Below, in pieces: positions 1 through 64,000 of a stretch of DNA of 64,000 nt. Below the pieces are notes generated by a model. That model was not told the origin of the DNA and did not search any database. It saw nothing but the letters and a program-made list of their open reading frames with translations. This DNA is from Thiorhodospira sibirica ATCC 700588. Its GTDB lineage: Bacteria; Pseudomonadota; Gammaproteobacteria; Ectothiorhodospirales; Ectothiorhodospiraceae. Location: the NCBI RefSeq assembly GCF_000227725.2, contig NZ_MU255056.1, positions 2,220,511 through 2,284,510 of the forward strand, read 5' to 3'. Within the stretch, counting starts at the first letter, position 1; the number at the start of each line of letters is the position of its first letter. The translations under genes were made by a program, and so were the position numbers.

Positions 1-244
1 GTGCCTGCTGTTCTTGCGGCTCTTCTTCTGCAGACGCCTCAGCAGGACTTTCTCCTCCCGGCTTTTCCGTCTCGGCACGCTGAGGCAGCGGTGGTGCCAG
101 GGAGGCACTCTGCTGCCCATGTGGATGGTCAGCCGTTTGCTCTGGCGATGTCACCTCTGGAGGTATCACCGCTGAGGATGTGACCGGTTTGGGAGCGGGG
201 CCGCGCAATAGGTGCGGCATGGCGCTGACTGAATAGATTTCCAT
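1..244 (-). CDS. N-terminus of an unknown Pro/Glu-rich protein (partial)
   Basis: An ATG at 244 on the minus strand opens a frame with no stop down to the window edge (81 codons). The visible part is of low complexity: a short hydrophobic start (MEIYSVSAMPHLL) and then a Pro/Ser/Thr/Glu/Gln-rich stretch ending in EEEPQEQQ. That composition resembles the disordered N-terminus of the SprA-related putative metalloprotease family (CJM1_0395 type), in which a Glu/Gln-rich run precedes the conserved domain. No catalytic domain is visible because the rest lies outside the window, so the family suggestion is only an inference. It runs in the same direction as the yajL-like gene behind it, 37 bp away. 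Confidence 0.5.
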   Translation of the reverse strand, partial: MEIYSVSAMPHLLRGPAPKPVTSSAVIPPEVTSPEQTADHPHGQQSASLAPPLPQRAETEKPGGESPAEASAEEEPQEQQA

Positions 245-281
245 GGAAATGACCCTCCGCTAAATCATCAAAGCGTTATCG

Positions 282-839
282 CTACACTGTGGGACGTTTT
301 AAAGCTTCTTCAACCGCCATGCGGCTGGCCTGACCCTGTAACACTTCAATCAAGGCCAGCGCAAAATCCATCGCCGTACCGGGACCCCGCGAGGTAATGA
401 CATTGCCATCCATTTCCACCGGCGCGCCGGTCAATTCGGTGTCTGCCAGGTGCAGCGATTCCAGCACACCGGGATAACCTGTGGCACGACGCCCATCAAG
501 CAGGCCCAAGGCCGCCAGAACTTTGGGCGCCGCGCAGATGGCAGCGACATAGCGCCCCTCGTGATGCAGCTTTTGAAGCAGCGCCCGGATGCGCGGATCA
601 TGGTTGAGATAATCCGAACCGGGCAAGCCACCCGGCAACACCATCAAATCATACTCGCCGCTGGCGGCCTCTTCGAGCGTGGTATCCGGAATCAAAACGG
701 TCTGATGCGAACAGGTCACCGGCCCGCCTTCCAGGCCAGCGGTGACCACCTCAATGCCTGCACGGCGCAACAGATCAATCAGGGTAACAGCTTCAAGTTC
801 TTCACAGCCTTGGGCGAGGGGGATAAGGACGCGTGCCAT
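282..839 (-). CDS. yajL: DJ-1/YajL family protein (protein deglycase/chaperone-like)
   Basis: 185 residues, the usual size for YajL/ThiJ. The start at 839 gives the classic N-terminus MARVLIPLAQGCEELEAV; the longer frame reaching back to 1049 has no family-like sequence. The conserved Glu lies in the GCEELEA segment and the nucleophilic cysteine in AAICAAPKVLAALG (about residue 106), the site that is oxidised or forms adducts in DJ-1 proteins. Family members protect against glyoxal-type and oxidative damage, although the exact deglycase activity is debated. It ends with VEEALKRPTV. It is divergent from pmbA, with about 350 bp between the start codons that should hold both promoters. Confidence 0.85.
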   Translation of the reverse strand: MARVLIPLAQGCEELEAVTLIDLLRRAGIEVVTAGLEGGPVTCSHQTVLIPDTTLEEAASGEYDLMVLPGGLPGSDYLNHDPRIRALLQKLHHEGRYVAAICAAPKVLAALGLLDGRRATGYPGVLESLHLADTELTGAPVEMDGNVITSRGPGTAMDFALALIEVLQGQASRMAVEEALKRPTV

Positions 840-1191
840 AGGGTTTTCTCCGGTTTGCTTTGATATAGACAGTTTTTGCCACGGTTTTGATCGGGGTGCG
901 GCCATCGACAAAATACAACAAAGCCTCACGATATTCATAGATCCCACGTTCACAAAGGCTTCAGCGTTATGGTCATCCGTGCAGACCACGATACGAGCGC
1001 GAGCACGCACCTCTCGTATAGAATCCTGAGCGCGGTTTGTCCAGTACATGCGTCATCCCCGTTTGGTGTTGCGCAGGAAAAAACGCGGCTTCTTTGGGCA
1101 TTAGGCGGTGCAAGGCCTTATAATAGGCCGCATTTGCGCGCAGGCGGCGCGTGGTGTCTTTAAATTTTAATTTTCAGGAAAGCAAACCATT

Positions 1192-2535
1192 ATGTCCGAT
1201 ATTCAGGCCCTACCTAAAACGAAAGATGCCTTGCATGCCCTGGTCGAGCAGGTCTTGCACGAGGCCCGGTTGGCCGGTGCAACGGCGGCGGAGGCGGCGG
1301 TAAGTTGTAATACCGGGCTTTCGGTGAATGTGCGTCTGGGTGAGGTGGAGACGCTGGAATATCATCAGGATCAAGGGGTGGGGGTCACGGTGTATCTGGG
1401 GCAGAGCAAGGGCAGCGCCAGTACCTCGGATCTCAGCCCGGCGGCCTTGAAAGAAACGGTGGCAGCGGCCTGCAGGATTGCCCGCTATACCGCCAATGAT
1501 CCCTATGCCGGTTTGGCGGATGCAGCGTTGATGGCGTATACCTATCCGGATCTGGATCTGGATCATCCGTGGTCGTTAAGCGCAGAAGAGGCGATTGCCT
1601 TGGCACGTGCGTGTGAAGATCATGCGCGCAGTGTGGATGCGCGCATCACTAATTCTGAGGGAGCGGGTGTGGATTCTTTCCGGGGGACGGCCGTGTATGG
1701 TAATTCCCACGGCTTTATCGGCGGCTATACCAGCACGCGCCATGCGCTATCGTGTACGGTGATTGCGCAGCAGGATGAGGATATGCAGCGCGATTATTGG
1801 TACAGCGTTGCGCGCCAGGCCGAGGGTCTGGCGTCTGCCCATGAGATTGGCAGCAAGGCCGCCCAGCGGGCGCTGAGTCGTCTGGGAGCGCGGCAGCTGT
1901 CCACCCGGCAATGCCCGGTATTGTTTAGCCCGGAGGTGGCGCGCTCGCTGATTGGGCATTTCATCGGTGCGGTGCGCGGCGGCAGTTTGTATCGCAAGGC
2001 TTCATTTCTGCTGGACAGTCTGGGGACGCAGGTCTTTCCGGCGCAGGTGCGTATTCATGAGGCGCCGCATATCCCCATGGCGTTGGGCAGTGCGCCCTTT
2101 GACGGTGAAGGGGTGGCGATTACGGCGCGCGATCTGGTGCGTGATGGTGTGGTGCAGGGCTATGTGCTCAGCGCCTATTCGGCACGGCGTCTGAATATGC
2201 AAACCACCGGCAATGCCGGCGGCGTGCGCAATCTGAGCATCGACCCCACACATCTGGATCAGGCCAGTCTGCTGGCGGAGATGGGCACCGGCCTGCTGGT
2301 GACGGAGTTGATCGGCCAGGGCGTCAATAGCGTTACCGGGGATTATTCGCGGGGAGCCTCGGGCTTTTGGGTGGAAAACGGGGTGATCGCCTACCCGGTG
2401 CATGAGATTACCATTGCCGGTAATCTGCGCGAGATGTTTATGCACCTTGTCGGCATCGGCGGTGATATTGACCCGCGCGGCAATATCCGCACCGGCTCGC
2501 TGTTGCTGGAACGCATGACCCTGGCCGGGGAATAA
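1192..2535 (+). CDS. pmbA: TldE/PmbA metalloprotease-associated protein
   Basis: 447 residues, full length for PmbA (TldE). The U62-family features are visible: an N-terminal segment with the SVNVRLGEVETLEYHQD core, the central FDGEGVA and NAGGVRNLSI segments, and the C-terminal VENGVIAYPVHEITIAGN. PmbA forms a heterodimer with TldD, which carries the HExxxH zinc site; PmbA itself lacks it, as here. In E. coli the complex degrades CcdA antitoxin and processes microcin B17 leader peptide. No tldD is in the window, so its partner must lie elsewhere. An AGGA stretch 12 bases before the ATG is the only ribosome-binding candidate. Confidence 0.92.
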   Translation: MSDIQALPKTKDALHALVEQVLHEARLAGATAAEAAVSCNTGLSVNVRLGEVETLEYHQDQGVGVTVYLGQSKGSASTSDLSPAALKETVAAACRIARYTANDPYAGLADAALMAYTYPDLDLDHPWSLSAEEAIALARACEDHARSVDARITNSEGAGVDSFRGTAVYGNSHGFIGGYTSTRHALSCTVIAQQDEDMQRDYWYSVARQAEGLASAHEIGSKAAQRALSRLGARQLSTRQCPVLFSPEVARSLIGHFIGAVRGGSLYRKASFLLDSLGTQVFPAQVRIHEAPHIPMALGSAPFDGEGVAITARDLVRDGVVQGYVLSAYSARRLNMQTTGNAGGVRNLSIDPTHLDQASLLAEMGTGLLVTELIGQGVNSVTGDYSRGASGFWVENGVIAYPVHEITIAGNLREMFMHLVGIGGDIDPRGNIRTGSLLLERMTLAGE

Positions 2536-2620
2536 CGGTGGCGGATGCCTGATACGTTCGCCAGGACAGCATCACCGCGACATCGGGTGCTATTACACAC
2601 TATCTGAGTGAGGCTTTAAG

Positions 2621-4126
2621 GTGGAATTTTTAGTTAAAAGTGGTAGTCCGGAAAAACGCCGTACCCCAGCCCTGGTCGTTGGGGTGTTTGCCAATCGCAG
2701 CCTGTCGGAGAGCGCTGCGCTGCTGGATCAGGCCTGTGGCGGTATGATCACCTCGGTGTTGCGCCGGGGCGATATGGAAGGGGAAACCGGCCAGGTTTTA
2801 TGGCTTTATGATCTGCCCAATATCAGCGCCGATCGGGTGCTGTTGATCGGCTGCGGCAAGGCCGAGGCGCTTAATGAGGCCACCTTTGCGCGCATTCTGG
2901 CGGCCATGACCCGCGCCTTACAGCAAAGCGGAGCGGCTGAGGCGGTAAGCTATCTGTGTGAGCTGGCGGTCAAGCAGTATGATATGCAGTGGAAATTGCA
3001 GCAATCGGTGCTGGTCATCGAAGACACCCTATACCGCTTTGATCAGTTCAAGCAGAAAAAGGAAGATACCAAGCGCCCGCTCAAACGGGTGATCTTTGGT
3101 CTGCCTACGCGCAATAATCTGCCCCAGGGGGAACAGGCGGTGCGCGAGGCCAGTGCGATGGCCACCGGGATGCGTCTGACCAAGGATCTGGGCAATCTGC
3201 CGGGGAATATCTGCACCCCCAGCTATCTGGCCGAACAGGCGCAGCAGCTGGCCAGGACGTATACAGATCTTGCGGTGAGCGTACTGGAGGAAGCTGAACT
3301 TGAAGCGCTGGGGATGCAGGCGCTGCTGGCGGTCACCAAAGGCACCGAGCAGCCGGCCAAGTTCATCATCGTGGAGTATCGCAAGGGTGAGGCCAAAGAC
3401 AAGCCGGTGGTGCTGGTCGGCAAAGGCGTGACCTTTGATAGCGGTGGCATCTCGCTCAAACCGGGGGAGGCCATGGATGAGATGAAATACGATATGTGCG
3501 GTGCGGCCAGTGTGTTGGGAACCCTGCTGGCCTGTGCCGAGCTGATGCTGCCGATTAACCTGATCGGGGTGATTCCAGCGGTAGAAAATATGCCCAGCGG
3601 CAAGGCCACCCGTCCGGGCGATATTGTCACCACCTTATCCGGACAAAGCGTGGAAATCCTCAATACCGATGCCGAAGGGCGCCTGATTTTGTGCGATGCG
3701 CTGACCTATGTCGAGCGTTTTGAGCCGGAGGTGGTGATTGATATTGCCACCCTCACCGGGGCGTGCATTATTGCCCTGGGGCATCAGGGTTGTGCCTTGT
3801 TCAGCAATCAAGCGGCGCTGGCGCAGGATTTGTGCGAGGCCGGGCAGCAGATGTATGACCGCGCCTGGGAGATGCCGCTGTGGGAGGAATATCAGGAGCA
3901 GCTCAAGAGCAATTTTGCCGACATGGCCAATATCGGTGGCCGTCCTGCTGGTAGCATCACCGCCGCCTGCTTTCTGGCGCGCTTTACCAAAAAATATGCC
4001 TGGGCGCATCTGGATATTGCCGGGGTAGCCTGGAAAAGTGGCAAGGAGAAGGGGGCAACGGGGCGGCCGGTACCGCTGTTATTGCGCTATTTGCTCAATC
4101 GTTTGCACAGCCGCGCACACGGATGA
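2621..4126 (+). CDS. pepA: leucyl aminopeptidase (M17)
   Basis: 501 residues with a GTG start. The M17 active site is complete: VGKGVTFDSGGISLKPG carries the metal-binding Lys and Asp, YDMCGAA follows, and the family signature NTDAEGRL lies near residue 348. The enzyme releases N-terminal amino acids with two divalent metal ions in a hexamer; in E. coli PepA also acts as a DNA-binding protein in Xer recombination and carAB control. Its stop overlaps the holC start (ATGA at 4123-4126), and holC in turn overlaps valS, so pepA-holC-valS is a translationally coupled operon, the order conserved in gammaproteobacteria. Confidence 0.96.
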   Translation: MEFLVKSGSPEKRRTPALVVGVFANRSLSESAALLDQACGGMITSVLRRGDMEGETGQVLWLYDLPNISADRVLLIGCGKAEALNEATFARILAAMTRALQQSGAAEAVSYLCELAVKQYDMQWKLQQSVLVIEDTLYRFDQFKQKKEDTKRPLKRVIFGLPTRNNLPQGEQAVREASAMATGMRLTKDLGNLPGNICTPSYLAEQAQQLARTYTDLAVSVLEEAELEALGMQALLAVTKGTEQPAKFIIVEYRKGEAKDKPVVLVGKGVTFDSGGISLKPGEAMDEMKYDMCGAASVLGTLLACAELMLPINLIGVIPAVENMPSGKATRPGDIVTTLSGQSVEILNTDAEGRLILCDALTYVERFEPEVVIDIATLTGACIIALGHQGCALFSNQAALAQDLCEAGQQMYDRAWEMPLWEEYQEQLKSNFADMANIGGRPAGSITAACFLARFTKKYAWAHLDIAGVAWKSGKEKGATGRPVPLLLRYLLNRLHSRAHG

Positions 4127-4548
4127 CCCGCGTTGATTTTTATGTGCTGCGCTCACATGATGAGCACAGCCGTCTGCTAACCGCCTGCCGCCTGATTCAC
4201 AAGGCGTTTACACAAGGCTTGCGGGTGCATGTGTATACTCAGGATGAGGCCCAGACCGAGGCGCTAGATCGGCTGTTGTGGAGTTTTCGCCAGGATGCCT
4301 TTATTCCACACACCCGCGACCCGGCCAGTGCAGACGAGTGGGTCTGTCTGCATCATCAGCAGCCACCGCAGCACCCGACGGCGGTGCTGCTGAATCTGGC
4401 GGTGCAGCGGGCACCGTTTGCCGTACATATCCCGCGCATTATGCATATTGTCAACGAAGCGCCCGAGATCCGTGCCTCCGGGCGCGAATACTACCGCTTT
4501 TACCGTGATCAAGGTTGTGAACTCAACCATTATCCCCTGGAATCATAA
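4123..4548 (+). CDS. holC: DNA polymerase III subunit chi
   Basis: 141 residues, the usual size for HolC. The opening [31 protein letters not shown] and the later VCLHHQQPP and [10 protein letters not shown] segments follow the chi family pattern. Chi is the clamp-loader accessory subunit that binds psi (HolD) and the C-terminal tail of single-stranded DNA-binding protein. The assignment is strengthened by position: it is stop-start coupled to pepA upstream (ATGA) and to valS downstream (TAATG), the standard arrangement. Confidence 0.9.
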
Positions 4549-7310
4549 TGGAAAAGACCTACGACCCCCGTACTATTGAACAAGCCCTGTATCAGGAATG
4601 GGAGCGTGCCGGGCGTTTTCGTCCCACCGGGCAAGGCCAGGCCTATTGCATCATGCTGCCACCGCCCAATGTCACCGGCACCTTGCACATGGGCCATGCC
4701 TTTCAGGATACGCTGATGGATGCGCTGATCCGCTTTCAGCGGATGCAGGGTGCTAACACCCTCTGGCAAGGCGGCACGGATCACGCCGGTATTGCCACGC
4801 AGATGGTGGTGGAGCGCCAGCTGGCCAAGGTCGGCAAGACGCGCAACGATCTGGGGCGCGAGGCCTTTTTGGAACAGGTGTGGCAGTGGAAAGCCGAATC
4901 CGGCGGCCAGATTACCCGCCAGCTGCGCCGCCTGGGCGCCTCCATTGATTGGGAGCGGGAACGCTTTACCATGGACGAGGGCCTGTCACACGCCGTGCAG
5001 GAGGTCTTTATCCAGCTGTATCGCGAAGGGCTGATCTATCGCGGCAAGCGCTTGGTCAACTGGGACCCGGTATTGCATACCGCCGTTTCCGACCTGGAGG
5101 TAATCTCTGAGCCTGAACAGGGGCATCTGTGGCATCTGCGCTATCCTCTGGTCGAGAGCGAGGGCTATCTGGTGGTCGCTACCACCCGCCCCGAGACCAT
5201 GCTGGGCGATACCGCTGTCGCGGTTAATCCGCAGGATGAACGGTACCAGCATCTCATCGGCAAACGGGTCAAACTCCCGCTGACCGGGCGCGAGATTCCC
5301 ATCATTGCCGATGATTATGTAGACCCCGCCTTTGGCTCAGGCTGCGTAAAAATCACCCCGGCACATGATTTCAATGATTATGCCGTCGGTCAGCGCCACG
5401 ATCTGCCCCTGATCAATATCTTCACCGTCGATGCCAGCCTCAATGATAACGCCCCGCCTGCCTATCAAGGCCTGGATCGTTATGCGGCGCGCAAGCGCAT
5501 TGTCGCAGATCTGAAGCAGCAGGATTTGCTGGAGCGCATCGATCCGCACAGCCTGACGGTGCCGCGTGGGGATCGCTCCGGCGCGGTGATTGAACCCTTT
5601 TTGACGGATCAATGGTATGTGCGCGTGGCGCCTCTGGCTGAACCAGCGATTAAAGCGGTCGAAGACGGGCGGGTGCGCTTTGTGCCGGATAACTGGAGCA
5701 AAACCTATTTTGAATGGATGCGCCACATTGAAGACTGGTGCATCTCGCGCCAGATCTGGTGGGGACATCGCATCCCCGCCTGGTATGACGAATCCGGGCA
5801 GGTGTATGTCGGTCACAGCGAGGCCGAGGTACGCAGCGCGCATGGGCTACCTGCCGAGAGCAAACTCAGCCAGGACCCGGATGTGCTGGATACCTGGTTT
5901 AGCTCGGCGCTGTGGCCCTTTTCCACCCTGGGATGGCCTGCGCAAACCGAGGAACTCAAAACCTTCTACCCCACGCAGGTATTGGTCACCGGCTTTGACA
6001 TCATCTTTTTCTGGGTGGCCCGCATGATCATGATGGGGCTGAAATTTATGGGCGAGGTGCCCTTTCGCGAGGTCTATGTCACCGGCCTGATCCGCGATGC
6101 CCAGGGGCAGAAAATGTCCAAATCCAAGGGTAATGTGCTTGATCCCATTGATCTGATTGACGGCATTGATCTCAAATCCCTGCTGGCCAAACGCACCACC
6201 GGCCTGATGCAGCCAGAGATGGCGCCTAAAATTGAAAAAGCCACCCGCAAGGAATTTCCCCAGGGCATTCCGGCCTTTGGCACCGATGCGCTGCGCTTTA
6301 CCCTGGCCTCCCTGGCCTCGACCGGGCGTGATATTAAATTCGATCTGGGACGCATTGAGGGCTATCGCAACTTTTGCAACAAGCTGTGGAACGCGACGCG
6401 CTATGTGTTGATGAACACCGAAGGCCACGATGCCGGGCAGGCGGGCGGTGAGATGCACCTCAGTCTGGCGGATCGCTTCATTCTCAGTCGTTTGCAACAC
6501 ACCACCGCCGAGATGACCCGGCAACTGCAAAGCTACCGCTTCGATCTGGCCGCGCAGACCGTGTATGAGTTTACCTGGTATGAATACTGCGACTGGTATC
6601 TGGAACTGTCCAAGCCGATTCTCAGTGGTGAGCATAGCCGCGAGGCCGCCCGGCGGGGCACCCGTCACACCTTGCTGGCGGTGCTGGAAAGCATTCTGCG
6701 CCTGCTGCACCCGCTGATGCCCTTTATCACCGAAACCCTGTGGCAGCAGGTGGCCCCGCTGGCCGGGATTGAGGGCGACTGCCTCATCGAGCGCCCCTAC
6801 CCGCAGCGCGACGAAGCCCTCATCGACCCGCAGGCCGAAAGCGAGATTGAATGGGTCAAAACCTTCATTCTGGGGATGCGCCGCATCCGTGCGGAAATGG
6901 ACATCTCGCCCGGCAAACCTCTGCCGGTGCTGCTGGCAAACTGGCGTGCCGAAGATCAGCAGCGCTTCAACGCCAGTCAGGAATTTATCGAATTTCTCGC
7001 CCGCCCGGCCTATGTGGACTGGCTTGAGGATGATCATGCGCCGGAATCGGCCATCGCTCTGGTCGGCGAGATGCGCCTATTGATCCCGCTGGCCGGGTTG
7101 ATTGATAAAGATGCCGAGATTGCCCGCCTGGATAAGGAAATTGCCAAGCTTGAGAAAAACCTGCAACAAAGCGAGGCCCGGCTTGCCAGCAGCGGCTTTG
7201 TGGATCGCGCCCCTGCGGAAGTGGTTGCCAAGGAACGCCAGCGCGTCGCCGAGATGCAGGCCGCCTTGCGTGAACTCAAGGCCCAGCAAGAAAAAATCAG
7301 CCAGCTTTGA
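4548..7310 (+). CDS. valS: valyl-tRNA synthetase
   Basis: 920 residues, a complete class I synthetase. The HIGH-type motif lies in [12 protein letters not shown] near residue 45 and KMSKS near residue 522. Between them is the CP1 editing domain ([15 protein letters not shown], and [13 protein letters not shown]), which deacylates Thr-tRNA-Val. The anticodon-binding helical domain follows, and the last 70 residues form the valyl-specific C-terminal coiled coil ([15 protein letters not shown] onward), which contacts the tRNA corner. The start overlaps the holC stop by one base. A palindromic repeat cluster follows directly after the stop. Confidence 0.97.
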
Positions 7311-7321
7311 TAGCTGCAAGA

Positions 7322-7462
7322 CTCCCCTCCTTTTCAAGGAGGGGTGCCCCGTAGGGGTGGGGTGGTTATTTGAAGCGCCGAGTTGTACTCGGCCCATCGG
7401 AACACGGGCTAAAAGCCCGCCGAGTAAAACTCGGCGCTCCCCTCCCCTTGGCAGGGGGAGAG
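7322..7462. repeat. composite palindromic repeat cluster after valS
   Basis: Three repeat modules lie back to back in 184 bp of non-coding DNA. The first (7322-7367) starts with the small hairpin CCTTTTCAAGG. The second (7374-7438) is a long imperfect palindrome: 7374-7393 pairs with 7419-7438 over 20 bp with one mismatch, around an inner GGGCTAAAAGCCC hairpin. The third (7441-7462) contains CCCCTTGGCAGGGGGAGAGT. Modules one and three recur in inverted orientation at 53240-53343. They look like dispersed REP/MITE-type elements. The long hairpin may also act as a transcription barrier after valS, but no clear U-tract follows it. Confidence 0.7.
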
Positions 7463-7494
7463 TTTAGTGAAACCAAAACCCAGCAAAAAACACC

Positions 7495-8193
7495 ATGTCA
7501 AGCTTATGTGAACGTCTCAGCGCGGTACAACAACGCATCCAGCACGCGGCCATCGCCTGTGGGCGTAAGCCCGATGAGATTCACCTGCTGGCGGTGAGCA
7601 AAACCCAGCCGGTTGAGGCCATTGCCGCCGCCTGGGCCTGTGGACAACGCGCCTTTGGGGAAAACTATGCCCAGGAGCTTTATGCCAAGGCCACGGCCTT
7701 AACGCCAGAGATGGGGATTGAATGGCATTTCATCGGCCCCGTGCAGGCCAACAAAACCCGTTTGATTGCGGCAGTAGCTGATGTGGTACATGCGGTGGAG
7801 CGTGAACGCATCCTGCAACGCCTCAACGACCAGCGCCCGGACGACAAAGCCCCGTTACAGATCTGTTTGCAGCTCAATGTCAGCGGCGAGGCCAGCAAAT
7901 CCGGGGTCAGCCCCGCTGAACTGCTGCCGCTGGCACAGACCTGCATGGCATTGCCCCGCCTGCAACTGCGCGGCCTGATGGCCATCCCCGCTCCCAGCCC
8001 CGATATACAACAGCAGCGCCAGGCTTTCGCCCAGCTACGTCAGGCCCTGGAAGCACTCAAGGCGCACGGCTACCCGCTTGATACCCTGTCCATGGGCATG
8101 AGCGATGACCTTGAAGCCGCCATCTGCGAAGGCGCCACCTGGGTACGCATCGGCACGGCGATTTTCGGCCAGCGCAGTTATCCCCAGGCCTAA
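7495..8193 (+). CDS. yggS: YggS/PLPBP family pyridoxal-phosphate homeostasis protein
   Basis: 232 residues, the family's normal length. The PLP-binding lysine is in LLAVSKTQPVEAI near residue 33; FGENYAQE, EWHFIGPVQANKTR and the C-terminal SMGMSDDLEAAICEGATWVRIGTAIFG are all diagnostic. The protein is a single-domain fold-type III barrel without known catalytic activity that buffers PLP and affects amino-acid pools. In many gammaproteobacteria yggS sits next to pilT and proC; here it stands alone between valS and rpoH. No good ribosome-binding site precedes the ATG. It converges with rpoH, leaving 22 bp between the stops. Confidence 0.93.
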   Translation: MSSLCERLSAVQQRIQHAAIACGRKPDEIHLLAVSKTQPVEAIAAAWACGQRAFGENYAQELYAKATALTPEMGIEWHFIGPVQANKTRLIAAVADVVHAVERERILQRLNDQRPDDKAPLQICLQLNVSGEASKSGVSPAELLPLAQTCMALPRLQLRGLMAIPAPSPDIQQQRQAFAQLRQALEALKAHGYPLDTLSMGMSDDLEAAICEGATWVRIGTAIFGQRSYPQA

Positions 8194-8215
8194 GCGGCGC
8201 AAATCGCCCCACTGC

Positions 8216-9073
8216 TCAGGCCAGCAAGGTCGCCTTGAGTTTTTTCATCGCGTTATTTTCCAGCTGGCGAATCCGTTCAGCCGACACGCTGTATTGCGCC
8301 GCCAACTCATGCAGGGTCGCTTTTTCATCACCCAGCCAGCGCTTGGCGAGAATATCGCGGCTGCGCTGATCCAGATTGTCCAGCGCACGATGCAGACGTT
8401 GTTGATAATGCTGCGCCCACTCGGAGTGCTCCAGACTCAGCGCCGGATCGGCCTGCTCATCGGTCAGCCATTGGGCCGGGGACAAATGCTGCGCATCTTC
8501 CTGCTCTGGATCAGGATCAAAGCTGACATCCTGCCCGGCCAAGCGCGATTCCATCTCCATCACCTGCGCCTCCGAAACTCCAAGATCGGCGGCCACCGCA
8601 GCCACTTCATCCTGACGTAGCCAGCCGAGGCGCTGCTTGGCACCCCGCAGATTGAAAAATAATTTACGCTGCGCCTTCGTCGTGGCCACCTTGACAATGC
8701 GCCAATTGCGCAGAATAAATTCGTGAATCTCGGCGCGAATCCAATGCACCGCAAAGGAAATCAGGCGCACGTTTACGGATGGATCAAAGCGTTTCACCGC
8801 TTTCATCAAACCGATATTGCCTTCCTGAATCAGATCACCCAACGCAAGGCCATAGCCGGAATAGCCACGGGCGATATACACCACAAAGCGCAAATTGTGT
8901 AATACCAAGGCCCGCGCAGCATCCAGATCATTGTGTTCACGCAACCGCGTCGCCAGGTCCTGCTCCTGTTGGGCATCCAGCACCGGTAACTGATACACAG
9001 CGTGCATATAACTGTCCAGATTACCGACTGGCACCGCCAAATGGGCTTGCGTGCGGCTCAGGGCTGTGCTCAT
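8216..9073 (-). CDS. rpoH: heat-shock sigma factor sigma-32
   Basis: 285 residues from the ATG at 9073; the longer frame to 9124 lacks family sequence. Region 2 is visible as LVLHNLRFVVYIARGYSGYG and GDLIQEGNIGLMKAVKRFDP. The RpoH box QRKLFFNLR, which distinguishes sigma-32 from other group 3/4 sigma factors, follows, and region 4.2 ends the protein (YSVSAERIRQLENNAMKKLK). It directs RNA polymerase to heat-shock promoters for chaperones and proteases. A perfect CIRCE operator lies 88-114 bp upstream of the start codon, which suggests HrcA control of the heat-shock sigma factor. Confidence 0.96.
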   Translation of the reverse strand: MSTALSRTQAHLAVPVGNLDSYMHAVYQLPVLDAQQEQDLATRLREHNDLDAARALVLHNLRFVVYIARGYSGYGLALGDLIQEGNIGLMKAVKRFDPSVNVRLISFAVHWIRAEIHEFILRNWRIVKVATTKAQRKLFFNLRGAKQRLGWLRQDEVAAVAADLGVSEAQVMEMESRLAGQDVSFDPDPEQEDAQHLSPAQWLTDEQADPALSLEHSEWAQHYQQRLHRALDNLDQRSRDILAKRWLGDEKATLHELAAQYSVSAERIRQLENNAMKKLKATLLA

Positions 9074-9160
9074 AAACGACCTCCGCCTCTCAGATAACTT
9101 AAAAAACCATTGCAAACAACGCAATCGGCGCGCTCAGCGCATACCGTATAACGCGCTATA

Positions 9161-9187
9161 TTAGCACTCACTGGCAAAGAGTGCTAA
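9161..9187. promoter_or_regulatory. CIRCE operator (HrcA binding site) upstream of rpoH
   Basis: TTAGCACTC at 9161-9169 and GAGTGCTAA at 9179-9187 form a perfect 9-bp inverted repeat with a 9-base spacer, an exact match to the CIRCE consensus recognised by the HrcA repressor. It lies upstream of rpoH, which is read leftward from 9073; no groES or dnaK gene adjoins it. The other neighbour, tRNA-Gln, is transcribed toward this site and ends in its own terminator, so rpoH is the only plausible target. Confidence 0.92.
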
Positions 9188-9283
9188 TAAAATCCAAAGT
9201 TCCCTCATTGCCCACTCACTACACATCCGCCGTACTGCGCGGTTCATTGCATGTTGGTTTATGACATTGAACCGACAAAGCCC

Positions 9284-9315
9284 CAAAATAAAAAAGGCCA
9301 CGTATTGACGTGGCC
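9284..9315 (-). terminator. Rho-independent terminator after tRNA-Gln
   Basis: Read on the minus strand, GGCCACGT and ACGTGGCC (9296-9315) form a perfect 8-bp stem with a 4-base loop, followed by a run of T residues (9284-9295). It lies just beyond the 3' end of tRNA-Gln and should end the rplM-rpsI-tRNA transcript. Confidence 0.88.
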
Positions 9316-9323
9316 TTGGGTAC

Positions 9324-9397
9324 TGGCTGGGGGACTAGGATTCGAACCTAGGTTGACGGAGTCAGAGTCCGTAGTCCTACCGCTAGACGATCCCCCA
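9324..9397 (-). tRNA. tRNA-Gln (anticodon CTG)
   Basis: On the minus strand a 74-base cloverleaf begins TGGGGGATCG and ends with an encoded CCA at 9324. The anticodon stem-loop is ACGGA-CTCTGAC-TCCGT, giving anticodon CUG (reads CAG codons). The T arm is CTAGG-TTCGAAT-CCTAG. The 5' TGGGG start is typical of glutamine tRNAs. It lies 8 bp after rpsI on the same strand and may be cotranscribed with it. Confidence 0.96.
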
Positions 9398-9405
9398 AAA
9401 ATTGA

Positions 9406-9798
9406 TCAGCGCTTGCTGTACTGCGTTGCGCGACGGGCTTTGCGTAGACCCACTTTCTTACGCTCAACTTCACGCGCATCGCGGGTCAGGAAACCGGCGG
9501 CGCGCATTTTACCACGCAGGGTTTCGTCATACTCAACCAGAGCACGGGCGATCCCCAAACGGATGGCACCAGCCTGACCGTTAGCGCCACCCCCGGTGAC
9601 GGTCGCATAGACATCAAAACAATCCTGGGATTCAGCCACATGAAAGGGTTGACGTACGACCATGCGTGAGGTTTGACGCCCGAAGTATTCATCCAGCGGC
9701 TTGTTATTGACAATGATTTTGCCATCGCCTGGACGAAGGAAAATACGTGCAGCAGCGGTTTTACGTCTGCCGGTGCCGTAGTTTTGGGAAAGAGCCAT
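9406..9798 (-). CDS. rpsI: 30S ribosomal protein S9
   Basis: 130 residues, exactly the usual size. The N-terminus [20 protein letters not shown], the central [19 protein letters not shown] and the basic C-terminal tail ending in YSKR are all conserved; the tail reaches the ribosomal P site and contacts tRNA. It follows rplM by 18 bp in the universal L13-S9 operon. Confidence 0.98.
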
Positions 9799-9816
9799 GG
9801 TGCTTTGTTATCCTGA

Positions 9817-10245
9817 TCAGAGTTCCAAGGGTTGCGGCTGCTGCGCGGTGTGTTTGTGGTCAGCGCTTGCAAAGATTTTCAGCTTGCGCATCATTGCACG
9901 CCCCAAGGCATTTCTGGGCATCATCCGCTTAACCGCAAGCTCCAGTGCCCGCTCCGGCGCACGTTCCATCAACTGGCTGAAGTTCATCGACTTCATATTA
10001 CCCACATAACCACTATGGCGGTAATACATTTTGTCGTTGGCCTTGTTGCCCGAGACGCGAACCTTAGCCGCATTGACGACCACAATGTAATCACCCGTAT
10101 CCACATGCGGCGTGTACACCGGCTTGTGTTTGCCACGTAGGCGCGTTGCGATTTCGCTGGCAAGCCTGCCGAGCGTTTTGTCGCTGGCATCGACCAAAAA
10201 CCAGTCACGTTTGACTTCAGCGGGTTTTGCGCTAAAGGTTTTCAT
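9817..10245 (-). CDS. rplM: 50S ribosomal protein L13
   Basis: 142 residues, full length. [20 protein letters not shown], the GDYIVVVNA segment and the [22 protein letters not shown] segment are typical of L13, an early assembly protein of the large subunit. It is the first gene of the L13-S9 operon. The roughly 470 bp upstream is non-coding and should hold the promoter and leader. Confidence 0.98.
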
Positions 10246-10716
10246 CGTCTTTAAGTTTTACGCGAGAAAATCTGGGCTACAACAGCCTTGGACATCAATG
10301 GCCACCGGCTGCACAGCACAAAAGCCTTCCCGCTTCCTCCGTTAACAGTCTTGGGTTGAAAAATCTTTTCCCCCGGCCCTCGCGCAAAGGCTAAGGTCAC
10401 ACTTCCTGGGGATATGCACGAACCAAATATCCTTATGTTTTCAGGCAAATAAACCCGATACACAGCGCGTGCCGATATTACTTTATGATAGGGCTAGCAA
10501 ACATCGCCCCACACAGAATCGCGAATTTTAAACATAAATACCGCATAAGGCAATCATTGCCGCGTTTTCTGAGTAAACCCGCCAGGTAAAATGAATCAGC
10601 CCGCCTTGCAAAACACCTCGGCAGTCGCGTGAAGCCCGGTGCGCCATGCTCCCTATTAAAATCCCGCACGGCACAGCGCCGACCTGTGTCGAGGTTTTAT
10701 GGCATCGCCTGATCCA
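10246..10716. other. 470-bp intergenic region upstream of rplM
   Basis: No convincing gene lies here. Two minus-strand frames of about 60-70 codons lack any recognisable sequence or conserved start context. Read toward rplM, the proximal 100 bases contain GTTAACGGAGGAAGCGGG and a GTGCTGTGCAGCC segment that could fold, which would fit a ribosomal-protein leader. This is a positional inference and no specific leader family was recognised. The CHASE2 kinase gene ends at 10717, and no strong terminator was seen after it. Confidence 0.45.
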
Positions 10717-13206
10717 TCAATGTCCGTGGTAATACGGCGTACCGGCGCCGAATTGTCCGGTTTTCGGGGTGTTTTTCGTGGCGGTGATGCAGTCCCTCAG
10801 TGCTTTTGCCAGTGCGGCGCCGGAGGGATAGCGTTTCTCGGGGTCTTTTTGCAGGCATTTGTTAATGATCAGGTTGATCAGTGGCCCAAGTTCCGGGCGC
10901 TGTTCGGTGATTGGTACATGCGGGGTTTGGGTGATTTGATAGACCAGCCCGGCCATGGTCTCGGCGGTGAAGGGGAGGCGGGCACAGAGCAGATAATACA
11001 GGGTCACGCCCAGCGAAAAGAGATCACTGCGCCCGTCCACCCGCTGCCCCGAGATTTGCTCAGGAGACATGAAGGCGGGGGTGCCGAGCACGGTGCCGGT
11101 GCGGGTTTTGCTGTTATCCAGCAGGCTGGCGATGCCAAAATCGGTGATTTTCACCACGCCGGTGTCCGGGTTATACATCACATTGGCGGGTTTGATGTCA
11201 CGGTGGATCACCTGCTGCTGATGGGCGTAATCCAGCCCGTCGGCAATCTGGGCGCCGATGTCTAACACCTCGGCAATGGGTAGCAGGGTTTCGACTTTGG
11301 TGTAGGTGTCCAGCGCCACGCCTTCGAGAAAATCCATGGCGATAAAGGCAAGATCATGCTCTTCGCCCACATCGTAGATGGTGACAATGTTTTTATGTGT
11401 AAGGCGCCCGGAGGCCTCGGCCTCACGGAAAAAGCGCGTTTTCACCTGATCCAGCACTTCCGGATCAAATTCACGGTTTAATGCCAAGGTCTTGATGGCC
11501 ACTTTGCGGCTGATCTTGGGGTCAGCGCCGAGATAAACCACGCCCATCGACCCGCGTCCCAGTTGTCGCTCAATCTGATAGCGCCCGATCATCGGTTTTT
11601 CCAGGCTTTTATCGTCAAGCACCAGATCTTTGCCGCGATGCTGATGCACGGTCTCGGGACTGAGTTTGGGGGCGCGGCTGTCTGCCAGGGGTTTGAGGCG
11701 CTGGAAACGCACCGTGATGTCGCGATAGTGCGGGTCCATGGCGCTTAAATGGCGGTATACCTCCAGGGCGCGGCCATACAGGCGACGCCGCTCAAAATCC
11801 TGTCCTAGCAAATAGAGCTGCTGCTTGATCATCTCATCTTGCTGGGTGCAGCGTTGATACAGTGCAAAGGCTTGCTCCAGTTGCCCCTGTGATTGCAGAT
11901 GGGCGGCGAGTTGCCGATATGCCTCGGATGCGTTGTTACGATCGGCATACAGGACCGCGTGGAGCCTTGCGTAAAGTTGCCAGCTTCCCAGCGCCAGCAG
12001 GATCAGCAAGGCCGGCAATAACAGCGGCACCATCACCTGTGCCCACAGCATCAGCAGGGCGCTGCACAACACCAGCAATAACGACACTCCCAGCGGCGCC
12101 AAGGCATCGGGCAGGCGGGTGTAATAGGACAGTGGCAGCAGTAACAAGGCCAGTGCGGTGGCGATGAGCAATATCCGTTGCAGTCCTTCGCCCCAGGCAG
12201 GCTGATATAGCACGGCCCCGGTGGTGGCGGTGTGTACGTTCCACGCGCTCCAGATGGCGGCAGGCAGAGTGAGGCCCTGATAGGTCAGATAATGCGCCTG
12301 TGGGCCGCTCACCGGGCCGATGATGACGCTACGATCGCGCAGTTGTGAGGGATCAATGCCGTGAGTCAATAAAGATTGCAGCGTGTGCGTTTTGAGCAAG
12401 CCGTAACGCGGATCACGCTTGGGCGACAGCGGACGTAACTCCATTGCGGCCCCCATTGGTAGCCAGTGCGAGCCTATACGCACTCCACGCCCTTGGCGGA
12501 ATTCAATATTTTGTGGTGTCTGGTGCAGGCTCAAGGCCGTCATCAATACATCAAATCCAGCCAACCAGTCGTGATCGGTTGCGATGAGGCCGGGAAAGCC
12601 ACGAAACCCAGGATAATAACTGCCGACGATGCCCACCCCGCTGACGGCGGTGAACAGAGGCTCTGCGGCGGTTGCAGGTTGCCAGCTCAATGGCATTTCA
12701 CGATGGGCGGTGAACAGTGGCCCAAGCCAGGGACTTGTGTACCAGGCGCGTTTGACAGGGCTGCTGAGGGGGGGCAGGACGCTGGCAATCGGGCTGTCTG
12801 AGGGGGTGGGGTGGGCATAAACGGCCAGCACTACCTGCCCATGTTGCTTGATCTGTGCAGACAGGGCCTGCTGTTCGGCGGGGGTGGCGTGTAAATGTAG
12901 CGGCAGATGCAGGCCGATCACCCTGGCTTGGGCCTGATGCAACACCGCCAGTGCCTCGGTCAGGCGCGCATAAGACCACAGTCCCTCCGTGTGTGCGTGC
13001 AGGTCACGTTCATCCAGCGCGATGAGCACAAGCTGCTCAGCCGCATCGGGGACGGGCAATAAGGTGCTGGTTATGGCAAAAAAACCCTGATCCAGCCCGC
13101 GCAAAGGGCCGTAACTTCCCAGCAATAACAACACGCCCAGCGCCACCACCATCACGGAGCGGGGGCTGTATGTTTGTAATTGCCTGAGCAGCGGTTGCTT
13201 GATCAT
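10717..13206 (-). CDS. CHASE2-domain transmembrane serine/threonine protein kinase
   Basis: 829 residues from the ATG at 13206 (MIKQPLLRQLQTYS). A first membrane helix (about 18-35) is followed by an extracytoplasmic CHASE2 sensor (about 40-350; core LVLIALDERDLHAHTEGLW), then three hydrophobic helices (about 370-460), a short linker with a repeat-like helical segment (about 470-520), and a complete eukaryotic-like kinase from about 540. The kinase has GRGSMG (glycine loop), VAIK (catalytic Lys), HRDIKPANVMY (near 667), DFGIAS (near 689) and MSPEQ. All catalytic residues are present, so it should be active. The ligand is unknown. A broken CHASE2-cyclase at 54.2-56.3 kb shares the same sensor plan. 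It is divergent from the DUF5610-like gene. Confidence 0.9.
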   Translation of the reverse strand: MIKQPLLRQLQTYSPRSVMVVALGVLLLLGSYGPLRGLDQGFFAITSTLLPVPDAAEQLVLIALDERDLHAHTEGLWSYARLTEALAVLHQAQARVIGLHLPLHLHATPAEQQALSAQIKQHGQVVLAVYAHPTPSDSPIASVLPPLSSPVKRAWYTSPWLGPLFTAHREMPLSWQPATAAEPLFTAVSGVGIVGSYYPGFRGFPGLIATDHDWLAGFDVLMTALSLHQTPQNIEFRQGRGVRIGSHWLPMGAAMELRPLSPKRDPRYGLLKTHTLQSLLTHGIDPSQLRDRSVIIGPVSGPQAHYLTYQGLTLPAAIWSAWNVHTATTGAVLYQPAWGEGLQRILLIATALALLLLPLSYYTRLPDALAPLGVSLLLVLCSALLMLWAQVMVPLLLPALLILLALGSWQLYARLHAVLYADRNNASEAYRQLAAHLQSQGQLEQAFALYQRCTQQDEMIKQQLYLLGQDFERRRLYGRALEVYRHLSAMDPHYRDITVRFQRLKPLADSRAPKLSPETVHQHRGKDLVLDDKSLEKPMIGRYQIERQLGRGSMGVVYLGADPKISRKVAIKTLALNREFDPEVLDQVKTRFFREAEASGRLTHKNIVTIYDVGEEHDLAFIAMDFLEGVALDTYTKVETLLPIAEVLDIGAQIADGLDYAHQQQVIHRDIKPANVMYNPDTGVVKITDFGIASLLDNSKTRTGTVLGTPAFMSPEQISGQRVDGRSDLFSLGVTLYYLLCARLPFTAETMAGLVYQITQTPHVPITEQRPELGPLINLIINKCLQKDPEKRYPSGAALAKALRDCITATKNTPKTGQFGAGTPYYHGH

Positions 13207-13460
13207 AAAACCATTTTCGGGGTGAGCAATCCGCCCATAATACAAAAGCTTTGGGATCGACGCTACCAGCCAGCGCGTCAAAGCCTGAAAACGCCGAGCG
13301 GTATTTCTGTGGCTGTGTTGTAGAAAGCTAAAGCACTCCTGCAAAAAACCTTCAGCTTTTTCTTTCCCGGCCGATATATCTGCCAAGCCGTTTTGAACAT
13401 TGCGCGTCTCGCGACGCATGACCGCCCGTCCAACACTTTGGCTTTTTCGCGGAGTCACCG

Positions 13461-14657
13461 ATGAACCCCCTATCCTTGCTATCCTCCTCGCCGCCCGGTT
13501 TGCCAAGCTTGGGTAAACGCCCGGCCCAGGCCCCCGGCCTTGGCATTGCACCCGGCTTGCAGCTGCGCCCACCGAATACGGCGTTCACGCCGCAGACGTC
13601 CCCGGCTGCTGCAGACCTCCTGGCAAAGGCTTATGAAAAACTGGCGACCCGCTTTCAACCGCCGCAAGCCGCACAGCATGAAAGCGCCGCGCCGCAGCCA
13701 CCCGCCACGGATTACTCCCCCGATGCCGTCGCACAGCGCATTCTGGGCTTTGTCGGCCAGCGCCTGGAACAGGAAAAAGCCAATGGCGCTGATGTGCAGC
13801 GCTTGCAAAACCTTTATGAGCAGGCCACCAAGGGCATAGCGCAAGGCTTGCAGGAGGCGCGGGGCGTGTTGTCCAAGGCCGGTGTATTCAATGGCGACAT
13901 TCATAAAAACTACACCGCCACGGAGGAAAAACTCAAAGAAGGTATGCAGGCATTGCATGAGCGTCTGTTTGCCCCACCGCCACAAGCGGGTGTGTCTCAG
14001 GGAATACATAAGCACAGCGCCCTGTATGAATCACGCAGCTTTAGCCTGGAGGTCAAAACCCAGGAAGGCGATGTGATCAAACTCAATGTAAGCAGCGCCC
14101 AGGGGCAGGCGATGACACACTCCGCCACGCAGCAGGCTGGGCTTGCCGGAATGCAGCTCAACATCGCGCAAAGCAGTGCCTTCCAGCTTGATTTCAGTGT
14201 CGAGGGTGATCTTAACGACAAAGAGCAGCGCGCCTTGACCGAGCTGTTTGGGAATATCAATAAGCTGGCGGATCGCTTCTATCAGGGCGATATCGAACAG
14301 GCTTTCAAAAAGGCGCTATCCATCGGCTATGACGGCAGCCAGATTGCCGGTTTTGCGCTGGAATTGCGCCAGACCCAGGTCTATCAGGCGACCGCCGCCT
14401 ATGGCAACGTGGCTAAACTCGGCAATTCGCAGGCCAGCGCCGCCCAAGGCTTCATGCCCTTGGCCGATTTTGCCCGCGACATCATGGGCACTGCTGAGCA
14501 ATTGCGCCAGAGCCAGACCTTCGAGCAACCTCATGCTATGCTCAACACGCTGCTCAAGGAAACCCTGCCGCTGCATGGCCAAGACAGCGAAGGCCCGAAG
14601 CAGCACCTTAATCAATTACTGGATACCCTGCTTAAACCCAACACACTCAGCACTTGA
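13461..14657 (+). CDS. DUF5610-like protein of unknown function
   Basis: 398 residues preceded by GGAG eight bases before the ATG. The first 75 residues are Pro/Ala-rich and probably disordered. Next is a helical block (about 85-165; RILGFVGQRLEQEKANGAD and AQGLQEARGVLSKAGVFNGD) that resembles DUF5610, and then a mixed region with SLEVKTQEGDVIKLNVSSAQ. The C-terminus is helical and Gln-rich. No signal peptide or membrane segment is evident. The function is unknown. Its 3' end overlaps the 3' end of the opposing sixA gene by 11 bp. Confidence 0.6.
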   Translation: MNPLSLLSSSPPGLPSLGKRPAQAPGLGIAPGLQLRPPNTAFTPQTSPAAADLLAKAYEKLATRFQPPQAAQHESAAPQPPATDYSPDAVAQRILGFVGQRLEQEKANGADVQRLQNLYEQATKGIAQGLQEARGVLSKAGVFNGDIHKNYTATEEKLKEGMQALHERLFAPPPQAGVSQGIHKHSALYESRSFSLEVKTQEGDVIKLNVSSAQGQAMTHSATQQAGLAGMQLNIAQSSAFQLDFSVEGDLNDKEQRALTELFGNINKLADRFYQGDIEQAFKKALSIGYDGSQIAGFALELRQTQVYQATAAYGNVAKLGNSQASAAQGFMPLADFARDIMGTAEQLRQSQTFEQPHAMLNTLLKETLPLHGQDSEGPKQHLNQLLDTLLKPNTLST

Positions 14658-15204
14658 GCGCGGCAAGTTGTGGCTGGGTGAGTAGCCATAGCAGTTGCGC
14701 TTGTGACTGATCCAGACCTTCGCTGAAATGCAGGGCGCAGGCGGCGCCCTTTTTCATTTCCACCGTCACCGGGGCGTGCGGGCATAGCAGCCAGGCAATC
14801 CATTCCGAGAGGTTGGGTTCATGGCCCACCACCACGACAATGCCGCTAAAGCCTGCCGCTTTGAGCCAGCCGATTTGATGTGCGGGGTCGGATTCCGGGG
14901 CGAGGTGTTCGGATTTCAGAGACTGCTGCACCGTGAGGGATTGGGCCAGAATATCTGCAGTTTGCGCGGCCCGCACATAGGGGCTGGTGATCAGATAATC
15001 CACCGGCCCCAAGAGCTTGGCTAAACTGGCACTGGCCAGGCGGGTGCGCTCCATGCCTTTGGGGGTCAGCGGGCGCAGGGAATCGGCCTGACCCGTTTTG
15101 GCAAATTCCTCACGTTCCTGGGCCGGGCCATGGCGAACCAGAATCAAAGACAGGGCCTGTGGGTGGCCGCCGGTATGTCGTTTGGCGCGCACTGTTTTCA
15201 TCAT
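14647..15204 (-). CDS. sixA: phosphohistidine phosphatase SixA
   Basis: 185 residues from the ATG at 15204. The histidine-phosphatase signature is LILVRHGPAQ near residue 25; the second catalytic histidine is in VVVGHEPNLSEW. In E. coli SixA removes phosphate from histidine in phosphotransfer proteins (ArcB or the nitrogen PTS). The ATG overlaps the pgi stop codon (TGATG), so it is translationally coupled behind pgi, an unusual pairing. A second in-frame ATG follows directly. Confidence 0.85.
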   Translation of the reverse strand: MMKTVRAKRHTGGHPQALSLILVRHGPAQEREEFAKTGQADSLRPLTPKGMERTRLASASLAKLLGPVDYLITSPYVRAAQTADILAQSLTVQQSLKSEHLAPESDPAHQIGWLKAAGFSGIVVVVGHEPNLSEWIAWLLCPHAPVTVEMKKGAACALHFSEGLDQSQAQLLWLLTQPQLAALKC

Positions 15205-16844
15205 CAAAAAACCATCTGCTTATAGTGATTGATCAAGCCGTTGGTGGAGGCATCATGGCTGTCGATAGGCTGGGGATGTTGCAATTCGGGCAAGATGCTA
15301 TTGGCCAGTTGTTTGCCCAGCTCAACGCCCCATTGGTCAAAGGAATTGATGTTCCAGATCACCCCTTGCACAAAGATTTTATGCTCATACAGGGCAATCA
15401 GGCTGCCCAGGGTACGCGGGGTGAGGCGCTGAAACATCAGGGTATTGCTGGGCCGATTGCCCGTAAATACCCGATGCGGCGCCAGTTCGCGGATGCGTGC
15501 CTCGGGCATACCTTTGGCGTGCATCTCGGCGTACACCGCCTGCAGGCTACGCCCTTGCATCAGCGCCTCGCTTTGTGCCAGACAATTGGCCAGCAGGATG
15601 GCATGATGTGCGCCCTGCGGGTTGTGTGACGCGCAGGCCACCAGAAAATCACAAGGAATCAGACGGGTTCCCTGATGCAGCAGTTGGTAGAAGGCATGTT
15701 GTCCATTGGTGCCCGGCTCGCCCCAGATCACCGGGCCGGTGTCATAGGCCACAGTATGCCCATCACGGCTGACACTTTTGCCGTTGCTTTCCATATCCGC
15801 CTGTTGCAGATAAGCGGGAAAGCGATGCAGATATTGATCATAGGGCAACACGGCATGACTGCTCGCGGCAAAAAAGTTGTTATACCAAATCCCCAATAGC
15901 GCCAGAATTACCGGCAGGTTGTCATTCAGCGGGGCGTGTGCAAAATGCTGATCCATCGCATGGGCGCCACTGAGCAGGGCCTCGAAATGTTCAGGCCCGA
16001 TGAACAGGGCAATGGACAGACCAATCGCCGACCACAGGGAATAGCGCCCCCCCACCCAATCCCAGAATTCAAACATCTGCTGCGGGTCAATGCCAAAGGC
16101 CATCACCCCCTCGCGATTTGTGGACACCGCGACAAAATGGCGCGCAATCGCCTGCTCATCGGGGCAGGCCTTCAGAAACCAGGCACGGGCAGTATGCGCG
16201 TTGGTGAGGGTTTCCTGGGTGGTAAAGGTTTTGGAGGCAATGATAAACAGCGTCGTCGCCGGATTGAGCGCTTTGAGTGTCTCGGTGATATGGGTGCTGT
16301 CCACATTGGAGACAAAGTGCATCCGCAGGCGCGGGTGTCCATAGGGCTTGAGCGCCTCACACACCATCAGTGGCCCCAGATCCGAGCCGCCGATACCGAT
16401 ATTGACGATATCGCAGATCGGCTGGCCGTCAAATCCCAGCCACTGACCACCGCGCACCGCCTCGGCAAAGGCCGCCATGCGTTTGCGCACCGCCAAGACC
16501 TCGGGCATCACGTCTTGTCCCTGCGTCATGACCACCTGCCCCGGCGGACAGCGCAGCGCCGTATGCAGCACCGCCCGCTGCTCGGTACAGTTGATGGCTT
16601 CCCCGGCAAACAGCCGGGCCCGCATCCCTTCGACATCGGCCTCCCGTGCCAACGCCAGCAAATGCGTGAAGGTGGTTTCGGTGATACGATTTTTGGAAAA
16701 ATCCAGCAAAATATCTTCAAAACGCCGCGAAAAGCGCGCAAAACGCTGCGTATCCTGGGTAAACAGCTCGCGCAGATGCAGGTCTTTTATGGCATGGTAA
16801 TGTGTACTCAGGGCCTGCCAGGCAGGGCTTTGATGTATAGGCAT
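15204..16844 (-). CDS. pgi: glucose-6-phosphate isomerase
   Basis: 546 residues, full length. Substrate-binding and signature segments are [58 protein letters not shown] and NGKSVSRDG, and the active-site Glu and His lie in the central block ([21 protein letters not shown]). It interconverts glucose-6-phosphate and fructose-6-phosphate in glycolysis, gluconeogenesis and glycogen metabolism. It heads a two-gene unit with sixA. Confidence 0.97.
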
Positions 16845-16896
16845 AGCATGTGATCCATTCAGGTTTTAACATTCCGCATGAGGCGCGTTCAACGAA

Positions 16897-17604
16897 TTAA
16901 CGATGCACGTCCTGAGTGTTTGTATCTGGCATGACCTTGGGGTTAGCCCGGTTGATGATGCGGGCACTGATCGGGACTTGCTGGGTATCCAGCGCCTGCT
17001 GATTACGCCGCCGCGATTCGTGACGCAGACGCCAGACATAGCCACCCAGCGCCCCGCCAGAAGCAGCCATCAAGACCACCCCCAAAGACATCAGCTGGGT
17101 TAGCAGGAGCATCCCCCCCAGGCCCACCACCCCCACCACCGCTGTGCCGACCTTCATATTGGCCTTGGCCTGAATCCGTCCGGTTTCCTTGCTGGCCGCC
17201 TTGCGGGCCTGTTCCACCGCCTTGGCGGTTTCCCGCTCGACCTGCAGCTTTTGGCGGTCGCGCTCACGGCTGAGATCCTGTTTCGCCTTGGCCAGCGCGT
17301 CCTTATGCTCGGTTTCCATTTTCAACAGGGTTTCGCGGTGTTCGGCGCGGATTTTGAGGATTTCCTCTTTATATTTGGCATCCAGCTTGGCGCGAATCTC
17401 GCGGGCATCCCCCCAGGCCAGACTGGAAAGCCACAGGGTCGCAAAAAAATTAGTGGTCAACAGCAGACCAGCAAAGATTACCGCCATCTCCAGCGAAGGC
17501 ATCTGCCACCAGATAGCCATCATCGCTGCGGCAATGATTTGCATCAAGGTCAAACCCAGGAAGTATTTCACCGCCATGGACACTCTGAACCGGATCAAGG
17601 TCAT
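16897..17604 (-). CDS. unknown membrane protein with central coiled coil
   Basis: About 235 residues if the ATG at 17604 is used; a GTG at 17658 and an ATG at 17577 are alternatives, and none has a good ribosome-binding site at proper distance. Two hydrophobic helices (about 10-55) are followed by a highly charged Lys/Glu/Arg heptad-rich coiled coil (about 65-145), a second pair of hydrophobic helices (about 150-195, with VGVVGLGGMLLLTQLMSLG) and a basic tail. The plan suggests a membrane-anchored structural or scaffolding protein. I do not recognise the family. It lies between pgi and a DUF2157-like gene, all on the minus strand. Confidence 0.6.
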   Translation of the reverse strand: MTLIRFRVSMAVKYFLGLTLMQIIAAAMMAIWWQMPSLEMAVIFAGLLLTTNFFATLWLSSLAWGDAREIRAKLDAKYKEEILKIRAEHRETLLKMETEHKDALAKAKQDLSRERDRQKLQVERETAKAVEQARKAASKETGRIQAKANMKVGTAVVGVVGLGGMLLLTQLMSLGVVLMAASGGALGGYVWRLRHESRRRNQQALDTQQVPISARIINRANPKVMPDTNTQDVHR

Positions 17605-17818
17605 TCTCCACGCGCGCGCTGCACGCGGCTGGTTTAGGTTTAAGAAGTAGTATGGCACCGTTATTGATCAACATGGCATCGTGGCCCGTTTAGTTTAGCA
17701 AAACTTGACCCTTACGCCGCTCACCCCAGCGCCGATGTATACGATCATCAGGCGTGGCATGGGGCCAAGTGTGCCAAACCGTGTGATTATTCAGGAGGAC
17801 GCCATGCCCTCATGCCAC

Positions 17819-18847
17819 TCATTCGCCGGATTCAATCACGCGGCGCAAACGGGCGGGAAGGTACAGGCGCATCGCTGCACCGATGCGCTGCTCGTGACGT
17901 TGCCATAAAATCCCCAGACCGATGATGAGCAAGCCGCTGAAAGAAAGAAACACGGGGAACAGGAGGCTGTCAGCAAAGACGCGATAGGAAAGATAACCCA
18001 GATAGCTGAATACGCCGATGGCGCCAAAAATCACAAACACCCGGCGGCGCAGCATGGTGCCGATCAACAATAGCCCCACATTGATCAGGCAATAGGCCAG
18101 TTTGGCCAGTTCACTTTCCGAGCCGCGCAGGCTCAGGCCAAACCAGAAGGCTAGCATCCCAAACAGATACAGCCAGAACGCATAATCCAGGTCGCGGCCA
18201 TAACGCATATCCACGCCAAAGGCCAGCAGCAGCATCCCCAGACCAAACCAGAGGGAAAAATCGCGGCGCAATTCCCAGTTCATTTGCATATCAAACAAAA
18301 ACGGCACCAGATCCATGCTCAGATACCAGAGCGTAATTGCCACCGGAAAAATCAGAAAGGGCAGGCGATAGCGCCAAAAAGCAATGGCGGCTGCGACCAG
18401 GGTGGCCAGTTCCATAAAGATCCAGCGCCAGGAGATGATCTCGTGATAATTGCGATAGATCGCATCATCGGGCCACAGCGAAAGGGCTTTTTGCAGGCCA
18501 TAGACCGCCAGCGGAACCAATGCCACGCCAAGTGCTGCGGTCAATCCGGCAGGAATGCGCAGATCCCGCGCCAATAAATATTCGGTCAGGGCAACGGCGA
18601 GGACGCCATATAATAGCGCAATGATGAACAGCCCCAGACCGCCGAGCAGCTCCCAGGCCAGGGTCATAAACAAGGTCATGGCACTGATGGCCATCATGCC
18701 GCCGAGATAATACAGTACATGGGAAAGCTGCAAGGCGGGGCGGTGACGTCCACGTGCCTGCCAGAATTGCCACAACGCCTCGGCTTGTGAAGCCTGCAGC
18801 AAGCCTTGATCTACCGCACTGTCGAGATCACCCCGTTGAATACGCAT
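17819..18847 (-). CDS. DUF2157-like polytopic membrane protein
   Basis: 342 residues from the ATG at 18847, which has AGGGG eight bases upstream; the TTG eighteen bases earlier is less likely. The soluble N-terminal segment (RGDLDSAVDQGLLQASQAEALWQFW) looks like the helical start of DUF2157 proteins, and about nine or ten membrane helices follow. The function is unknown. It is divergent from the BaeS-like sensor kinase, with only 84 bp between the start codons, so a shared regulatory region is possible. Confidence 0.7.
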   Translation of the reverse strand: MRIQRGDLDSAVDQGLLQASQAEALWQFWQARGRHRPALQLSHVLYYLGGMMAISAMTLFMTLAWELLGGLGLFIIALLYGVLAVALTEYLLARDLRIPAGLTAALGVALVPLAVYGLQKALSLWPDDAIYRNYHEIISWRWIFMELATLVAAAIAFWRYRLPFLIFPVAITLWYLSMDLVPFLFDMQMNWELRRDFSLWFGLGMLLLAFGVDMRYGRDLDYAFWLYLFGMLAFWFGLSLRGSESELAKLAYCLINVGLLLIGTMLRRRVFVIFGAIGVFSYLGYLSYRVFADSLLFPVFLSFSGLLIIGLGILWQRHEQRIGAAMRLYLPARLRRVIESGE

Positions 18848-18931
18848 CGCTCGCCCCTCTCGCAATCACTGTGCTGCCAAGTCTGCACCGCAATACACAA
18901 CGGGCGCAATCTTTATTTTTAAGAGGAATAC

Positions 18932-20416
18932 ATGATGTTTTTCTCCATCCGCACCAAAGTTTTTCTGACGCTGCTGCTGGCAGTGTGTCTGGTGGTGTTG
19001 GGAATGCTGGCACTGATGCGCTGGTCGTTTGAGGCAGGCTTGGTGGAACTGGCTGAAACCCGCCAGCAAGAACGCATTACACACATCCGCGAACGCTTGA
19101 GTCAGCTGTATTTGTATCATGGCAGTTGGGAGCCCTTGAAAGCCAACCCCGCGCTGTGGCTAGGGATTCTCAGTGGGCGTGGTGAGTTTTTGCACTATCC
19201 CGGCTGGGCGCATGACCCGCCGGCCAGAATGCCCGGCTGGTTACGCTATCATCCGGAGGACCCCCCGCATGCCTGGCCGCCGCAGCGTACCCTGCAGGCG
19301 CAACAACAGGGCAGACGGCATCGCCCCCTGGAATTGCGCCTGATGTTACTTGATGCACAAGGGGCTATCATTTATGCCCGCCCGGAATTGTTGCGCGAGG
19401 CTCGACGCATCCCCATTGTGCTGGATACGCAGCGCATCGGCGAACTGGCCTTGCTGCCTGGGCCTTCCATTTCTGAATTGGGCGAGCTGCGCTTTCGTGA
19501 GCGTCAACGCAATGCCTTGTTATTATTTGGCCTCTTTATGATGATGCTCACCGCCGCCCTGGCCTTTCCGTTGGCCAAACATCTGGTGCGCCCGGTGCTG
19601 GAATATCAACACACCACACGCCGCCAGGCCTGCGGTGATTACAGCCAGCGCGTCGCCGTCCACAGCCGCGATGAGTTGGGACAGCTAGGACGTGATATCA
19701 ATGCCTTGGCCGAGACCCTGGCGCGTAATGAATTGGCCCGGCGGCGCTGGATTGCCGATATTTCTCATGAATTACGCACCCCCTTGAGTCTGTTACGGGC
19801 ACATATCGAAGCCTTGCAGGATGGCGTGCGGCCTTTGGATCAGGCGGCGCTGGACTCACTGCATCAGGATGTGGAACGTCTGGGGCGACTGGTTAATGAC
19901 CTGCATGAGCTGTCATTGTCGGATCTGGGGGCTTTAAGCTATCGCAAGGCGCACATACAACCGGCCGTGCTGCTGGCCGAGGCCGTCGATGCCTTGCGCC
20001 CGGCCTTTGCTGAAGCTGGGCTGGCACTCGCACTTGAGATCACACAGACCCACCCCGTCAGCGTGCTGGCCGATGCGGGGCGCCTGGCACAGCTGTTTAA
20101 CAACCTGCTACATAACAGCCTGCATTACACTCAGCGCGGCGGACAACTCCTCATCCGCCTGCACCACGACAAAACCACGCTGTCTATTGATTTTCAGGAC
20201 AGCGCCCCCGGCGTTGCCGACAGCAGCTTATCGCGTCTCTGTGAACCGCTATACCGGGTAGAAAACTCACGCAATCAACAAAGCGGCGGCAGCGGCCTGG
20301 GCCTGGCGATTTGCAAAAACATCGCACACGCCCACGAAGGCACGATCCAGGCACACCACTCACCACTGGGCGGCGTCTGGATACAGCTGCAACTGCCGCT
20401 TTGCAGTGCATCTTGA
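18932..20416 (+). CDS. BaeS-like envelope-stress sensor histidine kinase
   Basis: 494 residues. Two membrane helices (about 8-30 and 190-210) flank a periplasmic domain of roughly 160 residues; a HAMP linker follows (LVRPVLEYQHTTRRQACGDY). The HisKA box is DISHELRTPLSLLRAH with the phosphoacceptor His, and the ATPase domain has NNLLHNSLHYT (N box) and GGSGLGLAICKNI (G2 box). It has the domain order of BaeS. No response-regulator gene adjoins: the downstream space holds an IS element and then tRNA-Thr. A good AGAGGA lies before the ATG. Confidence 0.85.
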   Translation: MMFFSIRTKVFLTLLLAVCLVVLGMLALMRWSFEAGLVELAETRQQERITHIRERLSQLYLYHGSWEPLKANPALWLGILSGRGEFLHYPGWAHDPPARMPGWLRYHPEDPPHAWPPQRTLQAQQQGRRHRPLELRLMLLDAQGAIIYARPELLREARRIPIVLDTQRIGELALLPGPSISELGELRFRERQRNALLLFGLFMMMLTAALAFPLAKHLVRPVLEYQHTTRRQACGDYSQRVAVHSRDELGQLGRDINALAETLARNELARRRWIADISHELRTPLSLLRAHIEALQDGVRPLDQAALDSLHQDVERLGRLVNDLHELSLSDLGALSYRKAHIQPAVLLAEAVDALRPAFAEAGLALALEITQTHPVSVLADAGRLAQLFNNLLHNSLHYTQRGGQLLIRLHHDKTTLSIDFQDSAPGVADSSLSRLCEPLYRVENSRNQQSGGSGLGLAICKNIAHAHEGTIQAHHSPLGGVWIQLQLPLCSAS

Positions 20417-20446
20417 TTCGCAAAGGTGGCCTTGACTGTAAAACGG

Positions 20447-20457
20447 TTGGCGAGCGG
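20447..20457 (+). repeat. left target-site duplication of the IS element
   Basis: TTGGCGAGCGG here is repeated exactly at 21927-21937, on the other side of the element, and marks the insertion boundary. Confidence 0.85.
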
Positions 20458-20458
20458 C

Positions 20459-21926
20459 TGTCAACCCAATTCAGAAAAGTCTGTCAACCCAATTCAGAAA
20501 AGTCCCCTTTTGTGCAAAGCAGAAGTGTCCCCCGTAGAATGCGTGGTTATGGTGTTTGGGCTGGTGCCGGAGTGATGTTGCCCCGACCTCTCCAAGGGTG
20601 GTCCGGCGCCGGTTTGTAGGTTGGCTTGGCGGTCTGTTTTGCCTTGGCCTGGTCGACGCTGTGGTGGACACTTTTTTCATCATCCAGCGGTGTGGGCGGT
20701 TCGCCCTCAGCCAACAGACGGTAAGGCATGATGTGCCCCTGGTGCAGGAGGGTGATGGTGCCGTCGAAGGCCTCGCAGACGGTGAGGGTGGCACCCCGCA
20801 GGCGGTAGCCCTTGCCCTGTCCCTGAAGCTGATATTCCCGGTTCTTGAACTGGAAGCAAAGGTTCTTGGAGAGCTTACGGGTATGGTGCAGGCAAAGGAT
20901 GAGGGCCTGCTCCTCGGGGCTGTGCAGCACCGGTCGGTGGGCATCCTGGGGGCTTTGTGGCTCGACGGCGAAGCGGGCGTTGAAGTCGGCCATGAAGGTG
21001 GGGAGGAAGGCGTTGGCGGCGTCGATGTCCGAGATCTCACGCAGGCGCAGCTCCTTGACCAAACGGTCTTGCAGGGTCTGGTTGGCCCGCTCCACCCGCC
21101 CCTTGGCCTGAGGCGTGTTGGCATGAATGGCGGCGATGTCGAGGGTCTTGAGGGCGCGGGAAAACTGGGTCAGCTCCCCGTCGTGCTCAGGATGATTGAC
21201 ACGGAAGATGCTGTGTTTGTCTGAGTAGAGGGCCACCGGACGTCCGTGCTGATCCAGGTATTGCTGTAGGGTCTCCATGTAGGCCTGGGTGGTCTCGGCG
21301 GGCACGAAGCGCAGGGCCATCAGGCGCCCTGTGGCGTCGTCGATGAACACAATCAGGGTACAGCGCGGGCCGCGCACCTCAAACCAGTCATGGGGCGAGC
21401 CGTCGATTTGAATGAGCTCCCCCAGGCAGGGGCGGCGTGGACGGCGCTGATGAATGCGGGCTTGCTTGCGTTGCTTGGGCTGCCATAGCCCATCGGCCAC
21501 CATCCACTGGCGCAGGGTCTCGACCGAGAGATGATGACCATGGCGCTCGGCCAGCTTTTCGCAGGCCAGGGTGGGGCCAAAGTCGGTGTAGTGCGTCTTG
21601 ACCAAGGCGAGCACCTCCTGGCGTACTGTCTCGGCAATGGCGTTATTGGGACGTCGGCCACGGTGGCCACTGCGTAGCCCTGTCGCCCCATGCTCACGAT
21701 AGCGGCGAACCAGGCGCTTGACCTGGCGCACGCTCAACCCCAGGCGCTGGGCCGCCTCGGCCTGCCGCAGATGCTTGTTCGCCACCGCCTGAATCATCTC
21801 TAGTCGGTCAATTTCTTTGTGACTCATCGTAATGTGCTCCTTCGTCATGCGTGCCCCTCCCGCTTAAATATAAAGGGGACATTTTAGAATTGGACGAAGG
21901 GGACATTACTGCTTTGGGCTAACACA
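20459..21926 (-). mobile_element. insertion sequence of the ISNCY/IS1202 type
   Basis: A 1.47-kb element bounded by 11-bp direct repeats. The ends start TGT and finish ACA and are related inverted repeats: left TGTCAACCCAATTCAGAAAA, right (reverse complement) TGTGTTAGCCCAAAGCAGTA, both continuing to GTC. Inside each end lies another copy of the same AGNAATGTCCCC-type motif, as expected for multiple transposase binding sites. The left end carries a perfect 23-bp tandem duplication (20458-20480 and 20481-20503). The transposase frame is uninterrupted, so the copy looks intact and recent. Confidence 0.88.
20547..21827 (-). CDS. ISNCY-family (IS1202 group) DDE transposase
   Basis: 426 residues from the ATG at 21827, which has AAGGAG nine bases upstream; an ATG seven codons earlier lacks this. 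The N-terminal helix-turn-helix region is AAQRLGLSVRQVKRLVRRYR. The integrase-like core shows the DDE triad as QIDGSPHDWFE, FIDDATGRL and KGRVERANQTLQDRLVKEL. The C-terminus has an unstructured Pro-rich tail. No frameshift or internal stop is seen, so the protein should be functional. It is transcribed toward the baeS-like gene. Confidence 0.9.
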   Translation of the reverse strand: MSHKEIDRLEMIQAVANKHLRQAEAAQRLGLSVRQVKRLVRRYREHGATGLRSGHRGRRPNNAIAETVRQEVLALVKTHYTDFGPTLACEKLAERHGHHLSVETLRQWMVADGLWQPKQRKQARIHQRRPRRPCLGELIQIDGSPHDWFEVRGPRCTLIVFIDDATGRLMALRFVPAETTQAYMETLQQYLDQHGRPVALYSDKHSIFRVNHPEHDGELTQFSRALKTLDIAAIHANTPQAKGRVERANQTLQDRLVKELRLREISDIDAANAFLPTFMADFNARFAVEPQSPQDAHRPVLHSPEEQALILCLHHTRKLSKNLCFQFKNREYQLQGQGKGYRLRGATLTVCEAFDGTITLLHQGHIMPYRLLAEGEPPTPLDDEKSVHHSVDQAKAKQTAKPTYKPAPDHPWRGRGNITPAPAQTP

Positions 21927-21937
21927 TTGGCGAGCGG
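21927..21937 (+). repeat. right target-site duplication of the IS element
   Basis: An exact copy of the TTGGCGAGCGG found at 20447-20457. It lies five bases before the presumed -35 box of tRNA-Thr. Confidence 0.85.
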
Positions 21938-21941
21938 AGTC

Positions 21942-21971
21942 TTGAATTTTCTCTGGTGTTTCGTATATGAT
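21942..21971 (+). promoter_or_regulatory. probable sigma-70 promoter of tRNA-Thr
   Basis: TTGAAT (21942-21947) and TATGAT (21966-21971), separated by 18 bases, precede the tRNA by 22 bp. The IS insertion ends just upstream, so the core promoter is intact but any natural upstream activating sequence has been replaced by the IS end. Confidence 0.6.
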
Positions 21972-21993
21972 ACTGCGCCTTTCCTGCAGCAAG

Positions 21994-22069
21994 GCCGACG
22001 TAGCTCAGATGGTAGAGCAACCGATTCGTAATCGGTAGGTCCGCAGTTCGATTCTGCGCGTCGGCACCA
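21994..22069 (+). tRNA. tRNA-Thr (anticodon CGT)
   Basis: A 76-base cloverleaf, GCCGACG ... CGTCGGC, with encoded CCA (22067-22069). The anticodon arm is ACCGA-TTCGTAA-TCGGT, giving anticodon CGU (reads ACG). D arm GCTC-AGATGGTA-GAGC and T arm CGCAG-TTCGATT-CTGCG are well formed. Confidence 0.96.
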
Positions 22070-22157
22070 TACACACAGCTATACATGCCTTCCATTTGAT
22101 GCGATCTGACGCCTTGCTTCTGGCGTTGTCTGCGTTTTACCTGATCAGGCCCTCGTC

Positions 22158-23177
22158 ATGTCATCTCTTCATCCCACTCCAGACTATATTTCACTGGCGC
22201 ACGGTAACGGCGGGCGCTTGATGCAGGCGTTGATTGCCTCGGTGTTTATGGCGCCTTTGGGTATGGATACGCCAGAGATGCAGAGTGATGCGGCGCCGCT
22301 GGTATTACCGGAGGGGGTTGTGGTGGTGACCACCGATGGGTTTATTGTCAAACCCTTGGAGTTTCCCGGTGGAAGCATTGGTTCGCTGGCGGTGCATGGT
22401 ACGGTGAACGATCTGGCGGTTGCCGGGGCTGATCCCTGTTATTTGACCCTGAATGCCTTGATTGAGGAGGGGCTGGAGTATGCGCTGCTCAAGCGTCTGA
22501 TTGAGGATTTGGCGCAGGCGGCAAAAGCCTGCGGGGTGCAGGTGGTGGCTGGGGATACCAAGGTATTGCCCAAAGGCGAGGGCAGTGGTTTGTATCTGGC
22601 AACCACAGGCATCGGAGTCAGGCCGGTCGGGCTGCATTGGAACATGGCGCAAATTCAGCCCGGTGATGTGATTTTAGTCAGCGGGCCGGTGGGCGATCAT
22701 GGCACGGCGGTGATGCTGGCGCGTGAACAATTTGGCCTGCGCGGCGAGGTGTATTCTGACTGTGCCAGCGTGGTGCCATTGGCGCGGGCATTGCGCGAGC
22801 TGCCGGGGGTGCGTTTTCTGCGCGATCCGACCCGTGGCGGTGTGGCGACGGTGGCCTGGGAGGTGGCCAAGGGCGTGGGATGCACGGTACATTTGCAGGA
22901 AAAGGCGATTCCACTGCGTGATCCGGTAGCAACCGTGTGCGAGATTTTGGGCTACGATCCCTATTATCTGGCCTGTGAGGGGCGGGTGGTGGCGGTGGTG
23001 GCGCCAGATCAGGCGGCCACGGTGCTGGTACGCTGGCAGGCGCTGGCGCAAGGCGCAGCGGCGGCGATCATCGGCACGGTGGAGGCGGGACGACCACAGG
23101 TAATTTTGCATACAGCGCTGGGCGGGCAACGTATTTTGCCCGAGCTGGAAGATGATCCCTTGCCGCGTATCTGCTGA
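22158..23177 (+). CDS. hypE: [NiFe]-hydrogenase maturation protein HypE
   Basis: 339 residues, full length. The AIRS/PurM-like fold is clear: ISLAHGNGGRLM at the start, TTDGFIVKPLEFPGG, GTVNDLAVAGADPCYL, DTKVLPKGEGSG, and FLRDPTRGGVATVAWE. The C-terminus ends in PRIC, the invariant cysteine that HypF carbamoylates and HypE dehydrates to thiocyanate, the source of the cyanide ligand of the NiFe site. The rest of the hyp operon is absent; its upstream neighbour is tRNA-Thr, and downstream it converges with chpA. It implies active hydrogenases encoded elsewhere. Confidence 0.94.
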   Translation: MSSLHPTPDYISLAHGNGGRLMQALIASVFMAPLGMDTPEMQSDAAPLVLPEGVVVVTTDGFIVKPLEFPGGSIGSLAVHGTVNDLAVAGADPCYLTLNALIEEGLEYALLKRLIEDLAQAAKACGVQVVAGDTKVLPKGEGSGLYLATTGIGVRPVGLHWNMAQIQPGDVILVSGPVGDHGTAVMLAREQFGLRGEVYSDCASVVPLARALRELPGVRFLRDPTRGGVATVAWEVAKGVGCTVHLQEKAIPLRDPVATVCEILGYDPYYLACEGRVVAVVAPDQAATVLVRWQALAQGAAAAIIGTVEAGRPQVILHTALGGQRILPELEDDPLPRIC

Positions 23178-23217
23178 GCATTCATCCACAAAGAAAATCC
23201 AAGCGGTGGGCAGTTGG

Positions 23218-26200
23218 CTACACCGCCAGCGCGGTGGGGCGCTCTTTGAGCAGGGTCTGGACGTGCTGGAGCAAGTCGGCTTCCTGGTAGGGTTTAGCCA
23301 GATAGCGGTTGACGCCGATTTCCAGGGCGCGGGCGCGGTGTTTTTCGCCGGTGCGTGAGGTGACCATGATGATCGGCAGGTGGCGCAGGCGGCTGTCATT
23401 GCGGATATGGCTGGCCAACTCATAGCCATCCATGCGCGGCATTTCAATGTCGAGCAGGATGATGTCGGGCAGGCTTTCCTGTAATTGCGCCACAGCATCC
23501 AGCCCATCCTTGGCGGTTAAGACCTCATAATGATGGCGTTTGAGCATACGCGAGGTGACTTTGCGAATGGTGATGGAGTCGTCCACAACCATCACGGTGC
23601 CTTGTATCGCCATCTCGATGCTCGTTTCAGAATTGGCAGGGGCCAGGGCCTGGCGATAATCCAGACGCAAACCGGAACCCATGCGCACCAGGGCCGGAAT
23701 ATCCAGAATCAAAATGACCCGTCCATCGCCTAAAATCGTGGCCCCAGAGATGCCCTTGACCTTGCCGATCTGTGGCCCCACCGGTTTGACCACCACTTCC
23801 CGACTGCCGAGCAGGCTATCCACTTGCAGGGCGATGCGGTTTTCGCCAGAGCGCACCAGCATCATCGGAAACATCGCCTGCGGATACAGCAAACGCGGCT
23901 GCGAAACGCCCAACAAAGCCCCCAGATGTTTGACTTCGTAGCGATGCCCGGCGTAGGGATAAAGCGGGTTTTCGCTTTGATAATAGGCGGTGAGTTCATC
24001 GGTGCGGATGCGCACGATGCCTTCGATGCTGGATAGGGCAATGGCATAAATATCTTCACCGGCCTGTACCAGCAGGGCCTGATTGATGGCCAGGGTAAAG
24101 GGCAGGCGAATGGTAAAGGTGGTGCCTTGGCCAAGCACCGTATCAATGCTCATGACCCCGCCGAGTTGCTTGATTTCGGTATTGACCACATCCATGCCCA
24201 CGCCCCGCCCGGCAATTTGGCTCACTTTCTGCGCGGTGGAAAACCCAGATTCCAGGATAAACTGCATGATCTCCTGATCGGGCAAGACCTCCGCAGGCGA
24301 GAGCAGTCCCAGCTTGATGGCCTTGGCCCGCACCAGTTCCACGCTGATCCCGCCGCCGTCATCTTGTACCTGAATGACGACCTCAGAACCTTCGCGGTTA
24401 ACCCGCAAACGCACACTGCCCACGGGCGGCTTGCTGCGCTGGGCGCGAATGTCCGGGGCTTCAATGCCATGAGAAATCGCGTTGCGCAGCATGTGTTCCA
24501 GGGGGGCAATCATGCGTTCCAGCACAGAACGATCCAGCTCGCTGTGCTCGCCATCAATGAATAATTCAGCCTGCTTGCCCAGCTCGCCTGAGGTTTGCCG
24601 CACGATGCGTCGCAAGCGGGTGGTAAGGGTGCCAAATTGCACCATGCGGGTGCGCATCAGGCCCTCTTGCAGGTCGGTGCTGATGCGTGATTGCTGCAAC
24701 AGCAGGGTTTCGGTGTCACGCACCTGTTCGGCCAGGATTTCCTGAATGCTGCTGAGATCACTGACGCTTTCGGCCAAGGCACGGGAAAGCTGCTGAATGT
24801 TGGAGTAGCGATCCATCTCCAGCGGATCAAAGGTGGGTTTGCTTGCCTGGGTCACGCTGGCAGAAGAGGCTACCGGCGGTGCTGTGGGCGTTTCGCTGGG
24901 TTTTTCACTGCCGGGCAGGTGCCCGGCGTTCAATGGTGCGGAGCTGGGGCTCGGCGCGCCCAAGGCGGGTGGCAAGGCTTCATGGCGAAACAGAATCTGG
25001 GATTCGGTTTCCATCTCCAGCTTGCGCAACTGCTCACGCAGGCGCAACACGGTTTGCGCAAATTCGGCCAGATTGAAGCCAAAGCTGGTGATCTGCTGCT
25101 CCAGGCGCGAGTGATAGATGTTCACCTCGCCGGCATAGTTGACCAGATTATCGAGCACATCAGAACGCACCCGCACCAATTCTTGTGCGTTAGCGCCCTT
25201 GGTTGCCGTGTCCCCCCGGTCGGGGGTGGCAACTGTTTCCCCGACCGGCTCAGATTTTCCCGGCGCGTGCGCACCAGGAACAGCGATTGTAGGTGGTGAG
25301 GCACCCGCCGGAGGGTGCGTCGTCGTTGCTGCCTGACCGCTGCGCACGCCTTCCAGCAGGACAACCATCGCGGTGTCTGGATAGATCGGCTGCTTTTTTT
25401 GTGCCTGTTCAAGCATGGCGCTAAGACTGTCCATCGCTAGATGAATCACGTTGAGCAGGGCTTTATCGGGCGAGCGCTGACCTTCAGACACGGCAATCAT
25501 GAGGGTTTCCACACTATGGCTCAGGGTGCCAATGTGGGTAAAGCCGGCCATGCGTGAGCTGCCCTTGAGGGTGTGCAACTGGCGCTGTAAGTCGGTGATG
25601 ATGTCACGGCTGCCCAGATCCATGGACCAGGCCTGCAGAATCTGTTCGGTTTTTTCCAGAATCTCGACGCCTTCTTCCAGAAAGATATCGACCAGTTCCT
25701 GATCTTCGTCGTAGGGCTGGTTAGGTTCGTGTGCCGGTGAAACCTCTGCGGCAGGGGCAACCGCAGGGGCAGAGGCTTCCGGCGCAGCCACCGGTTGCGC
25801 TACATCCGCTGGGGTTGCCGGTATTGGCGCTGCGGGTATTGCGGCGGCGGCTGGCGGTGTCTCAGGGCTTGCCGGGGGCGGCGGTGGTGCGGGCGTGGCT
25901 TTGGTAGCCGTCGGCGCCGGGGCGGTATAGGCGATATGGCTGTGACTGGCCGGCTCGGTCAGTTCAGGCAAGGGCTTGAGCCAGCTTTCCACCGCTGACC
26001 ACGCGGCATGGTCATGTTCCTGGCGCTTGAGTTCCGTCTCCAGCAATTGATCAATGGCCTGCTGCAGCTCGGGGTTTTGCGGGATGGGGGTGTCGGTACT
26101 GGCCAGCGCGGCCAGCACCTGACGAATATAGGTGATGACCTGCTGTAATAAGGGAAAGGCCGTATCGGGAAATGGCAGGCCGACTTCCGCTCGCGCCTTG

Positions 26201-29067
26201 GCATAGCGTTCAATCGGCGCACACACCACAGAAATCGAGGGCACCTCGGCGGTGCGCGCACTGCCATTGAGGGTATGCAAGGCGCGCAAAAATTCCTGCT
26301 TGATGGGTAAATCACCAAGACTGGCAATGGAATCTTCCAGCAGCACGGACAGGGTTTGCAGATGCTGCTCGGTCTCGTTACGGAAGATGTCAAACAGGCC
26401 AGCATCCATTTGCGGTGTTGGCGCGGGGGGGCTTAAGGTGGCTTTTTCACTGCCGGGCGGGTGCTCGGCGTCCCATGGTGCGGGCGCTGCCGGGGTGGCA
26501 AGGGCAGCCGCTGCTTCGGGCGATACCTCAAGCAACGCTGCGGCTTCGGCGTCTGCTTCGCCCAGTGTCGCGGCATCCCTGTTTATATTCCCTAGATCAC
26601 TGGGCGGCTCCGCGTGATCCCTTGTCGATAGGGCTACCTGAGGGGGTTGCGTATCCATCAATACAAAGGGCGCATCTTCCAGATCGCTGCCCAGGATCAG
26701 GGATTCGCTGTGCGGCGTGGGCGCTTCCTCTGCAGTGGCCTCAGCGGGCGCTGTTGTGGCGCTGACCTCGGCGCTGCTGTCTGGAGTGTCGCTTGTCGCT
26801 GCAGCGGAGGTAACGGCAGGGCTGTCGTCTTCTGTGGTTTTCGCCGCGGCTGGAATAATTCCCGCCAAGGTGCGGGCACTGATGATCAACTCGCAGGCCC
26901 GTGGCAAAGGTACGCTGTCTGCGTGCTCCAGTTGGGCCACCAGCTTGGGAAGGGTGGCGAGGGCTTCATCCAGGAGCTCAAAAAGCGCCGGGCTGGGGCT
27001 TAGGGATTTATCAATCACCCGACCCAGCAGATATTCCAGGGCGTAGGAAAACTCACCGATGAGCTGTGCCCCGACCAGACGGCCACTGCCCTTTAAGGTG
27101 TGAAAGGAGCGCCGAATCGTATGCAGCGCCTGTTCATCACTGGTATTGACACGCCAGCGGGGCACGTAGTCATACAGCCGCTCGATCTCCTCTTGTACTT
27201 CTTCCTGGAACACTTCCAGGATTTCGGGATCGGCATCCCCAGCCAGCACGGCATATTCCGCCGGAAAGGTGGTGGTGGGTTGCGACATGGCAAGGACTCC
27301 AAGCTGATCCTGTCGATAGGCTGAAACGCTGGCTGCATCCGACTCAGGCACCGCCGTGGCGACCGCAGCGCGGGGGCTTGATGCGCTTAAGTGCGCCAGA
27401 CTCTCGCGTAAAAACGCAAGCCCGATATCCGGGTCATCATGGCCCTCGGCCAGGGCCTCCAGATAAAAATCAAGGCCGGTGATGGCATCTGCCAGGGTAT
27501 TGAAGGTGGTTTCATTGAAGCCGTCCGGACCACATAAGACCAGCCCTTGCATGGCTGTTTGCAAGGTGGCCAGAAGCTCGGCACCGCCTTGCAGATTAAG
27601 AATTGCCAAGGCCCCGCGCACCCCGTTAAGCAATACCGGAACCTCCGCCAGCAAGGCAAACTGCTCCGGGCGGCCATAAAAGCCCAGCATCAGGGCCTTG
27701 GCCTTGTCCATGTCCTGACGCATCTCTTGCAGCAGACATAAAACCACAGCGCGTGATTCCCCCGCCGACATGCCGACCAGGGTTTCTGGCAGCGTCTGCT
27801 GATAGGGACTCGGTGCCCGGCGTGAGGCCAGCAGGGTATTGATCGCGGCCTCAATATTGAGCATCTCGCCGGCGGCCTGCATCAACAAGCGTTCATCAAG
27901 CTGCTGGCTTTGGGTAAGTCCTTCAATGATGCGCGCTTCACGCAAGGCCAGCTCTCGGGTTTCCTGCATCCCCAGCATCTCCAGGGTATCGGCGATGCGT
28001 TTTAATCGGCCCACCAAAGGCAACAGCTCATCCACCGGGCGCTGTGAGCTGTGCATGAACATATCCAGCATATCCTTGACCTCAGTGAGGTCTTCGCGGA
28101 TGGCCTGGGAAACGGTGGAGAGCAAGGCCAGATTCGGGCGACGGATGCTTTCCATCAGCATCTGCAGATTTTCGCCCTGGGGGAGCAGATCATGCAGACG
28201 GAAGGCCTGCTTGACCGAGCGCACCCGGGGCCCTTCTGAGGTACTGCGGGCGATGTAATACAGCAGGGTTTTAATGAGTTCTGCAGAGACCGAGCGGGCA
28301 AGCTGTGCCTCTCCCTCCTCCGTGAGCAGACGCAAGGCACGATCAATATGGCTTAGCAGCTGCTTGACCGTGGCATCCAGGGCCAATCCCTGTTGGGCCA
28401 GTGATTCCGCTAAGGCGCCGCCAATCCAGAACAGGCGACGGGACGGCGTTTCGGCGGCGGCACGAAAAAGGTGATCAAACACTCCCACCATACGCCGCAA
28501 GGCGGTGTCTACCTCTTCATTGCGCAACACACCGAGCAGACTCAGCTGAAAGGCACTGCGGGCGCGCTTGGCCAGTTCCGGCATCGGGCCGCTGGGCACA
28601 GCGGCCTGCGCCTGGGGAACCTTGACCGTCTGAATATCCGGGAAAAATAGAACGTGTGCAGAAAGGGGTGAGACATTGCGCAGGGTGCGCAGATCGTTGA
28701 GCAGTGGCAACAGCACAATGGGGGCGTCCTGATGCCCCATCTGGATATGTTCCAGATAATCAGGCAGTTGCAGGATGCCGCGCATCAAGGCCTCAAAGGC
28801 ATCGTCGGGTTGCGTGACCTCGCCACGGCGCACGCTATCGAGCAATAGCGCCATTTCCTGCACCAGCATCGCCGCCCCGGAAAGCTCCAGCATCTGCAAA
28901 ACGCCGTGGCCCTGATTGAGCAGCAGCAGGGCCTCATACAGACGATCGGTCTGGTGGGTATCCTCCAGATAACACTCAAGCGCAGCACGCGTCTCATCGA
29001 GAAGCGCGTCAAGCTCCTGCCGTACAAAATGCAGGGGATTGTAAGCTGTGCTTGCGTCCTGGGTCAC
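23218..29067 (-). CDS. chpA: Pil-Chp hybrid histidine kinase ChpA/PilL
   Basis: 1949 residues with a GTG start. A long N-terminal region of FimL/Hpt-like helices comes first. Three Hpt domains carry phosphoacceptor histidines: HTLKGSGRLVG near 654, HTLNGSART near 930 and HTLKGSSRMAG near 1164. Next are a CheA dimerisation region, the ATPase (MLRNAISHGIEAPDIRAQR near 1521; GRGVGMDVVNTEIKQLGG), a CheW-like domain (about 1660-1800) and a C-terminal receiver (VVDDSITIRK near 1822, ILLDIEMPRMDGYE with the Asp near 1869). It phosphorylates PilG and PilH to control type IV pili. The Pro/Ala-rich linkers contain an in-frame palindromic repeat (24901-24943 and 26443-26485). It ends the pilGHIJ-chpA operon; no pilK gene is present. 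Confidence 0.93.
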   Translation of the reverse strand: MTQDASTAYNPLHFVRQELDALLDETRAALECYLEDTHQTDRLYEALLLLNQGHGVLQMLELSGAAMLVQEMALLLDSVRRGEVTQPDDAFEALMRGILQLPDYLEHIQMGHQDAPIVLLPLLNDLRTLRNVSPLSAHVLFFPDIQTVKVPQAQAAVPSGPMPELAKRARSAFQLSLLGVLRNEEVDTALRRMVGVFDHLFRAAAETPSRRLFWIGGALAESLAQQGLALDATVKQLLSHIDRALRLLTEEGEAQLARSVSAELIKTLLYYIARSTSEGPRVRSVKQAFRLHDLLPQGENLQMLMESIRRPNLALLSTVSQAIREDLTEVKDMLDMFMHSSQRPVDELLPLVGRLKRIADTLEMLGMQETRELALREARIIEGLTQSQQLDERLLMQAAGEMLNIEAAINTLLASRRAPSPYQQTLPETLVGMSAGESRAVVLCLLQEMRQDMDKAKALMLGFYGRPEQFALLAEVPVLLNGVRGALAILNLQGGAELLATLQTAMQGLVLCGPDGFNETTFNTLADAITGLDFYLEALAEGHDDPDIGLAFLRESLAHLSASSPRAAVATAVPESDAASVSAYRQDQLGVLAMSQPTTTFPAEYAVLAGDADPEILEVFQEEVQEEIERLYDYVPRWRVNTSDEQALHTIRRSFHTLKGSGRLVGAQLIGEFSYALEYLLGRVIDKSLSPSPALFELLDEALATLPKLVAQLEHADSVPLPRACELIISARTLAGIIPAAAKTTEDDSPAVTSAAATSDTPDSSAEVSATTAPAEATAEEAPTPHSESLILGSDLEDAPFVLMDTQPPQVALSTRDHAEPPSDLGNINRDAATLGEADAEAAALLEVSPEAAAALATPAAPAPWDAEHPPGSEKATLSPPAPTPQMDAGLFDIFRNETEQHLQTLSVLLEDSIASLGDLPIKQEFLRALHTLNGSARTAEVPSISVVCAPIERYAKARAEVGLPFPDTAFPLLQQVITYIRQVLAALASTDTPIPQNPELQQAIDQLLETELKRQEHDHAAWSAVESWLKPLPELTEPASHSHIAYTAPAPTATKATPAPPPPPASPETPPAAAAIPAAPIPATPADVAQPVAAPEASAPAVAPAAEVSPAHEPNQPYDEDQELVDIFLEEGVEILEKTEQILQAWSMDLGSRDIITDLQRQLHTLKGSSRMAGFTHIGTLSHSVETLMIAVSEGQRSPDKALLNVIHLAMDSLSAMLEQAQKKQPIYPDTAMVVLLEGVRSGQAATTTHPPAGASPPTIAVPGAHAPGKSEPVGETVATPDRGDTATKGANAQELVRVRSDVLDNLVNYAGEVNIYHSRLEQQITSFGFNLAEFAQTVLRLREQLRKLEMETESQILFRHEALPPALGAPSPSSAPLNAGHLPGSEKPSETPTAPPVASSASVTQASKPTFDPLEMDRYSNIQQLSRALAESVSDLSSIQEILAEQVRDTETLLLQQSRISTDLQEGLMRTRMVQFGTLTTRLRRIVRQTSGELGKQAELFIDGEHSELDRSVLERMIAPLEHMLRNAISHGIEAPDIRAQRSKPPVGSVRLRVNREGSEVVIQVQDDGGGISVELVRAKAIKLGLLSPAEVLPDQEIMQFILESGFSTAQKVSQIAGRGVGMDVVNTEIKQLGGVMSIDTVLGQGTTFTIRLPFTLAINQALLVQAGEDIYAIALSSIEGIVRIRTDELTAYYQSENPLYPYAGHRYEVKHLGALLGVSQPRLLYPQAMFPMMLVRSGENRIALQVDSLLGSREVVVKPVGPQIGKVKGISGATILGDGRVILILDIPALVRMGSGLRLDYRQALAPANSETSIEMAIQGTVMVVDDSITIRKVTSRMLKRHHYEVLTAKDGLDAVAQLQESLPDIILLDIEMPRMDGYELASHIRNDSRLRHLPIIMVTSRTGEKHRARALEIGVNRYLAKPYQEADLLQHVQTLLKERPTALAV

Positions 29068-29130
29068 GGCAATGGGTGTGCAGTTATCAGCAAAATTAAG
29101 GGTGTCGTTATCGTTGTTGAAATCGCAAAA

Positions 29131-31227
29131 TCACGGCTTCTTGCGCGGCCCGCTGATGGTATCCAGTACCACCGTTTCCAATTGCGCCGATTGCGGTAAT
29201 TTAAAGCCCGCAACGGATTTGCGCAACTCCGAGGCCAGATTCGCCAGATTACCAATCGACAAGGCGGTTTCATTGGTGCCATCCGAGGTTTGCATGGTAA
29301 TTTCCTGAATCACATTCATGGTAGCAGATATATTTTGCGCGACCAAGGTTTGCTGACGCGCCGCCTCGGTAATGGTGGCAATCTGCTGGGCCAGCTGGCG
29401 CGAGACGCTTTCAATTTCGGCCAAGGCATCACCGGCATTGAGCGCAAGTCCGGTACCGCTGACCACATCCGAGGTAGAACGCTCCATCGAGATCACCGCC
29501 TCGCGGGTATCGGCCTGAATGGTCTTAACCAGCGCCTCGATCTGTTTGGTGGCATTGGTGGAACGCTCGGCGAGGCGCTGCACCTCATCGGCCACCACGG
29601 CAAAGCCACGCCCGGCCTCCCCGGCGGAGGATGCCTGAATCGCCGCGTTCAAGGCTAGAATATTGGTTTGATCAGCAATGTCGTTGATCAAGCTGACAAT
29701 ATCGCCAATTTCCTGCGAAGATTCCCCCAGCCGCTTAATCCGTTTGGAGGTTTCCTGAATCTGCTCACGGATGGTATTCATGCCATCAATGGTCTTATGC
29801 ACGGTCATCGCGCCCTTGCTGGCCAGGGTCACGGATTTGGTCGCCACTTCGGCAGAAATCTCGGCACTGCTGGAAACCTGCTTGATGGATTGCGCCATAT
29901 CGCTCACCGAGGAGGAGGCCATGGCAATCTCACGCGCCTGATTATTCGAGGCCTCCGCCAGCCGCAAGGCGGTGGCCTGGGTCTTGACCGCCGCCGTGGA
30001 GACCTGCATGGCGGTGTGGTTAATGGTCAGCACCAGACTGCGCAGCGCGTCAATGGCATAGTTCACCGCATCCGCAATGGCCCCGGTAATATCTTCAGTG
30101 ACGGTGGTATGCACCGTCAAATCTCCTTCGGCCAGATTGGTCATCTCATCGAGCAGGCGCAAAATCGCCCGCTGATTGCGGCGGTTTTGTTCGGTGGTTT
30201 CAGCCAGACTACGGCGAGCATCCTGATACAGCAGATAGCCCATCATCAGCAACACCACAATGGACAACACCCCAAAGGCAAAGCCGGTGAGCATCCAGCT
30301 ATCCAGTCGCCGCCCCGAAACGGTCAGGGCGCGCTCCAATTCCGTGGTAGAAGCCAATAATTCGCTACTGAGCTGCTCGATCCGGCGCACACTGTCATTG
30401 ACCTGCGACATCTGCGGGGCAATATCGGCAATGGTGCGGATGCGCTGGCGCAGCCCCACAAAAATCGCCTCGGTTTCGCGCAGGCGGTCGCGCACCCCTT
30501 CATCCTCAATCCGGCTTACTCCCAGCTCCGTTGAACCCTGCAACAAGGCCTGCAAAGACTGCACAAACAGCGCCAGATCACGCTCGAAGCGCTCAGCCGC
30601 CTGGGAAACCCCTTCCCCCCCGGCCAAAACCTGCCCCAGATCGGCCTCCATGCGCTGAATGAGCATCAGCTGCCGGGTTGCCAGATACAGCTGCTCGCGA
30701 TTGGCATTGGTACGCAGCAAGGTCGCCACCACCGCCTCGGAACGGCTAAACAGCTCCGGCATGTTGTTGCGTACCACCAAGGTATAATCCGCCACCGAGG
30801 TGACGCTGGCCTGTCCGGTGATGATGGCATTGATGCTGGCACGATAGACCTGCCAATGACCGCGCACCTGCTCAAGCGCCTGATTGACATGATGGCGCGG
30901 CGAGGCTGGGGCATGGGTCGCCAGTTCGTTTAAGAGCGTGTCAAAGCGATTGCGCAAATCGCGCAATTCCACAAAGGCATCGGGCACCCCGCGCGCAGAT
31001 TCCAGCGCAAGGGTGGCAATGCGCTGCGATAACAGACGTTGTTCCGAGGCCAGCAGGATTTGATGACGGTTTTGATGGGTCTGCGAGGTATAAAAAACAA
31101 AGGAGAGAACCGTCACCAGCATGGAGATGAGTAACAGTCCTAACAGGGCAATCAGCGAGCGATTAATCCCACCGCTTTGCAGCTTAGCACTTAAGGACCA
31201 TTTCTGGATCGTATCTCTTAACGCCAC
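29131..31227 (-). CDS. pilJ: twitching motility methyl-accepting protein PilJ
   Basis: 698 residues with a GTG start and AGGTG a few bases upstream. Two membrane helices (about 22-45 and about 300-325) bracket a periplasmic helical sensor of PilJ type. A HAMP linker and the cytoplasmic methyl-accepting domain follow, with the signalling tip [20 protein letters not shown] and [15 protein letters not shown]. PilJ feeds surface or pilin signals to ChpA through PilI. Order and strand match the pil-chp operon, 53 bp after pilI and 63 bp before chpA. Confidence 0.93.
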
Positions 31228-31280
31228 ATATCACCTGCCTGTTAACAACGGAGGAAGCTCGCCCGGGTCTAAGCCGATGT

Positions 31281-31847
31281 TCAAGCCGATATATTGAGAA
31301 AGTCGGTATGCCTGACCAGACGCCAAGGACTAAAGACAGGATAATGCTGCTCGGCCTGCTGATACGCCCCCACCAAAAAGGCCTGCAGTCGTGGGGCATC
31401 CGCCACCGCAGGAACCTGCGCCAGACGGTCTTTTTCACGAAAACGTTTCATGCCAATCACCGCCTCCACCAGCAGCCCCACATACACCCCGGCATGTTGT
31501 ACCACCAGCAGGCGCTGGCGTCTGGGATTTAACACTAAATTCTCGCCAAACAAAAAGCCCTGCAAATCCATCACCGGCAAGAGATTACCGCGCATATTGC
31601 CAATCCCCAAGGCCCACGGCTTGACACTGGGAACGCGGGTCAGCTGTGGCGGAGTCACAATCTCGGCAATCTCATCCATCGGGGCAAGCAGCTCATGCGC
31701 GGCGACGCGAAAGGATAACCCGCGAAAGGACAAAACCCCTTCATCGGGGGTCGGATGGCGCGCCACCCGTTGCCGACACAGCGCATCCAGCTGGCTTAAA
31801 TAATCAAAGGGATGGGAGCTTACACCTAGGTTTCGATTCGCTAACAT
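31281..31847 (-). CDS. pilI: CheW-like coupling protein PilI
   Basis: 188 residues. The CheW fold is recognisable: LSFRGLSFRVAAHELLAPMDEIAEIV, GIGNMRGNLLPVMDLQGFL and LVVQHAGVYVGLLVEAVIGM. It couples PilJ to ChpA. The first 13 or so codons (MLANRNLGVSSHP) are unlike PilI and lie on a segment that shares 16 bases (31814-31829) with a mobile-element remnant at 41861. The strong AGGAGG upstream is best spaced for ATGTAA, a start codon followed at once by a stop, and the pilI ATG comes next; so translation may involve reinitiation. The native start may have been lost to an insertion. Confidence 0.85.
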   Translation of the reverse strand: MLANRNLGVSSHPFDYLSQLDALCRQRVARHPTPDEGVLSFRGLSFRVAAHELLAPMDEIAEIVTPPQLTRVPSVKPWALGIGNMRGNLLPVMDLQGFLFGENLVLNPRRQRLLVVQHAGVYVGLLVEAVIGMKRFREKDRLAQVPAVADAPRLQAFLVGAYQQAEQHYPVFSPWRLVRHTDFLNISA

Positions 31848-32110
31848 TTACATACAAACCCTCCTAGAAAGTTCAGTTAGAAATAGGGTTTACATACGCT
31901 TTAGCATACCCTACTATGGCCTTAGCCCGAGAACCAAGGGCTGTTCTAGTTCTTTAATGAGTTTAGGTTTGCGGTTATCTGGGCAAGTCTCAGATGTAAA
32001 ACCTAAAGCGTACTCAAGAACTTAGCGCTAGATGTTTATTCATCTGGCTTTGGCGGATCGGCCCATCCTCACTTGAGGGTGCGCGCTAATGTTTGTTAGC
32101 GAAACTCGAT
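31814..32110. mobile_element. unassigned insertion-like segment between pilH and pilI
   Basis: This 280-bp gap splits an operon in which neighbours normally nearly touch. It contains no gene, several small hairpins (for example AGATGTTTATTCATCT and CCTCACTTGAGG) and AT-rich composition unlike the flanks. Its pilI-side edge shares GGGAGCTTACACCTAG with the IS200/IS605-like remnant at 41861-41876, and both then run on to a TTCGC motif. I infer the remnant of a small insertion element. No typical right-end hairpin was found, so the boundary near 32110 is a guess. Confidence 0.45.
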
Positions 32111-32127
32111 CAGGTCACACCAAGACC

Positions 32128-32490
32128 CTAGCCAAGCAGTGTCTTAATCCGCTCAATCAGGTCAGCTTCTTTGACTGGCTTGATCATGTAATCCTTCGCC
32201 CCCTGACGCAGCGCCCACACCTTGTCGGTTTCCTGATCCTTGGTCGTCACCACAATCACCGGAATCGGCGCCGTCTGGCTATCCTGAGCCAGTTGCCGGG
32301 TGGCCTGAAAACCATTAAGCCCCGGCATGACGACATCCATTAAAATTAAATCCGGCTTTTCTGCCAGCGCCTGCGCAACCCCCTCCTCGCCATTGCTCGC
32401 CGTCAAAACCGTATAACCATTGCGCTCCAGCAAGGTTTTCAGCACGTACACCTCGGTTGGCGAATCATCGACCACTAAAATGCGCTTCAT
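32128..32490 (-). CDS. pilH: response regulator PilH
   Basis: 120 residues forming a single receiver domain: ILVVDDSPTEV (acidic pocket), LILMDVVMPGLNGF (phosphoacceptor Asp near 52), VVTTKDQETD and the Lys in MIKPVKEADL. It follows pilG with an overlapping start (32487-32490). In relatives PilH opposes or drains signalling through PilG and regulates pilus retraction. Confidence 0.9.
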   Translation of the reverse strand: MKRILVVDDSPTEVYVLKTLLERNGYTVLTASNGEEGVAQALAEKPDLILMDVVMPGLNGFQATRQLAQDSQTAPIPVIVVTTKDQETDKVWALRQGAKDYMIKPVKEADLIERIKTLLG

Positions 32491-32927
32491 GATTTTATTC
32501 CGGGGCTTTTATCGTCACGCTTGACATGCTGCTTGATGGCATTGAGCAGATCATCCCGGGTAAACGGTTTGGTGAGGTATTGCTCCGAGCCGACAATGCG
32601 CCCCCGCGCCTTGTCAAAAATACTGTCTTTGCTGGACAGCATGATCACCGGCGTTTTGCGATACAGGCTGTTATGTTTGATCAACGCACAGGTTTGATAG
32701 CCATCCAGACGCGGCATCATGATATCGACAAAGATGATGTCGGGCTTGTGTTCGGCAATCTTGGCCAGAGCCTCAAAGCCATCAATGGCGGTAAACACCT
32801 CGCAGCCATTTTTGCGCAGCAGCGTTTCAGCCGTGCGCCGGATGGTTTTGCTATCATCAATGACCATGACCTTCAGGCCGGTCAGATCAACGGGCGTATC
32901 AGTGCTCTCCGTCGTCATCTCGTTCAC
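32487..32927 (-). CDS. pilG: response regulator PilG
   Basis: 146 residues, single receiver domain with a short N-terminal extension. LKVMVIDDSKTIRRTAETLL, IIFVDIMMPRLDGYQTCALI (phospho-Asp) and VGSEQYLTKPF match PilG closely. The start is a GTG at 32927, with an ATG three codons later as alternative. PilG is the activating regulator of the Pil-Chp pathway (pilus extension and, in Pseudomonas, cAMP). It is the first gene of the cluster, divergent from the SpoIIE-type phosphatase. Confidence 0.93.
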   Translation of the reverse strand: MNEMTTESTDTPVDLTGLKVMVIDDSKTIRRTAETLLRKNGCEVFTAIDGFEALAKIAEHKPDIIFVDIMMPRLDGYQTCALIKHNSLYRKTPVIMLSSKDSIFDKARGRIVGSEQYLTKPFTRDDLLNAIKQHVKRDDKSPGIKS

Positions 32928-33181
32928 ACATCCCCCACAAAATGGTTTTGCAACTCACCCAAGACCGCCCAAGCGATACATTCACCGTTTGGCCTACCCT
33001 GCCTATGATAGTGCATAAACCGTATCATGCCAAAGCCTGCATGGTGAAACCAGCGGTCCATGAAAATCGATCCGTGAATCCGTGTATTATAATCACCGGC
33101 TATACCCCGGTCTGATCGACTCACCTTCGGCTAAACACACGGCGGCTCCTTGCCGGTGTTGTGGGCAGTGAACCAAGCATA

Positions 33182-34840
33182 ATGAGGATATCCGTGAAGC
33201 TTAAGTGGCGCTTGATGATTTTACTGATTTTTGTGGGTGCGTTCGCTTCGGTGATTTTTAGCGTGGCCGCGTATCAAAGTTTACGCCACAACCTGATCCA
33301 TGGTGCGGACAAACGCCTGGAAACTGCAGCGTATGCGGTCGCCGAGCTGTTTTCGCCACAATATCACCGTGCGATTACCGATGCCGGCTCTGTCGATAAA
33401 GCCCAGTTTCTCACCGGCATCCAGCAGCTCTCACGCTACGCCAATCGCACGGGCATGGCCTACGTCTATACCTATATGCTGTTTGACGGCAAAGTGGTCA
33501 CCACCGCCACCTCCGCCACCGCCGAGGAGCTGGCCGAGGGCACCCATGATGTTTTCTTCCAGCACTATCAAACCGCCCCGGATGAGGTGTATGCCGCCTT
33601 TGCCGATGGCCTGGTTCGTTATCTCACCTATGAAGACCGCTACGGCGAGTTTCGCTCCATCTTTTTACCGATGGAAACCGGCGATGGGCGCTATTTTCTC
33701 ATCGGTGCCGATCTCGACCTTGAATACCTGCAAAACAATCTGCGCATCCTGCTGCTGATCGCCATCGCCATTGGTACCGGCGTCTTCATCCTGACCTTGC
33801 TGCTGGCCTTTATCGGCGCCCGCCCCTTGGTACAGCCTTTGGTCACCTTGTGCAATTTGACCGAACACCTGATGGAAAACAGCTTTCAGCTCAACGCATC
33901 AGAGGAAAACGCCTTACGCCAGATGGGACAGCGACGCGACGAAGTGGGAACGCTGGCCAAGGTGCAAATGGAAATGGTGCTGCGCCTGCGCCGTTTCTTG
34001 CAGGAATTGGAAAAAGAAGTAGCGGCCCGCGAACGCACGGAAAGCGAGCTGGCCATTGCCCGCTCCATCCAGCTCGGCATGCTCCCGCAAAAAGGCCTGA
34101 ATGCCTCCGCCGCACAGCAATGTGAGCTGGATGCGCGCATGATCCCGGCGCGCGAAGTGGGGGGAGATTTTTATGATTACTTCATGCTTGACGAACACCG
34201 CCTGTTCCTTGCCATCGGCGATGTTTCCGGCAAAGGCCCTGGTGCTGCATTATTCATGGCCGTCACCCGCACCCTGATCAAAAGCCACGCGCTCAGCGGT
34301 GGCCTTAGCAACCCGGCTGCCCTGCTCAACCTCGTCAATAACGAACTGGTGGAAGACAACCCCAAGAATCTCTTTGTGACCGTCATCGCCGGTGTCCTTG
34401 ATCTGCAAACCGGCATCTTCACCTATGCCGACGGAGGCCATGATGCCCCCCTGATCGTGCGCGCCGACGGCCATATCGAAGATGTCTGCAAAGCGCCGGG
34501 GATTGCCCTGGGGGTTTTCCCTGAATTTAGCTACCAGGAAACCACCCTGCAACTCTACCCCGGCGATGTTCTCATCCTCTTCACCGACGGCGTGACCGAG
34601 GCGATGGGACCACAAGATACGATGTTCAGCCGCAGCATCCTGCGCCAAACGCTGGCGCGCATTGAGACCGATCCGGTCACCGCCGAAATTACGCTAAACC
34701 GTATCCTCGAAACCCTGGAGCAGTTCTGCGCCGGTGAAGATCAATCCGACGACATCACCCTGCTTGCCGTCAATCGACACGGGGCACTGGCCTTAAGCAA
34801 GCTTTCCAACAAAGCGCCATTGCAACCCGCTTGGTCTTGA
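33182..34840 (+). CDS. membrane-anchored SpoIIE-type PP2C phosphatase with HAMP
   Basis: 552 residues from the ATG at 33182; a GTG at 33194 has a better-spaced AGGA and is a real alternative. A membrane helix (about 12-32), a periplasmic sensor of about 150 residues, a second helix (about 190-215) and a HAMP/coiled-coil linker (EKEVAARERTESELAIARSIQ) lead to a PPM/SpoIIE phosphatase domain. Metal-binding aspartates are in REVGGDFYDY, AIGDVSGKG, DGGHDAPL and EDQSDDITLL. It is RsbU-like and would act on a phosphorylated anti-anti-sigma-type protein, but no such partner is adjacent. It is divergent from the Pil-Chp cluster, so a functional link is only positional. Confidence 0.85.
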   Translation: MRISVKLKWRLMILLIFVGAFASVIFSVAAYQSLRHNLIHGADKRLETAAYAVAELFSPQYHRAITDAGSVDKAQFLTGIQQLSRYANRTGMAYVYTYMLFDGKVVTTATSATAEELAEGTHDVFFQHYQTAPDEVYAAFADGLVRYLTYEDRYGEFRSIFLPMETGDGRYFLIGADLDLEYLQNNLRILLLIAIAIGTGVFILTLLLAFIGARPLVQPLVTLCNLTEHLMENSFQLNASEENALRQMGQRRDEVGTLAKVQMEMVLRLRRFLQELEKEVAARERTESELAIARSIQLGMLPQKGLNASAAQQCELDARMIPAREVGGDFYDYFMLDEHRLFLAIGDVSGKGPGAALFMAVTRTLIKSHALSGGLSNPAALLNLVNNELVEDNPKNLFVTVIAGVLDLQTGIFTYADGGHDAPLIVRADGHIEDVCKAPGIALGVFPEFSYQETTLQLYPGDVLILFTDGVTEAMGPQDTMFSRSILRQTLARIETDPVTAEITLNRILETLEQFCAGEDQSDDITLLAVNRHGALALSKLSNKAPLQPAWS

Positions 34841-34869
34841 AAATAACAGAAGTTGAGCAGCGCTCAGGA

Positions 34870-35172
34870 TCACTGCTCCAGCGACTTGTGTGATTTGAGG
34901 TGAGGATATAGCGCCGCCAGATGTGCGATCAAGGCGGCGCTGAGCCAGCCAGCGATGAGCGGCCAGGCGCTGTCAAGTAAGGCGCTGCGCAGTGCCAGCA
35001 GCAGACAAAGCCCGGAGACGAGATTGCTGAACAGATCCCAGGGAATGGCGCGCCCCCGAAGCCGGAAATAAACGCCCAAGGCGATGATCTCCACCACCAC
35101 CAGGCCCGCAATCAGTTCAACGATGCGGGCATTGGCGAACAGTGCGGCCATGATGGTGGTCGGCTCAGCCAT
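34870..35172 (-). CDS. small three-helix membrane protein at the end of the bch operon
   Basis: 100 residues with three hydrophobic helices (about 15-35, 45-65 and 70-88) and a short basic C-terminus. The start codon overlaps the bchP stop (GATGGCTGA), so it is translationally coupled to bchP. I do not recognise the family. Its position after bchG, the BCD-family transporter gene and bchP suggests a role in pigment handling or photocomplex assembly, but nothing in the sequence proves this. Confidence 0.7.
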   Translation of the reverse strand: MAEPTTIMAALFANARIVELIAGLVVVEIIALGVYFRLRGRAIPWDLFSNLVSGLCLLLALRSALLDSAWPLIAGWLSAALIAHLAALYPHLKSHKSLEQ

Positions 35173-36382
35173 CGGTTTTCTTGGGTACGCGAATCAGGCC
35201 CAGCAGGTGCGCCGTATCTTTGAAAAAGATTTTGATATGCGCCAAGGGGCTTTTGCGGGTGAGTTTTTTGTGCATGTACGATTCCCAGGTCAGGCGCTGG
35301 ACATCGGGATCTTTGCACATCATGACAAAGCGCTCGCGGCGTTTGTCGTTGGCATACCAAAAATGCTGCATGATGCCTAGAATCCAGAAAACACGCCCGT
35401 GATCCTTGTGGAAACGCTTGCGCGCCAGTTTGAGCTTGCTGGCATCCCCGGTGGTGAGATAGGCATCGACCGACTCTGCTGCCAGCCGCCCGCCAAGCAT
35501 GGCGTAATAAATACCTTCGCCTGAGGCGGGGGCCACCACCCCGGCGGCATCGCCTGCCAGCAGCACATCACGCCCATTATCCCAAACCCGCAAGGGCTTG
35601 AGCGGGATCGGTGCGCCTTCACTGCGCAGGGTTTCGGTTTGATCCAGGCCCGTATCCTTACGCAATTCGGCCACCGCCTGACGCAGCGAAAACCCCTTGT
35701 GCGCGCTGCCAACACCGACGCTGATGGTGGTGCCATGCGGGAAAATCCAGGCATAAAAATCCGGCGAGAGCTTGCCCTGATAATAGACATCACAGCGGGT
35801 CGGATCAAAGTCCACCGCCTCACTGACTGTTTCAGGGGTCTTGATGATTTCGTGATAGGCAAACACATAGCGCATTTTTTCAGCCCCTGGGATGCACTGG
35901 CGGGCCACCGTGGAATTAGCCCCATCCGCCCCGATCACCGCCCGCGCCCGCACCTGTTCAGGCTCGCCGGTCCGGGCGTGGTATTGAATCACCGCCGTGC
36001 CATCGTCATCGCGCAACAGGCGGTCAAAGGTTCCGGTGCATCGGACGGCGCCATTTTCAGCGGCGCGCTCGCGCAACCACTCATCAAAAGGCTCACGATC
36101 CACCATGCCGACATAGCCATTTTCAATGGGCATATTCACTTTATGATTCGACGGTGAGATCATCCGTGCAGAGGCCACCGTGGCGACCAGCATATCCTTG
36201 GGAATCTCAAATTCTTCCATCGCCCGTGGCGGAATCGCGCCGCCGCAAGGCTTGATCCGTCCGCCGCGATCCAACAGCAAAACAGAACGTCCCAGGCGGG
36301 CCAGATCAGTTGCAGCAATCGCCCCGGCGGGCCCACCACCGATCACGACCACATCAAAGGTTTGTGTAGGATTGCTCGACAT
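35165..36382 (-). CDS. bchP: geranylgeranyl diphosphate/bacteriochlorophyll reductase BchP
   Basis: 405 residues from the ATG at 36382, which has GGTGAG upstream; an ATG eight codons earlier is less likely. The FAD-binding motif is FDVVVIGGGPAGAIAATDLA. GRIKPCGGAIPPRAMEEF, the VIGADGANSTVARQ segment and VLLAGDAAGVVAPASGEGIYYAM are typical of BchP/ChlP. It reduces three double bonds of the geranylgeranyl tail of bacteriochlorophyll a to phytyl, using NADPH. It follows the BCD transporter by 36 bp and precedes the small membrane ORF. Confidence 0.95.
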   Translation of the reverse strand: MSSNPTQTFDVVVIGGGPAGAIAATDLARLGRSVLLLDRGGRIKPCGGAIPPRAMEEFEIPKDMLVATVASARMISPSNHKVNMPIENGYVGMVDREPFDEWLRERAAENGAVRCTGTFDRLLRDDDGTAVIQYHARTGEPEQVRARAVIGADGANSTVARQCIPGAEKMRYVFAYHEIIKTPETVSEAVDFDPTRCDVYYQGKLSPDFYAWIFPHGTTISVGVGSAHKGFSLRQAVAELRKDTGLDQTETLRSEGAPIPLKPLRVWDNGRDVLLAGDAAGVVAPASGEGIYYAMLGGRLAAESVDAYLTTGDASKLKLARKRFHKDHGRVFWILGIMQHFWYANDKRRERFVMMCKDPDVQRLTWESYMHKKLTRKSPLAHIKIFFKDTAHLLGLIRVPKKTDG

Positions 36383-36418
36383 TATTCTCACCGTTGTTGA
36401 AATCATGCAAAAAATTCT

Positions 36419-37765
36419 CTATGGGTTAAGCCGCAACCCATCCGCTGGGGTGCGTGTTTGGGCGGCACTGACACGCGCAGCGAGTGCCCCGGCCAAAAGA
36501 AAAAGCAGCGCCTCTGCGGTAAATACGGTGGCATAGGCCAGTACGACGGAATCGAACAGATAGCGCGTCAGGTCGATGGCGGTGGTGCCCAAAAGACTGC
36601 CCAGGCCAAAGGCTACGGCCTGCGCCGCACCCCATAAGCCCATGCGCAAGCCTTCGCGGCGCTCGCGTCCCCGGCCGACCAGACCCATCATTGACCAGAT
36701 GGCCGCCACGGCAAACACTCCCAGCCCCGCTCCCAGGAGAAACACACTCAGACGCAAAGGCCAGGCCGGGCCGATAAAACCGGCCAATGCCAGACCAAAC
36801 AGCCCCAGCGCGGAGGCCAGACACCCGGCAATCATCCAGCTACGCATCGAACCGATGCGAATAAAGCCCAGCGCGCCACCGACAAAGGCCACCAGAATCA
36901 TCCCCGTCAGGATGCCGATGTTTTGAATCCCGGACAGCGTGGTGGATTCGCCAGGCGTATAGCCAAATACCGCCCCGGCAAAGGGTTCCAGAATGAGATT
37001 TTGCGCGCTGTAGGCAAACATGGAGACAAACACAAACAGCGCAAAGACCCGCGCATCTGGCTCTCGCCAGACCTGCATAAAGGCCTGACGAAACGGGGTC
37101 TTGGCCGTTTCGGGCGTTGGCGGTGCGCCATCCGTCGGCGCTACGGCAGGCGGACGCGCCGAGCCCTCAACCCCCCACAAAGCCAGCACGGTGATGCTAA
37201 AAGCGACAGCCCCAACGCTGGCAGTAATCATGAATAAGCGCTCATAACTAAAGGGGTCAAGGATTTGCCCTACCACGATGGTCGTCACAATAAAGCCTGT
37301 CAGCGTCATCAACCACACAATGGTTGCCGCCCCGGAGCGTTTGTCCGGATGCACCCGCTTGGCAATCAGTACCAATAACGACGTTCCTGCTGCCCCAACG
37401 CCCACGCCAATCACCACAAAAGACAGCACTGCCAGGCCAATCCCTAAGCGGGTATTGTGTTCCATCAAGGCAATCGCCGCCGCCGCGCTCGCCGCCCCCG
37501 CCGCCAACAACAACATCCCACCCAAAATCCACGGGGTACGCCGTCCGCCCAAATCCGAGCCATAGCCCAGGCGCGGTCTGAGCATCTGCACGCTGTAATA
37601 CAGTGCCACCAAGGCCCCCGGCAACATCGCCGGGAGCATCAGCTCCACAATCATCACCCGGTTAAAGGTCGATGTGGTCAACACCACCACCGAACCGAGT
37701 GCGGCCTGCACCAGCCCCAGACGGACGATGCCGCCCCAGCCAAGCAGTGACTCTGGTGCGCTCAT
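36419..37765 (-). CDS. BCD-family (PucC/LhaA-like, Bch2) photosynthetic complex transporter
   Basis: 448 residues with twelve predicted membrane helices. LLGWGGIVRLGLVQAALGSV near the start and RVMIVELMLPAMLPGALVAL fit the PucC/LhaA/ORF428 group of the major facilitator superfamily. Members are thought to deliver bacteriochlorophyll to, or help assemble, light-harvesting complexes. The gene start overlaps the bchG stop (37762-37765, ATGA) and bchP follows, the same order (bchG-orf428-bchP) found in purple bacterial photosynthesis clusters. The exact paralogue (LhaA versus Bch2) cannot be decided from sequence alone. Confidence 0.88.
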   Translation of the reverse strand: MSAPESLLGWGGIVRLGLVQAALGSVVVLTTSTFNRVMIVELMLPAMLPGALVALYYSVQMLRPRLGYGSDLGGRRTPWILGGMLLLAAGAASAAAAIALMEHNTRLGIGLAVLSFVVIGVGVGAAGTSLLVLIAKRVHPDKRSGAATIVWLMTLTGFIVTTIVVGQILDPFSYERLFMITASVGAVAFSITVLALWGVEGSARPPAVAPTDGAPPTPETAKTPFRQAFMQVWREPDARVFALFVFVSMFAYSAQNLILEPFAGAVFGYTPGESTTLSGIQNIGILTGMILVAFVGGALGFIRIGSMRSWMIAGCLASALGLFGLALAGFIGPAWPLRLSVFLLGAGLGVFAVAAIWSMMGLVGRGRERREGLRMGLWGAAQAVAFGLGSLLGTTAIDLTRYLFDSVVLAYATVFTAEALLFLLAGALAARVSAAQTRTPADGLRLNP

Positions 37766-38655
37766 ACCACCACGTTGCGCAAGGCAAAGGCGGTGACCAT
37801 CATCCCCAGCACATACAGGCTCACCCCGGTGGCGTTATACCACGGTGCCAGCTCCCGCGGCTGGCGCAACAGACGCACCATCAGCACCGCCTGCACCGCC
37901 AAAAGCGCCGCCACGGCAGCGGCATGAACCGGCTGATGCCAATAAAACAGCAGCCCCACCACCACAATCTGCGGAATGGCCATGGCAAAGCAGGCGACAA
38001 TCCCGGCCTTTTCCGGCCCCAGACGCACCGGCAGCGAACCCAGCCCCATGCGGGTATCGCCCTCAATGGATTTGAAATCATTCAGGGTCATAATGCCATG
38101 CGCCCCGGCGCTGTACAAAAAGGCCACCAGCAGAATCGGCCAGCCTGGCATCCCTGCCGTGCCCAGGGCCGCCGTCAACATCACCGCCGCCCCGGTCACC
38201 CACGCCAGGCCCTCATAAGAAATCGCCACTGCCGAATTGCCCCACCAGCCATTGCGCTTGAGGCGAAACGGCGGCGCGCTATAGGCCCAGGCCAGCGCCA
38301 GACCGATCACCGTCGCCACCAGCACCACCGGCCCCAGCACCGCCGCCAGCAACAAAGACAGCAGCGTCCAGATAATCGCAATGTACAGCCCCCAGCGCCC
38401 CGGCACCCGGCCGGAAGGAATCGGGCGATTGGGCTCGTTAATCTTATCAACGTGACGATCAAACCAGTCATTCACCGCCTGACTGGTGGCACAGACCATC
38501 GGCCCGGCCAGAATAATACCCGCCACAATAAACAGCCAATGCGCCTGCAACGGCATCCCGGAAGACACCACGCCACAGGCAAAGGCCCACATCGGCGGAA
38601 ACCAGGTAATGGGTTTTAACAGCTCAACAACAGCAGAAGGTTTTGGATACGCCAT
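37762..38655 (-). CDS. bchG: bacteriochlorophyll synthase BchG
   Basis: 297 residues, a UbiA-family prenyltransferase with about eight membrane helices. The conserved diphosphate-binding motif is NDWFDRHVDKINEPNRPIPSG, the chlorophyll/bacteriochlorophyll synthase form, and the second acidic motif is TLNDFKSIEGD. It esterifies bacteriochlorophyllide a with geranylgeranyl or phytyl diphosphate. First gene of the bchG-transporter-bchP-orf unit. No TGT-N12-ACA (PpsR/CrtJ-type) palindrome was noticed in the 210 bp upstream. Confidence 0.94.
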   Translation of the reverse strand: MAYPKPSAVVELLKPITWFPPMWAFACGVVSSGMPLQAHWLFIVAGIILAGPMVCATSQAVNDWFDRHVDKINEPNRPIPSGRVPGRWGLYIAIIWTLLSLLLAAVLGPVVLVATVIGLALAWAYSAPPFRLKRNGWWGNSAVAISYEGLAWVTGAAVMLTAALGTAGMPGWPILLVAFLYSAGAHGIMTLNDFKSIEGDTRMGLGSLPVRLGPEKAGIVACFAMAIPQIVVVGLLFYWHQPVHAAAVAALLAVQAVLMVRLLRQPRELAPWYNATGVSLYVLGMMVTAFALRNVVV

Positions 38656-38868
38656 GAGAAAACAGTTCTAGTGATGACTTGATAGAGAAAACGGGCACAG
38701 CGCCCACGAGAGAGTGCCACCGACAACCACCGGGGCACACAGCAATACCAGCCGCATAACAACGCAAACCGGGGTAAACTATACAGGCTTTTTTTGCGAG
38801 TCAACCAAAACTTTGTTAACTCTCATGGGAGCGCCGAGCCCCGCCCGGCACAGTGACACAAACGCCGG

Positions 38869-39645
38869 TTAGCGCCGTGCCTGCAGGCGTGTGGCGCGCT
38901 CCGGATAGTTCAGCTCCAACACCCGCAAGGCATCATCCGCCAGCGCATACATGGCCAGTTTGCGGTACGCCTTGACCATCGTATCCAGCGCATCAGGAAT
39001 GGACTCAGAGCCCTGAAAATTTTCGATCACATAGCGGGCACGCTGCGCGGCTGCCAGATAGGCACCCCGGCGCATATAATAATCCGCCACCTGGATTTCA
39101 TAGGCCGCCAGCAGATTGCGCAGATAGATCATGCGCTGGCGAGCATCCTCGGCATAGCGGCTCTCGGGATAGGTGCGTACCAAGGTGCCAAAATCCTCAA
39201 AAGCCTGGCGCAATGGGGTTGGATCGCGGCGGGCAGAATCCTGCGCCACAAAGCGATTGAGCAGGCTTTGATCCCGCTCGAAATTAGTCAGCCCCTTTAA
39301 ATACCAGGCATAGGGAACGTGCGCATGGCGCGGATTCATCTGGATAAAGCGATCCAGTGCGGCAATCGCCATCTCTGGCTCTTTTGCCTTATAGTAGGCA
39401 TACGCCACCTCAAGCTGCGCCTGGCTGGCATAGCGGCCAAAGGGAAAGCGCGCTTCCAGAATTTCAAAATATTCCACGGCCTGCGTGTAGTTGCCGCGAT
39501 TGAGCGCGCCTTGGGCCTCATGATAAAGCTGGCTTGCAGACCAGTTTTGCGTGGGATCATCACGCAGTGAGGCACATCCGCTAAAAAAAAGCGTCAAAGC
39601 GAAACATGATATGGTGAGATAATAGACAGAAGCTAAGCGGCGCAT
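38869..39645 (-). CDS. bamD: outer-membrane assembly lipoprotein BamD
   Basis: 258 residues from the ATG at 39645. A lipoprotein signal peptide ends in the lipobox FSGC (Cys near 24), so the protein is anchored in the outer membrane facing the periplasm. Five TPR-like helical repeats follow (LYHEAQGALNRGNYTQAVEYFEILEARFPFGRYA begins the first). BamD is an essential BAM component that recruits substrates to BamA. It is divergent from maf-rng, with about 100 bp between start codons. Confidence 0.94.
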   Translation of the reverse strand: MRRLASVYYLTISCFALTLFFSGCASLRDDPTQNWSASQLYHEAQGALNRGNYTQAVEYFEILEARFPFGRYASQAQLEVAYAYYKAKEPEMAIAALDRFIQMNPRHAHVPYAWYLKGLTNFERDQSLLNRFVAQDSARRDPTPLRQAFEDFGTLVRTYPESRYAEDARQRMIYLRNLLAAYEIQVADYYMRRGAYLAAAQRARYVIENFQGSESIPDALDTMVKAYRKLAMYALADDALRVLELNYPERATRLQARR

Positions 39646-39746
39646 AGTGTGTATCAGGTTAGACCCTTGGGATAATGTTGCTTTTGAGTATAACCCAGCT
39701 TTTAAATTTTCGCTCTGCCCACCCATAGATCAAGGCTGCATATTCC

Positions 39747-40337
39747 ATGTCCCGACTCATTTTGGCCTCGGCCTCACCGCGCCGCCAGCAGCTGCTCGCC
39801 CAGATTGGCGTTCGCTGTCAGATGTATCCGGTGGATCTGGATGAAACGCCGCTCGCGCATGAAACACCCGCTGCCTTGGCAACCCGTCTGGCACTGGCTA
39901 AGGCCAGCGAGGCACAACGGCGCTTGCACACCACTGAAGTGGTGTTGGGCGCAGATACCGTGGTAGCCATCGACGGCGAAGCTCTGGGAAAACCGGCACA
40001 GCAAGCCGAGGCCATCGCCATGCTAACGCGTCTGTCCGGGCGGGAGCATCAGGTGTTTTCTGCAGTCGCTGTGCGTTATGAAAAACACGAGGCGGTTTGT
40101 CTGGTGACCACACAGGTCCATTTCAAATCGCTAACATTGCAAGAAATCACTGATTACTGGGCCAGCGGTGAGCCAATAGACAAGGCCGGCGCATACGCCA
40201 TACAAGGTTTAGGAGCATTATTTGTGAAGTCGCTTACAGGCAGCTACAGCGCGGTGGTTGGGCTGCCGTTATTTGAAACCGGTCAATTGCTGAACTCATT
40301 TGGCATCCCCGTGGGAAAAGGATATGCAAGCCAATGA
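39747..40337 (+). CDS. maf: Maf-type nucleoside triphosphate pyrophosphatase
   Basis: 196 residues. LILASASPRRQQLLAQIGV with the SxSxRR substrate motif, GADTVVAIDGEALGKP and EPIDKAGAYAIQG are diagnostic of the YhdE/Maf branch that hydrolyses dTTP/UTP-type nucleotides to prevent misincorporation. The stop overlaps the rng start (ATGA at 40334-40337), the standard maf-rng coupling. Confidence 0.94.
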   Translation: MSRLILASASPRRQQLLAQIGVRCQMYPVDLDETPLAHETPAALATRLALAKASEAQRRLHTTEVVLGADTVVAIDGEALGKPAQQAEAIAMLTRLSGREHQVFSAVAVRYEKHEAVCLVTTQVHFKSLTLQEITDYWASGEPIDKAGAYAIQGLGALFVKSLTGSYSAVVGLPLFETGQLLNSFGIPVGKGYASQ

Positions 40338-41822
40338 TAGGCACCGAATTGATCATGAATGTAATGCCCCAGGAAACCCGCGTGGCCCTGGTAGAAAACG
40401 GCATGTTGGTGGAGCTGCATATCGAGCGCTCGCGCCGCCGTGGCCTGGTCGGCAATATCTATAAAGGGCGCGTGTGCCGGGTCTTGCCGGGCATGGATGC
40501 CGCTTTTGTAGACATTGGCCTTGAGCGGGCCGCGTTTTTGCACGCCTCCGATGTCGCACCCATTGAGGAAGAGGAATTTCCCGATGGCAACGGCCACGGC
40601 AACAAGCGTGGAGAATCCATCCAGCGCCTGTTGCGTGAAGGCCAGGAATTGCCGGTACAGGTGATCAAAGATCCCCTGGGAACCAAAGGCGCCCGCCTCA
40701 CTACCTACATCACCATCCCCTCACGCTATCTGGTGTTGATGCCCGGCAGCGGCAATATTGGCATCTCCACCCGCATTGACGAAGAAAACGAACGCATCCG
40801 GCATCAAAGCCTTGATGCAGGAACTGGCCATCGAAAGCAATGATCATCACGGCTACATCGTGCGCACCGCCGCCGAGGCCGGCGATGCCGAACTGATCCG
40901 CAAGGACATGGCTTTTCTGCGCAAACTCTGGACCTCCATCAACGAACGCTTGGCCGGTGCCAAGGCAGGCACCGAAATCCATGTTGACCTGCCCCTGGTC
41001 TTGCGCATCATGCGCGAATTGGTCGGGGTAGAAGTCGAAAAGATTCGCATCGATTCCGCCGACACCGCCCGCAAAGTCATCGCCTTTGCCGAGGAATATG
41101 TGCCGGAAATGGCCGCTCGCGTGGAAATCTATGCCGGTGAGCGCCCCATCTTTGACCTGTACAACGTCGATATCGAAATCCGCAAAGCCCTGGAGCGCAA
41201 GGTTGATCTCAAATCCGGGGGCTATCTGATCTTTGACCAGACCGAGGCCATGACCACCATCGACGTCAACACCGGCGGCTTTGTCGGCCATCGCAACCTG
41301 GAAGAAACCATCTTCAAAACCAATCTGGAAGCCGCCCAAGCCATCGCCCGCCAGCTACGCCTACGCAATCTGGGCGGCATCATCATCATCGACTTCATCG
41401 ACATGACCGAAGAAGAGCACAAACGCCAAGTGCTGCGTGCCCTGGAAAAGGGCCTGGAACGTGACCACACCAAAAGCCAGATCTGCGAGGTATCTTCACT
41501 GGGCCTGGTAGAAATGACCCGCAAGCGCACCCGCGAAAGCTTAGAGCATGTGCTCTGTGAACCCTGCGCCACCTGCGGCGGACGCGGCTATCTCAAATCT
41601 GCAGAAACCGTGTGCTATGAACTGTTTCGGGAAATCCTGCGCGAAGCCCGCCAGTTTGATGTCAAAGAATTTTTAGTCCTGGCCTCACACTCAGTCGTCG
41701 ATCTACTGCTCGATGAAGAATCCGCCAGCGTCGCCGAACTGCAAGCCTTCATCGGCATCCCCATCCGCTTCCAGGCAGAAAATCTCTACACCCAGGAACA
41801 GTTTGATGTGGTCTTGCTATAG
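40334..41822 (+). pseudogene. rng: ribonuclease G, interrupted by a frameshift
   Basis: The first frame (40334 to about 40800) gives a normal RNase G start with an S1 domain (LVGNIYKGRVCRVLPGMDAAFVDIG) and ends out of frame at RHQSLDAGTGHRKQ. The second frame, shifted by +1, picks up at KALMQELAIE near 40818 and continues to a normal end at 41822 with the catalytic DVNTGG, the zinc-link CEPCATCGGRG and the C-terminal RFQAENLYTQEQFDVVLL. Together they give the expected length of about 490 residues. The break is therefore one extra base (or two missing) at 40795-40815. RNase G matures 16S rRNA 5' ends. This may be a true mutation or a sequencing error. Confidence 0.9.
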
Positions 41823-41860
41823 CCTGCCTTGCAGATCCATCTCGAGTGGTCGCACCGAAC

Positions 41861-42167
41861 GGGAGCTTACACCTAGATCGTCCCGTTCGCGCTCATCAGT
41901 TTGCGCGGGAAACCCCGACCTTCAGGCCGGGGAGGGATAGCGCAGCACGCAAAGCGTGCTCCTGTTCCCGACGCCTCCTCTTTGGTAGCTTGCTCTCTTT
42001 ATACATGGATGCTATCTTTATTTTAACCGCCGGGCTGGCGGGGTTAGTCTGCACAGAGAACGTAAGTCCCGTGTTGCTGTAAAGCGGCATCGGCTGGTCT
42101 CGTTGAAACAGAAAGTCCTGATCGTGAGGTTAGGAATCCCCGTCCTTTAGGGCGGGGAGGATGTCAA
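41861..42167. mobile_element. IS200/IS605-like remnant without transposase
   Basis: Downstream of rng a 307-bp segment begins near a 9-bp stem pair, CGAACGGGA (41856-41864) and TCCCGTTCG (41881-41889), contains the hairpin CCCCGACCTTCAGGCCGGGG (41913-41932), and ends with CCCCGTCCTTTAGGGCGGGG (42138-42157) followed by AGGATGTCAA. The last part is the subterminal hairpin and TCAA-type right end of IS200/IS605 (IS1341-type) elements. No tnpA or tnpB coding sequence is left, so it is a palindrome-associated remnant that only a transposase elsewhere could mobilise. Confidence 0.65.
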
Positions 42168-42191
42168 CACCCGGATCAAGCGCCGATCTTT

Positions 42192-42432
42192 AGAACCTGT
42201 GCAAATTGTAAAAGACCTTGGGGGGAGCGCCTGCAGCGTACAAATCGCCAAGCGCAGCGAATTGCATACCTTCAAGGTCATCCCCACGCGCTGGGTGGTA
42301 GAGCGCAGCTTCGCCTGGCTGGAAAAGCACCGGCGACTTTGGAAAAACGCTGAGCGCAAGCTCAACACCCGCTTACCATTTATTCACCTGGCCTTCCTGT
42401 GCCTCTTGCTCAAGAGACTTTGAACAGGTTCT
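42192..42432 (+). mobile_element. internally deleted IS5-family (IS427-type) element
   Basis: Both inverted ends are present: AGAACCTGTGCAAA at 42192-42205 and its partner TTTGAACAGGTTCT at 42419-42432 (one mismatch). TA lies at each outer edge, as in the TA target of this group. Between them only the transposase C-terminus survives (42199-42423), with WVVERSFAWLEKHRRLWKN and LAFLCLLLKRL containing the catalytic glutamate. It is a MITE-like deletion derivative, probably mobilisable only in trans. It abuts the IS605-like remnant. Confidence 0.8.
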
Positions 42433-42472
42433 AAGCTCTCGAAGTAGACTGGATGGATAGATCACCGCCACA

Positions 42473-42502
42473 CAAAAAACGCCAGGGATCACCTGGCGTT
42501 TT
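42473..42502 (-). terminator. terminator after the chemoreceptor gene
   Basis: ACGCCAGG (42479-42486) and CCTGGCGT (42492-42499) form an 8-bp stem with a 5-base loop. On the minus strand it is followed by six T residues (42473-42478). It lies 21 bp past the stop of the chemoreceptor and has a T-tract on the other strand too, so it may work both ways. Confidence 0.85.
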
Positions 42503-42523
42503 GCGTTGTGTGTTAAAGCACGC

Positions 42524-44461
42524 TTAAAAACTCTGCCACTCCTCACCACCGCGCTCAGAGCTTGCACTCTGGCGATGGGATGGCGAGGGTTTGGGCAGGG
42601 CAGCGGTTTTGGCTGGGGTACGTGCAGGCACAGCGCCGGTGTGAGCGTTGAGCTTGAAAAAGCCCATCATTTCTTGCAGGTTTTGCGCCTGTTGTCCCAT
42701 GTTTTGGCTGGCCGCTGCTGTTTCTTCGACCAGGGCTGCATTTTGCTGGGTGACTTCATCGACTTGCATGATGGCCTTGTTGACCTGTTCAATACCCCCG
42801 GCCTGTTCTTTGCTGGCGGCGGCCATTTCGGCCACGATGTCGCTGACTTTTTTGACGGCGGTGGCGATGTCTTTCAGGGTTGCGCCTGAACGCTCGACCA
42901 ATTCGACCCCATCTTGCACTTTATCCACACTGTCGGTGATCAAGACCTTGATCTCTTTGGCCGAATCCGCACTGCGTTGAGCGAGGTTGCGCACCTCACC
43001 GGCAACCACCGCAAAGCCGCGTCCCTGCTCGCCCGCCCGCGCCGCTTCTACGGCGGCATTGAGTGCCAATAGGTTGGTCTGAAAGGCAATTTCATCAATG
43101 ACGCTGATGATGTCGGCAATCCGCCGACTGCTGGCGTTAATCGCCCCCATCGCGACAATGGCCTGATCTACCACTTCGCCGCCCTGTTCGGCATGGTGAC
43201 GGGCCACTCGGGCCAGTTCATTGGCCTGTTCGGCATTTTTGGCGCTTTCTTTGACGGTGCTGGTCAGTTCTTCCATGGAGGAGGCGGTTTGCTCGATGGC
43301 TGAGGCCTGTTCTTCGGTACGCTGGCTCAGATCAGAGCTGCCCTGGGCAATTTCTGCGGCGGCTGAGCTGACCTGTGCGGTTGAATCAGTGACCTGCATG
43401 ACCATGGCTTGGAGTTGTGCCACCATTTCATCCAGGGCTTTGGCCAAATCGCCGATTTCATCGCTGCGCTTGAGATATTGCGGCTCAATGCGCTGGGTCA
43501 GATCGCCCTCGGCAATGGTTTTGGCAAAATTGACGCCATAAATAAGCGGTTTGGAGATCATGTTGGATAGGATGATGCCAATCAAAATCCCCAGGACGAT
43601 GGTGATGACAACCCCGCTGGCAATCACCTGGTTGCTCAGATTCTGCGTGGCGATCATGCTATCGGCGGCATCGCGGGCGGCTTCAAAGGCCAGCTTGATA
43701 ACATCTTCCCCCAGGCGTTGCATGGTTGGCAGAATTTCCTGAGTCAGGCGGTCGTCATTGACGATCCAGGTCGCGGCTGCCTCAAAATAGGCCTCGGTGG
43801 CACGCCGGGCGGCATTGACCTGGGCATCACGCCCCTGCGGGTCGAGCTGGTTATAGTAGCCGTCCAGCTGGGTGCGCATCACCAGCATTCGCTGATAAAA
43901 CTCGCGATTGCGATACAGCCGCTCCTCTTTTTCGGCATTCATGATCTCCAGGGCGGTGATATACACGCGCAGGGCTACTGACTCCTGGGTGTTTTGGTAG
44001 TATTGTTCGGCCAGCGTTACCACCGTCTGGCCGTTTTCGGCCATGCGGGTGACGGCGGTGGCATTGGCACGCAAGGCCGCCACGCCCGCCTCATAGCCTT
44101 TGCGATATTCCAGGGTGGCACGCCGTGCCTCGCGGGAACGTGCCAATAAATCGGCATCGCGGGAATGCCTGTCAATGGTATCCAGCGCCTTGATAATCGT
44201 ATCGATGTTTTGCATGGCCTGCTGATAGCTGCTGTCTTGCTCATTGAGCAGGTAATTTTTCTCTTCCTCAATGGTGCGATAGGCATAGCGCTCTACCTGC
44301 GTGGCCTCAACCAGCCCGTCAAATTTAGCGCGGATATCGTTTAGATTAACAATCGCGGTTACGCCCAGAATTGACAAAATCACCAACACCGCCAAAAATC
44401 CCGTCAGGATTTTTAAACGGATGTTCATGCGCAGCGCCCGAGCGCCTGGTGCAGAGTTCAT
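42524..44461 (-). CDS. methyl-accepting chemotaxis protein
   Basis: 645 residues from the ATG at 44461, which has AGAGG nine bases upstream; the ATG three codons earlier is too close to it. A membrane helix (about 15-38), a long helical periplasmic sensor of bimodular (HBM-like) type, a second helix (about 280-305) and a HAMP domain precede the signalling domain with [20 protein letters not shown] and [15 protein letters not shown]. Methylation helices flank the tip. The C-terminus ends [13 protein letters not shown] fits the xWxxF tether that recruits CheR/CheB. The ligand is not predictable. It stands alone, with its own terminator. Confidence 0.92.
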
Positions 44462-44621
44462 GGAAGCCATCCTCTCAAGATAAAGCAGTTTTTTATTTGC
44501 ATTGGTTTGGGGGAATTGTGTGGTGTGCGAAAATCTCAATATTGTCCAGTATGACGACCCCTAAATTAAACCAGCAAACAAAATGCCATCTTTTTGAGCG
44601 CCGGTGGCGGTACCTTCCCGG

Positions 44622-44650
44622 TTAAAAAAAGTGGCCTCAAGAAGAGGCCG
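44622..44650 (-). terminator. terminator after sbp
   Basis: GGCCTC (44633-44638) and GAGGCC (44644-44649) form a 6-bp stem with a 5-base loop; on the minus strand a run of T residues follows (44623-44630). It ends the sulfate-binding-protein transcript 31 bp past the stop. Confidence 0.85.
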
Positions 44651-44680
44651 CTCTATGGCAGGCCGACCGACTTCCGCCTT

Positions 44681-45682
44681 TTAACGACGGCGGGCCGCTA
44701 ACAGTGCCTGCTCAAAGCTGCCGGTGTCGGAGAAGTGCGCTTGTGCCGCCTCCCAGCTGCCAAACACCTCCTCAATGCGCAGCAGTTCTACACTGGGGAA
44801 CTGTTTGGCATGGGTGGCGCTGACCTGTGGATCAGTGACCCGATAATAAAAACCTGCCAGAATTTCTTGCGCCGGTGGGCTGTAGAGATATTGCAAGTAG
44901 CGTTGTGCCAGTTCCTGGGTGTTTTGGCGGGCGACGACACGATCAACCACCGCAACCGGAAACTCCGCTAAAACACTGCGCGAGGGGACGATGACGGTAA
45001 AGCGATCGGCGCCGTGCAGCTGGCGAATCAGGTTGACTTCGGCTTCAAAGGTGATCAGCACATCGCCGATGCCACGCTCGGCAAAGGTGGTGGTGGCACC
45101 GCGTCCGCCGGTGTCAAAGACCTGCACATTGCCGACGAAGCGACGGATAAAATCCTCAATTTTGGCTTGATCATCGGGCCATTGCTGTTGTGCAAAGGCC
45201 CATGCGGCAAGGTAGGTATAGCGGCCATTGCCAGAGGTTTTGGGGTTGGGGAAAACCAGGCTGACATCGGCACGCACCAGATCATCCCAGTCTTTGATGC
45301 CTTTGGGATTGCCCGCACGCACTAAAAAGGCGGGCAGGGAGTAATACGGCGAGCTGGCATTGGGCAGGCGCTGTTGCCAATCCGGGGCAATCCATCCGGC
45401 GTTGACCAGCGCATGAATGTCGGTTATCTGGTTAAAGGTGACAACATCAGCGGTCAGTCCCTGCAAAATCGCACGCGCCTGCGCAGAAGAACCCGCGTGA
45501 GATTGGCGAATCGTGACGGTTTTGCCGGTTTCTGCGGCATAAGCCTCCACAAAGGCCGGGTTAATCGCCTGGAATAACTCCCGCGCAATGTCATAGGAGG
45601 CATTGAGCAAACGATCCTCTGCCTGTGCCGTTGACAGCATGATCAAGCCAAGAAACACACTGAGATAAATGCTTTTTTTCAT
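44681..45682 (-). CDS. sbp: periplasmic sulfate-binding protein
   Basis: 333 residues with a signal peptide cleaved after AQA (about residue 21). LLNASYDIARELFQAINPAF, IRQSHAGSSAQARAILQGL, VFPNPKTSGNGRYTYLAAW and FDTGGRGATTTFAERGIGDV are the Sbp/CysP pattern of residues that bind the dry sulfate ion. It delivers sulfate (or thiosulfate) to CysTWA. It lies last in the sulfate island, 49 bp behind a hydrolase gene and away from cysT/cysW, which is not the usual order with the binding protein first. Confidence 0.93.
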   Translation of the reverse strand: MKKSIYLSVFLGLIMLSTAQAEDRLLNASYDIARELFQAINPAFVEAYAAETGKTVTIRQSHAGSSAQARAILQGLTADVVTFNQITDIHALVNAGWIAPDWQQRLPNASSPYYSLPAFLVRAGNPKGIKDWDDLVRADVSLVFPNPKTSGNGRYTYLAAWAFAQQQWPDDQAKIEDFIRRFVGNVQVFDTGGRGATTTFAERGIGDVLITFEAEVNLIRQLHGADRFTVIVPSRSVLAEFPVAVVDRVVARQNTQELAQRYLQYLYSPPAQEILAGFYYRVTDPQVSATHAKQFPSVELLRIEEVFGSWEAAQAHFSDTGSFEQALLAARRR

Positions 45683-45731
45683 ACATAATTCTCACGATTT
45701 GATGATTAACAAAGCTCTGCACATTGATGTC

Positions 45732-46316
45732 TTAGGCACAGCGCAAAGCGGGTGCGTTACAACCGGTGAGCAGGACGCGCAAAAAGTTCATGCCTTGTGG
45801 CCAGGGACCAAAACCCGAGGCTTCGTTGATATGTCCAGCGGCACCGATATTGACCATCGGGCATTGCCAGGTTTTGGTCCAGGCGTGGATGCGGGCAGGA
45901 TGCATCCAGGGGTCATTTGTGCTGGCCACCAGCAGCGCCGGAAACGGCAAGGGGTGTGCCGGGAGAACGGACGTTAAATCCGCCTCAGGGGATGCCGGTT
46001 CACGCAGCCCCTTCGCGCTAAAGTGCTGCGGATCGGCCGGGGCCACCAATAAAACCCCGGCCATGCGCTCGCTGTGCTGATAAGCCGCGCTTAAGGCGAC
46101 CAGACAGCCAAAACTGTGCGCCACCAGACATACGGAGGATGCAGACTGGGCTATCGCGTTTTCCAGAGCATGTCGCCAAAGATCGAAGACGGGCTGTTCC
46201 CAGCACACACCGCCTAAGCGCCGTGTCCCGCTGATATGCTGCTCCATCCAGGTTTGCCAGTGGCCAGCACCGCTGCCCTGATAGCCTGGAACCATCAAAA
46301 TCTGTATTGCCATCAT
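45732..46316 (-). CDS. RBBP9/YdeN-type alpha/beta serine hydrolase
   Basis: 194 residues from the ATG at 46316, which has GAGG just upstream. The nucleophile serine is in LVAHSFGCLVAL (near 70), the aspartate in STNDPWM and the histidine in GAAGHINEASGFG, the standard RBBP9-family triad. VPGYQGSGAGHWQTWMEQ is the typical opening. The substrate is unknown. It sits between cysW and sbp, with a 200-bp gap before it containing a hairpin and a putative cysW terminator, so it may be cotranscribed with sbp. Confidence 0.82.
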   Translation of the reverse strand: MMAIQILMVPGYQGSGAGHWQTWMEQHISGTRRLGGVCWEQPVFDLWRHALENAIAQSASSVCLVAHSFGCLVALSAAYQHSERMAGVLLVAPADPQHFSAKGLREPASPEADLTSVLPAHPLPFPALLVASTNDPWMHPARIHAWTKTWQCPMVNIGAAGHINEASGFGPWPQGMNFLRVLLTGCNAPALRCA

Positions 46317-46458
46317 CACACCTCATGCCACACGTCTGGATCATTCATAAAGATAAGAAATGTAACAGCATTCGCCGGGTGGAGAAAAAGAAGAAATCCT
46401 GCAATGCTTTGCAGGCAGGGGAATATTGAATTTTTCCCGAGTCGTGGTCATTTTGCAC

Positions 46459-46483
46459 AAAAAAACCGCTATCAACGGCGGCG
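46459..46483 (-). terminator. possible weak terminator after cysW
   Basis: CCGC and GCGG (46466-46469 and 46478-46481) can pair, and on the minus strand seven T residues follow (46459-46465). The stem is short, so this is only a candidate for partial termination between cysW and the hydrolase-sbp pair. Confidence 0.4.
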
Positions 46484-46517
46484 TTTTATAAAAACCTGGG
46501 GGTTGATATGCGATGGC

Positions 46518-47351
46518 TTAAAGGCGGTCACGTCGCGCCTGTGCAATGGTTTTTAGCAGGAGGGTGAGCAGTGCCAAGGAAGCTAACAGCGAGGCGGCAG
46601 CAAAGGCCCCGGCAATGTTGTAATCATCAAAGCTTTGCTGCACATACAGCGGCAGGGTATTGGTTTCTCCACGAATATTGCCAGAGACCACGGCAACCGC
46701 GCCAAATTCTCCCATGGCGCGGGCATTGCACAAAATCACACCGTAAATCAGCGCCCATTGGATGGTGGGTAAGGTGACGTGCCAGAAGGTTTGCCAGCCG
46801 TTGGCCCCCAGGGTTAGTGAGGCTTCTTCTTCTTCGCGTCCCTGGGCCTGCATGAAGGGAATCAGTTCTCGCGCTACAAAGGGGCTGGTGACAAATACCG
46901 TGACCATGACAATGGCGGCAACGGAAAACACCAGTTGCACATTGTGATCATACAGCCATTGCCCAAGCCAGCCGCTGGTGCCATAGAGCAGCAGATACAT
47001 GACACCGGCAACCACCGGCGAAATCGCAAAGGGGATGTCGATGGCGGTTTGCAGGATGCGCTTGCCACGAAACTCAAAGCGGGTAATCGCCCAGGCGGCG
47101 GCAACCCCAAAGGCCGTATTGACCGGCACGGCAATGGCGGCGGCAAGCAGCGTCAGTTGGATGGCGTGCAGCGTTTCGGGATGAGTGACATTGCTGATAT
47201 ACATTGCCCATCCGCGACTGAGCGCCTGGGCAAACACGGCCAGCAAAGGGGCGACAATCAGCACCAAGGCTAGGGTCACGCCGCTAAAGATGAGCAGGCG
47301 TCGTCCCCAGGGATTGTCAGGGCAGGCCTGATGGCGGGCGTTGTGAACCAC
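46518..47351 (-). CDS. cysW: sulfate ABC transporter permease CysW
   Basis: 277 residues with a GTG start and AGGAG seven bases upstream. Six membrane helices are visible. The coupling-loop EAA region is EEEEASLTLGANGWQTFWHVTLP, and AMGEFGAVAVVSG is characteristic of CysW. It pairs with CysT to form the membrane channel. It follows cysT by 21 bp. Confidence 0.94.
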   Translation of the reverse strand: MVHNARHQACPDNPWGRRLLIFSGVTLALVLIVAPLLAVFAQALSRGWAMYISNVTHPETLHAIQLTLLAAAIAVPVNTAFGVAAAWAITRFEFRGKRILQTAIDIPFAISPVVAGVMYLLLYGTSGWLGQWLYDHNVQLVFSVAAIVMVTVFVTSPFVARELIPFMQAQGREEEEASLTLGANGWQTFWHVTLPTIQWALIYGVILCNARAMGEFGAVAVVSGNIRGETNTLPLYVQQSFDDYNIAGAFAAASLLASLALLTLLLKTIAQARRDRL

Positions 47352-47372
47352 AAAAAGTCTCCTGGGCGGGTG

Positions 47373-48218
47373 TTAACGCTGGCGGTAGGCCCAGCCTTGC
47401 AAGAGGTTGATGACAAATAACATCACTAAGGCAGCTGCCAGCACCACCGAGGCTATGGCGGCTGCAGCGGCATAATGGTATTCCTCCAGGCGGATCATGA
47501 TCAGCAGCGCCGTGATCTCGGTATGGTAGGGCAGATTGCCGGCGATAAAGATAATCGCCCCAAATTCACCCAGACTGCGCGCAAAGGCCAAGGCAAAACC
47601 GGCCAGTAAGGCCGGCACCAATAACGGCAGAATAATCCCGCTAAAGATTTGCCAGGGGCTGGCACCTAAACTGGCGGCGGCTTCCTCAGCGGCTGTGTCC
47701 ATGTCTTCAAGCACCGGCTGCACTGCCCGCACCACAAAGGGGGTACTGGTAAAAATCATCGCACTGATGATGCCCAGCTGGGTATAAACCACCGTGATTC
47801 CCAGTGCCTGTAACCATTGTCCAAACCAGCCATTTGGGCCTAGCAGATAGGTCAGCGACAAGCCTGCCACCGCCGTGGGCAGGGCAAAGGGCAGATCTAC
47901 CATGGCATCTAGCAATCCCCGCCCCCAAAATTCATAGCGGGTGAGAATCCAGGCCAAGAGCAACCCTAAAAACAGGTTAAAAATCGAGGCAATCAGCGCC
48001 GAGCTGAGTGTGAGTTTATAGGTTGCAACCGCCCGTTCGCTGCTGATAATACGCCAAAACTCCGCCCAGCCGGGACTGGCGGCCTGGCTCAGTAAAGCGG
48101 CCAGGGGCAGCAAGACCACCAGACTGATAAACAACAAGGTGGTGCCCATGGTCAGACCAAAGCCGGGCAACACCCCGCGCACCCAGGGCTTACGCCGTGC
48201 AATCATGCCTGCAATCAT
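47373..48218 (-). CDS. cysT: sulfate ABC transporter permease CysT
   Basis: 281 residues; an ATG four codons into the frame is an alternative start. Six membrane helices; the EAA loop is AAEEAAASLGASPWQIFSGIILP, and LGEFGAIIFIAGNLPY is the CysT/CysU form. VDLPFALPTAVAGLSLTYLLG is also typical. It is separated by only 21 bp from an Rpn-like nuclease gene that lies between it and cysA, interrupting the usual cysTWA order. Confidence 0.94.
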   Translation of the reverse strand: MIAGMIARRKPWVRGVLPGFGLTMGTTLLFISLVVLLPLAALLSQAASPGWAEFWRIISSERAVATYKLTLSSALIASIFNLFLGLLLAWILTRYEFWGRGLLDAMVDLPFALPTAVAGLSLTYLLGPNGWFGQWLQALGITVVYTQLGIISAMIFTSTPFVVRAVQPVLEDMDTAAEEAAASLGASPWQIFSGIILPLLVPALLAGFALAFARSLGEFGAIIFIAGNLPYHTEITALLIMIRLEEYHYAAAAAIASVVLAAALVMLFVINLLQGWAYRQR

Positions 48219-48239
48219 TCTCCGCCTGGCGTGCTTGTT

Positions 48240-49331
48240 TCAAACCTTAAACAAATCGTCAACGTGCCCTACCGTCAGGATACTTTCTGCCCAGTGTTCC
48301 AGCTCGTCCAGACTGGCAGTCTCAATACGTGCGTGGGCCCACGCGGGGATCTCGCCAAACTTCAGCACCATCAATTTCTGCAACAGTTCTTTTTTTCCTT
48401 GATGCAGGCCAATTTCAACGCCTTCTTCGCGGCCTTCCTCGCGGCCTTCCTCGCGACCTGCCTGACGACCTTCATGGCGTCCTTGATCAATCAGGGCTTG
48501 ATTCCAACGATCTACCTTATCTGCCAACATGTCATACACTCCGTAAAAATCATCGGTCTGTAGGTATTCTTCTTCCCATTGCAGGCCCAATGAGCGGCTT
48601 TTGCGCAGTAAAAAGCTGTGTTTGAACCACAATGCAAAATCTTGTTTGAGCTGTTGATCGGCCTCGCGTTTGAGGACTTCAAGGAAAGCCAGGCCCTTGG
48701 CTTTGAGTTCTGCCTCACTGTTGACCTGTTCGAGTTCAAACAGTGCCTGCACGCAGTTTTGCAGGGAGCTGGAATAGTGGGGGTGGCGGATGATGGCGCC
48801 TTGGTCCAGGAGCAGGTAGTGTGTTTCCGGGCAAAAGCGGTGCAAGCTTTTGGGGGTATGCGGGTCCAGTAAATTGCGCACATTTAAGGCGGCATTCCAG
48901 GGTTTTTCGCCGCTGTAGATGACGATAGGCAAAACCGGCGGCAGGTGCTTTGGGGCGGTTTTGCCGTTTTCTACGGGCGTGTTTTTGCGTTGCTGTTTTT
49001 CCAGATCCTGATACAGCAGGGCCAGATAGCCCATGATGCGCACCGCCATCATGGGGTCAATGGTGCTTTGAAATTCCAGCAACAAGACATACAGCCAATG
49101 GTCGGCCAGGCGCACTCGCCAGATGAGGTCGCTTTCGCGGGTTCTCAGGTCGTCACTGACGAAGCTTTTATTGATCAGCTCCAGGGTGTTGAGTTGCAGG
49201 TGTGTCAGCAGGGCTTTGGGGGCAAAGCCTAACAACAGGTCTGTCATCATCTGCGGATGCGCAAACAGGCGTTTGTAGCTGTGGTCGTGGGGGGTATGTG
49301 ACCAGGCTTTGTGGTTAGGATCTTTGCGCAT
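48240..49331 (-). CDS. Rpn-family PD-(D/E)XK nuclease-like protein with C-terminal DUF4351-type helix
   Basis: 363 residues. The N-terminus HDHSYKRLFAHPQMMTDLL and the later LIWRVRLADHWLYVLLLEFQS match the YhgA/Rpn (recombination-promoting nuclease, transposase-31) fold, with D and ExQ in place of the ExK motif. GYLALLYQDLEK and LPIVIYSGEKPWN follow. The middle-to-C-terminal part holds a Glu/Gly/Arg repeat (GREEGREEGREEG) and ends in a DUF4351-like segment. Such genes move between genomes and cause RecA-independent recombination in E. coli. It lies inside the cys cluster, an unusual position for this family. Confidence 0.85.
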   Translation of the reverse strand: MRKDPNHKAWSHTPHDHSYKRLFAHPQMMTDLLLGFAPKALLTHLQLNTLELINKSFVSDDLRTRESDLIWRVRLADHWLYVLLLEFQSTIDPMMAVRIMGYLALLYQDLEKQQRKNTPVENGKTAPKHLPPVLPIVIYSGEKPWNAALNVRNLLDPHTPKSLHRFCPETHYLLLDQGAIIRHPHYSSSLQNCVQALFELEQVNSEAELKAKGLAFLEVLKREADQQLKQDFALWFKHSFLLRKSRSLGLQWEEEYLQTDDFYGVYDMLADKVDRWNQALIDQGRHEGRQAGREEGREEGREEGVEIGLHQGKKELLQKLMVLKFGEIPAWAHARIETASLDELEHWAESILTVGHVDDLFKV

Positions 49332-49404
49332 GAGCCTTGATGATCGTGTGGCGCGGGCGGTTTGCTACGTGTGCTCAGAGCCTGCCCGCGCCGTGCCGGG
49401 TTAT

Positions 49405-49908
49405 TCAGGGTTGGTGATAACTGGAAAATAGCTGTGTATTGCCTTCCAGATCGAAACTGAGCACATGATATGGATCAAAGCGCTCGCCCATTTCCATGCC
49501 CGGTGAGCCGATGGGCATACCGGGCACCGATAAACCGCGCACCATGGGTGCTTCTGTCAACAGGCGCTGAATATCTTGTACCGGGACATGGCCTTCGATC
49601 AGGTATCCGTCAATAAAGGCGGTATGACAGGAACCGAGTCCTGCCTGCAGACCGCCTTGCTGTTTGATGCGATCCAAGGCGGCATGGCTGACATCGACCG
49701 CCTCAACGCCAATGCCTGCCGCTTCTACATGACGAATCCAGTCATCGCAACACCCACATTGCGGCGTCTTAAAAACTTTCATGTCCTGTGTGCTGTGAAT
49801 CATTTGTCCAAAGCTGGATTGGGGATCAATGCGCAGATCCGCGCTGGCGGTGGCACCAACACAAAGGCATACGAGCGCGACAGCGCATAAACGACGGTAG
49901 CGGTACAT
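49405..49908 (-). CDS. DUF411 metal-binding protein
   Basis: 167 residues with a signal peptide (cleavage near ASA, about residue 23). The DUF411 core is MKVFKTPQCGCCDDWIRHVEAAG, with a CxCC metal-binding cluster; GLGSCHTAFIDGYLIEGHVP carries a further Cys-His pair. GSPGMEMG near the end is typical. Family members are periplasmic and often linked to copper handling. It lies between cysA and the Rpn-like gene, so it may be transcribed with the sulfate genes, but no metabolic link is evident. Confidence 0.88.
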   Translation of the reverse strand: MYRYRRLCAVALVCLCVGATASADLRIDPQSSFGQMIHSTQDMKVFKTPQCGCCDDWIRHVEAAGIGVEAVDVSHAALDRIKQQGGLQAGLGSCHTAFIDGYLIEGHVPVQDIQRLLTEAPMVRGLSVPGMPIGSPGMEMGERFDPYHVLSFDLEGNTQLFSSYHQP

Positions 49909-49950
49909 GATGTATAAATCCTCATGAAGAATGGATGAAAACAGGGCTAT

Positions 49951-51024
49951 TTAGACAAACACATGGGGCTTACGGATGACAAGCTGCACCGTGTTATCCG
50001 CAGCTATATGCAGGGCCGCAAAACGCGCCTGCGTCATATCTGCCGGGATAAGTGCCTGGGTTGCGTGCAGACGCAATGCCAGACGCACATAAGGCCCGAT
50101 CATGGCGATTTGCTCCAGGGTGGCCGTTAATGCCGATCGGGTATCATCAGGGGGCAGCACCTCGATGTCATGCGGGCGAATATACACCCTCACCGCGCCC
50201 TCATGCGAAAGCCCTGGTGCGGCGGTGCCCACAACCTGATCGCCGCAATAAATTACTCCTTGCCGGAGGTGGGCAGATATTTGATGTGCCTGACCCAAAA
50301 AAGTGCAGACAAAGGGGTTCGCTGGTTGATCATACACCTGCTGCGGGCTACCGCTTTGCTCAATACGCCCCTGATTCATGATCACGATATGATCCGAGAT
50401 TTCCAGTGCTTCTTCCTGATCATGGGTGACAAACAGGGTGGTCACTGCAATCTCACGGTGTAGCTGTTTAAGCCAGGCACGCAGCTGTGCACGCACCTGT
50501 GCATCCAATGCCCCGAAGGGCTCATCCAGCAACAACACCCTGGGTTCAACGGCCAAAGCCCGGGCCAAGGCGATCCGCTGGCGTTGCCCGCCGGATAGCT
50601 GCGCAGGTAAGTGTTTGGCCGCCCATGCCAGCTGTACCAACTCCAGCAGCGCCATGACCCGCTTGCGAATCACCGGCTTACTGGGCCGTTCGCGCCAGGG
50701 TTTGATCTTAAGTCCATAGGCGACATTATCAAACACCGTCATGTGCTTAAAAAGCGCATAATGCTGAAAGACAAAACCCACCTGGCGGCGACTGACATGC
50801 AGATGGCTGACATCCTCACCGGCAAAGCGAATCACCCCCTGATCAGGCGATTCCAGCCCGGCAATAAGGCGTAGCAAGGTGGTTTTACCCGAGCCAGATG
50901 GCCCCAGCAAGGCACTCAGACGACCGGCGGGAAAGCGCAAATGGATATGATCCAATACCTGAAAACGGCCAAAGTGTTTGCCCACATCACTGAGCTCAAT
51001 GGACAATAACGCATCCCCGCTCAT
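49951..51024 (-). CDS. cysA: sulfate/thiosulfate ABC transporter ATPase CysA
   Basis: 357 residues from the ATG at 51024, which overlaps the cysB stop (ATGA). Walker [10 protein letters not shown], signature [16 protein letters not shown], Walker [13 protein letters not shown] and the switch His in [13 protein letters not shown] are all intact. A TOBE-like domain ([15 protein letters not shown]) completes the CysA architecture. It energises CysTW. A start at the ATG of 51093 would give 23 extra residues inside cysB and is unlikely. Confidence 0.95.
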
Positions 51025-51998
51025 GCTACCCCCCGGCTTGGGTGATGTTTGGCCAGCGCCTGTAAGTCGGTATGCGTGGGGGGATGTGGCCAAACCTCAA
51101 TCTGCGCCGAGCGGATATGCGAAAAACACAGCTCGATAAAACGATAGGCAAATCCACGCAGATAATAGCCACGTCGCAGGGCAATGCGCGTGGTATTCAT
51201 ATCAAACAGCGCCGCGCTCTCCAAAAGATGCAAACCATCATCGCGCAGGCTGCTGTAGGCCATCGGCGCGATGATGCCAATGCCTAAATCCAGGCGTACA
51301 TAGGTTTTGATCACATCGGCATCCATGGATGATAAAACAATATCCGGTTTCAGGCCGGCCCGCGCAAAGGCCCGGTCAATCTGCGAACGTCCTGCAATGC
51401 CTTCGTGATAGGTCAGAATGGGGTATTGGGCCAAGGCCTCCAGACTCAGCTCAGGCAGCTGCGTCAAGGCATGCTCACGCGGCACCACCACACAGTGTCG
51501 CCAGCGATAGCACGGAAACGATCCCAAATCAGCGACATCCGCCAGGGCCTCAGTGGCCACCCCGACATCCGCCCGGCCCTCAACCAGCATGGCCTTGATT
51601 TCACGCGGATTGCACTCATGCAAGACCAAATGTACCTTGGGAAACAGGGTTTTAAAGGCAACCACCACCTGCGGCAAGGCATAACAGGCCTGGGTATGCG
51701 TGGTGGCCACAATCAGCTCGCCTTGCTCGCAATGCCTGAAACGGCAAGACAGATTTTTGATGTTTTGGGTATCAAGCAACATCCGCTCGACGATTTCCAA
51801 AAGCTCCCCACCGGCCTCCGTCAATCCCAGCAGGCGCTTGCCCTTGCGCACAAAAATCTGCACGCCCAATTCCTCTTCCAGATCCCGGATATGCTTGGAA
51901 ACGCCCGATTGTGAGGTAAACAAGGCATTGGCAACCTCGGTCAGATTGAAATTGCGCTTAACCGTCTCGCTGATGATCCGTAATTGCTGAAAATTCAT
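51021..51998 (-). CDS. cysB: LysR-type sulfur regulator CysB
   Basis: 325 residues. The winged helix is [20 protein letters not shown] followed by [25 protein letters not shown], the hallmark CysB/Cbl opening. The co-inducer domain follows ([28 protein letters not shown]), where O-acetylserine and sulfate or thiosulfate act in relatives. CysB activates sulfate uptake and cysteine synthesis and represses itself. Its stop overlaps the cysA start, so regulator and transporter are translationally coupled, unlike enteric bacteria where cysB is separate. An AGGA precedes the start. Confidence 0.95.
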
Positions 51999-52008
51999 AA
52001 AATTCCTG

Positions 52009-52896
52009 TCACGGCGATGCGGCGCCCGGCGGGCGCATCCATTGGGCCAGATAACGCGGCGAGGGTTCGCTCAGATAAGACGCCACAAACTGCCCCAAAC
52101 CCTCGGGATTTAGCTCATCTAGGCGTCCCTCCAGCACGCTTTCGGGATAAGCCCGCGCCCACCTAAACACGGCGCGATCCGTCACCTGCGTGACCCACAA
52201 ACGCACCGAGTGCGCGTGTAGTTGCGCCCATGGGCTGGCCGATTCCTGCGCTGTGCGGGCCAGGGTATCTTTATCCACACAGACCCAGCCCACGCCAAGT
52301 CGCGCCAATAAGGACACATCAAGCTCATCGGGTAACCCGGCAGCCGCCAGGTGATACCCGCGCGCCACAAAATTTTGCGCCGCATAACGCACATGCGGGT
52401 CCTGCTGCAAGGATGCTGTGGGTAATTTAAGAATGATCTGCCCAGGCGCCATGCCTAATTTTTGCAAAAGCGCTTCAAAGATCAAACCATGCTGGTCCTG
52501 CACCGCACCCACATGACGCAAATGTACGGCCAGCGCCAGATATTCGCGCCGATCGCGTGTTTGATTGAGGTGATAGAGGGTATGCAAGGTGCGCAGGAAA
52601 CGATCCAGAAACACAATATCATCGACATCGGTGGCATGGATATAAATCGATTCGGGGTGCATCCAGCCGCCGTGCCCGGTTTCAATCATGAAATGCCCAA
52701 ACCGCCCAAAGAGCGGATACCCCCTCGGTGTGGCATACACCAAGGCCAGCTGATAGGGAATCAGGGTAAATCCGGCAACCTGGGCACCGATGCGCCCGTG
52801 GCTGTAAACAAAGCGGCTATGACGACCCAGGGCCGCCTGTGGATGCTGTTTAGGCAGGTGTTGGTTTAGGTAATGGACAACCTCGGTCAATGGCAT
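52009..52896 (-). CDS. degenerate EAL-domain protein
   Basis: 295 residues with GAGAG nine bases before the ATG. The fold order resembles an EAL domain (LGMAPGQIILKLPTASLQQDP, then FVARGYHLAAAGLPDELDVSLLARLGVGWVCVDK, a repeat of the barrel-strand pattern), but the catalytic EAL glutamate, the DDF metal site and other key residues are absent. It is therefore probably an inactive c-di-GMP binder or a protein-interaction module. A GAHVMIETGH-like N-terminal part precedes it. It lies 10 bp upstream of cysB on the same strand and may be cotranscribed, an unexpected link between second-messenger sensing and sulfur control. Confidence 0.5.
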   Translation of the reverse strand: MPLTEVVHYLNQHLPKQHPQAALGRHSRFVYSHGRIGAQVAGFTLIPYQLALVYATPRGYPLFGRFGHFMIETGHGGWMHPESIYIHATDVDDIVFLDRFLRTLHTLYHLNQTRDRREYLALAVHLRHVGAVQDQHGLIFEALLQKLGMAPGQIILKLPTASLQQDPHVRYAAQNFVARGYHLAAAGLPDELDVSLLARLGVGWVCVDKDTLARTAQESASPWAQLHAHSVRLWVTQVTDRAVFRWARAYPESVLEGRLDELNPEGLGQFVASYLSEPSPRYLAQWMRPPGAASP

Positions 52897-53158
52897 GGCA
52901 ACGTGCTCTCGTCAAGAATCTATCAGAATTGCGATCAAATAACCGGCCGGAGTAACACCCGGCATCCACACAACAGACTCGACAAGGCATAAACATCATC
53001 AAAACTCCGAAAAAACGAGACACAGGCTCTGCATGGAACACCTAACTATTTAGCCACAGCGGCCTGTGCCACACAACGCATAAATCCTGCGATCTTTATC
53101 ACTTTTTTTGCTAAAGACGCCGACTCGTTACCCGAAAACGGGCGGCATCGCTACCGGG

Positions 53159-53343
53159 AGCGCGGAGCACCCGCTCCGCACCGGGGTGGGAGAGCTCCAG
53201 CGCTCCTGTTTTATTATAAGACGTGGCGGCAAAGACTCTCCCCCTGCCAAGGGGAAGTCCCGCCGCAGGCGGGGAGGGGGTCAGTTTTTTAACACATAAC
53301 CACCCCGCCCCTGACGGGGCACCCCTCCTTGAAAAGGAGGAGA
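53159..53343. repeat. palindromic repeat cluster (mosaic related to 7322-7462)
   Basis: This lies in the 586-bp gene-free stretch 52897-53482. It includes a GCGGAGCACCCGCTCCGC hairpin (53162-53180), ACTCTCCCCCTGCCAAGGGG (53240-53259), and GGGGCACCCCTCCTTGAAAAGGAGG (53316-53340). The last two are the inverted counterparts of the modules after valS. The rest of the gene-free stretch (52897-53158) holds no recognised feature. Confidence 0.7.
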
Positions 53344-53386
53344 GTTTTTGACGTGGCGACACCTTCCAGGTGTCGCTTGAAAACCA

Positions 53387-53437
53387 GCGAACGCAAGATG
53401 CGTCCGCCACGCTGTGGCGGCATCATCCTGATGCCGC
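53387..53437. repeat. palindromic element, copy A (left flank of accessory block)
   Basis: GCGAACGCAAGATGCGTCCGCCAC (53387-53410) is followed by hairpin CCGCCAC/GTGGCGG (53404-53420) and a perfect 9-bp stem GCGGCATCA-TCC-TGATGCCGC (53417-53437). The same two modules recur, in opposite orientation and swapped order, at 56333-56397. Confidence 0.75.
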
Positions 53438-53482
53438 ATGAAAAACACAGCGACGGCTGCCTGCCTGCCGCCACGGTGATGA

Positions 53483-54220
53483 CTACGCCGCTTGCTGGCC
53501 TAAGGCCGCGTCAATGCGCGCCAGTAATTCCGGGAAGTGTTCTGCATAATACAGCGGCTGGGTTTCTCGCGGGTTTTGTGCGCTGGTTTCGTTGCGTCCA
53601 TAGCGTAAACCCGCTTCGGTGAGATGTTTAAAACGCTTGTTGTCGCTGCGGCTGTAGCGGCTATGGTGCTGTTTGAGCAGGGCGGTAAGGGATTGCACCA
53701 CGGGTTCTTCGCTGTAGGCGGGGAGAAATCCGGTATCCAGTCCTTCACTGGCGCCAAGTTCATGGAGCATTCGCAGGATGCTGGGTTGGGAGGGTTTGAG
53801 AATATGTACCGAGGTTTTGAGTAATTCGCCCTTGGCGCAAACCCGCTCAATTAGGGGTGTCACCGGGCTGGGTGGGAAGAAGACGGTGGCGGGTGGGGAA
53901 AATGGCGGTGAGGCGGTGGCTGTCTGCTGGGCTTCGAGTTCTTGCCAGCGTTGGATGACTTTGAAACGGGCTTTGGCGTCGTAGCCGGTGAGCAGTGTCA
54001 GGGTGTGGTTTTTGTCGAGGTGGTAGGCAATAACGTAATTTCGCGCATCCCGATCAAGGCTAATGCCTTGAATTTCCTCATGGCTCAAAACTGAGCCATC
54101 CTCTTTGTAAATATGATCCAACATTGTGCGTATATCGCGGCAAGCATTTTTATATGGCTTTTTACTTTTTGATCTAATGACCGCTACATCATTATTCACT
54201 ACCATTTGTGGGGCTACCAA
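53483..54220 (-). CDS. Rha-family phage regulatory-like protein
   Basis: 245 residues. The N-terminal part (NNDVAVIRSKSKKPYKNACRDIRTMLDHI ... SLDRDARNYVIAYHLDKNHTLTLLTGYDAKARFKVIQRWQELE) matches the Rha/phage antirepressor N-terminal pattern. The remainder, with a Pro-rich linker and a helical C-terminus, is unlike known relatives. Rha proteins are prophage regulators that interfere with phage growth in some hosts. No other phage gene is nearby, so it is probably an isolated remnant or moron gene. It is divergent from the cyclase pseudogene and flanked by inverted palindromic repeats. Confidence 0.6.
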   Translation of the reverse strand: MVAPQMVVNNDVAVIRSKSKKPYKNACRDIRTMLDHIYKEDGSVLSHEEIQGISLDRDARNYVIAYHLDKNHTLTLLTGYDAKARFKVIQRWQELEAQQTATASPPFSPPATVFFPPSPVTPLIERVCAKGELLKTSVHILKPSQPSILRMLHELGASEGLDTGFLPAYSEEPVVQSLTALLKQHHSRYSRSDNKRFKHLTEAGLRYGRNETSAQNPRETQPLYYAEHFPELLARIDAALGQQAA

Positions 54221-54226
54221 ATATCC

Positions 54227-56277
54227 ATGTGGAACATCACCGCACTAAGCCGCCGCCGGGCCAGACATTTAGCCCGAATGATCGGCGTGCTGGGGGTTTG
54301 CAGCCTGATCATTTTGCCGGTCGATGAAGATGCAGGGCTTTATAACCTCTACCAGCGGCTGCAGCTGATGGCCTATGACCAGACGCTGCAGTGGCTGCCT
54401 CGCCCGCACGCTACGTGCCGCTGTTCCGCCGCTGGTGATTGTAGATATTGACGAACGCTCGCTGCAGCGCGAGGGACACTGGCCCTGGCCGCGTGAACGT
54501 CTGGCGACGCTGCTGATGCGTTTGCAGGCTGCCGATGTGGCGCTGGTGGTCTTTGATATCCTCTTTGCCGAGGCCCAACACAACCCGGTGGAGCAAATAT
54601 GGCCATATCTGGATAATCCTGGCCTGCAGCAGGCCCTGGAGGCATTGCGCCCACAGCTGGATCAGGAGCGCACATTCAGCGAGGCTCTGGCACAGCAGCC
54701 CAGCGTACTGGGCTATGTCTTTCGCCCCCTGGATCAGACCCCGCCCACAGGCCAGCTCCCCGCCCCGCTAGCGCTTGTCCCCCCTATTGACACATTGCAG
54801 CTCCCTATCCCCCCCATGCAAAGCTATTCCGCACCTCTGCCGATCTTAATGCAGGCCGCCGGAAGCGCGGGCTTTTTTAGCTTGCATCCCGACCGATGGC
54901 CAGGGGCAAATGCTGGTGCCCTATCGTGGGCCATTTGGCCACTTTCCCTATGTCTCCGCCGCCCACGTTCTGGCCGGTGAGGTTGACCCGCACATGCTGG
55001 CCGGGGCCATCGTGCTCGTGGGCACCACCGCGCCGGGTCTGTTTGATCTGCGCGCCATCCCTCTGCAAGCCGCCTATCCCGGCGTAGAAATCCAGGCCAA
55101 CGTACTCACGGCCATTCTGGGCGAAGCCTATCTGGTGCAACCCAGTTGGGCGCCTGGCGCACAAAACGTGTATTTCCTGATGGCCGGGCTACTGCTGGCA
55201 CTGTTATTGCCGTCATTGAGCGTCGTGTGGCAACTGGCGCTGGCTGTGTGCGTGGGGCTGGTGATCGTAGGGCTTAACACCACGCTGTGGATCTGGCACG
55301 GCCTGGTGCTTGACAGCGCCGGGCCGCTGCTATTGATGGCAGTCTTGCTGGTCTTCAACATGGGTTGGGGCTTTTTCTTTGAAACCCGTACCCGGCAACG
55401 CCTTAAAAATATGTTTGGGCAATACGTGCCACCCGCGCTGGTCGAACACATGAGCGAGCGGCCGGGGCAATTTGGCTTTGCCGGACAGTCCCGCGAGCTG
55501 ACGGTATTATTTGCCGATATTCGTGGTTTTACCCAGCTCTCCGAGCAACTGCGCGCCGATGCGCTCAAACAGTTTCTCAATCAGTACTTTACCCCGATGA
55601 CGCGGATCATCTTTGCCCAGCAGGGCACCATCGACAAATACGTCGGCGATATGATCATGGCCTTCTGGGGTGCCCCGGTAGACGACCCCGAACACGCACA
55701 CCATGCCATCGAGGCCGCCCTGGAAATGCTCAACGAAACCCAACGGCTCAGCCAGAGCTTTATCCGCAAAGGCTGGCCACAGGTGCGCATCGGCATCGGC
55801 ATCAACACCGGCCTGATGAATGTCGGCGACATGGGCTCCCAATACCGCCGCGCCTATACCGTCCTGGGTGATGCCGTCAACCTCGCCTCGCGCCTGGAAA
55901 GCGCCAGTAAATATTACGGGATTGATCTACTCGTGGGGGAGCGCACTCACACGCTGGCACAGCCGCATTTCCTCTGGCAAGAAGTAGACTGGGTCCGGGT
56001 CAAGGGCAAGCAACAGGCCGTCCGGATCTATCAGCCGCTGTGTCGTATCGCCAAGGCAAGCCCGGCACAACACGCACAGGTCCAACAATTCCAGCAATTT
56101 TTACACGCCCTGCGCCAGCAACATTGGCAACAGGCCAGCACCCACCTGCACGCCCTGCAACAAAACCACCCCACAAACGCCCTATACAGCCACTACCAGC
56201 AACGCCTGCACACCCTGCACACCCTGCACACCCTGCACACCCTGCACACCCACCCCCAGACTGGGACGGCAGCTTGA
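54227..56277 (+). pseudogene. CHASE2-domain adenylate/guanylate cyclase, broken by two frameshifts
   Basis: The first frame (54227 to about 54410) gives a membrane helix and the CHASE2 start (GLYNLYQRLQLMAYDQTLQWLPRP). The second, shifted +1, continues PPLVIVDIDERSLQREGHWPW to HPD near 54890. The third, again +1, resumes at DGQGQMLVPYRGPFGHFPYV and runs to 56277. At the second break roughly 50 residues of CHASE2 are missing relative to the sister CHASE2 kinase. The cyclase domain is intact (VLFADIRGFTQLSEQLRA; GTIDKYVGDMIMAFWGAP; INTGLMNVGDMGSQYRRAYT), with both metal aspartates. The C-terminus has a LHT repeat from a 9-bp microsatellite. It would have made cAMP or cGMP; it is now probably non-functional. 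Confidence 0.85.
56206..56250 (+). repeat. 9-bp tandem repeat in the cyclase C-terminus
   Basis: Five perfect copies of CTGCACACC, in frame, encode repeated Leu-His-Thr. Slippage of this tract would change length by three residues without shifting the frame. Confidence 0.95.
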
Positions 56278-56332
56278 CCTTGCACGAAAAATAAAACATC
56301 GCAGATGTGTTCTGCGGCTTCATGCGAGGCTG

Positions 56333-56397
56333 CCGCCACATGTGGCGGACGCATCCTACGTTCGCGGGGTATTTATGCGGCATCAAGATGATGCCGC
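56333..56397. repeat. palindromic element, copy B (right flank of accessory block)
   Basis: Contains the perfect palindrome CCGCCACATGTGGCGG (56333-56348), ACGCATCCTACGTTCGCGG, and stem GCGGCATCA-AGA-TGATGCCGC (56377-56397). Its reverse complement matches copy A at 53387-53437, with the two modules in swapped order. Confidence 0.75.
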
Positions 56398-56479
56398 CAC
56401 CACCCCCAAATCCGCTATACTGCTGCTGTTTTTTGCTCCCCCCAACAACACCCCCGACACGGAACACGGAGAAGCAAAC

Positions 56480-57520
56480 ATGTCAAACACCCCCAACCAC
56501 CTCTTCCAACCCAAACTGCTCGCCCGCCACATAAACCCCAACGCCACAATCCCTGCCGCCCACCTCGAACAACTACACAACTGGCAAAGCCACATCGAAC
56601 AGGGAGCCATCGCCAAACAAAAAGAAGAAGCCCTGCAAGGCGTCTTCATCGAACGCATCCTCAGCGGCATCCTCGGCTACCAATCCTTCGGCGGCAAAGG
56701 CCCACACTACACCGTCGCCAAAGAATACTGGCTCGGCCGAGGCAAAGCAGACGCAGTCCTCGGCCACCTCCACCACGACAAACAACACGACCAAATCATC
56801 GCCGTGTGCGAACTCAAAAGCGCCAAAACCCACAACCTCGACGCCATCATGTCCGGACGTGGCAAAACCCCGATACAACAAGGCTGGGAATACGCCCACG
56901 ACGCCAAAGGTTGCCAATGGGTCATCGTCAGCAACTACCTCGAACTACGCCTCTACGCCGTAGGCGAAACAACACACGTCTACGAACACTTCGCCCTCAA
57001 CCGCCTCACCGACCCCGCAGAATACACCCGCTTCATACTCTGCCTCGCCGCCGACCAACTCCTCACAGGCCGCACCCGCGAACGCCTAACCCAAAGCCAA
57101 CAAATCGACCAAGACATCACCGCCCAACTCTACCGCGACTACAAAAACCTGCGCGAACGCCTCCTCACCCACCTCATCCACGACAACCCCGGCCACGCCC
57201 CCGCCAGCCTACTCGCCCCGGCGCAAAAACTACTCGACCGCGTCCTCTTCATCGCCTTCGCCGAAGACCACGGCCTCATCCCCGACAACAGCATCCACAA
57301 CGCCTACACCCACGCCAACCCCTACGACCCCCAACCCATCTACCAAAACTTCAAAGGCCTGTTTCGCGCCATCGACCAAGGCAGCCACCCCCTCAACATC
57401 CCCGCCTACAACGGCGGCCTCTTCGCCGACGACCCCCAACTCAACCACCTCATCATCAGCGACAGTCTCTGCGAAGGCTTCAAAGTCCATGTTACGGATA
57501 AACACGCAGCTGCATATTGA
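56480..57520 (+). pseudogene. N-terminal fragment of a type IIG (Eco57I-like) restriction-modification enzyme
   Basis: From the ATG at 56480 (GGAG upstream) 346 residues can be read. The PD-(D/E)XK nuclease half is visible: RGKADAVLGH supplies the Asp and IAVCELKSAK the ExK; QGWEYAHDAKGCQWVIVSNYLELRLY is typical of type IIG N-terminal domains. The helical connector (LLAPAQKLLDRVLFIAFAEDHGLIPDN) follows. The methyltransferase (NPPY) and target-recognition parts are missing: the homology ends near FKVH at 57490, where an IS605-like remnant begins. The coding strand is strikingly C-rich and G-poor compared with its neighbours, which suggests a foreign origin. Confidence 0.8.
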
Positions 57521-57781
57521 ATGGATCCCGGCCTGGAAATAGCTCGCCACCCGCTTGGGCAGCTTTTGCAGTTTGCGAAGATGGGACAGTGCGTTCTGTT
57601 TCAATATTTGGATGCTTTATGCCCCGCTTAATGCTGTGAGATGACCCGTGAGAGAGGCTTGAACCCCTTTTCCCTGGCAAAGTGACCGACGGTGGTGTGA
57701 GCGCCAAAGACAAGCGATTGTTGGTAGTTCCCCAAACTTGGTGTGCCGCAAGCAGATGTTACTGCGGACTTTTTGAACTAT

Positions 57782-58246
57782 ACTAAGGGTGTCAGTCCAA
57801 GTAATACGATCCACATTAAACGCATGATGGCCAACGAGAAGCTGACCCGTGCCATCAGCGGCGTAGGCTTTGGGATATTTCGCTGGCAGATGGAATACAA
57901 GGCCAAGCATTGCAGGACGCATTTGTTGATAGCGGGCCGCTGGCGTACAGGCAGCCCGGTGTTCGGTGTGTGGCTGGAAAACAAAGCGTTGATGCTGCAA
58001 GACCAGTACTGGACGTGCCCGCATTGCGGTACCCACTATGATCGAGACATCAATGCAGCACGAAATTTAAAACGGCTGGCAACCGAAACTGCCCTACCCG
58101 TGGCGAGTCCGACCGGCAACGGCGGCGCTGCTTCTGGAATGGTTCCAGGCGTAGTCGGGGAAGTGACGCCTGTCAGAGACGAATTCGGTCAACAAGACGG
58201 TTCGGGGCAGGAAGTGAACGGTGCGCACTTTGGCGCACGTTTTTGA
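57782..58246 (+). pseudogene. degenerate tnpB (IS200/IS605 OrfB) C-terminus
   Basis: The C-terminal zinc-finger and RuvC-end part of TnpB is recognisable: YKAKHCRTHLLIAGRW, WTCPHCGTHYDRDINAARNLKRLATETALP, and a tail ending GQEVNGAHFGARF. The first CxxC is out of frame: TGTTCGGTGTGTGGCTGG reads CSVCGW one frame over, so a +1 and a later -1 shift flank it. The N-terminal two-thirds of TnpB is absent. The 260 bp between the restriction gene fragment and this piece (57521-57781) has no recognised feature. Confidence 0.8.
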
Positions 58247-58260
58247 GGGCAGGATTCGTT

Positions 58261-58659
58261 ATGGTTATCACACCTGTTGTTGTTGACGCCCCGATGTTAA
58301 CCCCGCCGCCGCTGGCAAATGCTAACGAGGCTGAGGTGCAACGGGTTGGTGGTGGGGGCACTGAGATGAAAACCGAGGCTCCGCGCCCGGTGGTCAGTGC
58401 GCAAGAAGGCGAGGCCTCGCGCCGCAGTGAAACCGATGCGCCTTATGAGAGTGGCATCAACCCCAATGTTGATCAAACCCCGCAAACGCTGGCTGCCGAG
58501 GCGCGGATGAATGCCGCCCGGGAGCAGGCCTTTGCTGGTTATAGCGAGGCCGATAATGCCCCGCCGCCAGCCAGTAATGCACAGATCAATCAGCAGCTGC
58601 AAGGCACCTTGGCCGCGTCAAATGCGGATAATGGCAGTGTGATTGATATGATTGCCTGA
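58261..58659 (+). CDS. small unknown Ala/Pro-rich protein
   Basis: 132 residues from the ATG at 58261, which has AGGA eight bases upstream. After a short hydrophobic start (MVITPVVVDAPML) the sequence is low-complexity and polar, with runs of Ala, Gln and Glu and a helical C-terminal stretch (NAQINQQLQGTLAASNADNGSVIDMI). No membrane segment or signal peptide is clear. The function is unknown. It lies directly after the tnpB remnant and 26 bp before a GT-C-like membrane protein, possibly in one operon. Confidence 0.6.
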   Translation: MVITPVVVDAPMLTPPPLANANEAEVQRVGGGGTEMKTEAPRPVVSAQEGEASRRSETDAPYESGINPNVDQTPQTLAAEARMNAAREQAFAGYSEADNAPPPASNAQINQQLQGTLAASNADNGSVIDMIA

Positions 58660-58685
58660 TTTTTGCAGGCTTTGGCGGATCATTG

Positions 58686-60131
58686 ATGACAGCTGGCGTT
58701 GTTGCTGCGTTTCTGGCGCTTTTCTTACCCACAGCAAGTGTCTTGCTGTGGGTTCGTTGTTTTTGGGGCAGTGCTCAGCCGGGGGCGTGGGCCTTGGCGC
58801 TGGCATATAGTTATACCTTGGGGCTGTTGCTCAGCACCGTGTTATTGCGGGTCTGGGATTTTATCGGTCTGGGCGTGTCGGTATCGTTAAGCCTGGCTTT
58901 CTGGGCAGTGCTGGGGCTTGCCGCGCTATGGTTCCGGCGCCGCTGTTTGCTGCGTTTGGCGCGAGCGATGGCGTTGCCTTGGCGCGGCGTATCCACTGCA
59001 AGCCTGTGCGTTGGCAGTTTGCTCCTCGCGCTGATTGGTGTACGGCTGATCTCGCTGGCGCTGGAGCTTTGGTGGCAGCCGGTGTTTGCCTGGGATGCCT
59101 GGACCACATGGACACTGCGCGCCCGCGTGTGGGCTGAATATGGGGCGCTGGTGCCGTTTATGTCGGTAAGCGCTTGGCTTGAGCAAGCTTCGCCGGTGGG
59201 GTATCCGCTGGATGCCGCCCATTATCCCCTGACGGTTTCCCTCATCACGACCTGGATGCTTTTGGTGCTCACGGAGCCCCATGCGGGTCTGATGCATCTG
59301 CCGTGGCTGGGGGCATGGCTGGCGTTATTGCTGGGCGTTTATGGCCATGCCCGTTATTACGGCCTGCCGGGCTGGCTGGCGCTGGTGTTGATCTATGTGC
59401 TGGCCTCCTTGCCCTTGTTAGGTATGCATGTGGCATTGGCCGGCTATGCTGATCTGTGGATGGCGCTGGTGTTGCTGCTGGGAGGGCTTGCCTGGTGGCG
59501 GTGGTTGTGGCAAGGACAGGCCGTGGATTTCTGGCTGGGCTTGGGGCTGCTGCTTTGGCTGCCGCTTCTGAAAATTGAGGGCTGGGTGTGGTTATTGCCG
59601 TTTGTGGCGGCATGGGGGGTGGCCCGTGTACCACGGCGTTTTTATTTAATTACCGCAGTGGGTGGGTTGCTGCTGCTTGCCGGGTGGCTCAGTGGCGGAG
59701 TGCAGTTGAGTCATGTACCGATCATCGGCACGCTGCATCTGACGCCTTCACTGATTGCGGTCGGCGAGTCCTTCCAGTTGCAACTGGGCTTTAACCGTCC
59801 GGCACTGGAGGCGCTGATACGGCATCTGTTTTTGTGGGGACAGTGGCATCTGCTGTGGTATGGCCTGCTCCCTGGCGCGGTATTGCTCATGCTGGCCAGT
59901 GTGTGGCAGCCGACCTTGCGGGCGGCGAGTGTGACGGTGTTTGCGCTGTGGGGATTATTGCTGTTGCTGTTTTTATATACCCATGCCTCCATGTGGGTGA
60001 TCAGCGGTACGGCGGTTAATCGTCTCTTGTTACACAGTGTGCCCCTGGCAAGTTTTTTTGTAGTGTGGGGCATCTGGCACCTGAGGCATGGCAGGCTCGA
60101 TGCGAATGCAGCCCGCCATACCTCGCCCTGA
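58686..60131 (+). CDS. GT-C-like polytopic membrane protein (putative glycosyltransferase)
   Basis: 481 residues from the ATG at 58686, with about eleven to thirteen membrane helices. The first large loop contains FAWDAWTTWTLRARVWAEYG and PLDAAHYPLTVSLITTW, aspartate-containing motifs like those in ArnT/GT39-type GT-C enzymes; GYADLWMALVLL and LKIEGWVWLL follow. NRLLLHSVPL near the end is a common feature of such proteins. A sugar-transfer role in surface polysaccharide or glycoprotein is suggested, but the family assignment is weak. It ends 17 bp before an IS605-type right-end hairpin. Confidence 0.55.
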   Translation: MTAGVVAAFLALFLPTASVLLWVRCFWGSAQPGAWALALAYSYTLGLLLSTVLLRVWDFIGLGVSVSLSLAFWAVLGLAALWFRRRCLLRLARAMALPWRGVSTASLCVGSLLLALIGVRLISLALELWWQPVFAWDAWTTWTLRARVWAEYGALVPFMSVSAWLEQASPVGYPLDAAHYPLTVSLITTWMLLVLTEPHAGLMHLPWLGAWLALLLGVYGHARYYGLPGWLALVLIYVLASLPLLGMHVALAGYADLWMALVLLLGGLAWWRWLWQGQAVDFWLGLGLLLWLPLLKIEGWVWLLPFVAAWGVARVPRRFYLITAVGGLLLLAGWLSGGVQLSHVPIIGTLHLTPSLIAVGESFQLQLGFNRPALEALIRHLFLWGQWHLLWYGLLPGAVLLMLASVWQPTLRAASVTVFALWGLLLLLFLYTHASMWVISGTAVNRLLLHSVPLASFFVVWGIWHLRHGRLDANAARHTSP

Positions 60132-60147
60132 CCCGTTGCGCGACAAG

Positions 60148-60176
60148 CCCCGCCGTTCAGGGCGGGGAGGATGTCA
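60148..60176. repeat. IS200/IS605-type right-end hairpin next to speD
   Basis: CCCCGCCGTTCAGGGCGGGG (60148-60167) followed by AGGATGTCAA (60168-60177) is nearly identical to the element end at 42138-42167. No other part of an element is here, so it is a solo end or a REP-like use of the hairpin. It abuts the speD stop codon (60178-60180). Confidence 0.7.
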
Positions 60177-60177
60177 A

Positions 60178-60990
60178 TCAGGTTTTGTTCATGTTGCGCC
60201 CATAGAAGATCTCAAACATCTCCCGCTTGAGCAGTTTTTCAATGCGCACCAGTTCACGCGGGGTGTAGTCATTGACCCCCATCCCAAACAGATAATTATT
60301 GATGTCAAAGTTTTTCAGCAGCATCTTGGTGTGAAAGAGATACTCCTGATACACATTCACATCCATGATCTGGTAACGCTCCTCGGTATCCTTGGACAAA
60401 AAGTTTTGAATGGACGTGATTTTGTGGTCAATGAAGTGCTTTTTGCCGCGAATGTCGCGGGTAAAGCCGCGCACCCGATAATCCATGATGACAATATCAG
60501 ACTCAAAACTGTGGATCAGGTAATTCAGCGCCCGCAGCGGTGAAATGCGTCCGCAGGTGGACACATCAATATCTGCCCGGAAGGTGCTCAGGCCGCTTTG
60601 TGGATGGCTTTCCGGGTAGGTGTGAACGGTGATGTGACTCTTGTCCAGATGTGCCAGCACCGTCTCGGGCAGCGGGCCGGGGCCTTCCTCGGTGTAGCCG
60701 ATTTTTTCGGTGGCAATCGGCTCCTCAGAGATCAGCATGGTGACGCTGGCCCCTTGCGGATCGTAATCCTGGCGCGAGATATCAAGCACATTGGCGCCGA
60801 TGATGTTAGCGACATCCGTAAGAATCTGGGTGAGCCGGTTGGCGTTATAGGCCTCGTCAATATACTCAATGTATTCGCTGCGATGCTCCTCGGTGCGGGC
60901 ATAGCAGATATCGTAAATATTGAAGCTCAAGCTTTTGGTTAAATTATTAAAGCCGTGTAGCTTCAAGCGTTTACTCATACGTCCAACCAT
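60178..60990 (-). CDS. speD: S-adenosylmethionine decarboxylase proenzyme (E. coli type)
   Basis: 270 residues. [39 protein letters not shown] and the self-cleavage site in [15 protein letters not shown] (Lys-Ser; the serine becomes the pyruvoyl group) match the class 1A enzyme. [27 protein letters not shown] is also diagnostic. It makes decarboxylated SAM for spermidine synthesis. The ATG at 60990 has AGAGG nine bases upstream; an alternative ATG four codons later aligns with the E. coli start. No speE is adjacent. Confidence 0.95.
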
Positions 60991-61075
60991 TGATAACTAC
61001 CTCTCCACCGCGCAAAAACGCGCATTGTAGACGCTGGGCGCTGTCAGTCAACACGCCAGAACGGCATTAATGTTT

Positions 61076-61516
61076 TTATTCTGCCTTGGGGAGCGTGCTG
61101 TCTTGAAGGGTGAACTCATGCGTGATTTTGGCGGTGGCCCCGAGCATGATGGAGGCTGAGCAGTATTTTTCGATGGAGAGGTTAATCGCCCGCTCAACCT
61201 GTTTTTCTGACAGGCCCTGTCCGGTGACGGTGTAATGGGCATGGATCTGGGTATAGACTTTGGGCTCGGTATCGGCGCGCTCGGCGCTGAGCGATACCTC
61301 ACAGCCGGTCACCGGCTGGCGTGCCTTTTGTAGAATCTGCACCACATCAAAGCCGCTGCAGCCGCCCATCCCCAGCAGCAGCATTTCCATCGGGCGCGGA
61401 CCAAGATCGCGGCCTCCGACCTCGGGCGGGCCATCCATCACAACGGCGTGTCCACTCCCGGTTTCACCGACAAAGGTCATGTGATCCAGCCATTTGATGC
61501 GTGCTGTCGTAGTCAA
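61076..61516 (-). CDS. OsmC/YhfA-family protein
   Basis: 146 residues with a TTG start at 61516, chosen because GGAG lies nine bases upstream and the sequence then aligns with YhfA; the longer frame to 61594 lacks homology. DHMTFVGETGSGHAVVMDG and the catalytic-type cysteines in LLGMGGCSGFDVVQIL and IEKYCSASIML are the OsmC pair. OsmC relatives reduce organic hydroperoxides; YhfA itself is uncharacterised. It lies between speD and the VanZ-like gene on the minus strand. Confidence 0.85.
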   Translation of the reverse strand: MTTTARIKWLDHMTFVGETGSGHAVVMDGPPEVGGRDLGPRPMEMLLLGMGGCSGFDVVQILQKARQPVTGCEVSLSAERADTEPKVYTQIHAHYTVTGQGLSEKQVERAINLSIEKYCSASIMLGATAKITHEFTLQDSTLPKAE

Positions 61517-61587
61517 TGCAGAAATCTCCAAAGCGTCGTTAGTGTGATAAATGATGTTTAAGAACAAAGCGCAGGGTGTTGCATGTG

Positions 61588-62091
61588 TTAACACATGGGC
61601 CTTAAGCGATGGGTACGCCTCGCAAGCATTGCGCCCAGAATGGTCCCGCTGCTCATGCCCACGGCGCAGGCCAGCAGATCACCCACCGAAAAAACACCGG
61701 GGATCAGGCCCAAAAACTGCAAACTTTCATAGCCCAAGGTCAGCAGCGGGATACTGCCAAGCCACAGCCAGGCGCTATAGCCGCGTACACCCCACCAGAT
61801 AAAACTGATCAACACGGCATAGGCAAACGCCCACAGGCCATTGGGCAGGGCAAACAATATCCAATCCGGCAGTGTTGGAATCCAGCGCTGCGCCATCTCA
61901 CGCCCGATCTCCAGCCATGATCCGAGACCGATGTCTTTGAGAAACCGGGTGAAATAGATGTCGTGCGGACGCCAGAAAAGATAAATTATACCACCGAGTC
62001 CCAGCGCCACACCGCATAAAACACCGATGAGCACTAAGGGCCGCGTCTTTTGTCCAAGGCCCGGCGATGCCTCAGCGGGCGCGGTAAGCAT
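61588..62091 (-). CDS. VanZ-like membrane protein
   Basis: 167 residues from the ATG at 62091; the longer reading frame begins with a TTG at 62100. Four hydrophobic helices are visible, and the C-terminal half carries the VanZ pattern TLGYESLQFLGLIPGVFSVGDLLACAVG. VanZ-family proteins are small membrane proteins of mostly unknown function. The start lies inside the 3' end of dsbB (20-bp overlap), so the two are translationally coupled. Confidence 0.75.
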   Translation of the reverse strand: MLTAPAEASPGLGQKTRPLVLIGVLCGVALGLGGIIYLFWRPHDIYFTRFLKDIGLGSWLEIGREMAQRWIPTLPDWILFALPNGLWAFAYAVLISFIWWGVRGYSAWLWLGSIPLLTLGYESLQFLGLIPGVFSVGDLLACAVGMSSGTILGAMLARRTHRLRPMC

Positions 62092-62575
62092 ACCGGGCAA
62101 GCCACACAGACAACAGCAGTGCGCCGAGAAAGGCTAGTAAGGCCCAGGCGGCCAGGGACAAACCCAGAATGACCGCGCCGTCATCTTCACACAGTCCAGT
62201 GGCCATAAACAGGCTGGGAGCATAGAGACTGAGCCATTCGACAAAACGCTCCAGCAGGGTCAATTCTGCCCCGGCACACGACACGGTACCCGCCGGTTGT
62301 TGTTGCAGCCAGACCTGATAAGCGGCGACCCCCGCGCCTAATACCGCAAGCCCGCCGGTGAGCCACGCAATGACACGCCCCCCCATCGCGCCCAGCAGCA
62401 GCGCCATGAAGGCCAGCGCGGCCAACAGCATAAAGAGGAGGCGCTGAAAGATACACAGGTGGCAGGGATCAAGGCCGGCCCAATGCGTCAGGGCAAGGCT
62501 GAGCAAAACGATCACCGTGCTGATCAGGGCAAACAAAGCCCAGAGCGGTCGGGGACGAAGTAGATTGATCATCAT
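62072..62575 (-). CDS. dsbB: disulfide bond formation protein B
   Basis: 167 residues with four membrane helices. The quinone-linked pair is CHLC (near residues 38-41) in LDPCHLCIFQRLLFML, and the second periplasmic pair is in TVSCAGAELT and TGLCEDDGAV. DsbB reoxidises periplasmic DsbA and passes electrons to quinone. Two adjacent ATG codons can serve as the start. No dsbA is adjacent; it is divergent from coaD. Confidence 0.93.
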   Translation of the reverse strand: MMINLLRPRPLWALFALISTVIVLLSLALTHWAGLDPCHLCIFQRLLFMLLAALAFMALLLGAMGGRVIAWLTGGLAVLGAGVAAYQVWLQQQPAGTVSCAGAELTLLERFVEWLSLYAPSLFMATGLCEDDGAVILGLSLAAWALLAFLGALLLSVWLARYAYRAR

Positions 62576-62665
62576 AAAACGATTGAAGCTTAAATCCGGT
62601 TGCGATTAAAATGCGGGCATCATGTAAAATATTAACTAACTGATAATAAATGAAATTGAATCTAA

Positions 62666-63223
<558 letters not shown>

Positions 63224-63268
63224 GATGCGCACCCTGCTTTAAACACATACTGTCTGCTTCTCACAATT

Positions 63269-63287
63269 GTTAATGATATTTATTATC
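63269..63287. promoter_or_regulatory. Fur-box-like site upstream of the ferredoxin gene
   Basis: GTTAATGATATTTATTATC matches the 19-bp Fur consensus GATAATGATAATCATTATC at 16 of 19 positions (mismatches at 2, 11 and 13). It is centred about 110 bp before the ferredoxin start codon, inside an AT-rich intergenic region that follows coaD, where the promoter should be. Iron control of the ferredoxin is inferred. Confidence 0.55.
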
Positions 63288-63357
63288 AATTAACTAACGG
63301 ATGGCTGGCTCGGCGCGTTTATCAGGCTGAACCTTTTATGTTGGCTTCTTTCTCTAA

Positions 63358-63639
<282 letters not shown>

Positions 63640-63778
63640 GGGATGGATCAAATGGCACAGGTTTTGGCCTGTGCCTTGTGCGCAGGATGCCCGTTCAGCG
63701 CATGCGTGTTCAGTCAGGATTCAGGCTCACTGTGTTAGCGTGTCACGATCTATCATAAAACCGTGATCGGAGGTCGCT

Positions 63779-64000
63779 ATGATGACTACATCCCGCTATG
63801 CTCTGAGTTTGGGCTGTTTAATCCTTGCTGTGCTGCTGTTCTCGCCGTCCAGTATTGCCAGCCCCAGAGGCGGCTATGGTGCGGGTGATACTACCATCAT
63901 CCATATCTATAACTACCCCGCGCCTTCGTCATCATCACGGCGCGGGCCACCCCCGCAGGCGCGTGATTTTTCCCGCCATGACACCTGCTATCGCGGACGC
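63779..64000 (+). CDS. N-terminus of a secreted unknown protein (partial)
   Basis: 74 codons run from the ATG at 63779 (GGAGG just upstream) to the window edge without a stop. A signal peptide (SRYALSLGCLILAVLLFSPSSIAS) is followed by a Gly-rich segment and Ser/Arg/Pro-rich sequence. The mature protein should be periplasmic or extracellular. The family cannot be judged from this piece; a second in-frame ATG follows the first. Confidence 0.7.
   Translation, partial: MMTTSRYALSLGCLILAVLLFSPSSIASPRGGYGAGDTTIIHIYNYPAPSSSSRRGPPPQARDFSRHDTCYRGR

Follow-up and report, generated by a model that had tools for sequence, protein, structure and literature searches.

A CIRCE operator predicted to overlie a dual sigma70/sigmaE promoter of rpoH in Thiorhodospira sibirica and its relatives

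Accounts of the bacterial heat-shock response often separate HrcA-type repression from sigma-32-type activation. A CIRCE palindrome ahead of the sigma-32 gene rpoH of Thiorhodospira sibirica raises the question of whether the two circuits meet at this locus and, if so, how HrcA would act on rpoH. In the stretch of DNA analysed (64,000 nucleotides in all; hereafter the window), positions 9161-9187 read TTAGCACTCACTGGCAAAGAGTGCTAA, with no mismatch to the CIRCE consensus TTAGCACTC-N9-GAGTGCTAA; the 27-bp element can also be written, mismatch-free, as TTAGCACTC-ACTGGCAAA-GAGTGCTAA. It is the sole CIRCE match in the window at ≤3 mismatches, where shuffled sequences lead one to expect 0.01. The sequence-only reading of this DNA had claimed an exact 27-bp symmetry placed before rpoH, and both points are confirmed, as the gene downstream is RpoH by TIGR02392 and lies 87 bp away (9074-9160). 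A TTG at 9124 was set aside as the start of rpoH because the ATG at 9073 is preceded by GGAGG and agrees with where RpoH relatives start. The probability that the palindrome arose by chance and is unlinked to HrcA is negligible: nothing was found in support of this explanation, the low expectation holds even at three mismatches, the other perfect CIRCE of the genome sits at groES, and conservation of the orthologous position in practice refutes it.

Table 1. Features at and around the rpoH operator in the window.
Feature	Position	Strand	Description
rpoH, sigma-32	8216..9073	-	TIGR02392, 405 bits (cut-off 323); ATG 9073-9071 with GGAGG ahead
Candidate sigma70 extended -10, TGC-TAATAT (TGCTAATAT; TGCTAANNT)	9158..9166	-	Formed by the right CIRCE arm with three flanking bases
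CIRCE, predicted HrcA operator of rpoH	9161..9187	-	Palindrome, 0 mismatches; minus-strand reading TTAGCACTC-TTTGCCAGT-GAGTGCTAA; kept before rpoH in relatives
Candidate sigmaE -10, TCTTT	9176..9180	-	Weak; end of CIRCE left arm plus three spacer bases; 16-nt spacing from GGAACTT
Possible sigma70 -35, TTAGCA	9182..9187	-	Poor; CIRCE left arm; 4/6 to TTGACA; 18 nt from TAATAT
SigmaE-type -35, GGAACTT	9197..9203	-	7/7; begins exactly 16 nt before CIRCE; composite with 0 mismatches
Terminator-like hairpin after tRNA-Gln	9294..9317	-	Weak; 0.4 expected by chance per region
tRNA-Gln (CTG), upstream neighbour of rpoH	9324..9397	-	ARAGORN

The genome that carries the window (3.2 Mb, 98% completeness) was searched by pattern and by family for the repressor and for further sites. 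Absence of hrcA had been named beforehand as evidence against the HrcA link; the gene is present as an open frame (PF01628, 219.7 bits against a cut-off of 22.2, E = 6e-65), and grpE and dnaK come after it. Two CIRCEs in the genome are perfect, the one before rpoH and another 66 bp before groES, and a degenerate CIRCE with three mismatches stands directly before hrcA-grpE-dnaK. The remark that the palindrome lies before neither groES nor dnaK thus holds for 9161-9187 itself but fails genome-wide, and because groES and hrcA-grpE-dnaK have CIRCEs too, the rpoH site adds to the usual sites and does not replace them. Its position, 87 bp ahead of a heat-shock gene, is that expected of a CIRCE. Beyond rpoH, the predicted HrcA regulon also includes groES and possibly takes in hrcA-grpE-dnaK. 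The genome also encodes rpoE (TIGR02939, 294.8 bits against a cut-off of 236), adjoined by an ORF that appears RseA-like on reading its sequence.

On one side, in the interval 9324-10245, rpoH is neighboured by tRNA-Gln, rpsI and rplM; on the other lies a convergent YggS-like gene. In E. coli, by contrast, rpoH adjoins ftsYEX. Further along, a large minus-strand ORF (10717-13572) has a C-terminal part that resembles a serine/threonine protein kinase (GRGSMGVVYLG, HRDIKPANVMY) and a sensor-like N-terminal part that seems to span the membrane. With tRNA-Gln and the terminator-like hairpin ahead of it on the minus strand, the latter probably shielding it from upstream transcription, rpoH is probably transcribed from a promoter of its own in the interval from 9293 to ~9150. 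A consensus promoter scan of the minus strand across 9060-9450 returned no sigma70 promoter at threshold, whether at the CIRCE or elsewhere upstream. The two candidate sigma70 hexamers listed in Table 1 each match the consensus at 4/6, below the threshold of the scan, and TGC-TAATAT at 9166-9158 has the TGN followed by TANNNT of an extended -10. The predicted sigmaE arm is the less certain of the two promoter arms in this organism. The CIRCE would overlap all or most of both candidate -10 elements, and bound HrcA should therefore keep both polymerases off. Another outcome foreseen as damaging to the HrcA link, a palindrome far upstream of the start site with no effect, is improbable given that the predicted core promoter takes in the palindrome.

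The gap between CIRCE and ATG is ~25-36 bp in most family members and ~50 bp longer in the window, which leaves room for another promoter inside it. It could be argued from this longer gap, and from the scan that found no promoter above threshold, that the main role of the CIRCE is in the rpoH mRNA, or that it is a remnant, the real promoter being located in the gap or upstream and HrcA having little effect. We regard this as very unlikely, as the operator is perfect and conserved, and conservation extends, in fixed phase, to the promoter bases beside it. The leader likewise speaks against such a role, its fold being unremarkable; an RNA thermometer or structured leader was rejected because the 87 nt fold no better than shuffled sequence (z = 0.97).

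When rpoH sites were aligned on the CIRCE, two phased elements emerged. At 101 of the 103 distinct rpoH sites, a T stands three bases after the right arm and creates the sigma70 extended -10 TGC-TAANNT, mostly as TGC-TAAAAT (42), TGC-TAATAT (24), TAAACT (10) and similar forms. The same T follows the CIRCE at only 4/46 groES sites and 1/7 hrcA sites, and the comparison of rpoH (48/48) with groES gave a Fisher p of 1.7e-22, a value that treats the sites as independent although they share ancestry. The second element is the sigmaE -35 GGAACTT (≥5/7 bases), whose first base lies exactly 16 nt ahead of the CIRCE in 66/103 rpoH sites and at none of the 46 groES sites; a clear sigmaE -35 is lacking in the other 37 rpoH sites. 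At the usual spacing of 16 nt, the sigmaE -10 would consist of the final TC of the left arm and the first three spacer bases. TCNNA is found there in 59/66 sites with the sigmaE -35 but in 19/37 sites without it (p = 3e-5, on the same assumption of independence). The CIRCE consensus does not constrain the spacer, so the link between the two sigmaE elements speaks for sigmaE and not for HrcA. The groES CIRCE, by contrast, lies after a promoter of the type TTGAC...TATTA, whereas the arms of the rpoH CIRCE themselves supply the predicted -10 elements.

These patterns also bear on whether the window site is a plain HrcA operator over a single sigma70 promoter, the sigmaE arm having decayed here to a -35 without a working -10. 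The presence of TGCTAATAT, whose T is almost invariant across rpoH sites, is in keeping with this explanation, as is the retention of TAANNT in rpoH sites that lack GGAACTT. Moreover, the window sigmaE -10 is only TCTTT, which keeps the TC without the final A of the usual TCNNA. However, GGAACTT is intact at 7/7 and at the exact offset, though the intervening bases are free to vary, and rpoE is present in the genome. We therefore consider a lone sigma70 promoter unlikely, if less so than an operator acting in the mRNA, and favour as the probable reading that at 9161-9187 an HrcA operator for rpoH overlies a compact dual sigma70/sigmaE promoter, which HrcA would occlude.

A placement before rpoH had been presented as unusual for a CIRCE. 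This was not borne out: among the rpoH loci fetched from beta- and gamma-proteobacteria, 103 distinct ones have this arrangement, and a prediction for Geobacter sulfurreducens dates from 2004 (PMC545781), so the placement is both known and common. In the same family as the window genome, 46 of 47 genomes carry one to three CIRCEs at ≤2 mismatches, located before rpoH or before groES at the loci fetched. A survey of 80 rpoH loci from a species collection recovered the rpoH CIRCE in Methylocaldum, Dyella, Halothiobacillus, Nitrosomonas, Thiobacillus, Herbaspirillum and Pandoraea and in a number of gamma- and betaproteobacterial bins; among these 80 loci, none was found in Pseudomonas, Vibrio, Aeromonas, Enterobacterales or Haemophilus.

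The arms of the element vary in some lineages. A right arm of GACTGCTAA in place of GAGTGCTAA occurs in the rpoH CIRCE of L085, L090, L094, L097-L099, L104, L105, L112 and L114, and this change, shared by many family members, preserves the promoter TGCTAA. Luteimonas-type loci (L042, L049) have the corresponding mirror change in each arm (TTAGCAGTC...GACTGCTAA in L049). Such changes to GACTGCTAA and TTAGCAGTC may represent a co-evolved HrcA operator variant. In three further loci (L156, L158, L181), the rpoH CIRCE lacks GGAACTT and is preceded at a fixed distance by a common A+T-rich block resembling ACAGAAATTAAATTTA, possibly the promoter element of another lineage.

The composite pattern GGAACTT-N9-CIRCE was also searched, at ≤3 mismatches, in an even sample of 369 genomes from the class. 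It occurred in 163 of them. These counts, like those at the rpoH sites, carry no correction for common descent, but the composite spans 125 of 272 genera. A control with the spacer lengthened by three matched in 48 genomes, nearly always at three mismatches and never perfectly, and the reversed pattern matched in none of the 369; chance occurrence of the composite was rejected on these controls. Among 30 composite loci that were fetched, 28 lie beside rpoH, although one of the 28, L127, has its match in the wrong orientation, by chance. We detected hrcA in 155/163 composite-bearing genomes as compared with 113/206 of the others. Seven of the eight composite genomes without a detected hrcA are 62-88% complete. 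The eighth (G140) is 99% complete and has a composite rpoH site with a perfect CIRCE, which may reflect an assembly gap or a CIRCE retained after loss of the repressor.

Together, the presence of hrcA and a site that recurs in many families and tracks hrcA lend partial support to the earlier idea that rpoH is under HrcA, but that idea was incomplete, having missed the sigmaE -35 and the sigma70 extended -10. Because these share the operator, rpoH output would depend on more than HrcA. Both HrcA repression at rpoH and use of the predicted site by sigma70 and sigmaE are inferred here from sequence, and they suggest the following circuit. While GroEL is free, HrcA would be kept active, bind the CIRCE, cover both -10 elements and block both polymerases. 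Without HrcA, the right-arm extended -10 would let sigma70 polymerase start rpoH at about 9151, and under envelope stress sigmaE polymerase could start from GGAACTT-16-TC, at about 9170. Unfolded proteins that occupy GroEL would cause HrcA to fail and derepress groES and rpoH, whereupon sigma-32 would rise and activate chaperone and protease genes; recovery of GroEL would re-arm HrcA and close groES and rpoH again. In this negative feedback, HrcA would gate access to rpoH, so that full induction of rpoH by envelope stress would be possible only with HrcA off or weak. In Caulobacter, HrcA depends on GroEL to stay folded (PMC8119881), and in this organism GroEL is presumed to control HrcA.

The overlap of repressor site and predicted housekeeping promoter, usually with an envelope-stress promoter as well, recurs in many relatives and so looks like a widespread switch, little described so far, at which three stress circuits come together. 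One may go further and propose that, in beta- and gamma-proteobacteria that keep HrcA, the rpoH operator holds a sigma70 -10 in its right arm and a sigmaE -10 in its left arm, that HrcA gates both according to GroEL load, and that the sigmaE promoter of E. coli rpoH is a simplified descendant left after loss of hrcA; to this broader proposal we give slightly less than even chances. If the overlay works as predicted, HrcA repression and sigma-32 activation meet at rpoH in much of the beta- and gamma-proteobacteria, and the envelope-stress sigma factor feeds into the same element of ~46 bp. SigmaE induction of rpoH would then be predicted to depend on the state of HrcA, and E. coli rpoH control would gain a possible ancestral state that is concrete and testable. 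In the literature searched, which did not extend to Permina and Gelfand 2003, no description of a promoter overlay of CIRCE at rpoH was found. That work reportedly covers the same clades and both regulons, and a CIRCE before rpoH may be listed there already for some of these clades. What we put forward as new, on the literature searched, is the promoter-operator overlay and its beta- and gamma-proteobacterial spread, not the CIRCE before rpoH, which is already known (PMC545781).

Several known systems share parts of this arrangement. The closest published layout is in Geobacter sulfurreducens, where a perfect CIRCE was predicted before rpoH at -51 (Rodionov et al. 2004, PMC545781) alongside CIRCEs before groESL and hrcA-grpE-dnaKJ, the three HrcA sites tabled there. 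Geobacter sulfurreducens is, however, a delta-proteobacterium, and the prediction as tabled comes without a promoter overlay or a sigmaE link (PMC545781). The groESL operon of Caulobacter crescentus has the same operator and repressor family, with GroEL feedback on HrcA (PMC8119881). HrcA/CIRCE control of groESL differs in that the CIRCE follows the promoter in the groES sites sampled, whereas at rpoH it supplies the predicted -10 elements. GAACTT-16-TCNNA is also present in many CIRCE-less rpoH genes of enterobacteria and pseudomonads, and it corresponds to P3, the sigmaE-dependent promoter of rpoH in E. coli. P3 shares this motif without a CIRCE or HrcA; in the rpoH locus of T. sibirica, the predicted sigmaE -10 falls inside the HrcA operator.
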